Notes under the pieces: generated by a model
The model's database searches: none
Told to the model about the DNA's origin: nothing
The model's input: the letters and a program-made list of their open reading frames with translations, nothing else
In this document: in pieces, positions 1 through 64,000 of the stretch
How the letters are laid out: each line of letters begins with the position of its first letter
How positions within the stretch are numbered: position 1 is the first letter of the stretch
Made by a program: the position numbers and the translations under genes
Origin: Chlorella sorokiniana
Lineage: Eukaryota; Chlorophyta; Trebouxiophyceae; Chlorellales; Chlorellaceae
NCBI GenBank assembly: GCA_025917655.1
Contig: CP084611.1
Coordinates: 4,402,001-4,466,000 of the forward strand
DNA: 64,000 nucleotides
Reading direction: 5' to 3'

Positions 1-189
1 AAGGAGGAGAAGAATGGCGGGCATGGGCTGATGCCGCTGCAATCTGCGCCGGTGCAATCTGCGCTAGTGAGGTCCTTGAACGACCTGGCAGCAACAGGCA
101 GCAAGTGGCTGCGGCGCAGCAAACCGTCCCGGGTGTGCCGCGCTCAGCACACACCTGCGAGGGTGCGCCATTGGGGTGACGTCGACGTC

Positions 190-2250
190 TCATTGCTGCC
201 AAGTGGGGAACTGCCGCATGTTGGCTATGGGCACGGTGTTGGAGCCGGTGACGCCGTGGGACGGCGCAGATGGCATACTGTACGCGGGCTGCTGCGGTTG
301 CGCCGGCGCCTGCTGCTGGAAGGCCTGGTATGGGTTGGCCGCCGCCTCTGGCTGCTGCCCATACCCGCCCGCCTGGGCCCCGTAGGCAGGTGCCTGCGCA
401 GCGGGGGCGGCGTAGCTGGCTCCATAGGAGGATGCGGCCGCCGGGCGCCGTAGCCGCCCGTGTCGCCGCCGCCGCCGCCCGCCTGGCCCCCATCTCCTGG
501 TTCCACTTGGCGATGCGGGCGCGCCGCTCAGCGGAGCTCTCGCGCTGCTGCTGCCGGCCATAGCCACCACCACCGCCGCCGTAGCGATCCCGCCCGCGAT
601 CAAAGCCGCCGCCGCCGCCGTAGCCACCACGGTCGTACCGGCCGCCGCCCGCGGTCGTAGCGCCCACCACCACCGCCGCCGCCGCCGCCAGCAGGCCTGC
701 AACAAAGCATGCTCAACAGACCACATCAGCAGGCAGTTGACTGCAGCTTTCCTGTACAGAGCACAGCTTTCCACAGGGCTGGGAAGAGCAGGAAAACATG
801 GCCGGACTGAACCCAAGCAAGGGGATGGAGGCAAGGGCGCAGCCCAGCGCTGCCGCCTGCTCACTTGGTGTATGAGCCGTCGTGGAACTTGGTGCTGCCG
901 CCCGTGCCGCCCTTGTAGCGGCCAAAGAGCTGCAGGGAGGGAGCAACCAGCATCCACTCTCGTCAGGGCTTGTGCGCTGAGAAGCGGGTGAGCGCAGAGG
1001 AGGGGATGCTGCCGCGCGACACGGGGGCGCGCTGATCTGGCAGCAAGTCGCGCTCTCCCTCGCAGGCCCCTCCCCTCTTGCCTGCCCGCCCCGGCCGAGG
1101 CTGCACCTACCTGCTTGCGCAGCTCCCGGCTGACCGGGCGCACGTGCATGAAGTTGCAGTAGCCGCCGCGGCTGCAGTTGTTCTCCTCGTACTGGCGGCA
1201 CGTGGCCTCTCGGAAGTCTGTGACGGGCGAGAACTCCACCACGATGGGCTTGCCCGCGTAGTAGCGCCCCTGCATGCCCTGCAGCGCGCGTGCCGCCTCC
1301 TCCTCATCCCTGCGCGGCGCGGGGGGCAAGGCAGCCACACGTGTGTGTGAAAGGGATCCACTCTGCGGACCCGGCAAGCTGCCCCACGCCCCTGTCTGCC
1401 GCCCTGCCAGCTGCGCACAACATCGGGCATGTCCTGGGCTGTCCAGCGGGGCAGCGGCGCGTCGCAGCAGCCATATCCCCCCCCACCCCCTACCCCCCCC
1501 ACCCCCCACCTCCCACCCCCCACACACATACACACCCGACCCTCCCCCCACCCACTTGAACTTGACGTACACGTTGCCAACCATGTGGTCGGCCAGGTTG
1601 TCGCACACGTTCAGGTACTCCACCTCCCGTACTTGGCCAGCTCCAGAAAGATGTCCTCGTAAAAGTCCTGCGGGCCACGGGCGCAATCAACGGGGAGGGG
1701 TTGAATTGGGGCTTGGGGTTTGGGGTGGGCACACCAGGCTCTCGCCATGAGCACACTCCGAGGAGACGGATCGAGCAGCGGGGGCACGGCCAAGGGATGG
1801 GGGAAGGCGAGCGGTGCGGCTGCCCAGGGGCTGCACTACCAGCTGCGCTTCCGCCGCTGCCGCCTCCCGCTGCACCGCCCATCCCACGCCTCACCTCAAA
1901 GAACTCCTGCACCTTCTTGGGGTCCACCGGCATGGGAAGGCCGTCGGGTCCAAGCGGCGCGTTCAGAATGGGGTTCTGGTACATGTTGTGCAGCAGGATG
2001 GTGGGCGAGATGGTAGGGCGGTTGTGCAGGCGCGAACAGCGGTCGCCGTGGCGGCAAGCTCTGCAGCGAGGCGGGGAGGCAGGTGACGCGTCAGGAAGCA
2101 CGCCACGAGGCTGTGGGCTGCTGTTGCAATCATCGCTCAGCCAGTGGCAGCAGGTGTGGCAGCCGCACTTGCCCACCCGATTTTGAAGTAGAAGGGGCAG
2201 TTCACCCGATCCTTCTCCGTGCCGAAGATGCTGGCCAGGTGGTTCGCCAT
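190..2250 (-). CDS. U2AF1: U2AF35, small subunit of the U2 snRNP auxiliary factor
   Basis: This nuclear pre-mRNA splicing factor recognises the 3' splice-site AG together with U2AF65. The start at 2248-2250 opens with [20 protein letters not shown], the family's first zinc-finger region. Later exons give [14 protein letters not shown], the U2AF-homology (RRM-like) segment [14 protein letters not shown] and [20 protein letters not shown], then [19 protein letters not shown] and the second CCCH finger [19 protein letters not shown]. The plant-type sequence [13 protein letters not shown] follows. The C-terminal tail is Gly/Tyr/Gln/Ala-rich (ending near PTWQQ, stop at 190-192) rather than a clear RS domain. 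At least five introns interrupt the gene. The tail exon needs a change of frame that no splice site explains, so the exact tail is less certain than the core. The gene is divergent from eL20. Confidence 0.93.
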
Positions 2251-2978
2251 GGTGCCGCGGCCTGCGCAGGCAAGAGCACCGTGCATTTCAGCAAGATGCA
2301 GGCAGGTCAGCAAAGTGCAGGGTTTCGGAACGAGCGTTAGAACCAAACAGGTTATCTCTTCATAGAAATGCCGCTGCTCAAGGGCTCTGTGCAGCGGCGG
2401 CAGGCGAGAGGGAGGCTAGCGGGCTGCGCCTGCCGTGACGGATGCACTGCGCAATTTGAACCCAGAAGGGCGGAGAAAGGGTGCTGGTGACTCTCAAAGG
2501 AAGAGGGAGAGAAGGAGGGACGCCTAGCGGTGGCGGACGACAGTGATGTAGGACATCACGCACTTTATATGCGTCAAAAGACTGCAGAGCTCGAAGGGCG
2601 GGGCGCCGAGGCCTAGGAGCGACGAGAACAGAACGCAGAAAGCGGGAACCCACCCTTCGGCTAAACGCCTGGTAACTCGCTTCTAGTATTTCCCGCACAG
2701 CAATGGATCGTTGATCAAGGGTGCGCGACCCACAAGCTGCAGGAAGCGCCTGCTCAGGGCCCTGCGGAGCTCTTGGCGCACTAACGGGGCCAGCGGTCTT
2801 TTGAGAAGACAATGACGAGCACAGCAGGCCGTGAACACTCGCAGTGGAAGACGAGCTGCAGCATTTGCCTGCCAGCGGGGCCCCACCACAGGGCGCTCTG
2901 ACCCAGGCGAGAGAGTACAAGGGCCCCTCCCAGGCCCGTTTCGCCCTCTCTGGTTGGCCCGGTGGAGCAGCGTGAGCC
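2251..2978. promoter_or_regulatory. Divergent intergenic region between U2AF35 and eL20
   Basis: About 730 bases separate the starts of two oppositely oriented housekeeping genes. The stretch includes the T/A-rich motif ctttatatg near 2561-2570. A long minus-strand reading frame (2378-2980) shows no recognisable protein features and has the composition of a GC-rich chance frame. I read the stretch as 5' leaders plus a shared promoter, not a gene. Confidence 0.5.
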
Positions 2979-4950
2979 ATGGTTCAGGTGGGGAGCTGCG
3001 CATGGCCCGCTGTAGCCCCCAATCAGCGTGGCGGCAGCACTGGCGGAGGGCATCCTATGCGGCCGTCGGACAGGCTCACAGCATTGCCTGGCTATAGTAA
3101 CCCACCAGTAGACGCCGGCAGGCGGCACACACCATTGAGCGCAGCATGACGGCCATGCAGCGGTGCAAGGCGCTGTGCTGCTCGCCTGCTGGCCGTTAGT
3201 TGCAAAATAAGCATCTTATAGGCGCTAATGGCCGGCTGATTGCCATAGCGGTTCCCTGGAAGCCAGGGGCGGCAGCGGCCGCCAGCTCCTCGCTGCGTCC
3301 AGCGCTGGTGAACGCCCTCACTATATAGCGCGTGCTGGTTTCTGCGCCTCTTGTGCAGGGCGGCTACAAGTTCCACCAGTACCAGGTGGTGGGCCGCCAT
3401 TTGCCCACCGAGAAGGATGCGGAGCCCACCATCTACCGCATGAAGCTGTGGGCCACCGACGCGGTGCGCGCCAAGTCCAAGTTCTGGTGAGTGCTTCTTT
3501 CCCGACTCGCTGGTTGTCTGAACATCATCAGCAGCAGCATACTTAGCAGGCTTACAGCAAGGCATGCACGCAAAGCGGCAGACATGCGCAGGCAGCCTCT
3601 GCATGCTGACAGCTGCAGCCTAACTGCAGCCATGTGGGCTCGTAGCAGCTGTTCGCGGTTGCGACAGCAATCAGATCAATGGTCGCAAAGGCGCAGCAGG
3701 AAATTGTGCAGACCATGGCCGGATCGCATGCCAGCGTCACGCATCTCTCCCCGACTTTGTCGTCAGCACAGCAGCACACTAAGCAGTCATGGCAGGCCGC
3801 ACAGTCGCGTCTCATGGCCTTGTGGTTGACCTGCTGCTGTGGCCATGCTGCAGGTACTTCCTGCGTAAGCTGCGGAAGGTGAAGAAGGCCAACGGTCAGA
3901 TTCTGGCGATCAACGAGGTGCGAGGCGGGCGCAGAGCAGGGCATGCATGTGTGCATGGGTGGCAGCTCGCAGCGGCGCTGGCGCTTCTCACACACCAGCG
4001 ATGGGCAGTGGACACGCAGCCGCACAGCCGGCAGGGCCAAGCAGATTGCTTGTCGTACAGCAATCAGCGCAGCTTATTACTCAGACTGCGCTGGCGTCTG
4101 CACAGTAACAGAGCTGTGCTCTTGTGCTCGCCAGAGTCCTGACAGGCAGCAGGGGATTTTTTAGCAGCAGAGGCCGCTGCAGCCTGCAGCAGCAGCAGAA
4201 GCATGCAAGCAGGCCTTGCCTTTGCAGCCTCAAGCTGTCCAAAACCCTAGCAGCAGCAGCAGTCGCAGCTACCGCGGCAGCTGAGACATGCCGAGCCATA
4301 AATACTGTCTCAGAGCTTGCTCCCGCGTCTCACGGCATTGCTGTCACCCTGTTCTCTCCAGCCACCCCTCCTGACACATGGGAAACCTTCCCTATGTTGC
4401 GCAGATCTTTGAGCGCAACCCCACCACGGTGAAGAACTACGGCATTTGGGTGCGGTACCAGTCCCGTACTGGCTACCACAACGCGTACAAGGAGTACCGC
4501 GACACCACTCTCAACGGTGCCGTGGAGCAGATGTACCAGGAGATGGCGTCCCGCCACCGCGTGCGCTCCCCCTGCATCCAGATCATCAAGACCGCCACCA
4601 TCACTGCCTCCCAGGTGCGCGGTGTGCCGCGTCCACGGGGGTCGCAGCAGCGCGCTCATGGCAGGATCACGAGGGGTGGTGCCAGCCCTGCCTCTGCTAG
4701 CAATAATGAGAGCGCGCTGTGTGCTGCCAGCCTGCCCACAGGAAGCCATGGCAGTTTTGCCCGCTGTCGCTGACGCGCCTGGTTGCCTGCTCCCTCCCTG
4801 CCCTCCCGACCGCAGTGCAAGCGCCCAGCAACGCAGCAGCTGCACGACTCCAAGATTTCCTTCCCGCTCACCCGCAAGGTGCTGCGCCCGTCCTCCCGCA
4901 AGTACTGCACCACCTTCAAGGCGGTGCGCCCCAACGTCGCGCTCTTCTAA
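2979..4950 (+). CDS. RPL18A: 60S ribosomal protein eL20 (L18a)
   Basis: Cytosolic large-subunit ribosomal protein with five inferred exons: 2979-2987 (Met-Val-Gln), 3359-3486, 3854-3917, 4405-4614 and 4816-4950. All junctions are GT-AG and in phase. The protein shows the family signature throughout: [97 protein letters not shown] and [19 protein letters not shown]. It ends PNVALF and TAA. The length, about 180 residues, is normal for the family. The tiny first exon is chosen because ATGGTTCAG followed by gtgggg is in phase with exon 2; a different first exon is possible. TATA-like sequence near 3320 lies inside the proposed first intron. Confidence 0.92.
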
Positions 4951-5175
4951 GCAGCGCGGCCTGGAGCATGCAGCGGCACGGCAGTGTCCGCAGCGCAGCC
5001 TTCTGACACGCTGAGTGCAACTCCTGGGGTGATGCTGGCCGTGGCAGCGAGCGCTGGCCTTCCTGGGGCGCCCGCTGCCACCTGGTGAGGACGGGAGGTT
5101 CTCCGAGCAAGGCCTGCCTGCTCTCGTACTTCCCTTTGGCCTGCAGCCGGATTGGGTGCGAGGCTGCAGGTGGAC

Positions 5176-5180
5176 TGTAA
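5176..5180 (+). promoter_or_regulatory. TGTAA polyadenylation signal of eL20
   Basis: TGTAA lies about 225 bases past the eL20 stop. This pentamer is the usual poly(A) signal of chlorophyte algae, so the eL20 mRNA probably ends shortly after it. Confidence 0.6.
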
Positions 5181-5546
5181 TACCCACAAGCTGCAAGCAG
5201 AGCCTGATGGCAGAATTTTACATGCGACTTGGGTAGTGCCGAGCGGGCAGGTGTGCGGGAGAAACAGGTGTGGGCGGCGGCAGTGAGATTAACTAGGACC
5301 ATCGGTGCAGCGGCAGTCAGTTCGCCTCACAGGCTTGTTACCCTCGTTCTGATGGTCGTAGCTCGCGGCCGTCCCCATTCCGCTTGCGTAATCCTTAAAT
5401 GTAGGCCTCCCTTGGGTCCATGAGACGGCGGGGGCCAGCATGAAGCGCGGCACCCTGTTCGTCACCGCTTGTCGCATAAACGGCCTGTATGGTGGTCACA
5501 GCAACCGCGCTGGGCGCCTGAAAGGGCAAGACATGACGCCCGAAAC
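5181..5546. other. Intergenic region before the LRR kinase
   Basis: No convincing coding exon was seen. The stretch should hold the end of the eL20 transcript and the promoter and leader of the kinase gene. Confidence 0.45.
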
Positions 5547-8500
5547 ATGAGGCTCCGCGTGCACCTCTTGGCCCTCGTGGCCACAGTTGGAGTTTTGGAG
5601 CATGCAGCTGCGCAGACTTCAACCCAAACCGACCGTGCGTCCGCTGTTTGGCCGAGGACGGCACATCCGCCTGCCGCCTGTAGCCCTTTGGCAGCCCTGC
5701 AGGGAACGTGGCAGGGCTACCATTTGTTCTGACGGCTCCTAGCTACACGTTTGCGCGGCGCTGACCCTGCCCCCGAGCCTTCTTGGGGGCACCGCGCGGC
5801 GGCACCAGGTTCCAAAGCCACTCGACCTCCACCCTTCCTCCACCCTTCTGCTGCAGAGGTGCGCCTTCTCGCGCAAAAGTACGCAATCGTCAATTGGGAC
5901 GCGTATGTAGCAGCAAACAACATCAGCGGCTGGGTCGATGACAACAGCGTCCCGGTCTGCCTCTGGTCGGGTGTTACGTGCAACCCGGATGGCCGCATCC
6001 AAACGCTGTGAGCTGCTGCTGCTGCTGCTGCTGGCTCAACTGAGGTGTGACGCACTCCATTGGAGCAGATACGCCAGGCGATGTGCAGTTGCTGAAGTGG
6101 CTGCGGCAGGCGCTGGCCGCTTCACGTGCGGCTGACAACGCAAGCCTGACCGACAGGCATCCCTGCCGCCCCTGGCCTGCAGAGCTCTTCAGTGCCCTGC
6201 CTGCCCCCTCAAGGCAGAAGGCACCGTGGCTTCCAACCTGTCAGCAATCATGTGAGTGCTGCGCCTGGCCAGCAGCCCGCATCCCAGCAGGGCGCACGCC
6301 AGCCATGGCGGCGCAGCCAGCGCCGAAGGTCCTGGCATGGCCGCTCGTCAAGCGGCCGCCTGCTGCGCACCGCTGCCACCACGTGTCCCTCTATTCGCCA
6401 TGCCTTTGCAGGCCCATGACTACCGTCAATTTGCAGCAGCAGAACCTGAGCGGCACCCTCCCGCCGTCATTTGGGGGCGATGGCGCGTTCCCCAGCCTCA
6501 TCAACCTGCTGCTCAGTCAGAACCGGCTGTCAGGTGGGGCCCAGCAGCTGCTGTTCCTGCATTGTTGCATGTCGCGGTGTCGAACAGGCCCCGGACGGCG
6601 AGGCTGGACATGCCCAGCTGGGTGCTTCTCGTTCATGTCCCGCAGGCACCGTGCCTCCAGCCTGGGGCGCCCCGGCTCCTTCCCCAACCTGGCGCTCCTC
6701 ACCCTGTTTGGCAACAACCTGACGGGCCCGCTGCCGGAGCCTGATTCCTGGCCGCAGCTGAACGTGTTGTGAGTTTGGGCACGCAGGCTCCGCGCCATTC
6801 CCGGACCAGCTCGCGCCGTGGCCTGCTGCGCCCTGGGCTGCGCAGCTGGCGCCAGCCGTGCAACCACCTTGCTCCCCTTGCCCCTCTCCCTGCCCCCGCA
6901 GCCGCGCTCAGGTGAACCAGTTCTCGGGCACGCTACCTGGCTCGTGGGCGCAGTCGCTGCCCAAGGTGCAAATCCTGTCACTACAGAGCAACCGCCTGAG
7001 CGGGAGATGCCGCTGGAGTGGGCGCTGCCGGGCGCTTTCCAGAACCTGGAGGAGATCTACTTGCAGGACAACATGGTGCGGGCCGTCCGCCGACAGCTCG
7101 CCGCGCAGCGCTCGCTGCACCGCCGCCAGCCGCCACGCCGCATCACCTGCGCTGGCGCTCAGCTGCTCCGCCCGGCTGCTGTGGCAATCGGGAGCGATGG
7201 AGCGCCGTTGCATCATGCACGCCCCTTTCCAGAGCTGCGTGCTTTGTCTGGGCTTGAGATTGACCACTCTGGCCTTTCCCTCATGCTTTGTGCCGCAGTT
7301 GGAGGGGCAGCTGCCGAAAGGCACAGCACAAGTGCGGCTCAGCTACCCGCGCCTGCGCATCATGGACCTGTCGTGTGCGCTGCTGCCTGGATGTAGCCAC
7401 TTGCTGGCTGTGCTGGGGAGGGCGCTGAGCTGCAGCTCACAATTGCGGGACCCTTGTCTTGTTGCCCAGCTTGCCGCCGCACCCCGGGCGCACCCCAGCC
7501 CCACCCACCCCCTGTTGTCCCTCTCCGCAGACAACAGATTCAGGGGCAGCCTGCCTGCAGAGTGGGGCGTGCTGGGCACCGCCCCCTCCCTGGAACTCAT
7601 TTACCTGCGCGACCTGCGCCTCAACGACACCCTGCCTGCCGCCTGGGGCGGCGGCCTGCCGCGCCTGCGCCAGCTCTGGCTGGACGGAAACGACCTGAGC
7701 GGTGAGTGTGCGGGGCACGCGTGCTGCGCAGCCGCTCTGCGCAGCCCAGGCGCTCCTGCCGATTGCCGCCGTCCGCCGCCGTCCACCCCTGGCCCGCCCT
7801 GCAGGCACCATCCCCGCCGAATGGGCCAGCTTCCCTGATCTGGAGCAGGTTTATGTGCGCCCTGGCAACGAGCGCCTGTGCGGCCCGCTGCCCCCGGGCA
7901 TCCGCTTCAAGGCAAGGGAGGAAGGGGGCAGGCACTGCCAGCTGGGCCTCCTGCCGTTGCTTTGTGGACAGCCTTCTTCAGAGCACAGCGAACACATGGC
8001 TGGGCGGCAGCGCTTGCGTCACAGCTGGTGTGTGCAGTGAGGAGTTGCTCCCGCGGTGCACTGGCTGCGCAATCGCTCACAGCCCCCGGCGGCCCGCACA
8101 CACATCCCACACACCAGGCGCATGCTTTCGTTTGCAATGCCGCAGCTTTGCAATGCCGAAGGCAACTCCGAGTGCAACCAGACCGCGATACTGGATGGCC
8201 CCACCTGCCCAGCCTGGGTGCCGCCGCCGCCAGCCCCCGTCAGCAGCAGTGGCACAAGCACCGGCGCCATCGTGGGGGTGTGGTGGGCGGCGTGGTCGGA
8301 GGCGCTCTGCTGGTCACGGCTGTTGTGCTGGGTGTGCGCTGGAGCCGGCGGCGCAAGCAGCGCATGTCGCCTTTTGTTGCTGAGGTGCGCCGCCCGCTTT
8401 CTATCTAGCCGCCGTTTCTGCCCAGCGTGGGGTTCCCCCTTCCTGCCCCGCCTATCCTGCACCTCGCCGTTAAGGTCGTTGCCATGGCCGGCGGGCTCCC

Positions 8501-11500
8501 CCGCCCTCCCCCTTCCCCCAAACCCCAACCCCGTGACCCTGCTACTACCCACCGCACCCCCAACACACAAGAAGTTAATACCACGCAAAGCCACCACCCT
8601 GCACTCACGCCATCCCCCTGTGTGCCTCACCCCCAGACGGATTCTGCGGCGCCGCCGCCGCCGAAGGACGACCTGTCCAAGTATTTGAAGGTGCTGGAGA
8701 GCGCAGAGGGCGGCTTGCCAGAGGAGGGGCGTCAGGGTGAGGTTTGGGGAGGCTGCTGCACTGGGGGATGGCAACGAAGCAGGTTGTCATGCAGGGGGTG
8801 GCAGGCAGCCACGCCTGGTGGGGGTGGGAAGCGGGAGGGGGCCTTTTGCGGGGTTCTGGTGGCGTGTTGACGCGCTGCATGTGTGTGCCGCTCCACCCCC
8901 GCCTTTAGCCTCGGGCTGGCCCTCCCGCCTGGCGAGCACGGTCTCCTCCTTCTTCCGATCCGCCTCAGCCAGCCGGCATCCCAGCGAGACGGCCAAGGCG
9001 TCAGCAGCGCCCGGCGGCGGCGACGCGGCTGCTGCCGCAGCGGCAGCAGCCAACGCCGCTGCGCTGCTTGCGGCTTCGGGCAAGGTGCAGCCGCAGGAGG
9101 CTTTGGGGGCCATGCTCTTCCACAACGATTCGCTGCTCATGGGCAGCAGCGACGTGCTGGCAGCGGCGGCCGGCAGCGGCGCCGTCCTGGACCCCTCCGC
9201 CTCCCCCTTTGCCTACAACTACGGCGGCACGCTGACGCCCGGTGGCGCCGCCACGCCCTCCGGCGGCCTCACCCCTGCGCGGCTGTCCGCGCAGCTGTCC
9301 AACGACGTGCGGCGGCACACGCCGCCGCCGCAACCAACTCTGGATGCAGATTTGCAGCAGCTGTCTGATTGGGAGATACAGCCGGAGGGTGCGCAGGAGG
9401 GCAGGGAAGGGGGCGGGGGCCGACTGCAACGGGGTTGGGAAGCGCTTCGCATTGCGCTCCCTGTCGACACACGCCGCAGTGTCGGCCCCTGGTCCTTCTT
9501 CTGAGACTCACTGTCTGCTGATGAGAAGTTGCGGCCCACCTCATATGCACAGAAAGGTGGAGCGCATGCGGCTCACTCCCCTGTGCCCCTCTGCACCGCC
9601 GTACCGCAGAGATCCAGTACATGAAGCGCTCCGACGGCTCTGACTGGGAGCTGGGCGCCGGCGGCTTTGGCCGCGTGTTCAAGGCGCTGCGCAACGGCGC
9701 ACAGCCCGTGGCCGTCAAAGTGCTCACGGTGCGGAGCACGCGCGTGTGTCTGCTTGTGGGTGGAGGGGAGGACCTGCCTGGCTGGGCTGCCCAGCGGCAG
9801 GCCGCTTCGCCTGCGGCGGCGCAAGTCCCTGAATCTGGTGTTGCGTCTGCACCGAGCCACAGCCACCACCACCACCCCTGCAGTCTGGCCCCGAAACGCG
9901 CTACATGGCTCTGAACGAGTTCCGCCGTGAGGTGGCCATTCTGAAGGCCTGCCGCGACCCAAACATTGTAGCCTTCCTGGTGAGCCTCCCTCCTTGGGAT
10001 GACGCACAAGGCGGCCCCGCCGCTCTTGCCCCGCATCGCAGCTGGTCGCATTCTTATTAACGCTGCCCCCCCCCTCCCCCTCCCCCGTTTCCCCCACCCA
10101 CCTGCCCATCCCATAGGGCGCCTGCCTGCGCGACGACTGCGCCATGCTGGTCACCGAGTATTGCGAGGGCGGCAACCTGGCACGCAACATACTGGCACAC
10201 AAGGTCACCTGGTACAAGCGCGGGCGCAAGGTGGGGGCGGGGGTGTCGGCGGTGTCGAGGGGCAGGGTGGGGGTGGGGGTTGGCAAGTGTGAATCAGGGC
10301 CGGGTGTTTGAGGAGCCAGCCGGTTAGGAGGGCTGCGGGGCCTGGACTGCCGCCCTGCCTTGCCCCACCCGGGTGCCCGCTGATCTCCTCCTCGTGCCGC
10401 TGCCTGCCCTGCGCGCTCGCTCACATGCAGATTGCCATCGACATCGCCAAGGGCCTCGTCTTCCTGCACTCCCGCCGCATCGTCCACCTGGATCTCAAGT
10501 CGCCCAACATCCTGCTGTCGCGGTGAGCGGGAGGAAAGCACGCTGCGGGGGTAGAAAGCGCGCCCATCCCCCCGTGCCTCTCCTCTCCATACCTGCCAGC
10601 ATCCCGCATACTCTGCGGGCGGGCCAGCAGGCTTCCCCGCTTGCCGACCCTGCTGCCCTCACCCCACCCCCAACTACCCCCACCCACCCACCCTTAGCGA
10701 TGGGACCGCCAAGATTGCGGACGTGGGCCTTGCCAAGATCATCGCGAAGGAGTACTCTGCGGTCACAGGGGCGGTGGGCACACTGGCCTGGGTGAGCGCA
10801 GCGGCTGCGGCTGAGCCAATTGCCCATCTGCCATGTGCCCCACAAGGGGGTGCGGGCGCTGGCGTTGCATGCGCGAGGGTGCGGCCTCGTGCCCTGGCTC
10901 GTGTGCTGCGTTACAAACAAGTGTGCTGCGGTACAAATGGTGGCCCGCCCTCCCGTGCCCCCCCCCATCCTTGGCTGCAGTCGTCGCCAGAAATGCTGCT
11001 GGGCGCTCGCTGCACCGAGAAGAGCGACATCTACAGGTGAGCGGCCTAACCAGCCTGGGGTGCTGAGCACAGGGCAGTCGTTGGTGCAGGGGTTGGGTGG
11101 CGCGCAGCGTCGGTGCCAAGTTTGCTGCCCCCCCCACCCAGCAGCTCTGCCTGCCCCCCCCTTTTCACGCTTGTCGTCTGCCTCCCCTCTGACCTCCACA
11201 GCTTTGGCGTGGTGCTTTGGGAGATCGCCACGGGGCAGACGCCCATCCGCGGGCAGCTGCGAGACGTCAAGTGGGTGCAACAGCGGGCGCAGCAGCGAGG
11301 GGCCAGCAGTCGGACAAGAGCGGAGAAGGGGGGAGAGACGCTCCTGTGGTCCGCCGACACTCTGCCGTCGCCGGGCGGCGCTGACCAGTCCCCCTGGCTG
11401 CCTCTGCTGCAGGGTGCCGGAGGAGTGTCCCGATGAGCTGCGCAAGCTGATGCTGGACTGCTTGGAGCAGAGCGCCAAGCGGCGTCCCAACGCGCAGCAG

Positions 11501-12223
11501 CTGATCGAGCGGCTGCGTAAGATACCGGTGTCCCCTCTGGAGAACGCCGCTCCAATGCCCCCATGCGCTCCGAGGCGGCAGCAGAGGTGGCTGCGACGCG
11601 GCGAGCGCGTGCGGCAACCAGCACCAGCGGCAGCGACGCCGTCACCCCACCGCCAGCAGCGCTTTTCGGCGGCGGCGGCCGGCGGCGCGCCGGGGTCTCC
11701 GCCGGTCAGCGCGTTTGCGGCGGCGGCTGCAGCGCTCCCGTTGCGCTCACGCCGCGCACCGGCAGCGACGCAAGCGAGCTGGGCAGGCAGGGCAGCCTGG
11801 GGCTGCCATGGGGGGGCCGCAGCAGCGGGGAGCATCCGCTGGGAGCAGCAACGCGCCGCCGCCGCCGCACCCACCCCCCGCCTTTCTGGGCACGACCATC
11901 GCGCCCGCTGGCTCCCTGCCCACGCCATTTGGAAACTCGGCGGGCCAGCCCAGCAGCGCCCCGTGCACCTGCCGGCGTGGACCAGTAGCGAAGAGCTGCT
12001 GGGCAGCACCACCGAGGGCGGCACGGATGCGGATGCAGCGGCCAGCCGCAGCCTCAGCCTGAGCCGGGATCCTAGCCTCGCGTTTCCGGGCTTGAGCATC
12101 GGCCGGGCACCCAGCTCGCAGCTCGCACGAGCCGGCTCCGGCCTGCCACCCAAACCCAGCCCGCTAGGCGGCGGCCGACAAGCAGCGCCGCAAGCGTCGG
12201 CGCGCGCTCAGGAGGGCCCGTAG
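5547..12223 (+). CDS. LRR-transmembrane-TKL-type receptor-like protein kinase
   Basis: Predicted cell-surface receptor-like kinase with more than 15 exons. It opens with a signal peptide (MRLRVHLLALVATVGVLEHA) and an LRR cap containing VPVCLWSGVTCNPDG. Plant-type LRRs follow: VNLQQQNLSGTLPPSFGG, LALLTLFGNNLTGPLPE, VQILSLQSNRLSG, LEEIYLQDN, LRQLWLDGNDLSGTIPAEW. A membrane helix (GGALLVTAVVLGVRW, then RRRKQR) lies near 8290-8365, and a long Ala/Ser/Pro linker comes next. The kinase domain spans about 9610-11530: glycine loop GAGGFGRVFKAL, lysine VAVKVL, TKL-type GACLRDDCAMLVTEYCEGGN, catalytic loop IVHLDLKSPNILL, SPEML, YSFGVVLWEIATG. Two departures stand out: HLD replaces HRD (non-RD kinase) and DVG replaces DFG. 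The loop aspartate and the ATP lysine are present, so activity is plausible. The tail is low-complexity. Single-base frame losses occur in the membrane exon (G run 8274-8278) and in the tail. Confidence 0.85.
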
Positions 12224-12729
12224 CCACCACCCAGCTAGCAGCCTGCTGGCCTATGTTGAGTAAGTTTACACCAAATTTGTGGACCCTACCATTCATTTTG
12301 CGCTGCATGCGGCGATGCCACGTTGGTATTGTTGCAAGCCATGGCAGGGCGGCTTACTGTCGCCTGTGCTTGCCATGGACCTGTTCCCTGCTCTAAATTT
12401 GTGCTATGTCTCGATTTGCTCGTAACTGTTGCGGGCCGGGCCTTGCAGCTCTTCTGCTGAGCACCCTGACCTCCTTTTGCATCCGCAGCTGACAACTAGC
12501 ACAGTGCGGCGCCGCTGCGCCGCTGTTGCCCAGCACTGATTCGTTTTCCGTTGGCATGATGCGCCCCTCATTCATGTACCTGTTCTTCCACCCAGCCAAT
12601 CCTAGCTTGAGGCTTACAGCCCAGGCCTCGCTTTTCCTCTTCTCAGTTTCAAACCTCTCCCATGCCGCTGTTTCATGTCGCTCTCTCAACCCCTCCAGCA
12701 TGTTGAACGACAAACTCCACTTCAAGCCT
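12224..12729. other. Intergenic / 3' untranslated stretch
   Basis: About 500 bases of lower GC between the end of the kinase gene and a small minus-strand ORF. It presumably holds both 3' ends. No further coding or repeat structure was recognised. Confidence 0.4.
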
Positions 12730-13341
12730 TTATAAGTCGTGGCTGCAGCCGTAGCAAAGGTTTGGAATGACGGTCATGACCTCCAGCTCAGCCCCGCCCT
12801 GCTGCTGCGCCGTCCAGCTGCGAGCGTTGCTCCTGCTGCTGGTGCTGCTGCTCCTGCGCCGGCGCAGCAGGCTCCACGCCCAGCTGCCCCTGCGGCCGCC
12901 GCTTGCGGGCACAGCGTCGCTGGCATCGCCGTCGCTGGTGGCGGAGGAGCGGCGGGAGGCAGCCGCCTGCACGATGACGACGCAGTCTTGCGGGCGGTCA
13001 GAGTCCTCCGTGAGTCCCAGCAGGCATAGAGGGTTGCAGTGGCGACGGTCGTACGAGCGGTAGAGGTCTGCTGTGCTGAGCGCCTGCCCTGGTTTGCCGA
13101 CAGGCGGACCCTCAATGTCGCCGCCGACGGCAGCCGCTGGTGGCCGGCACTCCACACGGATATGTTCCATTGCAGAAGCCAAACGTGCCAGCGTGACGGC
13201 AACGTCACAGCAGAGGGGGCCTTGGGTGAGGGTGGAAGCGGCACCGAACTGGCGGCAGGGGCAGCGGTGATCGAGGAAAGGGCTGCAGGGCCGCTGCTCG
13301 CAGAGCCCGTGTTCGTCAGGGGTACACTTGGGGAGCGGCAT
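12730..13341 (-). CDS. Hypothetical protein, 203 residues, intronless
   Basis: An open frame with an ATG start near 13341 and a TGA stop at 12730-12732, converging on the kinase gene. I do not recognise a family. The N-terminal third is Cys-rich (PLPKCTPDEHGLCEQRPCSP and two more cysteine clusters). The middle reads like real protein (YRSYDRRHCNPLCLLGLTED, QDCVVIVQAAA). The C-terminal half is Ser/Arg-rich (RRRRSSSTSSRSNARS). There is no signal peptide or membrane helix. The opposite strand and other frames give only low-complexity peptides, so this frame is the best candidate, but a chance ORF in GC-rich DNA cannot be excluded. Confidence 0.35.
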   Translation of the reverse strand: MPLPKCTPDEHGLCEQRPCSPFLDHRCPCRQFGAASTLTQGPLCCDVAVTLARLASAMEHIRVECRPPAAAVGGDIEGPPVGKPGQALSTADLYRSYDRRHCNPLCLLGLTEDSDRPQDCVVIVQAAASRRSSATSDGDASDAVPASGGRRGSWAWSLLRRRRSSSTSSRSNARSWTAQQQGGAELEVMTVIPNLCYGCSHDL

Positions 13342-14076
13342 TGGCTCCCAGTATCACCCTGGATCTGAAACCCATTGCTGTTCTCTATCGCGGTGTATCC
13401 GCGCCGCCTCCCCTCCTGCAGACAGCACCTTGTGGCGGCAGTTGTGCATCCAAGGGCATGGCGGTCGAAGCCCTATACTGGCATTTATCAGGCAAATTCA
13501 GCTCTCAATCAACTGCTCACTCGCTTGCAAGCCCAACAGGTCACGGAAAAGGATCCCGGAAGTAGAGAAACGCATTTGCGTTCGGCGAGAAAGAGTATTA
13601 CCTTAACTGATAAGTGCGATGCCAGGTCAATTAAATTTCTGGCCATTCTGGTAAAAAATGTGACAGAAACGGCGATGCTGGGTTGACCGCCGTACCTCCA
13701 CGTACTGCCTCTGCTGGGTTCTTTTCTTGATGGAGTTGGCGGCCCGCTCTGTCGCTATTGCTCCTCTTCATCCATTGCAGAGAAAGAGTCGCCGCTTACC
13801 AGCAATGGGTTAGTGCCTGCTGGAATCGCTGGCGCGCGAAACGCGCTGGAGGCTTTGAGCGCTCCTACAGCATCACAGGCAGTTTTGAAAACGATCGAAC
13901 TGCACAAAGACGCGGCCTTCCTGCTCCATACTGCCGCCACCGTCCTTTGGGAAGGTTGCACTGGGGGCCTCCGCCTTCCGCTGGCACAAGAAGCTCAGGG
14001 TTCGGCAAGCTCCAGTTGGCGGGCTTCAACCCCGGCGCATACATCAAAGCAGGGCTGCGCATAAAGGGCAGGCACC
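13342..14076. other. Region upstream of the MLO gene, possible extra exon
   Basis: The first 350 bases are less GC-rich than their surroundings and show no clear gene. At 13781 an acceptor-like ctcttcatccattgcag is followed by an open segment to about 13932, with fairly protein-like translation (ARNALEALSAPTASQAVL, KTIELHKDAAFLLHTAATV) and a GT donor candidate at its end. It may be a 5' leader exon of the MLO transcript or part of an unrelated small gene. No homology is recognised. Confidence 0.25.
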
Positions 14077-17000
14077 ATGGCGGCCTTCACCGGCCCCAGC
14101 ATGTCGGAGCTTCCAGGCTGGCGCATGGGCATCCTGTTCCTGCTGTTCCTCGTCATCGCACTGGCCTGGGATTGGGGCATCAAGTGAGTGCACCTTGAAT
14201 GGGTGCTGCGCGATAAGATTGTCGCATGGACTGAACTTGGGGATGTGTTCCCCGCCTGCGGCACGCTGTTCTCTTGCTGCCGGCACCCACCTGCGTATCC
14301 TCCCGCCGCCGCCGCCCCCTCCCCCCCTCCCTCCCCCGCTGCAGCGCCTTGGACAACTACCTGCGCCGCAACAACAAGCGGGGCCTGCGCCACGTTGTGA
14401 ACCGCCTGAAGAGCGAGCTGCTGGTGCTCGGACTGCTCTCTCTGCTGCTGGTGGCCTTTGAGGTGACGGCACTTCCTCCCGTGCCCTCCTGCTCAAGTGC
14501 CCAACTGCTGCTCAGCGCACGCAGCGGCGGCATGCTGACCGCAGCGCTGCCGAATGCGTGCAGGGCTACCTGCTGAAGATCTGCATCCCTTGCAGCGGCA
14601 GCGCATGCGCGTGGGACTGTCCGGAGCTGCAGGTCGAGGCCGACGGCGGGCGGCGGCGGCTGCTGGCCTCCGCCGCCACCGACGAGTTCAGCTGCCAGCA
14701 GGCGGCGGAGACGTGCAGCCCAGGCAGCGAGCCCTTCTGGTCCCAGCTGGCCATGATTCAGGCGGGTCGTTGCTGGATGACGCGCGGGTGGGGTGGGGTG
14801 GTGCAGGTTTGCCGCCCGCGTGGCCGCTGTGGTTGACCATCACCTGCTCACGTGTCCCTGCCACCTGCCTCCCTGCTGCAGGCTCACATCTTCCTCTTTG
14901 TGGTGGCCGCTGTGCACATCGCCTATGCCTGCGCCTCCATGCTCCTCTGCCTGTGGAAGGTGAGGGCGGCAGCTGCGGGGAAGGACTGGTTGGAGCATCA
15001 AAGGGACGTGAGATGCTCCACGCAGCACCCACACCAGCGCTGCCCTCCCCCTCGCTGCAGCTGCGGCGCTGGCAGGCGTTTGAGCACCACGCACGGGAGC
15101 ACGAGCTGCGACCGCTGCGCTCACGCTTCCTGCCGCGCCCGGGCGACAACGCGGTGGCACACGCGCTGCGCTGCGCTGCCTTCATGGCCGCGGGTGGGGG
15201 AGGGCAGGCACTGCGGCGCCAAGGGTTGCCAGCCAGAGTGCCGTCCACAGCATGCGTCGCTTTGTGCGATTGTGGAGTTGCAGCCTTGTCTGGATGCCTG
15301 CTTGCCATCCAGTCACACTGTGTCGGCCCCCGTGCCTTCTTCCCCATGCAGACAGCGTGAACGAAGAGGTGTATTGCGGCCTGCGCCGCCTGTTCGTGGA
15401 GCGCCTGGACATCGACTCATCCTTCGACTTCTTCGCGTGAGCGCGCCGCCCCGCTCCCCTCCCGCTGGCAGCCGAACACCCCCTGGCTGCCTTGCAGCAG
15501 CCTGCTGCCTGCGTGTTTGCGAGGCAATGCGCCCCTCCTTGCCAGCGCACTGTGGAGCGCTGTGGGGGCCGCGTGTGTTTGCTGGCAGCGCACCCTCAGC
15601 CAGCGATGCTGACTTGCGGTACGATCTTGCGGTACGGTGCCGCAGCTTCTTGGTGGAGTCAATGGAGGAGGAGTTTGCGGGCGTGGTGGGCATCAACATC
15701 GCCCTCTGGCTCCTGCTGCTGCTGTGGATCATGGTACCGCCCGGGGTGCGCCGCGCCTCGCTGCCCATCAGTCCGGGGAACACACCCCACCGCTTCCCGC
15801 CTGCGTGGGCAAGCCGGGTGCACCACCGATTGCTGAACCCAAGGCTGGCTGCCTGCCTGCTGTGCCGCCCACTTGGCACCCACCCACCCACCGCCCAACC
15901 CTTGCACCCACTCACCTAACGCGAATCCCTCCACCTGCACCCCTTGCTGCCCAGGCCTACCCGCTGATCTGGCTGTCTGGGCTGAGCGCGTGCGCTGTGC
16001 TGGTTGTGGGAGTGAAGCTGCAGTCCATCGTCATCTGCCTGGCGCAGGAAGCGTACCGCCTGTACGGCAACAGATCGGGTGGGTGGTCTGGTGCTGCGCG
16101 GGCGGCGCGCAGTGGGCGGGCTGGCGGTGGCTCGCCCACCCCTCACCGCGCGTAGGTCTGGCAGTGTTTCCAGTGCTGCAGCCCACAGTAGCTGCAACGC
16201 GCTTGCCTGCTGAGCGAGGCAGTGCGCCCCATAGGGCTGGGTGGGGTGCAGCCGGCCCCAGTGCACCTTCTTCCGCTCAATACAGCTGCACCTCAGGCTC
16301 TGCTCGCTTCCTTGCTGCTGCAGTGCGCCGTCACGACCCCGGCATGCTGGAGAGCCTCAAGATGCACCTCCGCCGCATGTCGCCATTCCCCGGAGCCAGG
16401 CTGCCGAGGAGGGCTGCTGATGCCGACAGTAGCCAGGGTATCGCCGCAAGCTGCCACTCCGAGCCACAGCTGGCTGAGCCGGCAGCCACAGGGGCAGGCC
16501 GTGCAGCGCTGGCGGCTGCCCAGAGCGCGCCCTTGCCAGCAGCCGAGGCGCAGCATGACGGCGGCAGCGGCGCGGACGAGGACGGGCAGCGCACCAGACC
16601 GGCGCTGGGCAATGGGTACGCCCAGGTGGCTGGTGCGCCTCCCGCGCCGACATTGGACCGCACATCGCAACAGGATGATGAGTTGGAGAGGGGGTGAGGG
16701 GTCACCTGGCTGCACTGCTGCGAGCGGTGGAGGGTCCGAAAGCCAGGCCCTGCAGCAGCAGCAGCAGGCGGTCGACGTGGAGGCGCAGCAGAGCGTGCAC
16801 GTCAGGTTTGAAGGAGACGGGGGGAGGCGCGCCGCCCGGCGGCAGCAGCGTGTTCCGCCGTTGCTGCCCCTGGCTGCTGGCCTGCACGCCTCGGCGCTCG
16901 CGGCAGGAGCAGTGGGCCGCGGCGCGCACCCTTCGCCGCAGCCAGTCCTTTGCAGACTCGTGAGTGGCCGCCTCTCATCCTGTGCCGCTTGATCCGTGAG

Positions 17001-18973
17001 CAGCTTCCCTGCATGCGTGCCTGTCCGCTGCAGCTCGGATTCAGTCGGCGCTGGTTCCCCGTACCGCGCAGGTACCGCGGCCCTGACGCCGCGCAGCTCT
17101 TCTGGTTTGGCCGCCCACGCGTGCTGCTTCGCATCGTGCAACTCATCTACTACGAGAACTCGCTGAGTGGTGAGGGGCGGGCGCTGGCGGGATGCTTTCC
17201 AGCAGCTGTCGGTGGCCCGTCCTGCACGCGGCGTCCAGCTTCGCCGTACTTCTGTCTGCCGCGCGCCCGCGCCTCCCCCGGTGCAACTCTGGCTGCACAC
17301 CACCACCCACACATACTGGCTGCCCCTTTCCCCCGCAGTGGCCGCCATCCTGTTCAGCCTGTGGCAGGATGTGGAGCTGGACTGGAGGCGGTACGGCTCC
17401 TGGCCCTTCCTGGTGGTCATGATCTGTGGGTGGCAGCTGGCTGGGGCGGGTGTGGGTGGGTGGAGGGCCGCATGATGGAGGCAAATGGCCTCCTGCGAAG
17501 CAGTTGCCGCGCAGCAAGCAAGCGTGCCGCCTGCTGTGCGGCACACGCTGTAGACATGAATCTCTCCGCTGACCCGCCGTGTCGCCCCCCCCCCTCTTCC
17601 CCTTCCGCCGCGCCCCCACCCACCCACCAGCTATTGAGATCCTGCTGCTGCTCTTCATGTCTCTCAACGTGCTGCCTGTTTACGCGCTGACCACCGCCGC
17701 CGGCAGCCACTCTGCAGACTCTGGTAAGCCCGGGGGAGGGGGCCTAGGTGGATGGGTGGGGTACGAGGGCTGATGCCTCCCCCAACCTGCATCTGAGCGT
17801 CCTGCATGCAACCCAAGCCATTGTAACGCTTTCCCTCACTCTGCACAGTGATTGAATATGCACTGAAGAAGGGCGTGCGGCCCGACATTGCCAGGCAAGA
17901 TGAGCACCTTGAGCGGCAGCGGCTGGGGCTGACACATGTGCGCTGGCAGCCGCTGCGTGGCATCGCCACACTGACCTCGCTCCCACCCTGATGCACTGCG
18001 TCCTTCCCACACACACGCTGCAGAGCCCTGCATCGCATGTCAATGGAGGCGCGCTCGCCGCCGCCAGCCCAAGACGAGCGCAGCGGCGGTGCCACAGTGC
18101 CGCTGCATGCCGCCGCGACGGTGCCGCCCGGTTTGGACCTCGCTGGGGGCGGTGGTGGGCAGGTGGATGGCTGTGGCGGCGGCAGTGAGGTTGGAGACCC
18201 GCTGGGGCTGCTGGACTTGGCTGGAACTCCTGCCGCGCTTGACCAGGAGAGGCGGTGCCGCAGAAGCCGAGCGAGGTGGAGATGGAGCAGATGTCGCTGA
18301 CGCGGCTCGTGGGTGGGTTGCGGGCCGGCGGGTGCTTGTTTTGGGTGGGACGGGGGAGGCACGAGTGCGATAAGCCCGCACGCCTGGGCAGGCTCTGAAG
18401 GTGGGGTTTGCCCTGACAGGCGGGCCGCCTTCCGCGTCAGCAACTTGCTGGCTCGCTGCACATCCTGCCACAGGCGCCATGTACCAGAAGCAGGTGCAGC
18501 GCCAGCTGGAGCGCGTGTCTGGCCGCTCCGCCTCCCAGGCTGCCAGCCCAGGTCCCAGCAACCATGGGCCGGGCGCCAGCGCCGGCACGCATGCAAGCTA
18601 CCTGTCGCGCAGCAGCTACGCGGGCCCTGCGGCCAGCGTGCAGCAGCAGCAGGTGGCGGGCAGCGAGGACGACGACGCCGCGGTGTCGACGTGCCCCGCT
18701 GCAGTGGGCAGCGGCTGGCTGCACCAGCTGCAGCAACAGTTTGGGGGCAGGGCTGAGGCAGGCGCCGGCCAGGCGCCTGCACCACCGCCTGAACCTGGGG
18801 AGCTGCCCGCCCTAGGAAGCAGCAGGGCGGGCGATACAGACGCAGCCACGGGCAGCGGCGGCAGCGGCGGTGCAGCGCTCCAGAGGAGCGGCTCCAGCGC
18901 ACGCCACTCGCTGCAGCACGTGCGCAGCCTTTTTGAAGCCTCCGCCCCGGCAGCAGAGGACGCCAACGCCTAG
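14077..18973 (+). CDS. MLO: MLO family seven-transmembrane protein
   Basis: MLO proteins are plasma-membrane seven-helix proteins, reported as calmodulin-binding calcium channels in land plants, where some members set powdery-mildew susceptibility. The start at 14077 gives MAAFTGPSMSELPGWRMGI, matching the MLO N-terminal helix. It is followed by LDNYLRRNNKRGLRHVVNRL and KSELLVLGLLSLLLVAFE, the extracellular Cys loop (LLKICIPCSGSACAWDC), AHIFLFVVAAVHIAYACASM, the LRRWQAFEHHARE loop, FLVESMEEEFAGVVGINIAL, LIWLSGLSACAVLVVGVKLQ and the hallmark LFWFGRPRVLLRIVQLIYYE. Two more helices follow. The C-terminal tail (about 18000-18973) is long, Ser/Gln/Gly-rich and poorly conserved, ending EDANA. About ten introns. 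The cytoplasmic loop exon around 16320-16690 is also expanded and low-complexity. Confidence 0.88.
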
Positions 18974-19121
18974 CGTGGACTCTTCAACACACGTGGCGTC
19001 AATTTGATGCACCGTGCGTCAAGAAGAGTGGCGCAACTCTGTGTTTGTTTCATTTCCTGTATCCTGCTATACTAAGTCGTGTATTTCATGTACCAAGCAA
19101 TGCAATCGACTGCCTTACTTT

Positions 19122-20001
19122 TCAAGCAGCCTTGGAGCGCCTGCCCATCAAATCAGGCGCATGAATTGCAGAGCTGCTGGGCGGTTCATAGCATGCGTCG
19201 GGCCTGCGGCCCAGGTACGCCACGCACACAAACAGCGCCAGCCTGTCGTCCAGCGTGCCCAGCGGCACGCCGTTCACAGTCACCCACGGCACGTAGCGGT
19301 GCTGCGGCACCACCGCCGCTGTTTCCGCCTCGGCCGCGCGCTCCAGGGCGGCGCCCTCCTCGCTCTCCGCGCAGTGCAGCAGCGCAGAAGGGTCCATGCC
19401 CGCCCCCTCGGCGCAGCCGGCCACCGCCTTCTCCCGCGCGTCGCGTGGCGCGCCCTCCAGGCACGTCACGAAGGGGAGCCAAGCGGCCTGGCCGGGAACA
19501 GATGCGCTGCGAGTTGATGACGCGGTCCAGCCTGCACTCTGCTGGGCCGTGCTGGCACTGCACGCTGCCGTCCTGCAAGCACATCGTGAAGCACGCTCGA
19601 ACGGCGGCTGCGACCACAGCACAGCCCCCGGACATGCGCACCGCTTACCGGACCGCGCCTGGCGTTGCCCCAAGCGACATAGCGGAAGTTCATGATGGAC
19701 CCACATCCCTTGCCCATCAGCGGGGCGAGGTTGCCGGTGACGAAGCCAGCGCTGCACAACGCCAGGGGGTGCGTGCTTGGCAGGTCATGCGAGGGGGAGT
19801 CCCCCACTACATCAAGCACACATACCAGTAGGGACACAGCGCCTCTGCATAGAGGGTTACGTTCACGGGCTGGGCTTGCACATCGTGGCGAATGCTGGCT
19901 TGCAGGGTCGCGGCTGCCGCAGTTTGCGCCGCGGCGGCAGCGCCAGCGGGCGCTGCCACCGCCAGCAGTGCCAGCAAGATCCCAAAGCTCCCCATACACA
20001 T
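19122..20001 (-). CDS. GILT-like lysosomal/secreted thiol reductase
   Basis: Gamma-interferon-inducible lysosomal thiol reductase family; it reduces protein disulfides in acidic compartments. The start at 19999-20001 gives a signal peptide (MCMGSFGILLALLAVAAPAG). The strand VNVTLYAEALCPY follows, and the CXXC site is completed across an intron: the codon TG/C joins to give CPYC. The next exons read AGFVTGNLAPLMGKGCGSIM, FRYVAWGNA, the family signature C-x-H-G-x-x-E-C (QCQHGPAEC), PFVTCLEG, and the C-terminal thioredoxin-like part HRYVPWVTVNGVPLGTLDD, FVCVAYLGRRPDACYEPP. About four exons. The exon around 19490-19520 changes frame without an obvious intron, like other single-base losses in this window. 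It converges with MLO. Confidence 0.85.
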
Positions 20002-20421
20002 TTTCCACACTTGCCGAACTTTGAAGTATTAAGCACGGCTATCGATACCAGGGGGCAGCCCACGGCAAGTCTTAGCGAAGTGGACGACACAGGAGCGCCT
20101 CCTTAGCACCGACAGGCGCTTCAGTAACGATCATAAACAACGTAAAGGCGAGCCATCGGCGAGTGGAGTGCATTACCTGCGAGGCGTGACCTTCCTGCCA
20201 TTCGGAGTGACGGGGCGTGACTTGTCCCGATAGATGGACGCCGCCCCTCTCTTTTCGCTGGTTGCCCCTGACATCGACTCACATTCACTGCCATCGGCTC
20301 AAAGTATAAGACACGTCCCGTTTGGCTCGCCAGCAGCTCGGCACCAGTTTTTGCCGGTTTTCCGGCCGCTCTTAGCGACCGGTTGCTACTGTTTCCAGAA
20401 ATTGCATTCAATCCAGACACA
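20002..20421. promoter_or_regulatory. Divergent promoter region, GILT and solanesyltransferase
   Basis: Only 420 bases separate the two start codons, so both 5' leaders and promoters must fit here. The stretch is less GC-rich than the coding DNA. No defined motif was identified. Confidence 0.45.
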
Positions 20422-22716
20422 ATGCGACCGCAAAGGTGAGGCTGGCAGAGGTGCCGCTGGCTCGACTTTGTGGCTGCCTGTAGAACTCTGAACAGCACCT
20501 TCTTGTCGCATACTGTCACAGTTGCAGATTGTCTAGAACAGCACCGCTCCTGAATGCGCCGGCAGGGCTGCAGCCCTGCCTGCGCGTTAGAGCGGCGTCC
20601 GCTTTGGGACGGCGGCAGCAGCAGGCGGCGCTCCAACCCCAGCAGCAAGCGGCAGCAGCGCAGCGAAGCACACGGTGTCAACGGCGTGCGCTGCATGTTG
20701 CAGCCTCTGCAGCAGCCGGCGCAGGAGCGCTGGTGCGTGCCGTACCTGCCCCTCTACTGAGGACCACCGCTCAAAACGTGCCGGTCTTTCTGTGAAACCG
20801 CGTGTGTGTGGTGTGCGCAGGAGCCTGAGCCGTCCATTGCGCAGAAGATAGTGGCCTTCAAGGAAGCCTTCTGGAAGTTCCTGCGGCCGCACACCATCCG
20901 TGGCACTATCTTGGGCAGCAGCGCGGTAACCGCCATTGCGCTGCTGGAGAACACAGCGGTGGGTGGGGGGTGGGGTGCAGGGGTGACGCAGCTTTGCAGA
21001 TAATGGCACGCAGGTTGATGTGTCGGTTGCTGCCACCCATTGCCACCCAAAGCTTGCTGCCGGGCAATGGGCTGCCTTGCTTCTGGCGCGCCGCTCCCAG
21101 CACCCGTTCCCCACTGCCGCCCGTCTCGCCGGCCTGATGCAGCTCATTGACTGGGCGCTGCTGCGCGCGCGCTGCTGGGCGTGCTGGCCCTGCTGTGCGG
21201 CAACGGCTACATCGTGGGCATCAACCAGATCTACGACGTGGACATCGACTCGGTCAACAAGCCCTTCCTGCCCGTGGCGGCGGGAGAGCTGTCGCCGGCC
21301 ACCGCCTGGCTGCTCTGCCTCGCGCTGGCTGCAGGTGCGCTCCGCTGCCGCCACGGCCCCCCTTCCTCCGGGTCGTTCCTGCTGGCTCGCACCGGCGGTC
21401 CCCACGTGTGCCGCCTGCCTGCACCGCCACACGTGGACTTGCGGCCTGCGCTCTTGGCCCTCAGCCAGTGCTGATTGAGAGGTGCCTCTGGCCCTCTGCC
21501 CGCGCCCGCAGGTGGCGTGGCCATTACCGCCACCAATTTTGGACCCCTCATCACCGGCCTCTACTCGTTCGGACTCTTCCTGGGCACAATTTACTCGGTG
21601 CCGCCCCTGCGCCTGAAGCGCTCCGCCGTCGCCGCCTTCCTCATCATCGCCACAGGTGGGGCTGGGGCCTGGGGAGGGAGGGCTCGGGGCGCGTCACCGC
21701 TGCGTCACCTCTCGCTGTCTGTTTTGTTCAACACTTCTGGCGCGGGACCTGTGGAATTGCGGCCCTCATCCACGTCGCCTGCCCGCGCCCTCCCATTACC
21801 TCCGCAGTGCGCGGCTTCCTCCTCAACTTTGGGGTGTACCACGCGGCCCGCGCCGCCCTGGGCGTGCCCTTTGCCTGGAACCCTCCATCACGTGAGCCGC
21901 GGGCCTGCAGAGCAGTCACCACTGCGTGCATGTGTGCACCACACTGGGGGGGCGGGCGCTCAGCGGGCGCCTCCTGGCCCTCTCCACCCATTCTGCAACG
22001 GTCACCCACCCGCGCCCCCCCCCCCCCCGACCCAGCTTCATCACCTGCTTCGTCACGCTGTTTGCAACCGTGATCGCCATCACCAAGGACCTGCCAGACA
22101 TTGAGGGAGACCGCCAGTTTGGCATCGAAACCTTTGCCACGCGCATGGGAGTGCGGTGAGCCGCCACCAGCCCGTGGGGTTGTCGAAACAGTCGCAGCCG
22201 GCCCCCGCTGCGTGCCCGCGCGTGCTTCGCGCTCTCTCAACCTGGCTGTGCGGATGTGCGCATGCCCCCGCTCCACCTTTTCCTCCTTGCTCCCCCTTTC
22301 CTCAGGCGCATCACCTTCCTCGGCTCCGGCCTGCTGCTGGTAAACTACGCCGCCGCGGTGGCCGCCGCGCTGCGCCTGCCCACCGTGTTCAACCCTTGGA
22401 CCATGGGGCTGGGCCACGCGCTGCTCGGAGCGGTGCTGGTGTACCAGACGGTGAAGCTGGACGCCGCCAAGTACAGCCAGCAGGCCATCAAGAACTACTA
22501 TGCCGCAGTCTGGTGCGTGCAGCGCTCAGTCTGGCCCTGTGCGTGCGCTGCTGCGCTGGCTCGCCTGGAGGAGGCAGAGGATGCTGCTGGGCAATGTTTT
22601 GGGTACCGTGGTTGCTTTGCATAATGCTGAGGCACCTCCGCACCGTTTTGCCTTCTGTTTGCTGCAGGCTCAACTTCTACTGCGAGTATCTGCTGCTGCC
22701 CTTCCTGGCCGCATGA
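20422..22716 (+). CDS. HST: Homogentisate solanesyltransferase (plastoquinone synthesis)
   Basis: UbiA-family membrane prenyltransferase of the chloroplast envelope. It joins homogentisate to solanesyl diphosphate in the committed step to plastoquinone-9. Exon 1 (20422-20435) is 14 bases and joins exon 2 at 20528, giving a basic plastid transit peptide. The mature part tracks land-plant HST rather than tocopherol [43 protein letters not shown] (aspartate motif NQxYDxxxD), [52 protein letters not shown], the second aspartate motif [17 protein letters not shown], and the end [16 protein letters not shown] at 22714-22716. Eight or nine hydrophobic helices are visible. Frame is awkward in the exon at 21130-21200. 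It shares a divergent promoter with the GILT gene. Confidence 0.93.
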
Positions 22717-23284
22717 AGAGCTGCGCCGGTGCAGGCTGAGACTGTTGCACATCCTGCTGGTCCTTATGCTGGTCCGTCTGTTGTTGTGCGAAATGCAAGG
22801 AATGACCTGCTGCAATGTATGTAAGCCGACATTTTCTGCATTGCTGCCTGCAGCCGTAAACCAAAGGCCGAGTGCAGGGTGCATTCTACTGAAGCAGCTT
22901 ATTCCTTCACCAGAGTGCGGTGAAGATGCTAGACATTTCAAGGCTGCCAGGATATCCAGTTAGGGTGCACCCCCCCCCCGCCTCTCCTCCCTATGCCTGC
23001 TGCACGTTTTGGCAGGCCCACCACAGAAGGTGGCGGGTCGCTCGCATGCCTCCTTTGGTGGGCCTGCGGCAAGCTCTCTCTGCCAAACCACGTGTACAGC
23101 AGTAACATGGCGTACTCAGGAGGAAGGTGCCCGCGCAAACACGGCTTGCGGAAGCGGGTGTGCAGCTGCGGTCTTGAGCGTCTCTTCGGCTTATAAGCAG
23201 CGGTCGCTTCTGTCGGATCACCATTCTTCTTTCACTTACAACCGCTCTAGCACTCCTGTATCCAGCAGAACCCACACAAACAAC
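22717..23284. other. Intergenic region, HST 3' end and TPR gene promoter
   Basis: About 570 bases. TGTAA at 22820-22824, about 100 bases after the HST stop, is the likely poly(A) signal. The rest should be the promoter and leader of the TPR gene. The C-run near 22971-22980 is simple sequence. No exon was recognised. Confidence 0.5.
22820..22824 (+). promoter_or_regulatory. TGTAA polyadenylation signal of HST
   Basis: TGTAA pentamer about 100 bases downstream of the HST stop codon, the typical spacing for chlorophyte mRNAs. Confidence 0.6.
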
Positions 23285-24790
23285 ATGAGCACTCTCAGCC
23301 ACGAGCAGTTGGCAAAGGTGGGTTTGTGATGGTTTTTGCTGTGCTGACGCATTACATATGTACCGAGGGCTCATCATCGTTGCCCGACCTCCACTTTCCG
23401 CCCGCCGCTTCCTGGCCCTGCTGCCGCCGCTCCCACTCAATGGCTGTCTGCAGCAGCAGTTGATAACATCAATCAACTGTTCTGCCATTCTGCATCAGAT
23501 CTTGGAGCCCGCCGTGAGGTCTTATGTCACTGGTGACTACCAGCGGAGTCTCTTCCTTGTGAACAACGCGCTGCGCAGCCACCCTCGCAATGTGGAGGTG
23601 GGGCCAGCGGGTTGTGGATAGACAGGCCCTGCACTGCGGGGTTGGCGCTCAACACCCGCCCGACACGCGCAGCATGCCGATCTCACCACGTGCACTGCCT
23701 GCGTCCTGCCGCAGATGCTGACGGTGCGCGCCTTTGCGGCGCTGCGCCGGGCGACGGCGAGGCCGCCCTCCGTGACGTGTTGGCGGCACGGGATGCGGCC
23801 GGCTCAGATCCGGAGCAGCTGGCAGACTGCTGGGAGAACGTGGGCGGCGTTGCTCACGCGACCGGTCGCTACCAGCTGGCGGTTGATGCGTTCCGCACTG
23901 CCATGCAGTACAAGCCCGACAGCGAGGGTGAGCCCAGGGGAAACGCACAGCCTCCCGCTTGTGGGCAGGCTGCCAGCATTAGCATGCTATGGGTTTGGCG
24001 CCAATGTTACCGCCAACATCACGCTCGATTGTGCTGCAGAGCTGCGCGTGCTCAAGCGGGCGGCCAAGCAGGCGGCGGCCAACCCAGGCGCCGCGAACCG
24101 CGGCCTCACCCTGCTGGCCAGCAGCCTCGAGGAGGGCAACCTGGCCTTCTCGCTGGGCGAGCACGATGCAGCCGTCCGCCTGTTCACCCAGGCCATGGCC
24201 TTTGCACCCCACCGCGCTGAGGTGGGTGCCGCGTGCAGAGGCAGGGTTCTTGGAACATCGGATGGAGGCTGCTTTTGCTCCGTCTCCTGCCGCCAGATGC
24301 AGCGAGAGCTGAACTTCCCTGGTCTACCCTCCCTTGCAGGCGCACCTTCAGCGCAGCGTTGTCTACCGCACCCTGGGTTTCTTGCAGCAAGCGGTGGCCG
24401 ATGCCACCATGGCGACGCAGCTGGCGCCCGCCAACGGCGACGCCCACGCCCACCTGGGCCTTGCCCAGTTTGAGCTGAAGCACTACGTGGCCGCCCGCAG
24501 CAGCTTCGCCATGGCGGTGCAGCTGGCGCCGCATGACGAAGGTGAGGCGCGCCTGCTGACGTGCCCTGCTTTCCTACTGCTGCTGTTGGTGTGTTGTGTT
24601 GGAAGGGGGTCAACCGCCGGCAGCAGTGGGCGCAGTCTCACATGATAATGTGGCACCCTGTGCAGACAACCGTCAGCTGCTGCAAATGGTCGAAAACAAG
24701 ATCAAGAGCAAGGAGAATAAGAAGAAGGCCGTGAAGGCGGGGATCAAGGTGGGCTTCGCCATCCTGAAACTCTTGAACGGCCAGCAATGA
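23285..24790 (+). CDS. Tetratricopeptide-repeat (TPR) protein
   Basis: Probable soluble scaffold protein of helix-turn-helix TPR units. Start MSTLSHEQLAK at 23285 (preceded by cacaaacaac). Exons then give ILEPAVRSYVTGDYQRSLFL, a middle part (LADCWENVGGVAHATGRYQL, AVDAFRTAMQYKPDSE), EEGNLAFSLGEHDAAVRLFT with QAMAFAPHRAE, and AHLQRSVVYRTLGFLQQAVA with ATQLAPANGDAHAHLGLAQF. The paired Gly/Ala and Pro positions are typical of TPRs; about five to six repeats are visible. The end is a Lys-rich helix (ENKIKSKENKKKAVKAGIK) and a short hydrophobic tail LLNGQQ. Five or six exons. The repeats resemble those of Hsp90 co-chaperones such as HOP, but no diagnostic clamp residues were assigned, so the partner is unknown. 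Confidence 0.75.
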
Positions 24791-25456
24791 GCAGTAGGGC
24801 GGCGTCAACGGCGCGGGCACAGCACCAGTTGCCTACCATCCATCATCCTCCCCTCAGCATTGAAACTCCCTGTATTCCAATCAACCCGTGATACCTTGAT
24901 ACATAGATAACATGAACTGCGTGTAGCACATCCTGATTCCATGATCTGTCATTCTTGATTCCTTGATTCTTACTGATTGCTGGCCGGTCTCGCCGTGCAC
25001 TTACCGCCCCCATTGCCTCATGTGTTTTCCTGGCCTGGTGCACTGCACTTGTGCCCAGCACTTGATGTTACAAAACAAAGCAACGAGGCAGGGTACACCC
25101 TTGACAGGGGATGGGCACGCTGCAGCATGAGCAGCGGTACAGGAATGGAAGTGGATCTCGTAGCAGAGTACAGAGCCTAGCACGAGGCAGAGACGTCACG
25201 GAAAGTGTCAGTGGTGGGCAGCAACCAGCCAACAGTACAAAAGCTTGGCTGCAATACAAATCAGGGCAAGCCACAAAGTGCACAGCGAGCAATGCAAGTC
25301 AAGAAATGTGCGCAAGCAAAACCATTCAAGGTGACAAACGCGACATCGCGGCTGGCTCTGTGTGAGGGGGGCCTGGGTGTGTGAAGCAAGTCAAGTGACG
25401 GCCTCCAGGTGCCTGCGCGATGCAGGCCGCAAAATCGCGGCGTAGAGCACTCCAGG
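24791..25456. other. Convergent 3' region between TPR protein and GTPase
   Basis: About 665 bases with markedly lower GC, holding the 3' untranslated regions of two convergent genes. It includes the short near-repeats gattccatgatct/gattccttgattc near 24935-24970. No coding exon was recognised. Confidence 0.5.
25068..25072 (-). promoter_or_regulatory. TGTAA polyadenylation signal of the GTPBP-like gene
   Basis: TTACA on the plus strand is TGTAA on the minus strand, about 385 bases past the GTPase stop codon. It is the nearest such signal in the right orientation. Confidence 0.45.
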
Positions 25457-28400
25457 TCAGCCGTGGTGGCTGCGTGCCCAGGGGTGCGCGGCGGCAACGT
25501 AGCCGGCTGCTGCAATGCGCCCGGTGGTGTGGTCTCTGACAATCAGGCGCGCCCCTTCCACCAGCCACTCTGCAGCCAGCGTGCGCGGTGTGATGATTAC
25601 TGTGGGTGGGTGGGTGGATGGGTGGGGGTGGGGTGGGGATGGGGGAGGGGCAGGGGCGCAGGTGGTAGCGGCAGATGAGGCAAGCAGCAGCAAGCGTGTG
25701 AAACAGGAGGGGGGATTTGCATGAGAGCTCCCCAGACAGCCCGGCGGCTGCAGCTGCGTGCTTGCCTGGCTGGTGCATGAAGCTGAGCGTGACCGCCGCC
25801 ACGCACCCCACGTCCTCGCTGGGCGCCGCCGCGCGCTGCTGCTCCAGCGCTGCCGCCAGCTGCAGCCCGCCTGCGCCACTGGCTGCCACCGGCGTCGCCG
25901 CGCCGCCGCGCCGCCGCTGCTGCCGGCGCCGGAAGCGGATGCTCCGCCGGCGGTGCCCCGCGGCGGCAGCGCATGCGGCAAGAGCACGCCGGCAGCGGCC
26001 ACGGCGCCCGCCAACTGGGCCGGGTCAAAGGCGTGGTGCGCTGTGCCCGCTGTGCTGCCGCCGCGCGTAGCATGGTCGCTGCCGCCAGAGGGCTCGCCCA
26101 GCAGGTCCAGCCCGGCAAGCAAGTCCTCCTCCAGCCCCAGGCACCCCCTGCTCCTGCCCCTCCTCCCGCCCTATCAAGTCGCTGCCATGCATGGCAGCGG
26201 GCCCAGCAGGCCCAGCAGGCCCAGCGGGCCCAGCGGGCCCAACAGGCAGCGCCAGCTCCCGCATCGCCGCCACCTGCGCTGCCTGCCGGATGCTGCCGCA
26301 GTGCACCACCGGCACGTAAGCGGCCAAGCGGCGCCGAGAGGGGGCGCGGGCCAGCCGCCCAGGCGCCGCGCTTCCCAGCCGCGCCCCGCCCGGGCAGCTG
26401 CCGGCGGCGGCTGCCTCGGCGGGCGCGTGGGGCGGCACTACAGGCTCCGCTCCGTCCTCCTCCTCGTCTCCCGGTGGGAAGCAGCCTGCAAGGGGCAGGC
26501 GGGCGCCAGCACAGCCTCAGATCGGCACACAGCTCTCACTGTCGGCTCATCACACCAGGCGCCATCCGCCCGCGAGGGCCGCCACGTCCTGGCGAGCCCT
26601 GGCAGGCAAGCGGTGCCTGAGGCTGGCCAGCTGCCGCCGCGGCGGGCGGGCAGCAGGGGGCGGCACCCACCCACCACCTGTGAGCACCCACCTGAGAGCA
26701 GGCCGCGCGGGGCCAGCAGCCGCCCAGCAGCACCAGAACAGCCTCGAAGCGGGAGCAGGGCGTGGGGGCCAGGCAGGGGTCCAGCAGCACAGCTCCCTGC
26801 AGGGCGGCAGGGCGGCGTGGCGGCATAAGGGCAGGGCGGCGTGGCGGCATCCCACAGAGGGGCACACGCTGGATGAAGCCGTTGGCAGGCAGCGAGGAGG
26901 CTGCGCTTTGCAGAACCACGCACGGCGAGCAGCTGTGTCTGTTCTGCGCATGCTGGAGCCACGGCGGCCGCTCTTTCACACCGCGGGCGCACCTTGCGGG
27001 GCCTGGGCGCCGCAGCGCCGCTGCCCATTGAGGCGAGCTGCGGCGATGAGCCGGCGGCGGATGGCGGCAGGGCCCCCGCCGACCCCGCCAGCTGTGCTGT
27101 CAGGGAGCTGAGGGGGAGGGAGGCTGGGCCGCGGATGGCCAGCGGCGGCGTGCCGCCCGCCCCCACAGACCGTGCCATCCAGGCGTGCAGGCAGCCCGCG
27201 CTGTCGCCCCGCGCCGGAAGCAGCGGCTCCCCGCTGGCAGAGCCGCCGGGGCGGCACCTGCGCCGCCGGCGCCGCTGGCGTCGGCGTCGCCGCCCCCAGC
27301 CGCCTCGCCGCCGCCGTCCAGCGGCTGTACTGCCAGGGTGGCGTGCTGGCCCCGCGCCGCCACTTGGACATCCACTTTGGAGCGGTGAATGCCGGTGACG
27401 GCCACACGCGGCGGAAGGCACCCCCTTCCAGCGGCCCCAGCAGCAGCTGCTGCCCCATGCGCAGCGACCCAGCCACCACCGTGCCGCTGTAAACTGCGGC
27501 AGGCAGGGCAAAGGCGGCGGGAGGGGTGGGTGTGGGTGTAGGTGTGTTTGAGCGTGTGTGTTGGGGGGTGGGTGGTGGTGGGGGGGCGCTAGAGGACAGC
27601 GCCACTGAGGGCAGGGAGAAGGGGCGGGGTCCGATACACAAAGGACCAGGGGCAGCGAGGAGGCGCCCGGCACGGCTGCGGGCAGCGCGCCTGTGCCGAC
27701 GTCTGCCACCTCGAAGCTGCCGTCGATCTGAAAATGCGCGGCTTCGTCGCCGGGCTGCGGCGGCGCCGGCTGCAGCCAGCCCTGCATGCTGGCTTGGCAG
27801 CTGCGCGGCTGGTCGCCGCCGCAGGGCGGAAGGGCGGAGAAGTAGGCGTGCAGCAGCTGCAGGCTGGCGCCCGTCACAGCCGACACCGGGAAGAGCGGCA
27901 CCCGCAGCGGCGCCCCCAGCGACGCCACAGCGCTCAGCCGGGCCTCCCCCGCCAGCTGCCGCGCCTGCTCCTCCGACTGAACCAGCGGCGCCAGTGCGGC
28001 GGGATCCTCCACAGCGCCGCCGCCCTGCCGCACGGCTGCAGCCAGCAGGCTCCTGGGAAAGGGGGAAAGGCGGCAACCGGCATGCAAGGCGAGGTCGGCC
28101 CCACAAGCAGCAGCGACGGCGCGCAGAGAGGAGCATCAAGCAGGCGGGAAGCGCGGGTTCAGCAGCGCGGGTGGTTCCGGAGGCGACGAATGGAAGCGGT
28201 GAACAGCGAAGCAGCGGCCAGCGTGGCCGCAGAGAAGCGCCCCACCGGATGTCGTCGGCCGCCGCCGCAACCGCCGCCTCCCCCGCCAGGTCGGCCTTGG
28301 TGATCGCCACCAGCAGCGGGATGCCCAGCGCCAGCGCCGCCGCCAGGTGCTCCCTCGTCGCCCACGGCACGCCTGGGTGTTTGGGTTGGTTGGGTTAAGT

Positions 28401-28885
28401 TGGATGTGAGGGGGTAGGAAGGGAGGGGAACCTGGGACTGCTTCTGGGGGGCTAGGATGGCCGCCCGTGGAGCAACTCGCAGCCGCCCTCCCGCCCTTCA
28501 ACATTGGACGCCCCTCCCCTCGACCTCCCGTGACACACAGCAGGGCAGACTGAAGTCTACACAAGCACAACCAAACCGCCCTGCACCAGTTCCCTCCAAC
28601 CCACCCACCGCCCTCTCGTCCACCCATCACCCGCACAAGCCCCCCCACACACACAGCACCCCCACGCCCACAGCAGCGCACCCGCCACCGCCGACACGCA
28701 GAGCAGGACGTGGTCGGGCAGCATGGCGGTGAGGCCGTGCAGCAGCGTCTTGGAGAAGCGCTCGTGGCCGCCCAGGTCGAAGAAGCGCAGCATGCGGGAG
28801 GCGGAGGCAGCGGCCTCGGCGGGGGTCAGGCTGGACAGGCCCAGGTAGTTGAGCACGCGGCCTGCGTGGGGTGGGTGGGTGTGTT

Positions 28886-28917
<32 letters not shown>

Positions 28918-30342
28918 GTGTGTGTGGGGGGGGTGTTTCACAGATGCAGAGGCAGTGTATGCTTGTGTTAAGGTGGCTGTGCGTGCCCGAGGTTGGTGTG
29001 CAGGGGCGGCAGACGGGGAAACGGAGGGGGAAAGGGGTCAATGTGCCAGCCGCGCAACGCAGCCCAGCCGCGGGCTCACCCTGCACATCGTAGCAGCACT
29101 GCTGGAGGGAGACGGAGGAGGTGTGGCCCGACTCGCACTCGTGCTGCGCAGCGCGGCAAGGGGAGGCGAGGGGTGTGCATCGGCGGCTGAGAGCCCAAGC
29201 CTCCTCGCTGGCTTCCTCCCCGCGAGTCGCCGTTGTCTGCCGCAAATGAGCCGCCGCTGCACCCTGGCAGTTCCTCTCCCCGCTCTGCGCCCCACATCAT
29301 GTTCCCAGCCCTCAGCCTTCACACCTTGTGTCGGAACACTCTCAGCCGCGCCGACCCTCGCCCGTTGTCCAGCAGCGGGCGCCGCCCGCGCCGTGGCACA
29401 GCACCCCCACCAGCGTGGACTTGCCGCTGTCCACGCCCCCAGCCACCGCCACGCGCACGTCGTCGTAGCGAGGCGCGGGCGCCGCGGCGCGCACCAGGCG
29501 CACCACGGCGCAGCGGCGGCCTCGCGGGCGCCGGGGGCGTCTGCAGCACTTCCGCCTCCGCGCCCACCTCAGCAGCCATGGCCTACGGGCAGCCAGGGAG
29601 CCTGATCTGGGCCCCGCAGCGCATCCCTGGGACATCCACAAGCGCGGCAGGCAGGGCAGGACAGGGCACCGCAGGTGGGGGGCCCGCAGCAGCAACGCCA
29701 GAGAACAGTGGAGTGGCAGCGGCGCTACGACGCACCGACCCAGCCCTCACCTGCAGCACCTCCAGGGAGGCCGCCAGGTCAGCGGCATCCAGCCCCGAGG
29801 GTGACCGTTGTCCTCCACCCCCAGCGCATACAGGCACTCCCCGACCCCTCAGACAGCCGCCAGTTGAGCTGCGTGACCTGCGGCGGGGCGGCAGCGAGCG
29901 GCGGGTGGACGGCGTGGATGCCACCGGGCGCAGGCCCCATGGCGTCAGCCTGAGCAGTGCTCCCGGCAGCCTGGGAGGACACCGATGTGCAATGTGCTGC
30001 AGCGGCGCCCCTCAGGTAGGGGCCGCACCCTGCCCCGGCCCCCCTCCCTGCAAGCTTTGTGCCGCCGCTCACCAGCTGCTGGAAGCGGGAGGGCGTGGGG
30101 TCCAGCAGGCGCAGCTTGTACTCCACGTGGCCCACCTCCTGCTCCACCGGCAGCAGCCCCGGCCCCGAGAAGCAGGCCTCGTTGCGGCGCTGCAGCGCGT
30201 ACGCTCGCAGGTGCGGCGGCAGCTCGCGCGGCGCCACCCCAGCTGCGCCTCCAGCGCCGCCGCCTCCTCGCCATCCAGCTCGGCCAGCTCCGCGGCAGCC
30301 TGGCGCCGCTTCTCTCGGTTGCGCACCTTGAGGCTGCCAGAC
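25457..30342 (-). CDS. GTPBP1/GTPBP2-type translational GTPase
   Basis: Elongation-factor-like GTPase of the GTPBP1/2 family; animal members act in mRNA surveillance and ribosome rescue. Early exons read GSLKVRNREKRRQAAAELAE, VGHVEYKLRLLDPTPSRFQQ and TQLNWRLSEG, the family N-terminus. G motifs follow: P-loop VAVAGGVDSGKSTLVGVL, switch exon HECESGHTSSVSLQQCCYD, DLGGHERF (DxxG), AITKADL (G4) and FPVSAVTGASL (G5). The beta-barrel exons include YSGTVVAGSLRMGQQLLLGP and VVHCGSIRQAAQV, ending VEGARLIVRDHTTGRIAAAG. The last intron (25600-25765) has a GC donor. The protein is expanded by Ala/Gly/Pro-rich inserts, including a Gly-Pro-Ala repeat. One base is lost at the C run 30237-30240. The exon beginning at 30342 follows an acceptor; the initiating exon, probably within the next 250 bases, was not resolved. 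Confidence 0.82.
26196..26240 (-). repeat. 9-bp tandem repeat encoding Gly-Pro-Ala
   Basis: Five nine-base units (agcaggccc/agcgggccc) inside the GTPase gene. On the coding strand they give a short collagen-like GPAGPA run beside the conserved VVHCGSIRQAAQV segment, probably a surface-loop expansion by slippage. Confidence 0.75.
28883..28925. repeat. GTT/GGT/GT microsatellite in a GTPase intron
   Basis: About five GTT units run directly into GGT and then GT units, within an intron of the GTPBP-like gene. Simple-sequence slippage is the likely origin. Confidence 0.7.
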
Positions 30343-31127
30343 CTGCAGCAGGGCAGGGGCGCGGGCGCAGGCGGGGGCCGCTCAACTGAGGGACATGGGG
30401 GTGGCGTGCGGCGGCGCGCGGCGGCGCAATCCTTGGGCAAGCAAGCCTGGGATGGAAGGTTGATTCGACGATTCGATATGGCAGTACTCCACGCTGCGGC
30501 GACAAGACCGGTTCTATAAAAGCAGCAAAGTCCCGCCTCAAAGTCTGGCAACCACTTCAGCCCGCTGGCGCCTTGAACAGCTGAGCATCACATGCATCGC
30601 TCACTTCTTATGCTTTTGTTTTGGAGGACTGCCACATGTGAACAAATACTGGGCGGGCGGACTCCGCCCGAACGACTCGAGCTGCTCAAAATCGAACATT
30701 TCGCCGCGCTCTTCGAGTGATCATGGGTGCTATAATGTATCTCTGCAGCGTTTGCATGTCGGGCCCTTCAGGAGGCCTGTCCTCATCCTCTCTTCGGCTG
30801 ACATGGCGGGGAGCGGCCGCAGCGCCAGGTGTGCTGTTGCAGCAGAGCCTGCAGCGTTCATCTGACAGGCCATGGCAGCAGATTACCATTAGGAACGTTT
30901 GTCTGAAAGTTTGTGTGGCAAGGAGCCCTGATGGAGTTTTTGGGAAGTCACGGAAGAAAGCAGGCAGCATTGCTCAGTCGCAGGAGGAGAGCACTGCCTG
31001 TGGCATGCCCTGGGGTCTTGGGTTCAAACGGGTGCGGTCAAGCTCGTCGTAGCCATGGACAACACGACTAAAGATGCGGGGGGAAGCTTGCGGGGCCGCT
31101 GCCGCCACGGCCGGCCCCCGAGCGGCC
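30343..31127. other. Intergenic region between the GTPase and callose synthase
   Basis: This stretch should contain the GTPase first exon and promoter (minus strand) and the 3' end of the callose synthase transcript. A plus-strand TATAAAAG lies at 30515-30522 with a small ORF 70 bases further on (listed separately). No other coding structure was recognised. Confidence 0.45.
30592..30720 (+). CDS. Candidate 42-residue small protein
   Basis: A short ORF from ATG to TGA, 70 bases downstream of a TATAAAAG box on the same strand. The peptide has a hydrophobic start (MHRSLLMLLFW) and a helix-like end (PPERLELLKIEHFAALFE). I do not recognise it. The TATA box and protein-like composition are suggestive, but length alone makes chance possible. 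It could also be the first exon of a longer transcript, since the following sequence contains splice-like motifs. Confidence 0.2.
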   Translation: MHRSLLMLLFWRTATCEQILGGRTPPERLELLKIEHFAALFE

Positions 31128-34100
31128 TCAAGCCTTCTTCTCGGCAGACAGCTCCTTGATCACCTCGTCCTTGAGCGTCTTCTTGGAGCGCTCAGAGGCG
31201 CGGTCCACGTAGGAGGTGAGGTAGTTGGCCTCCAGCAGGCGCGGCGCTGCGGCGCAGGGACCAGGGAGCAGCAGCAGGCTCGCATCGCGCAGCGGCCAAC
31301 CGCTTGCCAGCCGGCCAGCAAGCAGAGGGGGAGCCCGCATCCCCGGAGCCTACTGGCCCCGTAGCACTCGCCACGCGCGCACCTCGAGCGCCTTGGCGAA
31401 CTTCATGTTGAAGAGGAGGGCGCCCTGCACCTTGTCCACGACGAAGATGAAGGAAAGCAGGAAGAGGAAAGCGAAGAGGAAGTAGCCCAGGAACCAGTCC
31501 AGCATGCTGCGGGGAGTGGAGGGTGTGAAGCCGCGAGGAGCACACACGCCAGCAGCCCCGCTGCGCAAGACGCGCAACAACGGAAGCTGTTGCCCTCCCG
31601 GCTGGCTGCTGGCAGGATGCACACCCATGCTCACCGGTAGGCGCCGTCCACGATGCGGCGCGCCAGCAGCGAGCGGCGGAAGCCAAACAGCAGGACTTGC
31701 ACCAAAAAGGCTGCGCCGCTGAAGTTGGCCAGCAGGATGAGGATGAGGTTCTTGATGCCCAGGCCCACCGAGAGTGCGTCAGGGATGAAGATGATGATGC
31801 AGACCTGGGGAGGCGGGGTGGGTGACGGAGCAGGGGGGTCCATGAGGCGCGAGAGGGGGGGCACACTGGAGGGATGGGAACAGCCAGGCCATCCGGCGAG
31901 AGATGAACAGGAGCAGAGGGACAAGCGGAGCAGCCTGCAGCGCATCGCGGCTCCAACCTCGGCCGCCGCTCACCAGGAAGGCGATGACGGCCAGCACGAC
32001 AAAGGTGCGCACGAGGCGCCACAGGCGGAACATGTAGCGCTTGAGCAGCATGGTGCGGATGATCCACACGACCACCATGCAGCCCCAGAAGCCGCCGCTG
32101 AGGGTGGCAAACACGATCCAGCGGTTGTAGGTGGTGTTGTCGAGGCGGGTGATGGAGGCAACCACCAGCAGCGCGGTGGGCACCGCAACCAGGATGCCAC
32201 GCACGGCGTTGGCAATCGGGTTGAGCTGAGTCTGGGCCTCGTTGCGAGCCTTCTCCAGCTGGGTCTTGTTCCAGGAAAACCTGCATCCCAGGAGGGATGC
32301 AGGCGAAGCCAGTTGAGGGAGGCCAGCAGGTGCTCGCGCCATGGGCGACGCTCCCATCGCGCGTCCTGCCAGCCTGCAGCGGAACCTGCCAAGGAGGGGC
32401 ATGTGGGCATGACAAGACCGCCGGACCCACCAGGTGGTGTTGGTGGAGGTGTCGGTGACGTCGTTCATCCACATCAGCCAGGCCTCAAAGTCGTCCTTGC
32501 AGCGCTCCAGCTGGAAGGTCTGGGGTTGAACCAGAAGGGGGACCACAGAATGGACACTGCAACCATCCAGGTTGACCAGCTGATCCCCGCATAACTCTGC
32601 ACAGAGGAAAAAGGGGGGTGTCATCAAAGGCTTACACCAGTGAACGGCACGTCTCATGCTGCGCCCCGCCGCAACAGGCTGCGCAGGGATGCTGCCACCA
32701 CCACCCGGCAGCCACCAGCACCCCCCTCACCGTGCTGTCCACCAGCACGAGAAGAATGGCCAGCAGCAGCAGCTCGGCTGCATAGTAGAGGTGGGAGCGC
32801 GCGTAGCTGGTGTACACCTGCAGCGGGCGAGAGCAAGGGCATCAGTAGGGGGCCAGGCAGGGTCCTGTTGCTGATCAGGCGGGGCCGAGCCGCATGCCTC
32901 TGCATCCCTCGTGCCAGCCCGGCGGCGCGCCTTGACAAAGGTGTTGTGCTTGATGGCGTAGCCGCGCCCGTGGGGATGTACCCAGCGCCGCCGTACTGCA
33001 CATCATTGGTGAAGAAGTAGGCGGTGGTGCGCGAGCGGAAGATGAAGAAGCCCAGGGAGCCTGAGGGGCGGCGGGAAAGGGGGATCCAGGGTTGGGAAGA
33101 CGGTCCATGTTGCGTGTTGTGTGGAGGGGTGGGGGCGCGGGGTATGGGCGCCTGACGGCTGACCACCAGAATCACACAGGGCGTGGTGTGCACTATCCCC
33201 CGGCTCGGGGTGCTCCGCCCCTCGGCGGAAGCTACCCGCAGGCCTTGCACCTCTCCAGCCCCCAAGGCTGCCCAGCCCCTTGTCGGCGCACCCTGGATGA
33301 TCTGCCCGATGATGGTGGCCGCCATCTTCATGAAACCCAGCTCCAGCAGCAGCTCGACGGCGTAGGTGATGATGGAGAACATGCCCAGCTGCACCACCTG
33401 CTGAATCGAAACCGAGGTGGCCTGCCCTGTCAGCACGCTGATCTCCGTCTGCGGGTGGGGGGCAAGGGGGCCACGGCAGGCGATAGGATGGGTGTGCTGG
33501 CATTGTGCGGGCGATCGCGCATCACATGCTCTTGAAGGTGGTGCAGGTAGCCAGACAGACGTGCTGTGGTGATCGGTACGGACCCCAGCTCACCGGATTG
33601 TCTGCAGTAGAGCTGGGGTAAGGCGCCAGGAAGCCTGCGGAAGAGAAGCGGAGCCACACAACGTCGCCAGCCAGCTGGACAGGCAGCTGGCCATCGTAAA
33701 GCACGAAGTCTGGATTGTGATACCCAGCTGGCCTGTTCTCCCTTCTAGCACAGGCACCCTTGCCAACTCTGATGCCGCTAGCCCCATCCACCCACATCGC
33801 TTCCACCCCACCCACTCACCCTCGTTGACGGACAGCCCCATCAGCAGGATGACCCAGATGTTGACGTACACACTGAGCATCACCAGGGCGGTGTTGATAA
33901 AGAAGCCGCAGCCTGAGAGGGAGGACAGGATTGAGAGGAGAAGGACGTTGGCACGGCGGGCGGCAAGCTGGCGGGGCCTGCAAACAGCAATGGCCTGGCC
34001 CGCAGAGGCGGGCTGGCATTGTGTGTGCAACGTGCTGCCGCCAGGCTGGCGAGGCGCACCTGAATGGTAGAAGGCAAGCAAGCGGAAGAAGTCGAGCTGG

Positions 34101-37100
34101 GTGCACAGGCGGTGCACGTCGCGCGACATGACCTGCTCGCCATTGCCACCAGACACCTGCAGGCGCAAGCATGCAGCGCGGCAACACTCATCGACGGACG
34201 GCAAGAAGAGACGAAGCCAATGCGCAGCCGTGCTGGGTGGCCTCCAATTCCAATGGTGTGCATGCAACGCGGTCTGGCCAGGCAACGGTGCCAAGGAATG
34301 ACGCCCTGGCGATGCTGCCTCGCTTCAGCTTGCACGCCCGCGGCGCCCACCTTGGACTCGAAGGAGTTGATGGAGTCGAAGCCCATGTCGCGCCCCTTGC
34401 CCACCGAGATGTACTCCTTGAACTTGACCGCGCCGCTGCGCTGCACCGCGTTGTACCCGGCAAACACGTCCTCGCTGATGTGGAAGGCGCTGCAGGGAAA
34501 CGAGGCGCGCCGAGGGGGCAGGACACAACCCTTTGCGAGGCGGCCGTGCAGCTGGGAGATGAGCGGGCACAGGCCTCGCAGGGCAGGCAAGCAGGGCGGC
34601 CCAGCTGCGACTCCATGGCCCGCTCCCTGGGGCAGGCGGTCGCTGGCTTGGCACGCTCGACGCTCCCGTCGCGCTCAGCTCACCGCGTGGCCTTGGACAC
34701 GCCGCCGCGCGTCATAATGAACAGCTTGTTCCAGAGGTCGGGGTGGCCGTAGTGGAAGCGCACAGAGCCCGGCCACGTCATCACGCGCTGGACGATGGAG
34801 CCAAAGGTGAACTCGGTGGCGGCCGCAAAGCCAGCCAGCGCGCCTGCCAGGGGTCGGAAGGGCAGCGGAAGGTGTGGGTGAGTCGGCGGACGCTTCCCAG
34901 CTGAAAGGACAGCGCGCCTGGTGAGCAGTTGCGGCACCGCTCTGACGAACGGGTACCCGCTGCTGCAGCGCCTCAGCGTGCCCCTCACCCGAGTCCTGGC
35001 TGAATACCCACTCTCGGAAGCCCACCAGCGCCACGGGCTTGTGCCCAAACTCGGGCCTGGTGAAAGTGGGCAAGACCAGGGCGGCACAAGTTGGCTCTCC
35101 ACCCAAACCAGGCCGTGCGACAGGGTGCACAACGCAGGGCAGCCGGGCGATGCTCCCTCCGCAATCCCCCATTCACCCGCCGCCCCCTTTTACGCCGCTC
35201 ACCCCCATCCTCTCCCACCCATCCTTTTCCTGCCGCTTCCCCCATTCTCAACCCCCCTCCCCCACACATACACACCACCCAGACACCCACTATTCCCGCC
35301 GCTCACCACGGGCGCTCCAGGTACTGCTCCCCACCCGCACCAGCGAGTCGCCGCCGCCCAACCCCTCCACCACCAGCGGCAGCTGGCGCCCGCTGGCGGG
35401 TCGCCGGGCCGCCGCCATGGCCGCGCCCGCCGCCGCCGTCAGGTCGTCATGGACGGGTGGGTTGAACTCGTTGATCAGGTTGCGCATCTGAGGGGGGTGC
35501 ACGGATGAGGCAGGCTGGGTGGGTGCCCGGGCACAGCTGCTTGTTGACCACTCCGCTCACAAGGTGTGGCGCATCCAGCTGAAGACACCCTCCTTCGCAA
35601 GCGCACGGTCGACCACTCCAATAAACCACGGTATCCTCACAGCGCACACACACGCACAGAAAACGACGGACAAGCACCACCTTGAGCGCCTCGGCCAGGT
35701 AGTTGTCCTGGTTCATGTCGATGGCCTGCACCACCTCGCCGAAGCAGAAGATGACGGACGCGTTCTGGTTCTCCGGCTTGCCCTCCCCCAGCACCACGCC
35801 GTGCCCCGTCTCGCTGTTCTTGGGCAGGCGGATGCTGCGGGCAGGGAGCGCAACGAGGGCGGTACGTGCGCGTGGGAGTGCACGGATGTGTGTGGGAGGC
35901 AAGGGACCCAGGCGTGAGGGTTGGGGAGAAGCCGTGGACGAAAACGGGGGAAGGCGGCGGTTTGAGTGCATGGTGCGCGCGGGCAGCTGGGTGGCGGGGT
36001 TGGGTGTTGCGGGAGAGCAAGGCCTTGCACGCAGCACACGCGCGGCTGCAAGGAGGAGCTTGTCGCCGCCGCGTGCCCACCGGTAGAGCTCCTGCGTGCC
36101 CTCTGGGTCGCTGGCGGGGGTGCCCACTTGACCGCGGATGAGCACTGTGTACTGGCAGGAGCCCTGCTGGCCGTGGTAGGTGTCGATGAAGGCCACGCGC
36201 AGGGAGGGGTACTGGTGCAGCAGCACGTCCACGCCCCGCGCCAGCCAGCGCCCCTTGGGGCTGCTGCTGTACCGGTTGACGGCGTACACCTGCGTGTGTG
36301 TATGGGTGGGTGGGGGTGGGGGCTTTTGCTGCTGGTGGCACAGGTGCAGCCAAGGGACAAGTGGTGCGCACACCGCAGCGACGCTGGGCAACGCCGTCTC
36401 GCTCCGGCAGTCGACCGCACACGTGCTCCCCACACCCTGAACCCAACGCGGGCATGCACCACTGTTGCAGCCCCCACAGACAGACACCCACCTGGCTGGC
36501 CACCACGTAGGTGAACTTGGAGCGGCACACGTCGTCCACCAGGCTCAGGTACTTGACGTCGCTCATGCCCGGCGGCTGGGGGCACTCCAGGTGGGCCAGC
36601 AGGCGCAGCGCCCTCTCGTACGACATCATGCCCCTGCAGGGCCCGGGCACGCAGAAGCGGCCAGCGGTCAGCGGGAGAGGAGCGCCGCGGCGGCGGCGAT
36701 GGGCGAGGCAGGCTGTGTGCAGGCAAGGTATGCGCAAGGTGGAAAGTCCAATGAAAGGAAGGGCGCTGGGACGGCTGAGGCTTGCCCCCGTGGAGCGGCC
36801 CATCCTTGCCAGACGTCGGCGGCCGCCGCACCTGACCGTCCGCGACAGCAGCTGGCCGCGGTAGGAGGCCCACAGCTGCAGCTCCATCTGTACGTGGTGC
36901 AGCGGCCCGCCCACGTCGAAGTCGGCGTCCGTCACGTGGCTGCACGCAGGTCGGCGCAGCTGCGTCAGATGATCCGTCTAAGGGGCGGGGATGGCCAGCC
37001 GCGCACGGCAGTGCGGGCACGGTACAGCCGTGCCAAGGAGCCTGCCGCGCGCCAACCCCCCCCCACACACATACTCACCGCGGGTCCAGCCCGCCCAGCT

Positions 37101-40100
37101 GCGGCTTCAGCCGCTCCAGCAGGTTGTCCCAGTCGGCCGGGTAGGCAGAGCGCAGCCACTGCATCACGCTCACGCCGTCGTCGTTCTCGCGCATCAGGTC
37201 TGACATGCCCTGCGGCGGCGGCGGCGATGGGACCAGCAGGCTTTGGTTGACGCAGGCGGCGTCCAAGGGAGGTCTACTCGTGCACCCAAGCTGCGTGATT
37301 TGTCTCGCTGAACAGGCACATGCAGGCACACCAACCAGCACCGAAGTCCCACAGGCGCAGCGTGCTGCCCTGCCAGGCCGCGCTGCCCACCCGCGCCGCG
37401 ACGGCGTCCATGCCAAAGTGCTTGGCCACCGACACGGAGTTGAGGGCGTAGATGACGTCCTCCTCGTAGTGAGGCGTCAGCGTGTTCCAGCTCAGCATGT
37501 CCTCGATCGACGGCGGCGTCTCCTGCACGGTGCGTAGGCAGGGGAGCGAACACAGCCAGAGGCGTGAGCGGGAAGCCTGTCTCGCCGCTGCGGGTCCCGG
37601 CGGGCGCCTCGGCTCCCTGAGCGCCCTGCAGCTGACGACTGTTGCAGCGTGGACGCCCACCGCCGCCGCAGCGCCTCTCACCAGCGTGGGGTTCTTGAGC
37701 GAGGCGGCAAAGGTTGCCAGCACGCGCTGCGCCTCTTCGCCCGCGGCTGCGCACCCTTGGCGCTGGTGGACAGCATCTTGGTCACCTGCTTCACCACCTG
37801 CAGGGCGGGAGGCGGGTGTGCGGTGTGGCGTGGTGAGTGGGCTGGGTGTGCAAACGGGACCGCTTTGGAGTGTCGTGACAAACGCTCTGGGCTCCTCCGG
37901 CAAAGGGTGCCTCTGCTATCCCCCCACCCCACCCCACCCCCACCCCCACCCAGCCCACACCGGCACACAGACCCTTGCCTCCTGCGGCACACAGCTGGCC
38001 CAGGCAGCACCGCGAACCGCCCTCACAGAAGGCCCGGGCCGCGTGCCGCCGTCCCCTCGTGTCCCCACCTTGGCCAGCGAGCGCTTGGAGGGCGTGTCTG
38101 GGGCCTCCTGGTACAGCTCCTCCAGCGCCGCCTCCTCGCCCACAAACGCCTGCCAGCGCCAGCGGTCCAGCCGGCCCTCCTCCAAGTCAGTCAGCACCTG
38201 AAGTTGAAGGAGGAGGGGGCCGGTGCGGGGTGGGGCAGACGGGGGAGACGGATGGGGGTTTCAGAGGGGGGCCCCAAGGAGTTGATGCCTGCATCTACGG
38301 CTGAGAGAGCAGTGTGGCAGCAAGGCGCTGTGAGGCACCAGGTGCTGTGCTGCGCGGTGCGGTCCGGCCTGACAGCGCGTATGGGACGGCCCAGCAGCGC
38401 GAGCCCTGCGCAGTGCCCCTCCCTCAGTGCCCTGCTCGCAGCCCCCGTGCACCTCCAGCAGGTCGACGGCTTGCTTGTGCATGCGGTGGCCGGGGTTGAC
38501 GTCGGCGGCGGGACGGGGGGCTTGCGGTGCTCCTCCAGGACGGCCTACAGGGTGGGGCAGCCAGGCAGGAGGGTGTGCAGGAGGGTGCTGTACTGAGGGC
38601 AAGGAGTGGTGGTGGCAGGGATGCCTGCCCAGGACGGCTCTGGGCAGGGGCGGGAGGCGCGCACCCCACTTTCATCAAACTCACCCACCGACCCCCAACT
38701 CCCCGCACCCCCACCTTGGCCTCCTGGCGCAGGATCTTCACCAGCTTGAGCAGGTTGTCGCGCACGCCCACAGCCGCGCTCCAGCGGTTGCGCCGCGCCG
38801 CCTCGTCGGGCACCCGCCCCTGCAGGCTCTGCAGCGCCTTGAGGAACTTGCTGACCTCCTCCACGCCGGCAGAGCGGGCTGCAGGCGGGGGGGGCCAAAC
38901 GCGTGACAGGCGTATGGGCATGGTGGGGTGCCCCTGCTTGTCGGTTGTGCCCCTGAGCAGCCCAGTGGGAGCGCTTCTGTGCCCTGCCACCCGTCCTCTT
39001 TGCCCCTAGCACAGACACATCCCCACGCGCCCACACACAAACACCCACAACCACACGCGCACCTGTGCGGTGCTCCAGGGTGGCGGGCGCGGCAGCGGCG
39101 TGAAGGACAGCAGGGCGTCGGCCTGGTCGCGCGACACGATGCCCAGCTGCAGCAGCAGCCAGGTCAGCAGGGAGCGGATCTCGGTGAGGGCCACCAGCTG
39201 GGCGGCGTTGAGCGACGACGACTCCAGCGCCTTGCTGATCTGGCCGCCATAGAAGAAGACGGGGAGCATGAAGGGGCGCATGCCGGGCAGGATCTGCGGC
39301 CGGGGGCGGAGCGAGGAGGGCACGCAGCTTGTACAGGGCTTGTACAGGGCCCCCGCCGCTGCGTCATGGGGCCCGCTTCCCTCCCCGTGCTCAAGCGGCC
39401 CTCCTCTCTGTGTCCAATCAGTCAGACAAACACGAGCCCCGCCCCACAACTAAACAAACATACACGCCCCCGGCCACCCTCCCCCCCAAGAAAAACCAAA
39501 CTGCCCACCTCGATGGATGGGTCGAGGTCGAGGTGCACGAAGAGCAGGTTGTCCCGCTCGCCGTTGGACACCAGGTCTATGGAGCGCAGCTCCTCCACCA
39601 CCGCGTTCCACACGTCGGAAAACACCACCCACATGGCCACCCGGCTGTCCTCAAACAGGGACAGCACTGCGGCAGGCAGGGGGAGCAGCAGCGGTGGGAC
39701 GCGGGGAGGGGGAGGGGCAGAGCTGATGGCATGACTGCATACTACCAGCCACAGCATGCGTGCGAGGAGAGAAGAAGCCGCGACTGCATCTGGGCGAGCC
39801 CGGCGGGGATGGCCTCATCTGGCATGCAGCGCCATGCAAAGCTGTGAAGGCGCCCTCCCCGCCGCAGCCCCACCTTTGTTGGCCTCGCTCTGTTTCACCA
39901 TGTCCTGGGTGCCCTGCAGCAGGCGCTCGGTGTGCGACAAGGTGTTGCGGTTGGCGCGCGGCGCGCCGTCATCGCCCCCAGCGTCGCGTCGTTCACGTGC
40001 ACGCCGGGCATGGTGTACTCGCCGCCGCGGCGCGCCACCGTGCCGCCGCCGCTGGCCAGCCCCTCGATAGCCCTGCGGCGCAGGCCAGCACAGCCGACGT

Positions 40101-43100
40101 CAGCGCTCAAGCACAAATCCTGTGGGACCCGGACTCGACTGCCCCGCCTGCCGGATGCCAAACACATGCACCCCTCCCTCATGCCTCCCATAAAACACAC
40201 ACAGACAAACACACTCCCCCTCCCCTTCCTCCCTCGCCCCCTCCCCCACGCACTTGAACAGGTTGTCCTTGCCCTTTTTGGAGGTGCACGCGTCCCACCA
40301 GCGCTTGGGGGCCTTGTGGAAGGAGACCACCACCTCCTGCAGGCAGGCAGCCCCGCAGGCGCTGTGGACACAAGGTGCTGTGCAAGAGCAGGCACCAGCA
40401 CAAGCCTGGCTGCCAGCCCGCAAGGAGCCCGCGGTGCTGCGCTGCCGCCGCCCTGCCGCGGACCCGTCTGCCAGCCCGATTGTTGGGCCCACCCCCTTGG
40501 AACCCACCTGGAAGGTGGATACCGAGCCCAGGTTGAGCTGCACTATGCCCTTGATGGAGCCGAAGAGGGCCATGGCAAAGTAGTAGAAGATCTGGGTGTC
40601 GTTGAACATGACGATGAAGGAGGGCAGGCAGCGGGCGATGACGAGGATGAAGTCGGCGTCGCCCCAGCTGGTGGGGGAGCCCAGCCAGTTGAAGTTCCAC
40701 AGCGCGATCACCGGCTTCTCCAGCGGCTTGATCAGCGCAAACCAGTCGAAGGCAAACTTGGCGGCCAGCACCAGCACCCAGAAGACAAAGTTGCAGAAGA
40801 AGTTGTACCAGCCGGTCTGGGAAGGGGAGGGGGCCAGGGCATGGGGTGGTGGAGCAGCAAAACTGAGGTTCTACTTTACAGCGCACGTGGCAGAGGCAGC
40901 TGCAGGCGTGTGCCCAGGAGCGTGCAGGCTGGTACACACCGCCTGCCAGCGTGCTGTCACCGGCCCCATTCAGCTTCCCGGTAGCTACCTTCATGTGGTA
41001 CGGCGCCAGGTACTCGTGCGGCACGGGCGCGCCGACGACGCGCCCACCCGCTCCAGCAGCCAGATGACGGGGGTCCAGGCGGAGCCGCAGCAGGCGCGCG
41101 GGTCCTGGCGCCACCGCCGCAGCTTGGCGCCCAGCTGATTGGACAGCGAGACGCAGTAGCCGTCACGGGTGGTGATGACGGCGTGGATGACCACCAGGCC
41201 GGTGTAGCCCATGACGATGTAATAAAAGATGTCGAAGGAGAAGAAGCCGGTGAGCTGCGGGCGGGACGGCAGGCAGCCAGGGAGTGTACTGCCTGCCGCT
41301 CTGCGCACCGCCTCCGCCTACCCACCCACTGTGCCATGAACGATCGGCAGGCAGGGCCAGTGCCCAGCGTTCCCCACCTGTGCTGCCAGGGCCAGGTAGA
41401 GCACCACATTGATGGCCAGCCAGTCGATGATGCCGTGGCTGTAGCGGCCCCAGAACGGCCGCCCCAGCACCTTGACGCCCTTGGCTGCAGCAGCAGGCAG
41501 GCGGGGCGAGGCAGCATGCGGCGTGGCCCTTAGGGGTGGGCTGGTGCTGGACAAGAGCGACAGCAGGTGGACAAGGTCCCGCCGCTGCGCTAACCAGGCT
41601 GCCGAGACGAAGCACACGCCGCACAGCCGCGGCTGCCGCTCCTCGGTGAGCCTCAGCCGGCCTGACGTCGGCAAGCGAAGCGTGCGCGTGAGCGCCTGCA
41701 CACACACACAACCCCCTCCCGGCCCCCCCACACACACACACATCTTCACCATTCACGCGCTGCTCACCTGGCGAGCGCTGCGTCCACGCCCCCGCCACCT
41801 GTTCCAGCAGCGACAGGAAGGCGTGGTCCAGGGCCACGGAGCAGAGGGCGTAGTAGGAGCCGCGCTTGGTGGCGGGCCACCCCACAGCATCACCGCCATG
41901 AAGTGGAACTCCAGGATCAAGAAGGCCCACACGCGGTAGAAAGTTCTGCGCTCAAAGCAGCACACGTGGGAGCACACGCTCGCTGGGGGAACATGCATGT
42001 TGACAAGGGGCTGTGGAGGCAGTCGCCAACACAACGCGGCAGCAGGCAGAGCCATGAGACAGCGACAGACAGGGAGCAGGCGGGAAGTGGCACGACAGCG
42101 TTCAGCCCTGCGCCCGCTGGCCTCCCACCGTCCCTTTCCGCCCCCACCTGTACATTGTCAGCAGTGATCTCCGCTCCACGTACGTCTTGCCAAACACAAA
42201 GGCAGCCCACCAGTCGCGGGCGGAGTTGGCGTCAAAGCCGAGGCGCGCCGGCGCTGCCGGCGGCTTGGCGGCGCCGTTGGCGTGGCCGTCGCTCTCCGTC
42301 ACGATCTCCACGCTGCCCACCTGCATGAGGCTGCCGTAGAGGTCCCTGGGCACCCGCAGCGACCGCGTCTTCTTGTCACGCTGCACCCCAAGCCGTTCCA
42401 GGGTCTGCGGGGGCAGTGGCGCGACCAGCAGGGTGGGTGGGTGGGTGGGGGAGGGGTGGGGGAGGGGGGGGCAGACAGTGCTGCTGGTCGATGCAGCTTG
42501 CCCAACCCAAGCTTGGCTGGCAGCGAGCCGCGCAGCCACACGTTGGGTCACATTTCAAGGCGCTCCCTCTGCCCTTCCCCCTTGCCAGCGCAGCACCCAC
42601 CTTCTGCACCACCTCTGGCATGCACAGCGACTCGTTGACGTCGTCATACGTTACGCGCGCAGCAATCTCCACCCGCCCAGTCCCCTTCTTGTCCACCTCC
42701 ACCGCCAGAAACGCAAAGATGGGGGTGACCAGCTGCGCAACGAGGCAGGCGAGCAAGGGGGACGAGGTCGGGGGCAGCAGGGCACAGAGTCCCCGCGCCG
42801 GCAGGCGCTGCTGGGTCTCAGACCCCCTCCCATCTGCGGGCCTGCCGCCACAGTCTGCACCTCCAGCCTGGCAGCTGCAGCTCGCCTGGCACCAACGAGC
42901 AAAATCTCTGTCTCCCTGCACCCCACATCGCCCCCCTCCCATCCATCTTTGCCTGGGTGCACGCTGCCGGAAGGAACCAGTTCCCTGGACCGCACCTTGT
43001 CCAGGAAGGAGCCCGAGTCGCCGTAGGCCACCATCTCAGCCACCATGTTCACCTCCCGCGACCGCCCCGCCTCGAACGCCCCCGACTCCAGGATCGCCTT

Positions 43101-45016
43101 CTTCGCCTCGCTGTGGACGGCGGTCTGCGGCGGGGGGTGCGACAGACGAGGGGATCAGGGGCGACGCAGTTTGTAAGAGAGGCGGGGCCAGGGCTGCCCA
43201 CAGGCAGGGGCGGGCTGCAGGCGCCACCGCAGCATTGTGCCATGCTGTGGCCAGGTGATTCAGCAGGCCGCCAGCCTAGAGCTGTGTGGGGGCTGCAGCC
43301 CTGGCAGCGGCCTCAGGGCTGCAGGAGGCAGGAGCGGCAGCTCCCTGACGACGCTGGCGCTGCCGCCACCACATGACCCCCTGCCCACCAGCTCCGACAC
43401 GGTGCGCATCTCGCCGTCGGCCTTCACGCCGTGCTCCTGCCGCAGGTCGGCGATGAGGCGCTGGTACTTGGAGCGCAGGTGGATGCGCTGCTTCATGAGG
43501 TCGCGGGCCAGCTCGGGGTGCAAGCTGCGAGCAGGAGGCGCCCGCAGCGGCAGCAGTTGGCCCCACGCAGCGCGCACGCGCGCAGGCAGACTGCGCGCAG
43601 GCGGGATGCCGGGCGGCAGCCAGGGGTCCCGGGGCATGGCACCCCCACCACGCGACGTACCGACTTTGGCGGCGGAGCGCGGGTCGCTGGGCGGCGGCAC
43701 CGTGATCTGCAGCTGGCGGTCGTAGGAGTTGCGCAGGCACCAGAAGATGAACCAGAGGGCCTCGGGGTGTGGCGCAGGTTGGCGCCCTCCGAGTACATGA
43801 GGAAGTACAGCGCCAGCTCCTCAAGCAGGTACTCCCATTCCTGCGGTGCGCGCGGTGCAACAAGAGGAGTAAGCGTGGGGGAGCCATCCGTAACCGACGG
43901 CTCACCGCGGCATCTCGAGCAGACTGCAAGCCGGCAGCGCCATCCCCCTTGTTGCCCAACAGAAGGCCCGGGGCAAGCGCGCATGCATGGGTGCATGCAG
44001 CCGCCTGACCCCGCCCCGCCCCCGCCTCACCACCGCCTCTCCTTGCTTGCGCAGTTCCTCCAGGGCCAGCTCCGGGATGCGCTCCGGCAGGTCAACGTGG
44101 CGGCACCAGTCGCGGTAGCCCTGAAAGATGGTGGCGTGCAGGCGGAACACTGCCCGCACCCAGCGGTCCTCGTCGCTGCCTGCACGCAGGGGCAGGCGAG
44201 GGACGCGGCTTGACCGGGCTGCCAGGCCAGCCTGGCGCTCCGATGCTGCCCAGCCACGCGGGCTGGCTGGGCCACAGCTGGCTGCGCAGCTGCCCGGGCC
44301 GGCCCAGCCGCCTCCCACCCGACGCCTTGTCGCGGCGCATGTAGTTCTTGACCAGCAAGTGGTACAGGTGGTCGGTCACCAGGAAGATGGTGGCGGGGAT
44401 GTAGGTGGGGGTCTGGCAGCAGCAGCATGGGGGCAGGGAAGCGCGGGCGGCAGGGCTTCAGCAGGGCTTCAGCCCCGGCTGAGCATGCGTCCCTGCCTCC
44501 AGCGGGCCAGAGCAAGGGCGGACTTGGTATATGAGCTGGCTGCTAGGAGGGCAACAGGACAGCGCTGCAGAGCCACATCGGAAGCGGGCGGCTCACATCC
44601 AGCCGCGGGTTCAGGTTGAAGGCCTGGAAGCCAAAGTGGCGCCCCACACGGTGCACCACCTGCACGGCAGCATGCACCATGCCCGCGTTGATAGCCAGGC
44701 TTGCTGGGCAGGCAGCGCTGCTGGGGTCCTGCGCTCAGCGGTGCGGCAGAGTCCCGAGCCAGCACCCGCTGGCAGGCTAGCACCCTTGGCTGCACAGACG
44801 CTCCCGAAAGCACATAGAATGGCATGCACACACCGTGTGGATGGCTGCTTGCCACCCAACTTCATTGCTCGACACCTGCAGGGGGCGGGGCAAGGGGAGT
44901 GGCAGCAGCCGTGCTGAGCGGCACCGCCCTGAACGGGTGGCAAGCTGGGCTGCCCTCAAAAGAGTCCGCAGCGTGTCCCGTGCCTTGAATCTCGTGCCCG
45001 ATCCCCCGTTACACAC
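31128..45016 (-). CDS. GSL: 1,3-beta-glucan (callose) synthase, GSL/FKS family
   Basis: Very large plasma-membrane enzyme making 1,3-beta-glucan from UDP-glucose. The N-terminal half has QVVHRVGRHFGFQAFNLNPR, YRDWCRHVDLPERIPELALE and the FKS1 domain 1 signature EGANLRHTPEALWFIFW. About five helices follow (for example IIDWLAINVVLYLALAAQ, FDIFYYIVMGYTGLVVIHAV). The cytoplasmic glucan synthase domain includes GEGKPENQNASVIFCFGEVV, QAIDMNQDNYLAEALK, VRFHYGHPDLWNKLF, TRGGVSKATR, HISEDVFAGYNAV, ISVGKGRDMGFDSINSFESK, SGNGEQVMSRDVHRL and LDFFRLLAFYHSG. About nine C-terminal helices follow, then the tail KDEVIKELSAEKKA and the stop at 31128-31130. There are dozens of short introns and several single-base frame losses (for example at 43764-43767). 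The 5' end is tentative: the exon near 44830-44880 (SSNEVGWQAAIHT) is likely, and the first exon is unresolved. Confidence 0.88.
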
Positions 45017-45430
45017 TGGGACTCACATTGAATAGAGGAGGAGGCCTCGGTCTGGGAGGCGCCGCGTTTGTTGGGGGTGGGGAACCCCTGCAGAGGCTAC
45101 CGACATGGGCTGCCCAAATCAAATGTACTCTGGCTCAAAACAATCACGACATACAGAGCAGCTCTAAACGAACAAGCTGGACACGATGTGCAGCTGCTCA
45201 AGCCGAACAGCCCTGTTGCAGCGTGGAGTGCAAGAAATGTGCCATCGATAGTTCACAGCCGGCGGTGCGACACGCTGCAAGTAAATGTTCAACTTAGGTT
45301 TGACACGCTGGCGACAGGAGGGACTCGCTTGCGGGTGGCGGAATGTGTGAGAGGGGTGATTACTCACTGCAGTCTTATCGAGAATTCGACATCTATCATC
45401 CACCCAATCAAAGCAGGAAGCAAACGAAGG
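45017..45430. promoter_or_regulatory. Divergent promoter region, callose synthase and fibrillin
   Basis: About 415 bases of lower-GC sequence between the tentative 5' end of the callose synthase gene and the fibrillin start codon. It probably carries both promoters. No specific element was identified. Confidence 0.4.
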
Positions 45431-48400
45431 ATGAGAGCACTTGCACCAGTCAGCGCGCCTAGGCCCGCTTCTTTGCTGCACAGCAGTAGCCCAAATCGGC
45501 CTATCAAGCCAGCAACGGTGTGCCCTGTGAACAGCAGTGGTGCAGTTAGGCGGCCGACGCGGCGGGTGGCTGTCCAGGCGTCCAAGGGCTCCAAGAACGG
45601 CGAAGGTGAGCACCCATTGCGATCAGCGCCAAATGCTGCGCAGCCAGCACCACCGCGCAGGCCCACCCACCGCTGCCGCCCACACCGCCGCCAGTTCGGC
45701 TGACCGCTGCCCAGTCCACCAGACAGCCAGCAGTGCTACAGCCCACGATTGCCCACACTCAGCAAGCGAATATGGGCATAAGTAGCCTTGCGTTCGGCAG
45801 CCAGTTTTGCCTGGCAGTCGTGGTGCAGACGCCACAGGCGGCAAACCATTACGTAATGAGGAAGTAGAAGCTCTGCTGAAGCTCTTCATCAGCATGGCAG
45901 CCATGCGCGCACAGCAGATGCGCACCTCACAGCTTAACACCAGTGTGACGGCACAGCCTGGCAGCACCTCAAGTGACGCACACAGCGGACAGGGCAATGA
46001 GGGCACAGCTTTTGCTGGCGCTGCATCGCCTGTGCCGTCAGACCGTGTGGGCAGCGCAGCACGGAGCAGTGAGGTCGAGGCGGTGGCGGTGGAGTGGTCC
46101 CTCGAGGATCCATATCCAGGCATTTAGGCCATGCAGCGTGTGCTTGCAGGCCTCTGTGCCGCCCGTGGCACCGCCGTTTTCGATCAGCTGAAGCACTCCT
46201 GATGGCTGTGCTGGCACCGATGCTCCCCATGCAGACTCGCAGCCAGAGCCCCTGGAAGCTGCGGAGTCCCTGGAGGCAGCCCCCTCCAAGAGCGCTCCCA
46301 AGCCCTCCGGCAAGGGCAAGAAGGCTGGCAAGACTTCCGCGGGCGCCGGCTCAGGCGGCAGCGACAGCGACGACGGGGCGGAGACAACACGGGAGGCTGT
46401 GCGCGGCGCGGGGAGCAGATGGCCGATGCTGTCGAGGACGCTGGCGAGCGGGTGGCCGACGCTGTGGAGGATGCTGCCAGCGACGCCGCCGACGCCGCGG
46501 AGGCCCTGCAGACCGTGGCTGAGGATGCTCAGGAGCAGGTGGCTGATGTGGTGGACGACGTCGCCAGCGACGCCGCAGATGCGGCGGCCTCGGTGCAGGC
46601 GGCGGCAGAGGATGCAGGGCAGCAGGTGGCGGACGCGGTGCAAGATGCCGCCAGCGATGCGGCCGAAGCCGCCGCCTCGGCCCAGTCGTCGCTGGCCGCG
46701 GCGGGGCAGCAGGCTGTGGAGTCGGCGCTGGAGGCCGCCAGCGACGTGGCCAGCGAGGCGGCGGGCATCGCAGGCGCGGTGCAGAGCGCGGCGCAAGCAG
46801 TGAGCGACAAGGCCGCGCAGGCGGCGGCACCGCAGCCCGCTGGCCCCGCGCCGCCCCCGGACACCGCTCCCATTCCCAGCACCGCCGCCGGGCGGCGCAA
46901 GGAGGTGGCGGCCGCCAAGCAGGCGCTGCTGTCCATGCTGGCGTCCCTGGACCGGGGTGCCGCCGCCACCGAGGACCAGGTGCAGCGTGTGGCGGCCCTG
47001 GCCTACCGTCTGGAACGCCTCGGCGGCGCCGTCACGCTCTCCTGGGAGCGCCCAGGCAAGTGCTACATTGTTTGGTTGTGGTGGTGGTGGGTGCGTGTGG
47101 TGGTGTGGTGTGTGGGGGGGGGGGGGGTCTGTGTTTGTGTGTGGGGGGAGCTTCCTGCGCTTGCTCCTGGAACGTGACTCCTGGAGCGCATTGCAAGCTG
47201 GAAGGGCCGCCGCCTTTTCTGCCGCTTGCATGAGGGGGCCGCACGCCTCACTTATCGCGCTTGGCTCTGCTGAACCGTCTTTCTAGCCCTCAAAACAAAC
47301 ATTTCTCCTGTGCTGCAGACGAGAACAGCAAGTCTGCCATGGCCCTGCTGGACGGCCGCTGGCGCCTCCTCTACTCCTCGGGCTTCTCCTCAGGCAGCCT
47401 GGGGGCCGCCGCCCGGGGCCCTCCTTTGGCGCAGGCCCCTTCACCCTGGGCCAGGTCTATCAGGACATCCTCACAGGTGGGTGGGGCGGCGGCGGCAAGG
47501 GGAAGAACAAGGACAGGGCGCAGCCTACCGGCAGCAAGCTTGCTCCCCTTGCTTCAGCTGGCAGGCTTGCCATGCGACAGGGCCCCGTGCTGATAAAACT
47601 GCAGCCCAGCTGTCAGCCTGTTTGTGATGGGTTTCGGGCGGCTGTCGCACCCATGCGTGCAGAGCGCTCCGAGCTGAACAACGTGGTGGATCTGTTCCTG
47701 CGGTACAGCCTCGCCGCGCTTCCAGGTGGGTAATGACACAGCAGGGGCAGCAGCAGCCAACCCGCACACAAGCCCACGCTCCTGCGCAGCAAGCCGCAAG
47801 TTGGCGCACGACGCCCTGCTGGCGAGGAGCGCATCACGGGGCTGCCCTGTAACTCCGGCCGGAGGCACGCCGCCACCCCGTTTCTTCCGCCGCGCTGCAG
47901 GGCTGAACGCCGCCACGCCCACGGCGCACGCCACGCTGCGGCACACCTTCAGGGTGGTGGGCGCCAACACCCTGGAGATCACATACACAGACACAGAGGT
48001 CAAGCTGGCCGGCGGCCTGGCGGGCTGGCTGGACTCGCTGCCGCAGTTCACGCTGCCCTCCCTGCCTGAGGCGTTGAGGGTGAGAGGGGACAGGGCGCAG
48101 GAAGGGTCCGCAACTGTCGGCAGCCAGCGGGAGCGGGCGGCAGGGGCTTGGCCTCCCAGCATGCCAGCCGAGCTTTGCCATCACAACAGGGGGTGGTGCA
48201 CCATTCCTGAGCTTGACCCGCTTGCCCTCTGATGCCCCTTGCCTCACATGCAGCCGCCCCAGAATCTGCGCTCCGCGCGGTTCGATGTGGTCTATCTGGA
48301 CGAGGACATGCGCATCACGCGCGGCGACAGGGTGCGTGCCGCAATCGCAGCTAGCGCGCTGTGCAGGGCAGCCAGCGCAGGGATGTGTGCCCAGAAGCTG

Positions 48401-48501
48401 CGCTCGTGCGCGCCGTTGTGGCACGGAGCGCCGCAAGCTTACGGCTATCGCTGTCGCTGGTGCAGGGCGAGATCCGGGTGTTCCTCAAGGGCGAGACGTG
48501 A
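45431..48501 (+). CDS. Fibrillin / plastid-lipid-associated (PAP) protein with a long helical repeat
   Basis: Fibrillins bind lipids at plastoglobules and thylakoids. The start at 45431 gives a plastid transit peptide (MRALAPVSAPRPASLLHSSS, then Arg/Ala-rich VRRPTRRVAVQAS). Next are a short helix (NEEVEALLKLFISMAAMRAQ), a Lys/Ser/Pro linker, and about 140 residues of Ala/Asp/Val repeat. The PAP domain follows: AAGRRKEVAAAKQALLSMLA, LDGRWRLLYSSGFSSGSLGG, FTLGQVYQDI, ERSELNNVVDLFLRYSLAAL, LRHTFRVVGANTLEITYTDT, ARFDVVYLDEDMRITRGD and GEIRVFLKGET, TGA at 48499-48501. All family blocks are present. The PAP exon near 47400 loses one base of frame. About nine exons. Confidence 0.87.
46419..46830 (+). 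repeat. Ala/Asp/Val amphipathic-helix repeat in fibrillin
   Basis: Degenerate coding repeat within one exon. Units resemble ADAVEDAASDAADAAE, recurring as ADAVEDAGERV, ADVVDDVASDAADAAA and ADAVQDAASDAAEAAA, roughly every 11 to 26 residues. The spacing resembles the 11-residue repeats of LEA proteins and lipid-droplet proteins, which fold as amphipathic helices on membranes. Confidence 0.8.
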
Positions 48502-48684
48502 GGAGACATGTGCAGCGAGCGCAGCAGCCATTGGCGTTCGGCACCGTCGTTGGGCAGGTCGCCCAGCCGGGCACCTGCCCCTAGCACCGTGCAGATGTTG
48601 ACACCTAGTTCTTAGATCACAGAATGAATCCTACGTGATTTCAGATTTCACTGATTCAATGCATCCATCCCTGTGCCGCCTGCA

Positions 48685-48689
48685 ATGTA
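48685..48689 (+). promoter_or_regulatory. TGTAA polyadenylation signal of fibrillin
   Basis: TGTAA lies about 185 bases past the fibrillin stop codon, in the same strand and at typical distance. Confidence 0.55.
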
Positions 48690-48813
48690 AAGTCGGCTTT
48701 TGTGTGTCGCACCTCCCGCAGACGCCGTCACCCCCAAGTCGAGTGCAGGTGCTCCTAGCTACGAGCGCGGGGTGACTTCATCAGAGGACGTAGTGCTGAA
48801 CCTGCTGGTTTCA

Positions 48814-50072
48814 ATGAAAAGAGTTGCCATCGTATCGGGCACGGCGTTCATGGCCAGCACCATCGAGGACAGCGTCAGCGATTCTGGGTGCTCTCCTGGC
48901 GGTATTTCCCTCGTTTTCGTGGCCTACAGGTTCTTTCGTCTGCATCCAGTGTCGTTTGAGCCTCTCTAACGGCTCTCGAGAGTTCTCCGACACATCTTAA
49001 ACTGCCTGCGCGGCCCTCAGCACTTCTTCAGAATGCTTCAACGCGCAGCATCTGCGCTTGGGGGCCCTGTAGCAGGCGTGGGTGAGGCAGGGTTGGCGTG
49101 CTGGCTTCGGCACCCTCCCTGTCGCCTGCGGCTCGCTGCTTACGCTAACGCTCCGCTCCTGCGCGTCGCATCCGAACAAATCGCCATGGTCTCCATGTGC
49201 TGCAGGGCTGGCATGTGCGATGTGGCGTGGCTTGGCCTTCACAGCTAGCGGCGTGGCCCAGGCCGCGGCGGAGGCCGGCGACCGCCCCTGGCTGGCGACC
49301 CAAGTGAGCGGGGTGGTGCCGCCTGCTGACGTGGCTGTTGTGCGCGCACACACTGCACCGCGCAGGAGCGGCTCGCTGGGGCCAGAACTCGTACAACCAG
49401 CCTACATACTTTCTGTCTTTGCTTTTCACACGCCCGGCTGCTCTGACGCCAGGCGTGCGGGAGGCCCGGCGCCACCAGCCGTCGTCGGTGCTGGAGCCGC
49501 CGCTGCTGCACGACAGCCTCTCTGAAGCAACTTACGACTACCGGGCATCCGCGCGAGCGCGGGCCACCGGCCACCGCCTCTCCTCAATCACCGAGCCCGA
49601 CTACTACCTGTGAGTTCCAGCGGGACAGGATCATCACTCAAACCCCTGCTTGTTTGTGCCTGTGGCATTGCTTCCTTCTCCTCTCACGTGGTCACCCTCG
49701 ATCCCTTGCTGCAGCAACAATTCACTGTCGGAAGGAACCTATGGCATGCCCAGCACCCTGCAACGCCGGGCATCCCGCAACCAGGTTGGCAAGCCGGACA
49801 GCGGCGGGCTGCATGGCAGGCAACCACGCCGCCTGTCACGGAGCACGGCATGCGCACCCTGCAGCTACTCGTCTCCTAGCGTGTGTGCAAAACATTCACT
49901 GGTGACTGCGCCCCTCACAATCTTGCAGGGTGGCATGTCGGCTGGCAGGGCAGGGCGCCCCACCGTGCAGCGCATCGTGGTGGCCAGCTCAGCGGCCAGC
50001 CAGGCGGCGGAGCGTCTGCACGACTCCTACTCAGAGATCGACTACACCTCCCCGTACAAGCATAGGCGCTGA
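48814..50072 (+). CDS. Unrecognised multi-exon gene with repeated Ser-x-Ser-Glu/Tyr motifs
   Basis: No family recognised. The last three exons are well supported by splice sites: about 49453-49611 (PSSVLEPPLLHDSLSEATYD ending SSITEPDYYL), 49716-49783 (NNSLSEGTYGMPSTLQRRAS) and 49928-50072 (PTVQRIVVASSAASQAAERL, HDSYSEIDYTSPYKHRR, TGA). A related motif recurs once per exon: LHDSLSEATYDY, NNSLSEGTYGMP, LHDSYSEIDYTSP. An upstream exon around 49207-49301 reads AMWRGLAFTASGVAQAAAEA. The 5' part is tentative; an ATG at 48814 (MKRVAIVSGTAFMASTIEDS) is a plausible start. The protein looks soluble and Ser/Arg/Ala-rich. The regular Ser-Glu-Tyr motifs could be short docking or phosphorylation sites; this is inference. 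Confidence 0.45.
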
Positions 50073-50696
50073 GGGAGGGCAAGCTGGGCATGGCTTGATG
50101 CCTTTCCCAGTGTGTGGCACCCCGCCCCGCCTGCCCTGCTCTCCCGTATTGACTGCGTCAAGGCACCCTGGGCTTGTGCCGCTCTGTTCTGGCTTCACAT
50201 TTTGTGCATCTGCTTCATTGGCTCTATGTAATGCTTGAAAATTTTGTCTTGCAGCCATCACATGTAACAATAGTGTCTCTTGCCGTCGGACGATGATGCC
50301 CACCCTTTGTGAACAGTGCCTGGCTCAAGTGCTGCTGCACTACCCATGATCCTCAGCACGGGCTGCATCTGGTCCTAGATCATCATTATACAAGCAGTGC
50401 TTGCCCTGCCCTGCAAGGACGAAGCAGCCGAAGGAGGCCAGGCTGCATGAATCCTGCAATGGGAACTTCACCTGACGACGGTCGGGAGCGGCCAGGCTGG
50501 CGCAGGGTGAGGTGGCCATTTTGAGGCCCGTGGGCCGCAGCTGCAATCAGTTCACCCGTCATTGCTGTTGCCGGCTTCTGTGCTGCCCTTCTGGTTCTCC
50601 CACACTCGCGGCGGGGCCCGCTCCCGCCGGGCCCACACTGGCAGCCGAGAGAAGCGAGCCCTGAACGGCCATAGATAGAGCTATCTGCTTTGCATC
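50073..50696. other. Intergenic region with poly(A) signals and the TPS promoter
   Basis: Two TGTAA pentamers (50227-50231 and 50263-50267) lie about 160 and 190 bases past the previous stop and probably end that transcript. The rest should be the promoter and leader of the trehalose-phosphate synthase gene. No exon was recognised. Confidence 0.5.
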
Positions 50697-53600
50697 ATGC
50701 AGTTCTCGAGAAAATCGTTCAGCAACCTCGCCGCCTTGGCGCAGGGGGACTTCGGTGGCAGCATGGGCGAGCTGCAGGGTGGTGGCCCGCTGTCGCAGGC
50801 AGGCGTGGTGAAGGGCAGCAGGACGTCCATTGAGGACATGCAAGGGACCAAGACCTCTAGGTGAGCTCGCCGAAAGCCGATGGCCTGCCTGCGACACCCT
50901 TCGCCGATACCACCCTGCACCTCCCCTGGCGTGCAGGCTGATCTTTGTCACCAATCACCTGCCGCTCAAGGTCAGCAAAGACGATGTTGGGGGCTGGACC
51001 TTCGAGTGGGACCCGGACGCTCTCGTTCTGCAGGCCAAGGAGGGCCTGCCCGAGGACATGGACGCCGTCTACGTTGGCTGCCTGCCGGTGGAAATAGAGG
51101 GCCATGAGCAGGAGGTGGGAGGCAGCTCCGCTTCCTGTTCAACGTGTCAAGGACAGGGGGAACACAGCCATGGTTTTTTGGAGGACCGTTGCTGCGCGCA
51201 GCAGGCGGGCGGGCACGCGGCGCATTATTCAACCCGAGACCCGGCGCCGTTACCCTTGTTTCTCTGCTGTCTCTTGTTCCTGCTGCAACACGCCTGCACC
51301 TGGGCACATGCAAGATTTGTGTTGATTGTTGATGAGCTGTGTCCTGCCTGGCTGTGCCGCCTGCAGGAGGTGTCCCAGCAGCTGCTGTCCGAGTTCAACT
51401 GCCACCCAGTGTTCTTGGGCGCGGACCTCAAAACCAACTACTACAAGCGTGAGCACTGCCTGGGGAGTGTCGCATCGCATGATACGAGGAAGCCTGATAC
51501 CTGTCGGTGTTCCTCGCGGCCGCCCGCCGGGAAGTTGGGCGCAATGCATGAGCGGACAACCTCGAGCGCCTCGCCCGTGTTTTGCCCCCTCCTTCCCGCA
51601 GGGTTTGCAAGCAGCAGCTGTGGCCCATCCTGCACTACCTCATCCCGCTGTCGCCCTACTCGCTGGGGCGCTTCGACCCCAGCCTGTGGTCCGCCTACGT
51701 GCGCGCCAACATGGCGTTTGCCAACAAGCTGGTCGAGGTGCGCGCTGCGCTGGCCGCACGCACTTCTGTGCCTTCATTCGCGCGGCAAGCAGTCCCAGCC
51801 TGATTGGGGGCGCCGGTGCCGGTGCCAGCAGACCCGGAGGGCTGCCACAGGGGCTGGCATGCCGCCACGAACATGCCCGACCTCCCGGCCACCTGCCCCG
51901 GCACCCATCCCCACCCACATCGCCCCCACCATCACCGCCACCCAAACACGCAACTGTCGTCCCCACCTTGCTGTTCCCTCACTGCGCACCCGCCGCGCTC
52001 CCGCCGCCCCAAACCAGGTGCTGGGTTCCCTGGAGGACGATTACGTCTGGGTGCACGACTACCACCTGCTGGTGCTGCCCTCCCTGCTGCGCAAGCGCTT
52101 CCACCGCATCAAGTGCGGCATCTTCCTGCACTCCCCTTCCCCTCCTCCGAGCTCTTCCGCACCTTCCCCCGGCGAGAGGAGATCATCCGGTCCATGCTCA
52201 ATGCAGGTGGGCCCTGGGCTGTCCCAGCGCGGATGGGGCTGGGCCGCCGCAGCCCGCGCTTGCCAAGCTGCGCCAGAATGTCTTTGGCCGCCTGAAGCAA
52301 ACCTCGGCTGGCTGCCTTCGCATTGGGTCCTTGATTACCCCCCGCACACCCCCTTCCCCCGGTCCCCCCACCCCCCCCACCCCCACCTCACCCCCACACA
52401 CAGATCTCATCGGCTTCCACACCTTTGACTACGCGCGCCACTTCCTGTCCTGCTGCTCACGCATGCTGGGCCTGGAGCACAAGACGAGCCGCGGCTCCAT
52501 CATAGTCGAGTACTACGGCCGCGACGTGGGCATCAAAATCATGCCCACAGGTGGGTGGGCTGTGGGCATGGCGTGGCCTGCGTGTCTGCTCCTGGGTGGC
52601 TGGGTGGCTTGGTGGGCGCAGGTGGGTGGGGGTTGGTGGCATGTGTGTTTGGGTTTGGGTGGGTGGTTGATGGGTGAGGGGTGGTTGGGGCAGGGGGTGC
52701 GCCAGTGGGCGGACCTAGTTTTGGGGTGACGAAGAGGGTTGGGGAAGGTGGGGGTCTGCTGACAGTCCGCTTGCAAGCCAGGACGCCCCTCAATGTCCTC
52801 TTGGCCCTGCCTGCCCTCCCCTGCTGCCCCGCAGGTGTGAACCCAGAGCGCCTGCTCAGCGGCTTCGCCTGGAACGACACGATATGGCGGCAGGGCGAGC
52901 TGGCGGCTCAGTTCCAGGGCAAGACGGTGCTGCTGGGGGTGGACGACATGGACGTGTTCAAGGGGATAGAGCTCAAACTGCAGGTGGGGCCCGAGAAAAG
53001 GGGTCTGGCGCTGCGTCGCCGCTGCAGCCCATCCATCCCGCTGTTGGCTGAGACGAGGGCCAGCAGGCCAGGCGCCCACGCCGCTGGCAGGCGGGCAGAC
53101 TGCGCCTGCCGCCGCTGCGCGGGAGGTGGTCGACGTGCTGGCAGCCTCCCACCTGCCCCCTCCCTTCTTCCCTGCAGGCATTTGAGCAGGTGCTGGCGCA
53201 CCACCCCGAGTGGCGCGGCAAGCTGGTGCTGGTGCAGGTCACCTCGGCCCCCAGGTGCGCCGCTGCCTACACCCCACGTGTGCGGCAGGGGCACCGGGTG
53301 CCGCCTCTGCCAATCAACGCCATGCTCCCTTGTTGTTCCTCATTTTTTTCCTGGATCTGCCTCTCCTTCGTGCTCCCTCCTGCCAACGCGACACACACAC
53401 ACATACTCCTCACCCACCCGCCTGCTCCCTGCGCTGCAGGGCCCCTGGCAAGGACGTGGAGGAGCTTCAGCGGTTTGTGCTGGACCTGGTGGAAAGCATC
53501 AACACGCGGTACCGCTCTGCCGGCTACGAGCCCGTGGTCTGGCTGGAGCGTCCGGTGCCGCTGTACGAAAAAATTGCGCTGTACTCGATCGCAGGTAGGC

Positions 53601-56202
53601 GGTTGCTGCTGCTAGATTTGCCTGTTGCTGACTCGGCACGGCTGCCTGTTGTCGGCAGGGGTGGAGGGTGGGCTGTTCCGTCGCCAGTGCCGCCATTCCT
53701 GCTGCTGCTTACACCCTGCGGCCCTTGCACCGCCCCCGACCCCGCGTGCAGACGTGGCTGTGGTGACTGCCACCCGTGACGGCATGAACCTGGTCCCTTA
53801 CGAGTACGTGGTGTGCCGCCAGGGCCCAGCCCAGGCCGCTGCGCCCGGAAACGGCGCCGCGGCGCGCGCCCCGACAAGCGGCACAGCATGCTGGTGGTGT
53901 CCGAGTTTGTGGGCTGCTCGCCGTCGCTGTCGGGGGCCATCCGCGTCAACCCGTGGAGCATAGAGGCGGTGCGTTTCGGGAGGGGGGCAGCTTGATCTGT
54001 GTGGGCGCAGCCTTCAGCCTCACCTCCGTGTGCCTCCTCCTCTGCCGCCACCGACGCCTGGGGAGGCTCCCTCCCGACGCATCTTGCGACACCCCATCCG
54101 CGCCTTGCCACCCTGCCGTGCGCCTCCTCACGCTGAGCTCGTTGTGCACGACCCCCACTCACCCACATGACCACCCTGTTGCCCCCTCCCTCCCTCCCCA
54201 ACCTTCGCAACCCACGCAGGTGCGCGATGCCATCTACGCCGCCATCCGGCTGCCGCTGGTGGACCGCCACATCCGACACGAGAAGCACTGGAAGTATGTG
54301 AGCAACCACACGGTGCAGTTCTGGGCCAAGGTGAGGAGGGGCTGAGGGGGTTGCGGCCGGAGCTGGGGCTGGTGTTTGGATTGGATTGCAGGGGCACGAC
54401 TCTTGCACAGCTGATATAGCCGCCTCGGCAGCACAGGACTGGAAAGGGCCGAGCTGCTGAATGGCCACCGCGGCCGTTTGTGCACTGAAGCCAGGAGCAG
54501 GAAGAAGCAAACGCCAGCAAGCCTCTGGCAGCGCCGTCACTCGGCGGCGGCGCCGCCCTGCCCGCCCGCCGTGGCTCACATATGCGACGCCCTCCCTTCC
54601 TCCCTGCCCCGCAGTCCTACGTGGCCGACCTGCAGCGCTTCACCAAGAACCACTCCAAGCTGCAGTGCTTCGACCTGGGCTTTGCGCTGGACACCTTCCG
54701 CATGGTGGCCCTCACCTCCAACTTCCGCAAGCTGCAGTCTGAGGTGGTGCTCAAAGCGTGCCAGCGGTGAGGGCCGGGTGGTGTGTGCTGCCAGGGCTGC
54801 CAGGGTGCTGGGGTGGGGCGGGTTGGGGTGCGTGGCTTTTGGGCTTGGAAGGGAGGGTGGTGGTGGGGGTTTGCATGTGAGGTAGGGGCTCCAAGTGCGG
54901 GCGCGCTGTGTCAGCCGCCGTGGCCCCTTAACTAGTCCCTCCAGGGCCCTCCTGGCTTTGGAACCTGCAGCTCGGCACCTGCCCAATCCCTGCATGCCTG
55001 GGCTCTAAAGCCAGCTGCTCCTACACTTGACAGTTCCACCGGTGCTGCCACCCTCCACTCTTTACCCTTGCCCCCCTCCAAAAACAACTCACATGAAATT
55101 CGCAGCGCATCCCGCCGCGTCTTCCTGCTGGATCACGACGGCACCCTGGTGGCCCAGTCCACCATCTCCAGCAGGCCCTCGCAGGAGGTGCTCAAGTGAG
55201 CGCCACGTCGGCCGGCACAGTTGCCCTGGCGGCAGCGTCAGGGGCGGGGCAAGCCGCTCCCCGCATGCCCGCCTTGCCCCGCATGCCTTGGTCCGCCTGT
55301 ATTCCACTCCGACACGCACGCTCCTACACACGCATGGCCTGATGTTGCGCCCGCCCCTCTCCCCCCGCCCCCAAACCCCCACCCTCCCTCGCCATCACCC
55401 GCAGCATGCTGTCGGCGCTCACCTCCGACCCGCGCAACAGCGTCCACATCATCTCGGGCGCGCCCGCGCTGAGCTGGCAGACTGGTTCGGCTCCGTGGTG
55501 GGTGCAGCTTGCGCCCAGGGGTGGGGTTGGGGTTGGGGTGGGGGAGGGCTGCTTGTCTTATCGGTCCAGTGGCACGGGTCTGCCTGTGCTGTGGCGGGCT
55601 CCCACAGACGGGCACTCCGCCTCACAATCAAGCGGGACCCCCACTCACAAGCAGTTTTACGTGTTGCCCCCACCCCCACCCCACCCCCGGCCCCTCAAAC
55701 AGGAGAACCTGGGCCTGGCGGCGGAGCACGGTTTCTACTGGCGCCCCAGCGCCGCAGCGAGTGGGTGGTGCAGGACCCAGAAGCGCGCTTCGGCTGGAAG
55801 GACATCGTGCTGCCCATCCTGCAGGCAAGAGGCGGCCGGCCTGCCTCTTGCTGCTGGCCCCAGAGAGCAGCGCTGCTGCGGGCGCCTGCGTCGCCAGGAC
55901 ACGCCGCGCCCGCTGCCCCACCAATCGCGGCGATCCCGGCCGCGCCCTGCCCTCCTCGCCGCCTCCGCGCTGGCGGCGCACCGCCCACGCCGCCGCTTGG
56001 CCGCCTGCCTGCCTTGCCCGCAGGTGTACACCGAGTCCACCGACGGCTCCTTCATCGAGGCCAAGGAGAGCGCGCTGGTGTGGCACTACCGCGACGCCGA
56101 CCCGACTTCGGCTCCTGGCAGGCCAAGGAGCTGCTGGACCACCTGGAGGGGGTGCTCAGCAACGAGCCCATCGAGGTGGGTGGGTGGGTGTGTGGGTGGG
56201 TG

Positions 56203-56235
<33 letters not shown>

Positions 56236-57362
56236 GGGGTGAGCTGGGGCCGGCATGTTTTGACTGCGTGTGGCTGTTGTTTCTTGGGGAGGGGGTGAAG
56301 CCAGGCTGGCATCGGGGTGGGCGTGTTGTTGGCGGGATGTGGATGTGGGTGTGCCTTCGCAGAGCATGCTGGCCCACCCTCACAGAGGCCCGCATGCCCT
56401 CACGCGCCCCCATCCCCCGCCCGACGCCGCAGGTTGTGCCCGGGCAGACGATAGTGGAGGTGAAGCCACAGGGTGTGTCCAAGGGCAAGATGGTGGAGAG
56501 GATACTGCACGAGCTGACCGCCGGCGCGGGCGACGCCTCCCGACTTTGTGCTGTGCATCGGCAACGACCGCTCAGGCACGCCGTTGCTGCTGCTGCTGCT
56601 GCTGTGCCCCGTCGGCACCCCCACCCCTTCCTGCTCGCATGGGCAGCTTCGAGTGGCACCGCACATGGCATATGCAGCTCTGCGGTTGCAAAAAGCGCTT
56701 GCGCTCCTGCGTCTGACGCTTAGAATGCACGGGTGGCGGGCCTGGTGAAGCCGGGCGGCAGCACGGCTTCCTCCGCTGCGGCCGACGTCGCGCGCCGCAC
56801 CCCCGGCGCCCAGCCATGGTCATGGAATCAGCCCCTGACCCCGCAACGCCGCCCTCCCCACCCGCTGTCTTTCCATTGCATCACCCCTGCCGCAGACGAG
56901 GACATGTTCACCGCGACTGAGAACATGCAGTTCAGCCCGCACATGCCCGCCGAGGTGTTTGCGTGCACAGTGGGCCAGAAACCCAGCAAGGCGCCCTTCT
57001 ATGTCAACGATCCAGCGGACGTGGTGGCGACGCTCAGCAAGCTGGCAGAGGCGCGCGCCCGACGCCCCCCGCCGCCTCGCCTTCTGTGTCGTTCGCATGA
57101 AGAGGGCGGGCGGAGCGTGGCCCCGCCGTGCGCAATTTTCCCGCTACCCCCTTTTTCCCCGCACCGCCCCTGGATTCTTCTCCACGACGTGTTGAGTGTG
57201 AAGGCATGCTGGCAGTGGGTCCGCATGCATGACCCCGATACTGTGACCCAAACTAAGGCGGTCAGACGGGCTTGGGGGCGGCAGCAGGCAGGGGCAGCCC
57301 CAGCGACCCCCTCCCTCCTTGCGCTTTGCGCTTGTTGCGACTCACGATCTCAAATGCTCTGA
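50697..57362 (+). CDS. TPS: Class II trehalose-6-phosphate synthase/phosphatase-like protein
   Basis: Two-domain protein: GT20 glycosyltransferase then HAD phosphatase. Start MQFSRKSFSNLAALAQGDF at 50697. The TPS part has IFVTNHLPLKV, YYKRFCKQQLWPILHYLIPL (junction across an intron), DDYVWVHDYHLLVLPSLLRK, DLIGFHTFDYARHFLSCCSR, VLLGVDDMDVFKGIELKLQ, RDGMNLVPYEYVV and SEFVGCSPSLSGAIRVNPWS. The TPP part has LLDHDGTLV, HIISGAP, GLAAEHGFYWRP, EVKPQGVSKGKMVERIL and CIGNDRSDEDMF. Two arginines that bind UDP-glucose and glucose-6-phosphate in active TPS are replaced (His in TNHLP, Asp in VDDMD), as in plant class II proteins. The TPS half is therefore probably regulatory, while the phosphatase motifs look complete. 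About 17 exons, with several one-base frame losses. The end is uncertain: the frame as read stops at 57362, but a one-base shift would stop at 57098-57100. Confidence 0.9.
56205..56232. repeat. GT dinucleotide microsatellite in a TPS intron
   Basis: About fourteen GT units within an intron of the TPS gene, flanked by GGGT-rich sequence. Likely simple-sequence slippage. Confidence 0.75.
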
Positions 57363-57912
57363 GAGCGGGATGGAGTTGCCGGCGGCTCGAAATGTTGAGT
57401 TCCGGGGTCAGAGCAGGACAAGCCGCCCGCAGTCCATGGTGCACCTGCCCCACTGCTCACCACCACCGCCACTAATCCCCGCACATTTGGATCGCACATT
57501 GCCTCTCTGCCGCAAACAGCCCACCCAGAGCCCCACCTGCAGTCTAACCGACCCGCACTCTCTCCTGTCAGCTTGGCGCCCCGCCTGACAGCAGCAGGTG
57601 CGAGGCGAGGCTTGATCAATGCCCCCTGCGTGCATCGCGCCATCGCCTGTGTTGGGCCGGGGGCTGTGCCGCCGGAGGCACTCGCCGTGCTGGAGCATGA
57701 GCGTGGCACCGATGCAAGCCGCACCGGCGCTGGCGAGTGGCCGTCGTCATGGACAGGCATTGCCCCCGCCGACACGGCACGAGTCATCACCAGTCTCACT
57801 CATGCCCCGCCGCCGCACCCTTTCCCACCCTGCTGCGCAGAGCGACGCTCGCCCCGTTTGGACGTTGTTAAGCTGGAGAACCCTACTTATCCCGCGTTAA
57901 CTTACTGTGCTC
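57363..57912. promoter_or_regulatory. Promoter and leader region of the polyamine gene
   Basis: About 550 bases between the TPS end and the uORF start. No exon or clear TATA box was recognised. It should contain the TPS 3' end and the promoter and early 5' leader of the AdoMetDC-ODC transcript. Confidence 0.4.
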
Positions 57913-58212
57913 ATGAACACGAAAATTGACGGCAGTAGTAGTCGTTTTAGCAGCAAGAACACTAGGCACCAGGCGCCGGAGCCGCCGCTGCCACCCATTG
58001 TGGCCGAGCTGCGCCCTTGGGCCGCTGTCAAGTTCACCGCAGGCTTCTGCGACGTGAGTGGCCGCTGTGTGCTTGCGGATCTGGTTGGTCGTCTCTCTGG
58101 TGCCCCCAGCTGGTTGTGTTTTTCGCTGTGATCAATGCATGGGGTGCTACCCGCGCAGCCGCCTCATCCCGTCCTCCCCCTCCCTGCGCAGTGCGTGAAG
58201 AAGCCATCATAG
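57913..58212 (+). promoter_or_regulatory. Conserved AdoMetDC upstream ORF (53 residues, spliced)
   Basis: A small peptide-coding uORF in the 5' leader of the AdoMetDC-ODC mRNA. Exon 1 is 57913-58053 (starts MNTKIDGSSSRFSSKN). A GT-AG intron spans 58054-58191 (donor gtgagt, acceptor gcgcag). Exon 2, 58192-58212, encodes Cys-Val-Lys-Lys-Pro-Ser and TAG. The Ser-rich start, the block ELRP..A.VKF and the end CDCVKKPS line up with the conserved plant AdoMetDC uORF as I remember it (DVRP..GIKKF and an NC-[AV]-RKPS end). In plants this peptide stalls ribosomes when polyamines are high. It ends about 160 bases before the main start. I found no overlapping tiny uORF like the one in land plants. Confidence 0.87.
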
Positions 58213-58303
58213 CAGGACGCGTGTGCCTGGCCCCACCCGACATTAGCGCGTGAACCCTTAGAAACCGCAGCAGCGCCCCCTCCTAGTATCAGCCCGCCCG
58301 CCC

Positions 58304-58325
58304 TTTTTTTTTTTTTTTTTTTTTT
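58304..58325. repeat. 22-base poly(T) run in the leader
   Basis: An uninterrupted run of 22 T residues between the uORF stop and the main AdoMetDC start. It may lie in the mature leader, as poly(U), or be a tract before a further splice acceptor. Its length is likely to be unreliable in sequencing. Confidence 0.8.
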
Positions 58326-58373
58326 GCCACGCGACCCCCGCTTCCGACGCCGCCGCACGCCGCACCAGCAACA

Positions 58374-61300
58374 ATGACAGGCGCGGCCGACGTCTTCCCT
58401 GCCCCGTCTTCGAGGGCAGCGAGAAGCGCATCTCAGTCACCTTCTCAGCAGGCTCTAGCACCCCCCCGCCGGGCCTCCGCGCCCTCACCCGCACCCAGCT
58501 GGATGCGATGCTCGACCTGGCGGCCTGCCAGATCGTCTCCTCCCGCTCCAACCAACACTTTGACGCATACGTGCTGTCCGAGTCCTCCCTCTTTGTCTAT
58601 CCCGGTGAGCTGCAACGCTCTTGAGGTTCAGGGGCTCAGCAACGCCTGCTGCACCCGCCCCCAACTCTCGCCAGCTTGGCCGGCTGTCTGACCAGTGCAG
58701 CCGCAGCAGCTTCAGCTGCTCTCAACGCCGACCCCCCCCTCACACACACACACATCACCGCCACCACCACCCCCTCTTCTGCCCCTGCAGACCGCATGGT
58801 CCTCAAGACGTGCGGCACCACCAAGCTGCTCAGCTGCGTGCCTCACATGTGCCAGCTGGCAGCCGGCCTGGCCATGGCGCCCGCCGCCGCCAAGTACACC
58901 CGCGCCTCCTTCCTCTTCCCCGAGCAGCAGCCGGCTCCTCACACCTCGTTCGACGAGGAGTGCGCCGCCCTGCGCGCGGCCTTTGCCTCCCTGCCCTCCT
59001 CCTCTGCCTACGTGCTGGGCGACGGGCTGAACGGCCTGCAGTGGCACGTCTTTGTGGCAGGTGCGCCCCTCCTCCCCAGCCGTGCACAAGGCCTGCTATG
59101 CAGGCGGCACCCCTGCGCTTGCACAACGCCCTGCCTCCAAGACGCCGTCCCGGGCTGCATGGCTCTAGCCCGCCCGCTTCCGCTCCTTGACGCCCGCCTC
59201 ACCTGTCGCATGCCCCCTGTGGCGCCCCCTGTGCAGGCGAGGAGCCCTCGGCTGCTGCGCTGCACTGCCGCCGCCCGCTGCACACGCTGGAGGTGTGCAT
59301 GACGGGCCTGTCCCCCGCCAAGGCCGCCCAGTTCTTCCGCTCCGAGGCCTACGTCTCCGCCCGCCACACCACCCTCGCCTCGGGCATCCAGGCCCTGGTC
59401 CCCGGCGCGGGTGCGGCGCGCTGCAGCCCTCCCCGCCCCGGCCTGAATCACACCTGCCCTCGTCAAACCGGGGCACGCCGGCCTGCCTGGCCGCAGCCCA
59501 CGCTGCTGCTGCACGGCACCTGCCGCATTTCTACAGCTGGGCTGTACCGCTCACGCGACCTCTCTGCCCTGCACCCGTACCGCAGACATTGACGACTACG
59601 TGTTTGAGCCGTGCGGCTACTCCATGAACGGCGTGGAGGGGGCCACCTTCTCCACCATCCACATCACCCCGAAGACGGCTTCTCCTACGCGTCGTTCGAG
59701 CTCTGCGGCTACGACGCCGACAGCGTGGACGCCGCGGCTCTGGTGGCCCGCGTGGCGGACGTCTTCCAGCCGCGCAGCATGTCGGTGGCGCTGTCGGTGG
59801 ACGGTGCCGACGCAGGCAGCGCCGCCGCCGGCTGGGGCGCCGCCTTTGCGGGCCCGGCGGCTACGCCTGCCACTCTGCTTCTTACCAGGAGACGCGCTGC
59901 GGCGGCTGCGTGGCCTACCTTGTGCTGGAGGCGGGCGCCGGAGCCGCCGCCTCGGGCGAGCGCTCGCCCGGCGGCGCCGCGGCCAAGGGTGCCGCCAGCG
60001 ACAGCGACGGCGGCTCGCCGCGCGCCGTGGTCAAGCGCTTCCCCTCCTTCTCCGCCGCCGCCTCCTCCCTGCTCTCCGGCTCCGTGCTCACCGACCTCGA
60101 TCTGCTGGCCGGCTCCGACAACGCCTCCGACAACGCCTCGGTGCGCAACGGCCTGTGCAACTCGCTGCTCATCGACCCGGCCGACATGGGGGTGGAGGAC
60201 GTGCTGGCCCTGCACGCCGCCGCCCACCTGCCCAGCGGCTCCGCCGCCGCCCTCGACCTCCACGCACGCCGCCTCATCGCTGAACACTCGCTGGAGGTGT
60301 GCTGGGGGATGGGTGGGCCTGGGGCTGTGGGAGGTGGGGTGTGTGTTGGTTTGGTGGTTTGTGTGGGGGATTGGGACCTAGAATCTGAGGGGGATTGGGA
60401 CCTAGAATCTGAGGCGGGCGGCAGCCGCAGCGGCCTGTACGGCGGCCAGGGCACCCCTCGGCCCCCAAGCGCCCAGTCCACCGGCGAGCTGTTTGAGCCT
60501 CGTGCCAAAATTTTCCTCCTTCTTCCCCCTCCCCCTTGCAGGACAACTTCTACGTGGTGGACCTGGGTGCCCTGCAGCGCCTGTACCGCGCCTGGCGCGA
60601 GGCCATGCCCGGGTGCACCCCCACTATGCAGTCAAGTGAGCGCGGCGCCCTGGGTCAGGGCCGCATGGCGCAGCCTGCGCCCCCGCTGCCAACCCGTTGT
60701 TGGCCTGTTGGGCCAGGCCGCGTGGAAGGGGTGCTGCCAGCTGCCTCGGCGGCTGACTCCCAGCCAGGCCAGTCCAGGGGGTCACCCGCCAGCCCTTCTC
60801 TGCTGTCACTCCCCAACAATGCCAACCTGCCTGCCCCGCTCGCCGCGCCCCCTCAGGTGCAACCCCGACACCGCCATCCTGGCCACCCTGGCAGCCCTGG
60901 GCGCCGGCTTCGACTGCGCCTCCGAGGCTGAGATCCGCGCTGTGCTGGGGCTGGGCGTCTCCCCAGCCGCATCGTGTTTGCCAACCCCTGCAAGCGCCCG
61001 CGCGACATGCGCTGCGCCGCCGACCGCGGCGTGGAGCTCACCACCTTTGACACTGAGGCGGAGCTGGTGAAGCTGGCGCGCTTCGCCCCCGACGCCCGCG
61101 CGCTGCTGCGCATCCGCGCCGACGACCCGGGCGCGCGCTGCCAGCTGGGCAACAAGGTGCGCCGCGGCAGCTGCTCCTGCTGAAGCGGCGGCTTGCCCTC
61201 GCTGCACGGGCATCTCCGAGCCGCCAACAGCATCTACCTGCCTGGCCCTGCGACATCCCTGCCCAGCCTCCTCCCGCACCTTGCTTAAGCTCTCGTCCCC

Positions 61301-62873
61301 CACCCAAGCCTCCACCCGTGTCCCGGTCCCTCAATCCCCCGCCCTCCCAACCACCCCTCCCCCTCCCATCACCAACCACCCCCACCCCTGCCACTGTTGT
61401 CACCGCAGTACGGCGCCGAGGTGCACGAGTGGGAGCCGCTGCTGGCGGCTGCCGCGCAGCTGGGCGTGGCGGTGGAAGGGGTGGCCTTCCACGTGGGCTC
61501 TGGCGCCACCAACCCCGCCGCCTTCTCGCACGCCGTGGAGCTGGGCCGCGCCGCCTGGGACGCCGCCCGCGCCCACGGCTTCGACATGAAGGTGCTGGAC
61601 ATCGGCGGCGGCTTCTGCGGCGGCCGCTTTGGCGCCGACGGCCGCGTCGACCTGGGCGGGGTGCCGGAGGCGGTCAACTCCGCGCTGGACGCTTTCTTCC
61701 CGGAGCACGAGGGTGCGCGGCTGGCCTCGCCCGCTGCTCTGTGTGTGGGGGGGGGGGGCCGGGCGGGCGGGCATCCTGCCCCGCGCCTGCCCATGGATGA
61801 TGTGGCAGCCTAGAGTGGTGTGTCCGCCGTGGCGGGTTGCTGGGGAAGGAACGGCCATCACGGACTGCCTGGCACTTGCCCTCTCCCCAAGTCCCGGCCT
61901 GTTCCCCAAATTCTGCCATTCATCAGCCCCACCTCCCAAAACACACACACACACCACCACCACCACCCTACCCCTGCAGCAGGCCACGTTCGCGTCATCG
62001 CCGAGCCCGGCCGCTTCTTCGCCGAGTCCATCGCCACCATGGGCTGCCTGGTGTACGGCCGCCGCGTGCGCACCGACCCCGGCGCCGCGCTGCCCGAGAG
62101 CCCCGCTGCCCGCGCCCGGGGCGCTGGCCATGCGCCGCCGCGTGCACTCCTCCCGCCGCCTGGCGGCCTACGCCGGGGAGCTGGAGGCTGGCGAGGTGGA
62201 GGTGGTGGGCTACGATTACTGGGTCACCGACGGGCTGTACGGCTCCATGAACAGCGTGATGTACGACCATGCCACGCTGGCGTGCAGGTACGGTACCGCC
62301 ACATCGACTCACACCCTGCTTTTTCACAGCTGCCTGCGGGCAAGGCAGCGAGCAAATGCCTGGCTGCACCCTCACAGCCGAACGGGAGCCTGGCACCTGG
62401 CTGGGGCGCTGACCACCGCGCCACCCCTACGCCCTGCCCTGCAGGCCTCTGCTGGCCGACGGCGCTGCCCCCTCCGCCGACACCTTCTCCTCCACCGTGT
62501 TTGGGCCCACCTGCGACGGCCTGGACACCCTGATGGTCGATGTGCAGCTGCCGGAGCTGCAGGTGCGCCTCTGCCGCCTGCCACAGCCACTGCTTCATGC
62601 CACCAGCCTGCGACAGCCTGCGCTCGCCGCGGTGTCTGTGAAAGAAGTATGTTGGGGTCGGTGGCTGCGGCGCCCGGGGCCCCTGCCTGCAGCCGCGGCC
62701 GCCCTGGCCCTGGCCTGCTGTCCTGCTGATCAGCCGCCTGGAGTGCCCTGCGCAGGTCGGCGACTGGCTGCTGTTCCCCTCCATGGGTGCCTACACCCTC
62801 TGCGGCGCTCCAAGTTCAATGGCATCGATGCCACCGCGCCCCCACCTTCTACGTCTGCTCTCAACAGCCCTGA
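58374..62873 (+). CDS. AMD1-ODC1 fusion: Bifunctional S-adenosylmethionine decarboxylase-ornithine decarboxylase
   Basis: One protein carries both rate-setting enzymes of polyamine synthesis. ODC makes putrescine; AdoMetDC makes the aminopropyl donor for spermidine and spermine. Exons: 58374-58604, 58791-59060, 59237-59410, 59586-60296, 60542-60635, 60857-61156, 61409-61712, 61983-62287, 62445-62562 and 62756-62873; about 875 residues. The AdoMetDC half has [21 protein letters not shown] (Glu-Ser self-cleavage site making the pyruvoyl group), [22 protein letters not shown] and [20 protein letters not shown] linker of roughly 125 residues rich in Ala, Ser and Asp follows inside exon 4. The ODC half has [25 protein letters not shown] (PLP lysine), [56 protein letters not shown] and FGPTCDGLD (catalytic Cys), ending TFYVCSQQP. 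Frame is kept across the junction intron (phase 0). About eight single bases appear lost, mostly in C or G runs. Confidence 0.92.
60365..60412 (+). repeat. Perfect 24-bp tandem duplication in the fusion-junction intron
   Basis: Two exact head-to-tail copies of gggggattgggacctagaat followed by ctga, near the start of the intron between the linker exon and the first ODC exon. It is a recent duplication with no obvious function. Confidence 0.9.
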
Positions 62874-64000
62874 GGGGCACCCAGACCCGCCCAGCCCGAC
62901 AGAGCGGGCAGCCGCCCCCGTGCGCTAGCTCAGCAAGCCATGCGGGCAGCTTACGGCGGCCTATCATGAGGCTGCAGCAGCCAAAGGCTGCTGACGTACC
63001 ATCCTTCTTAAGCCAACAGCACAGAACGATGCAACAACAGCAACACGCTGGCAGCCACAAGGCTGCCCAAAGCACAGCACAACGCAGCAACAACTGCAGC
63101 CACAAGGCTGCAGCGCCCTTCCCGTCAGCTGGCGGCGTGATGACCGACCAGCCCGCCCCACCGCGTTAAACAAATTGTTCATCGCATCAGTCGATGCCTG
63201 AGGCGCGCCAGCGCCGCTGCCCTGCCAGGCTGGCGGACCCGGAGCTCGGGCGCGAAGCACCGCGCACACGCTGCACCGGGCCGCCGCGGGCGCCGTTGGA
63301 GCCTTGGGGGAGCCGGCTGCGGCTGCCTGCGGGGGTAGATCTGCGCCGCCCCCTTGCCGCCCTCCCATCCCTTGCCGCCACTTTGTCCTCAACTCCCTCC
63401 TTGCCGCCGCCAAGTTGTCGGCGGCGGCCGATGCCAACCCTTGCCGCCACGCCGCGCCCTGCCTGCCGCGGCGTGGCGGCGCTAGAGCCCACAGCATGGC
63501 TGCACACCGCCGCGCCCGCTCCCACCCTGCGTGGCCCGCCTCCGCCCGCGCCGCGCCAGCTACCCTGTCGCTGCGGCGCACGCGGGCGCTGTGCCTGCAG
63601 GGCCCTTGCTTCCCGAGCGGGAGTGGTGTGCTGGGCGCCCGCTGCTGTTGGCCCCCTCCCTCCTCCCTCCCTATCTCCCAAGGTGCTCCTGAGATGTGCT
63701 GCCCCTCGCTGGTCGCCCAGTTCGCGAGGCGAGCGCCATCTACGATACATGTAGCGATGCCGCGCCGCCGCGGCGCCCATCCTGTCATTGCCTCTGGCCC
63801 CAGTTTTCTCTGCGGCGCCAATCCCACACCCCTAGCCTTCCGTCCCTTGGCACTTTCCATGCCAGCACTGTCCCCTTTCCCAGAGCTGCTGTGCGCATGC
63901 GGCGCTCGCAAGGCGGACAAATTTTCACGGCGGGCGGCACCCCTGGTGCCCCTAACCCACCCTCATCCTCACCCCAAATCCGCTTCCCAAGCAACCAACC
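62874..64000. other. 3' region after the fusion gene
   Basis: The first 300 bases are CA/GCA-rich 3' untranslated-type sequence with three short hairpins (listed separately). From about 63200 the sequence is GC-rich with repeated cttgccgcc words near 63350-63460. Long frames exist on both strands here (plus 63194-63754, minus 62964-63920), but both are compositionally biased with no recognisable domain. No supported gene is reported. Confidence 0.4.
62975..63113 (+). repeat. Three GCAGCC-GGCTGC hairpins in the 3' region
   Basis: Three short perfect inverted repeats with the same core stem: 62975-62993 (cagcagcc-aaa-ggctgctg), 63051-63066 (gcagcc-acaa-ggctgc) and 63094-63113 (ctgcagcc-acaa-ggctgcag). 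All lie 100 to 240 bases past the fusion stop codon and could fold in the mRNA 3' end. Confidence 0.7.

Follow-up and report, generated by a model that had tools for sequence, protein, structure and literature searches.

A predicted AdoMetDC-ODC fusion gene of Chlorella sorokiniana, with a leader-like upstream reading frame and fused relatives in other green plants

We hold with considerable confidence that the locus described here is a nuclear gene for a bifunctional protein joining S-adenosylmethionine decarboxylase (AdoMetDC) to ornithine decarboxylase (ODC), a reading that takes in self-cleavage of the chain, polyamine feedback through an upstream open reading frame (uORF) and an ancestral fusion. 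The gene occupies 58374-62873 of the window (the whole 64-kb stretch of DNA that was analysed), in which no tRNA and no Rfam match at gathering score was found. It has ten exons, with GT/AG intron ends that fit a start at 58374 and a stop at 62873, and as assembled the sequence encodes the fused protein only by crossing at least eight frame breaks. The conceptual protein of 876 aa consists of AdoMetDC (PF01536, residues 12-337), a linker of about 112 aa and ODC (PF02784, residues 472-710, and PF00278, residues 776-849). The first-pass annotation had placed both sets of domains on the same strand over this range, AdoMetDC ahead of ODC in one gene, with a linker free of in-frame stops and a phase-0 intron at the junction. 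The Pfam order and the ten-exon model agree with it, the catalytic residues of both halves are kept, no stop interrupts the linker's frame between 59628 and 61070, and the intron lies at 60297-60541. The features are as follows.

57913..58053, + strand: first exon (A) of the upstream ORF, 47 codons, similar to the AdoMetDC leader (ORF listing, Pfam)
58192..58212, + strand: upstream ORF exon B, C-V-K-K-P-S-stop, following the intron 58054-58191 (GT...AG)
58374..58604, + strand: exon 1, encoding the beta chain of AdoMetDC with the cleavage site; a single frame break close to the start
58580..58585, + strand: predicted Glu-Ser self-cleavage site, residues 70/71 (1mhm_B aligns with query 11-70, alpha chain 1mhm_A from 72)
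58791..59060, + strand: exon 2, AdoMetDC (KTCGTT); exon model and tblastn
59237..59410, + strand: exon 3, AdoMetDC; exon model and tblastn
59586..60296, + strand: exon 4, from the AdoMetDC C-terminus through the linker to the first residues of ODC; three reading frames with two breaks
59937..60272, + strand: linker, residues 344-455 (G+C by codon position; 69-71% identity to Micractinium)
60297..60541, + strand: junction intron, phase 0 (exon model)
60542..60635, + strand: exon 5, N-terminal part of ODC; frame broken once
60857..61156, + strand: exon 6, ODC with the PLP-lysine, whose codon straddles the preceding intron; frame broken once
61409..61712, + strand: exon 7, ODC (FHVGSG, DIGGGF); exon model and tblastn
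61983..62287, + strand: exon 8, ODC (AEPGRFF, TDGLYGS); frame broken at least once
62445..62562, + strand: exon 9, ODC (GPTCDGLD); exon model and tblastn
62756..62873, + strand: exon 10, C-terminal end of ODC with the stop; frame broken twice

On the conceptual protein, read across the frame breaks, PF01536 matches with 331 bits (cut-off 22.2) over positions 3-339 of the 343 in the profile, and PF02784 and PF00278 match with 240 bits (cut-off 23.4) and 59.5 bits (cut-off 23). The solved structure nearest to the AdoMetDC half is 1mhm_A (E 7.3e-62), with the human enzyme next behind it (6.3e-48); 1mhm is the potato AdoMetDC, 1mhm_B being its beta chain and 1mhm_A its alpha chain. Those closest to the ODC half are eukaryotic ODCs (human ODC, E 3.6e-97). 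Judged by sequence, the AdoMetDC half belongs to the eukaryotic class 2 AdoMetDCs (PF01536), and the ODC half is a predicted eukaryotic, PLP-dependent ODC of the alanine-racemase fold. In the numbering of the Micractinium protein P0001, residues E75-S76, C90 and H254 of AdoMetDC and K504, C831, D832, D789 and Y860 of ODC are invariant across an alignment (A1) of 57 fused relatives, S241 being kept in at least 90%. We take these positions to comprise the Glu-Ser cleavage site and the catalytic Cys, Ser and His of the one enzyme, and the PLP lysine, catalytic Cys and substrate Asp pair of the other; all those listed for P0001 are present in the alga's conceptual protein. The chain would cut itself between Glu70 and Ser71 into a 70-aa beta chain and an 806-aa, pyruvoyl-tipped alpha chain that would bear the PLP-dependent ODC at its C-terminus, and a single translation event would provide the enzymes for both spermidine synthase substrates.

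The frame breaks, which go unmentioned in the first-pass annotation, were counted from the exon translations (tblastn shows those of exons 4, 6, 8 and 10): two each in exons 4 and 10, one each in exons 1, 5 and 6 and at least one in exon 8. P0001 matches exon 4 in three frames by tblastn (59582-59674, 59668-59856 and 59835-60296), so that the motif STIHITPE, reported earlier from the AdoMetDC half, is readable only across a break; the exon at 59586-60296, said to run across the junction, does span the AdoMetDC C-terminus to ODC, but not as one uninterrupted frame. With eight or more breaks over 2625 nt of exon sequence, the gene might be a decaying pseudogene in which they are real mutations, putrescine coming from a stand-alone ODC and the arginine route, yet we find this highly improbable, as no other AdoMetDC is matched in the genome and spermidine synthesis normally requires one. 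Moreover, 80% identity to P0001 is kept over the length of the protein, the frame pieces used are without stop, and similar breaks occur in the stand-alone ODC paralogue of the same genome (tblastn) and in an HSP70 gene, where overlapping matches lie in different frames (C3:1270819-1270971 and 1270967-1271083). Most of the breaks, that of exon 8 excepted, look like one missing base in runs of C or G. The breaks in the fused gene are probably assembly errors.

The open frame of the linker is weak evidence of translation, because 23% of the 112-codon frames in the window are free of stops (+ strand, 2096 of 9096; - strand, 2093 of 9096), and it was dropped as proof. Strong evidence that the linker is translated comes from its conservation as protein and its G+C by codon position: 77 of 112 aligned residues are identical to P0001 and 79 of 111 to P0002, also of Micractinium, and G+C at positions 1, 2 and 3 is 0.741, 0.598 and 0.964, against 0.728, 0.593 and 0.642 in the next intron. 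In an alignment of the linkers of 23 relatives, the blocks SPRAV-K-PSF and SDNASDN recur. The identity, the third-position G+C and these blocks all speak against two adjacent genes, AdoMetDC and then ODC, wrongly joined across an intergenic stretch or UTR, an explanation that could appeal to how readily frames stay open in so G+C-rich a window, to an in-frame ATG within the linker (MGVEDV) and to the stand-alone AdoMetDC and stand-alone ODC of other green algae. It is refuted for relatives with single-ORF transcript assemblies, if those assemblies are right, and seems hardly credible here. cDNAs ending in the linker had been named beforehand as evidence against a fusion; the relatives speak for a fusion, names of transcript assemblies being borne by 16 or more of the 120 fused proteins listed.

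A uORF of two exons lies at 57913-58212, outside the range covered by the first-pass annotation. The spliced 53-aa peptide has PF08132 as its sole Pfam match (E 0.0034; 17.7 bits, below the cut-off of 25), covering positions 7-51 of the 51 in the profile, and neither the unspliced form nor seven other peptides match that family. Three predicted proteins (P0057, P0111 and P0197) depart from the leader at the point corresponding to the intron 58054-58191. The uORFs of AdoMetDC are 50-54 aa long with conserved ends (PMC2075485), and the candidate agrees with them in length and in its C-terminus and stop. In angiosperms a tiny uORF overlaps the small uORF by one base (PMC7503886); no listed upstream ATG in the alga opens an ORF ending at 57913. 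A genome search for PF08132, blind to spliced peptides and with no control match, found nothing. A leader model of our own, made from three sequences, was set aside as too weak, since it scored the candidate at 2.7 bits, below two ORFs from elsewhere in the window that are unrelated to it (7.2 and 3.9). The spliced uORF is similar to the leader of plant AdoMetDC, a repressor of translation at high polyamine levels, and, although we are less sure of this step, may act like it, in which case ODC from the same mRNA would come under the same feedback.

AdoMetDC has a single matching locus in the 38.8 Mb genome, which also holds a second, stand-alone ODC and matches for arginine decarboxylase and agmatine deiminase, the arginine-route enzymes that were searched. 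The suggestion of the first-pass annotation that equal output would replace separate control is not supported, as the stand-alone ODC and arginine-route matches mean that putrescine can be supplied independently of AdoMetDC and that output need not be equal; these genes would supply putrescine outside the control of the uORF. No antizyme was matched in a genome search run without a positive control.

Allosteric cross-talk between the halves, also proposed earlier, is not supported. The alga's protein aligns basic residues with what we take to be R18 and R114 of potato AdoMetDC, and Ser and Leu with human E15 and D174. The latter are the putrescine residues of human AdoMetDC (PMC5201418). Because of these replacements and basic residues, the sequence points to a plant-type AdoMetDC without putrescine stimulation. 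For Plasmodium, one paper on AdoMetDC/ODC reportedly carries 'without domain-domain interaction' in its title, and the title of another refers to inserts modulating domain interactions.

Full-length relatives are predicted in two Micractinium assemblies (80% identity for P0001, and 77%). A search in which 8000 candidates were scored gave 652 matches, and all 120 that were listed carry PF01536 and PF02784 and match both halves by BLAST. Among the matches listed, the fused protein ranges from Trebouxiophyceae, where the first-pass annotation had proposed to look, to Marchantia, ferns and Selaginella; its bearers include Riccia, Adiantum, Ceratopteris, Klebsormidium, Closterium, many green algae and, by its coded name, Chlorokybus. 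Two further protein searches were length-limited and by design mostly left out long fused proteins. Stand-alone AdoMetDCs are found in Chlorophyceae, a moss, Chara and flowering plants, scattered among the fused ones. The earlier claim that plants keep separate genes therefore fails for liverworts, ferns and Selaginella, whereas flowering plants, the moss and Chara do have a stand-alone AdoMetDC.

A fusion in the ancestor of Chlorophyta and Streptophyta, repeatedly split later, fits these data best. In the AdoMetDC tree of 53 rows, fused rows occur among chlorophytes as well as among streptophytes, with six changes between fused and stand-alone, all forced by starred branches (the careful trees had 50, 53, 48, 35 and 36 rows, mostly nameable ones, some names being read from coded labels). 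The ODC tree has fused rows with two changes, 21% of bootstrap trees having one, and without two of its rows it has one change with support 50/9; it does not demonstrate that the fused ODC arose once. A test keeping fused and stand-alone ODCs of trebouxiophytes together did not reject that grouping (p 0.057). In larger trees, made from 97 of 133 two-half proteins plus that of the window with 118 of 119 stand-alone AdoMetDCs or 95 of 97 ODC-only proteins, fused and stand-alone rows intermingle more, with 12 changes among the 216 rows for AdoMetDC and 21 among the 193 for ODC, perhaps partly through incomplete gene models. Outgroup-rooted trees are weak, their outgroup branches being very long: that of AdoMetDC has its root beside a single trebouxiophyte, which we do not believe, with starred branches forcing four changes, not six, and that of ODC, rooted on distant viral ODCs, has chlorophyte stand-alone ODCs inside the fused ones (13 rows with Tetraselmis, 98/96).

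This nesting would suit independent fusions in chlorophytes and streptophytes, each lineage joining its own ODC to AdoMetDC, as would the lack of a supported grouping of fused rows in the ODC trees and the uneven length of the stretch between the two BLAST matches (65 to 207 residues across 89 complete fused proteins). We think such a history rather unlikely, since the order is identical in the fused proteins seen, the AdoMetDC tree has fused Chlorokybus as sister to other streptophytes and fused rows throughout the chlorophytes, and a single group of 129 rows in the large ODC tree (support 0.951) takes in 97 of the 98 fused rows, although 32 of its members are ODC-only; a stand-alone copy derived from a fused gene would account for the nesting just as well. 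A viral source of the fusion was rejected (nine viral loci matched, in all of them to the ODC half only), as was a bacterial one (one genome-contig scan with stand-alone AdoMetDCs, 20 loci, no ODC match in the fetched flanks). On balance we lean towards an ancestor of all green plants with one AdoMetDC-ODC protein under a polyamine-sensing uORF, the separate SAMDC and ODC of seed plants and Chlamydomonas being splits.

In Plasmodium, too, AdoMetDC comes first and ODC second. One paper puts both decarboxylases on one open reading frame there (PMC5004602), and two others call the organisation unique (PMC4816425, PMC3912857). The alga shares the single ORF and the order, in its case only across frame breaks; it differs in that its gene is green-plant in sequence and is accompanied by a stand-alone ODC, arginine-route matches and a plant-leader-like uORF. 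With plant SAMDC genes bearing a small uORF (PF08132, uORF homology group 3) it has in common an AdoMetDC half nearest to 1mhm_A, a 53-aa uORF ending C-x-K-K-P-S-stop and an intron at the point where proteins with a leader diverge from it, whereas the ODC fused behind, the leader score under the Pfam cut-off and the absence of an overlapping tiny uORF set it apart. The bacterial SpeD-SpeDC, as described in PMC10407285, combines AdoMetDC with a pyruvoyl-dependent ODC, both halves being SpeD homologues with two pyruvoyl groups; both activities (in the alga, ODC activity is predicted) reside in one chain, but the alga's ODC is of the PLP-dependent alanine-racemase fold and its AdoMetDC is eukaryotic class 2. 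Database proteins of the same family with the same three Pfam domains, from Micractinium conductrix, Tetraselmis, Marchantia, Riccia and others, are, where named, called by one half only, as ornithine decarboxylase or (S-)adenosylmethionine decarboxylase, or else by some other name. Our literature search found no description of a green AdoMetDC-ODC fusion or of its double function; the first-pass annotation was not aware of a described chlorophyte example either.

If the leader works, ODC, and not AdoMetDC alone, would be under translational polyamine feedback. If the separate genes are later splits, the 'standard' plant arrangement would be derived and the Plasmodium fusion would not be unique. 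Separate control of putrescine and spermidine would then, with a fusion ancestral to green plants, become a question of gene splitting, which may be addressed in Marchantia, ferns and algae.

The first-pass annotation had proposed that AdoMetDC and ODC are joined in one gene, and this is borne out by the order of the Pfam domains, by a ten-exon model and by a linker carrying marks of translation. The features concerned, in window coordinates, are:

55473-57362 (+), upstream neighbour; fragments of trehalose-phosphatase match in two of its frames, at PF02358 scores of 24.0 and 24.6 bits, narrowly short of the cut-off of 27
57913-58053 and 58192-58212, upstream ORF, with intron 58054-58191
58304-58325, run of 22 T between the upstream ORF and the start codon
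58374-62873 (+), fused gene
59937-60272, linker
60113-60139, 12-base repeat giving the doubled SDNA of the linker
60297-60541, junction intron
60365-60414, 24-base unit in about two copies without mismatch, in the junction intron
61971-61983, two AG acceptors in tandem (cagcag) ahead of exon 8, making a one-residue splice variant possible

The ten exons, with GT/AG introns, come from a three-frame reading and give a conceptual protein of 876 aa, in which Pfam assigns residues 12-337 to AdoMetDC, and residues 472-710 and 776-849 to the two domains of ODC. Among solved structures, the first half matches plant AdoMetDC best and human AdoMetDC next, and the second matches human ODC best. Absence of stops is by itself little proof that the linker is translated. 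Its G+C by codon position is 0.741/0.598/0.964, and in the following intron no position is set apart like this. Identity to the linkers of two Micractinium proteins is 69% and 71% (112 and 111 aligned residues) vs 79-84% in the enzyme halves; it is 41% to the more distant P0004 and 53% to P0007. Blocks resembling SPRAV.K..PSF, SDNASDN and VEDVLALH recur among the linkers of close relatives, more weakly with distance.

The single exon said to span the junction (59586-60296) is present, but the Micractinium fused protein P0001 matches it in three frames, and the fused gene holds at least eight frame breaks. We infer that these are assembly errors of this genome (38.8 Mb, 15 contigs), because a stand-alone ODC on contig 5 (locus L014) is broken likewise, from 3331-3561 in frame 1 to 3507-3686 in frame 3 and again at 4096-4099, as is an HSP70 gene on contig 3, while the alignment of the proteins predicted for two Micractinium assemblies is not interrupted by breaks of this kind.

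The fusion is a widespread green-plant architecture, not peculiar to C. sorokiniana. A whole-protein search scored 8000 candidates and yielded 652 hits; all of the best 120 contain both PF01536 and PF02784, and all 120 match both halves by BLAST. Among the matches listed, fused proteins come from Micractinium, Nannochloris, Auxenochlorella, Prototheca, Coccomyxa, Trebouxia, Myrmecia, Apatococcus, Tetraselmis, Bryopsis, Cymbomonas, Klebsormidium and Closterium and, by partial or coded names, Nephroselmis, Chlorokybus and Mesotaenium. The separate genes ascribed to plants are only part of the picture: stand-alone AdoMetDC occurs in a moss and flowering plants (also in Chlorophyceae, Pedinophyceae and Chara), but the matches listed from Marchantia, Riccia, Adiantum, Ceratopteris and Selaginella are fused. 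Among the 120, at least 16 have names of transcript assemblies; in those sources, therefore, a single assembled transcript covers both halves. Database names, where given, follow one half or something else. Plant and algal polyamine diversity is reportedly the subject of a 2010 review. A green fusion is not described in the paper listings searched or in the accessible parts of PMC12803844, PMC9992855, PMC10407285, PMC6356823, PMC8503589, PMC6934065, PMC2075485, PMC5201418, PMC5004602, PMC7503886, PMC4816425 and PMC3912857; subscription papers were mostly beyond reach, and 'not in print' holds only within the literature searched.

In an AdoMetDC tree of 53 rows (a larger one was also made), well-supported branches force each of six changes between fused and stand-alone states, one depending on a possible fragment, a 302-aa model taken to be Asterochloris, and another adjoining the odd protein P0056. 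Fused rows stand among the chlorophytes and the streptophytes alike. Such a pattern fits an ancestral fusion whose ODC half was repeatedly lost. The ODC trees, sampled outside seed-plant ODCs, give a less clear picture: they require one or two changes for the fused rows, and support for a single change is low; among 193 rows, 97 of the 98 fused ones fall in one group of 129, whose 32 ODC-only rows may include fragments of fused genes. Rooted on very distant viral ODCs, core-chlorophyte stand-alone ODCs nest among fused ones, as if derived from a copy of the fused gene. The AdoMetDC half of P0056, itself fused, pairs with Pedinophyceae, and its ODC half lies near stand-alone ODCs in one tree and Tetraselmis in another; a second fusion, a swap or a chimaera is possible. 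Shewanella and a few other bacteria (L033-L051) carry eukaryote-type class 2 AdoMetDC, with no ODC match in the fetched flanks. The AdoMetDC piece of L052, a MAG contig labelled Rhodospirillales, is 59-60% identical to green algae and probably an algal contaminant.

Equal output of the two enzymes, as first suggested, does not follow. The only AdoMetDC match in the 38.8 Mb is the fused locus, but a separate ODC exists: the contig 5 gene (L014 2486-4965) is close to, and matched by, the two proteins tried, Chlorella ohadii P0248 and Micractinium P0250. A further PF02784 match, on contig 3, is by its sequence a putative diaminopimelate decarboxylase. Arginine-decarboxylase and agmatine-deiminase matches point to an arginine route, predicted as far as these two enzymes; with the stand-alone ODC, the cell would therefore have putrescine sources besides the fusion. 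As for cross-talk, at the positions of potato AdoMetDC R18 and R114 the fused protein has R and K. E15 and D174 are given as putrescine residues of human AdoMetDC in PMC5201418, according to which the plant enzyme does not need putrescine; the fused protein has Ser and Leu at these two positions. Putrescine stimulation would not be expected.

The spliced upstream ORF encodes 53 aa and ends 162 bases 5' of the start codon. In Pfam it hits the AdoMetDC leader peptide alone, along 45 residues that reach the model end, at 17.7 bits, below the cut-off of 25; neither the unspliced form nor seven other peptides hit that model, and a weak home-made leader model does not support the ORF. Its intron sits where predicted Chlorokybus, Closterium and flowering-plant proteins leave the leader. 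This uORF group is known as far as Ulva and Chlamydomonas, according to PMC2075485. PMC7503886 describes polyamine repression that involves a second, tiny uORF; none of that type was found upstream of the fused gene. The upstream ORF likely controls both enzymes of the fused protein, and this putative joint control is the most useful new lead.
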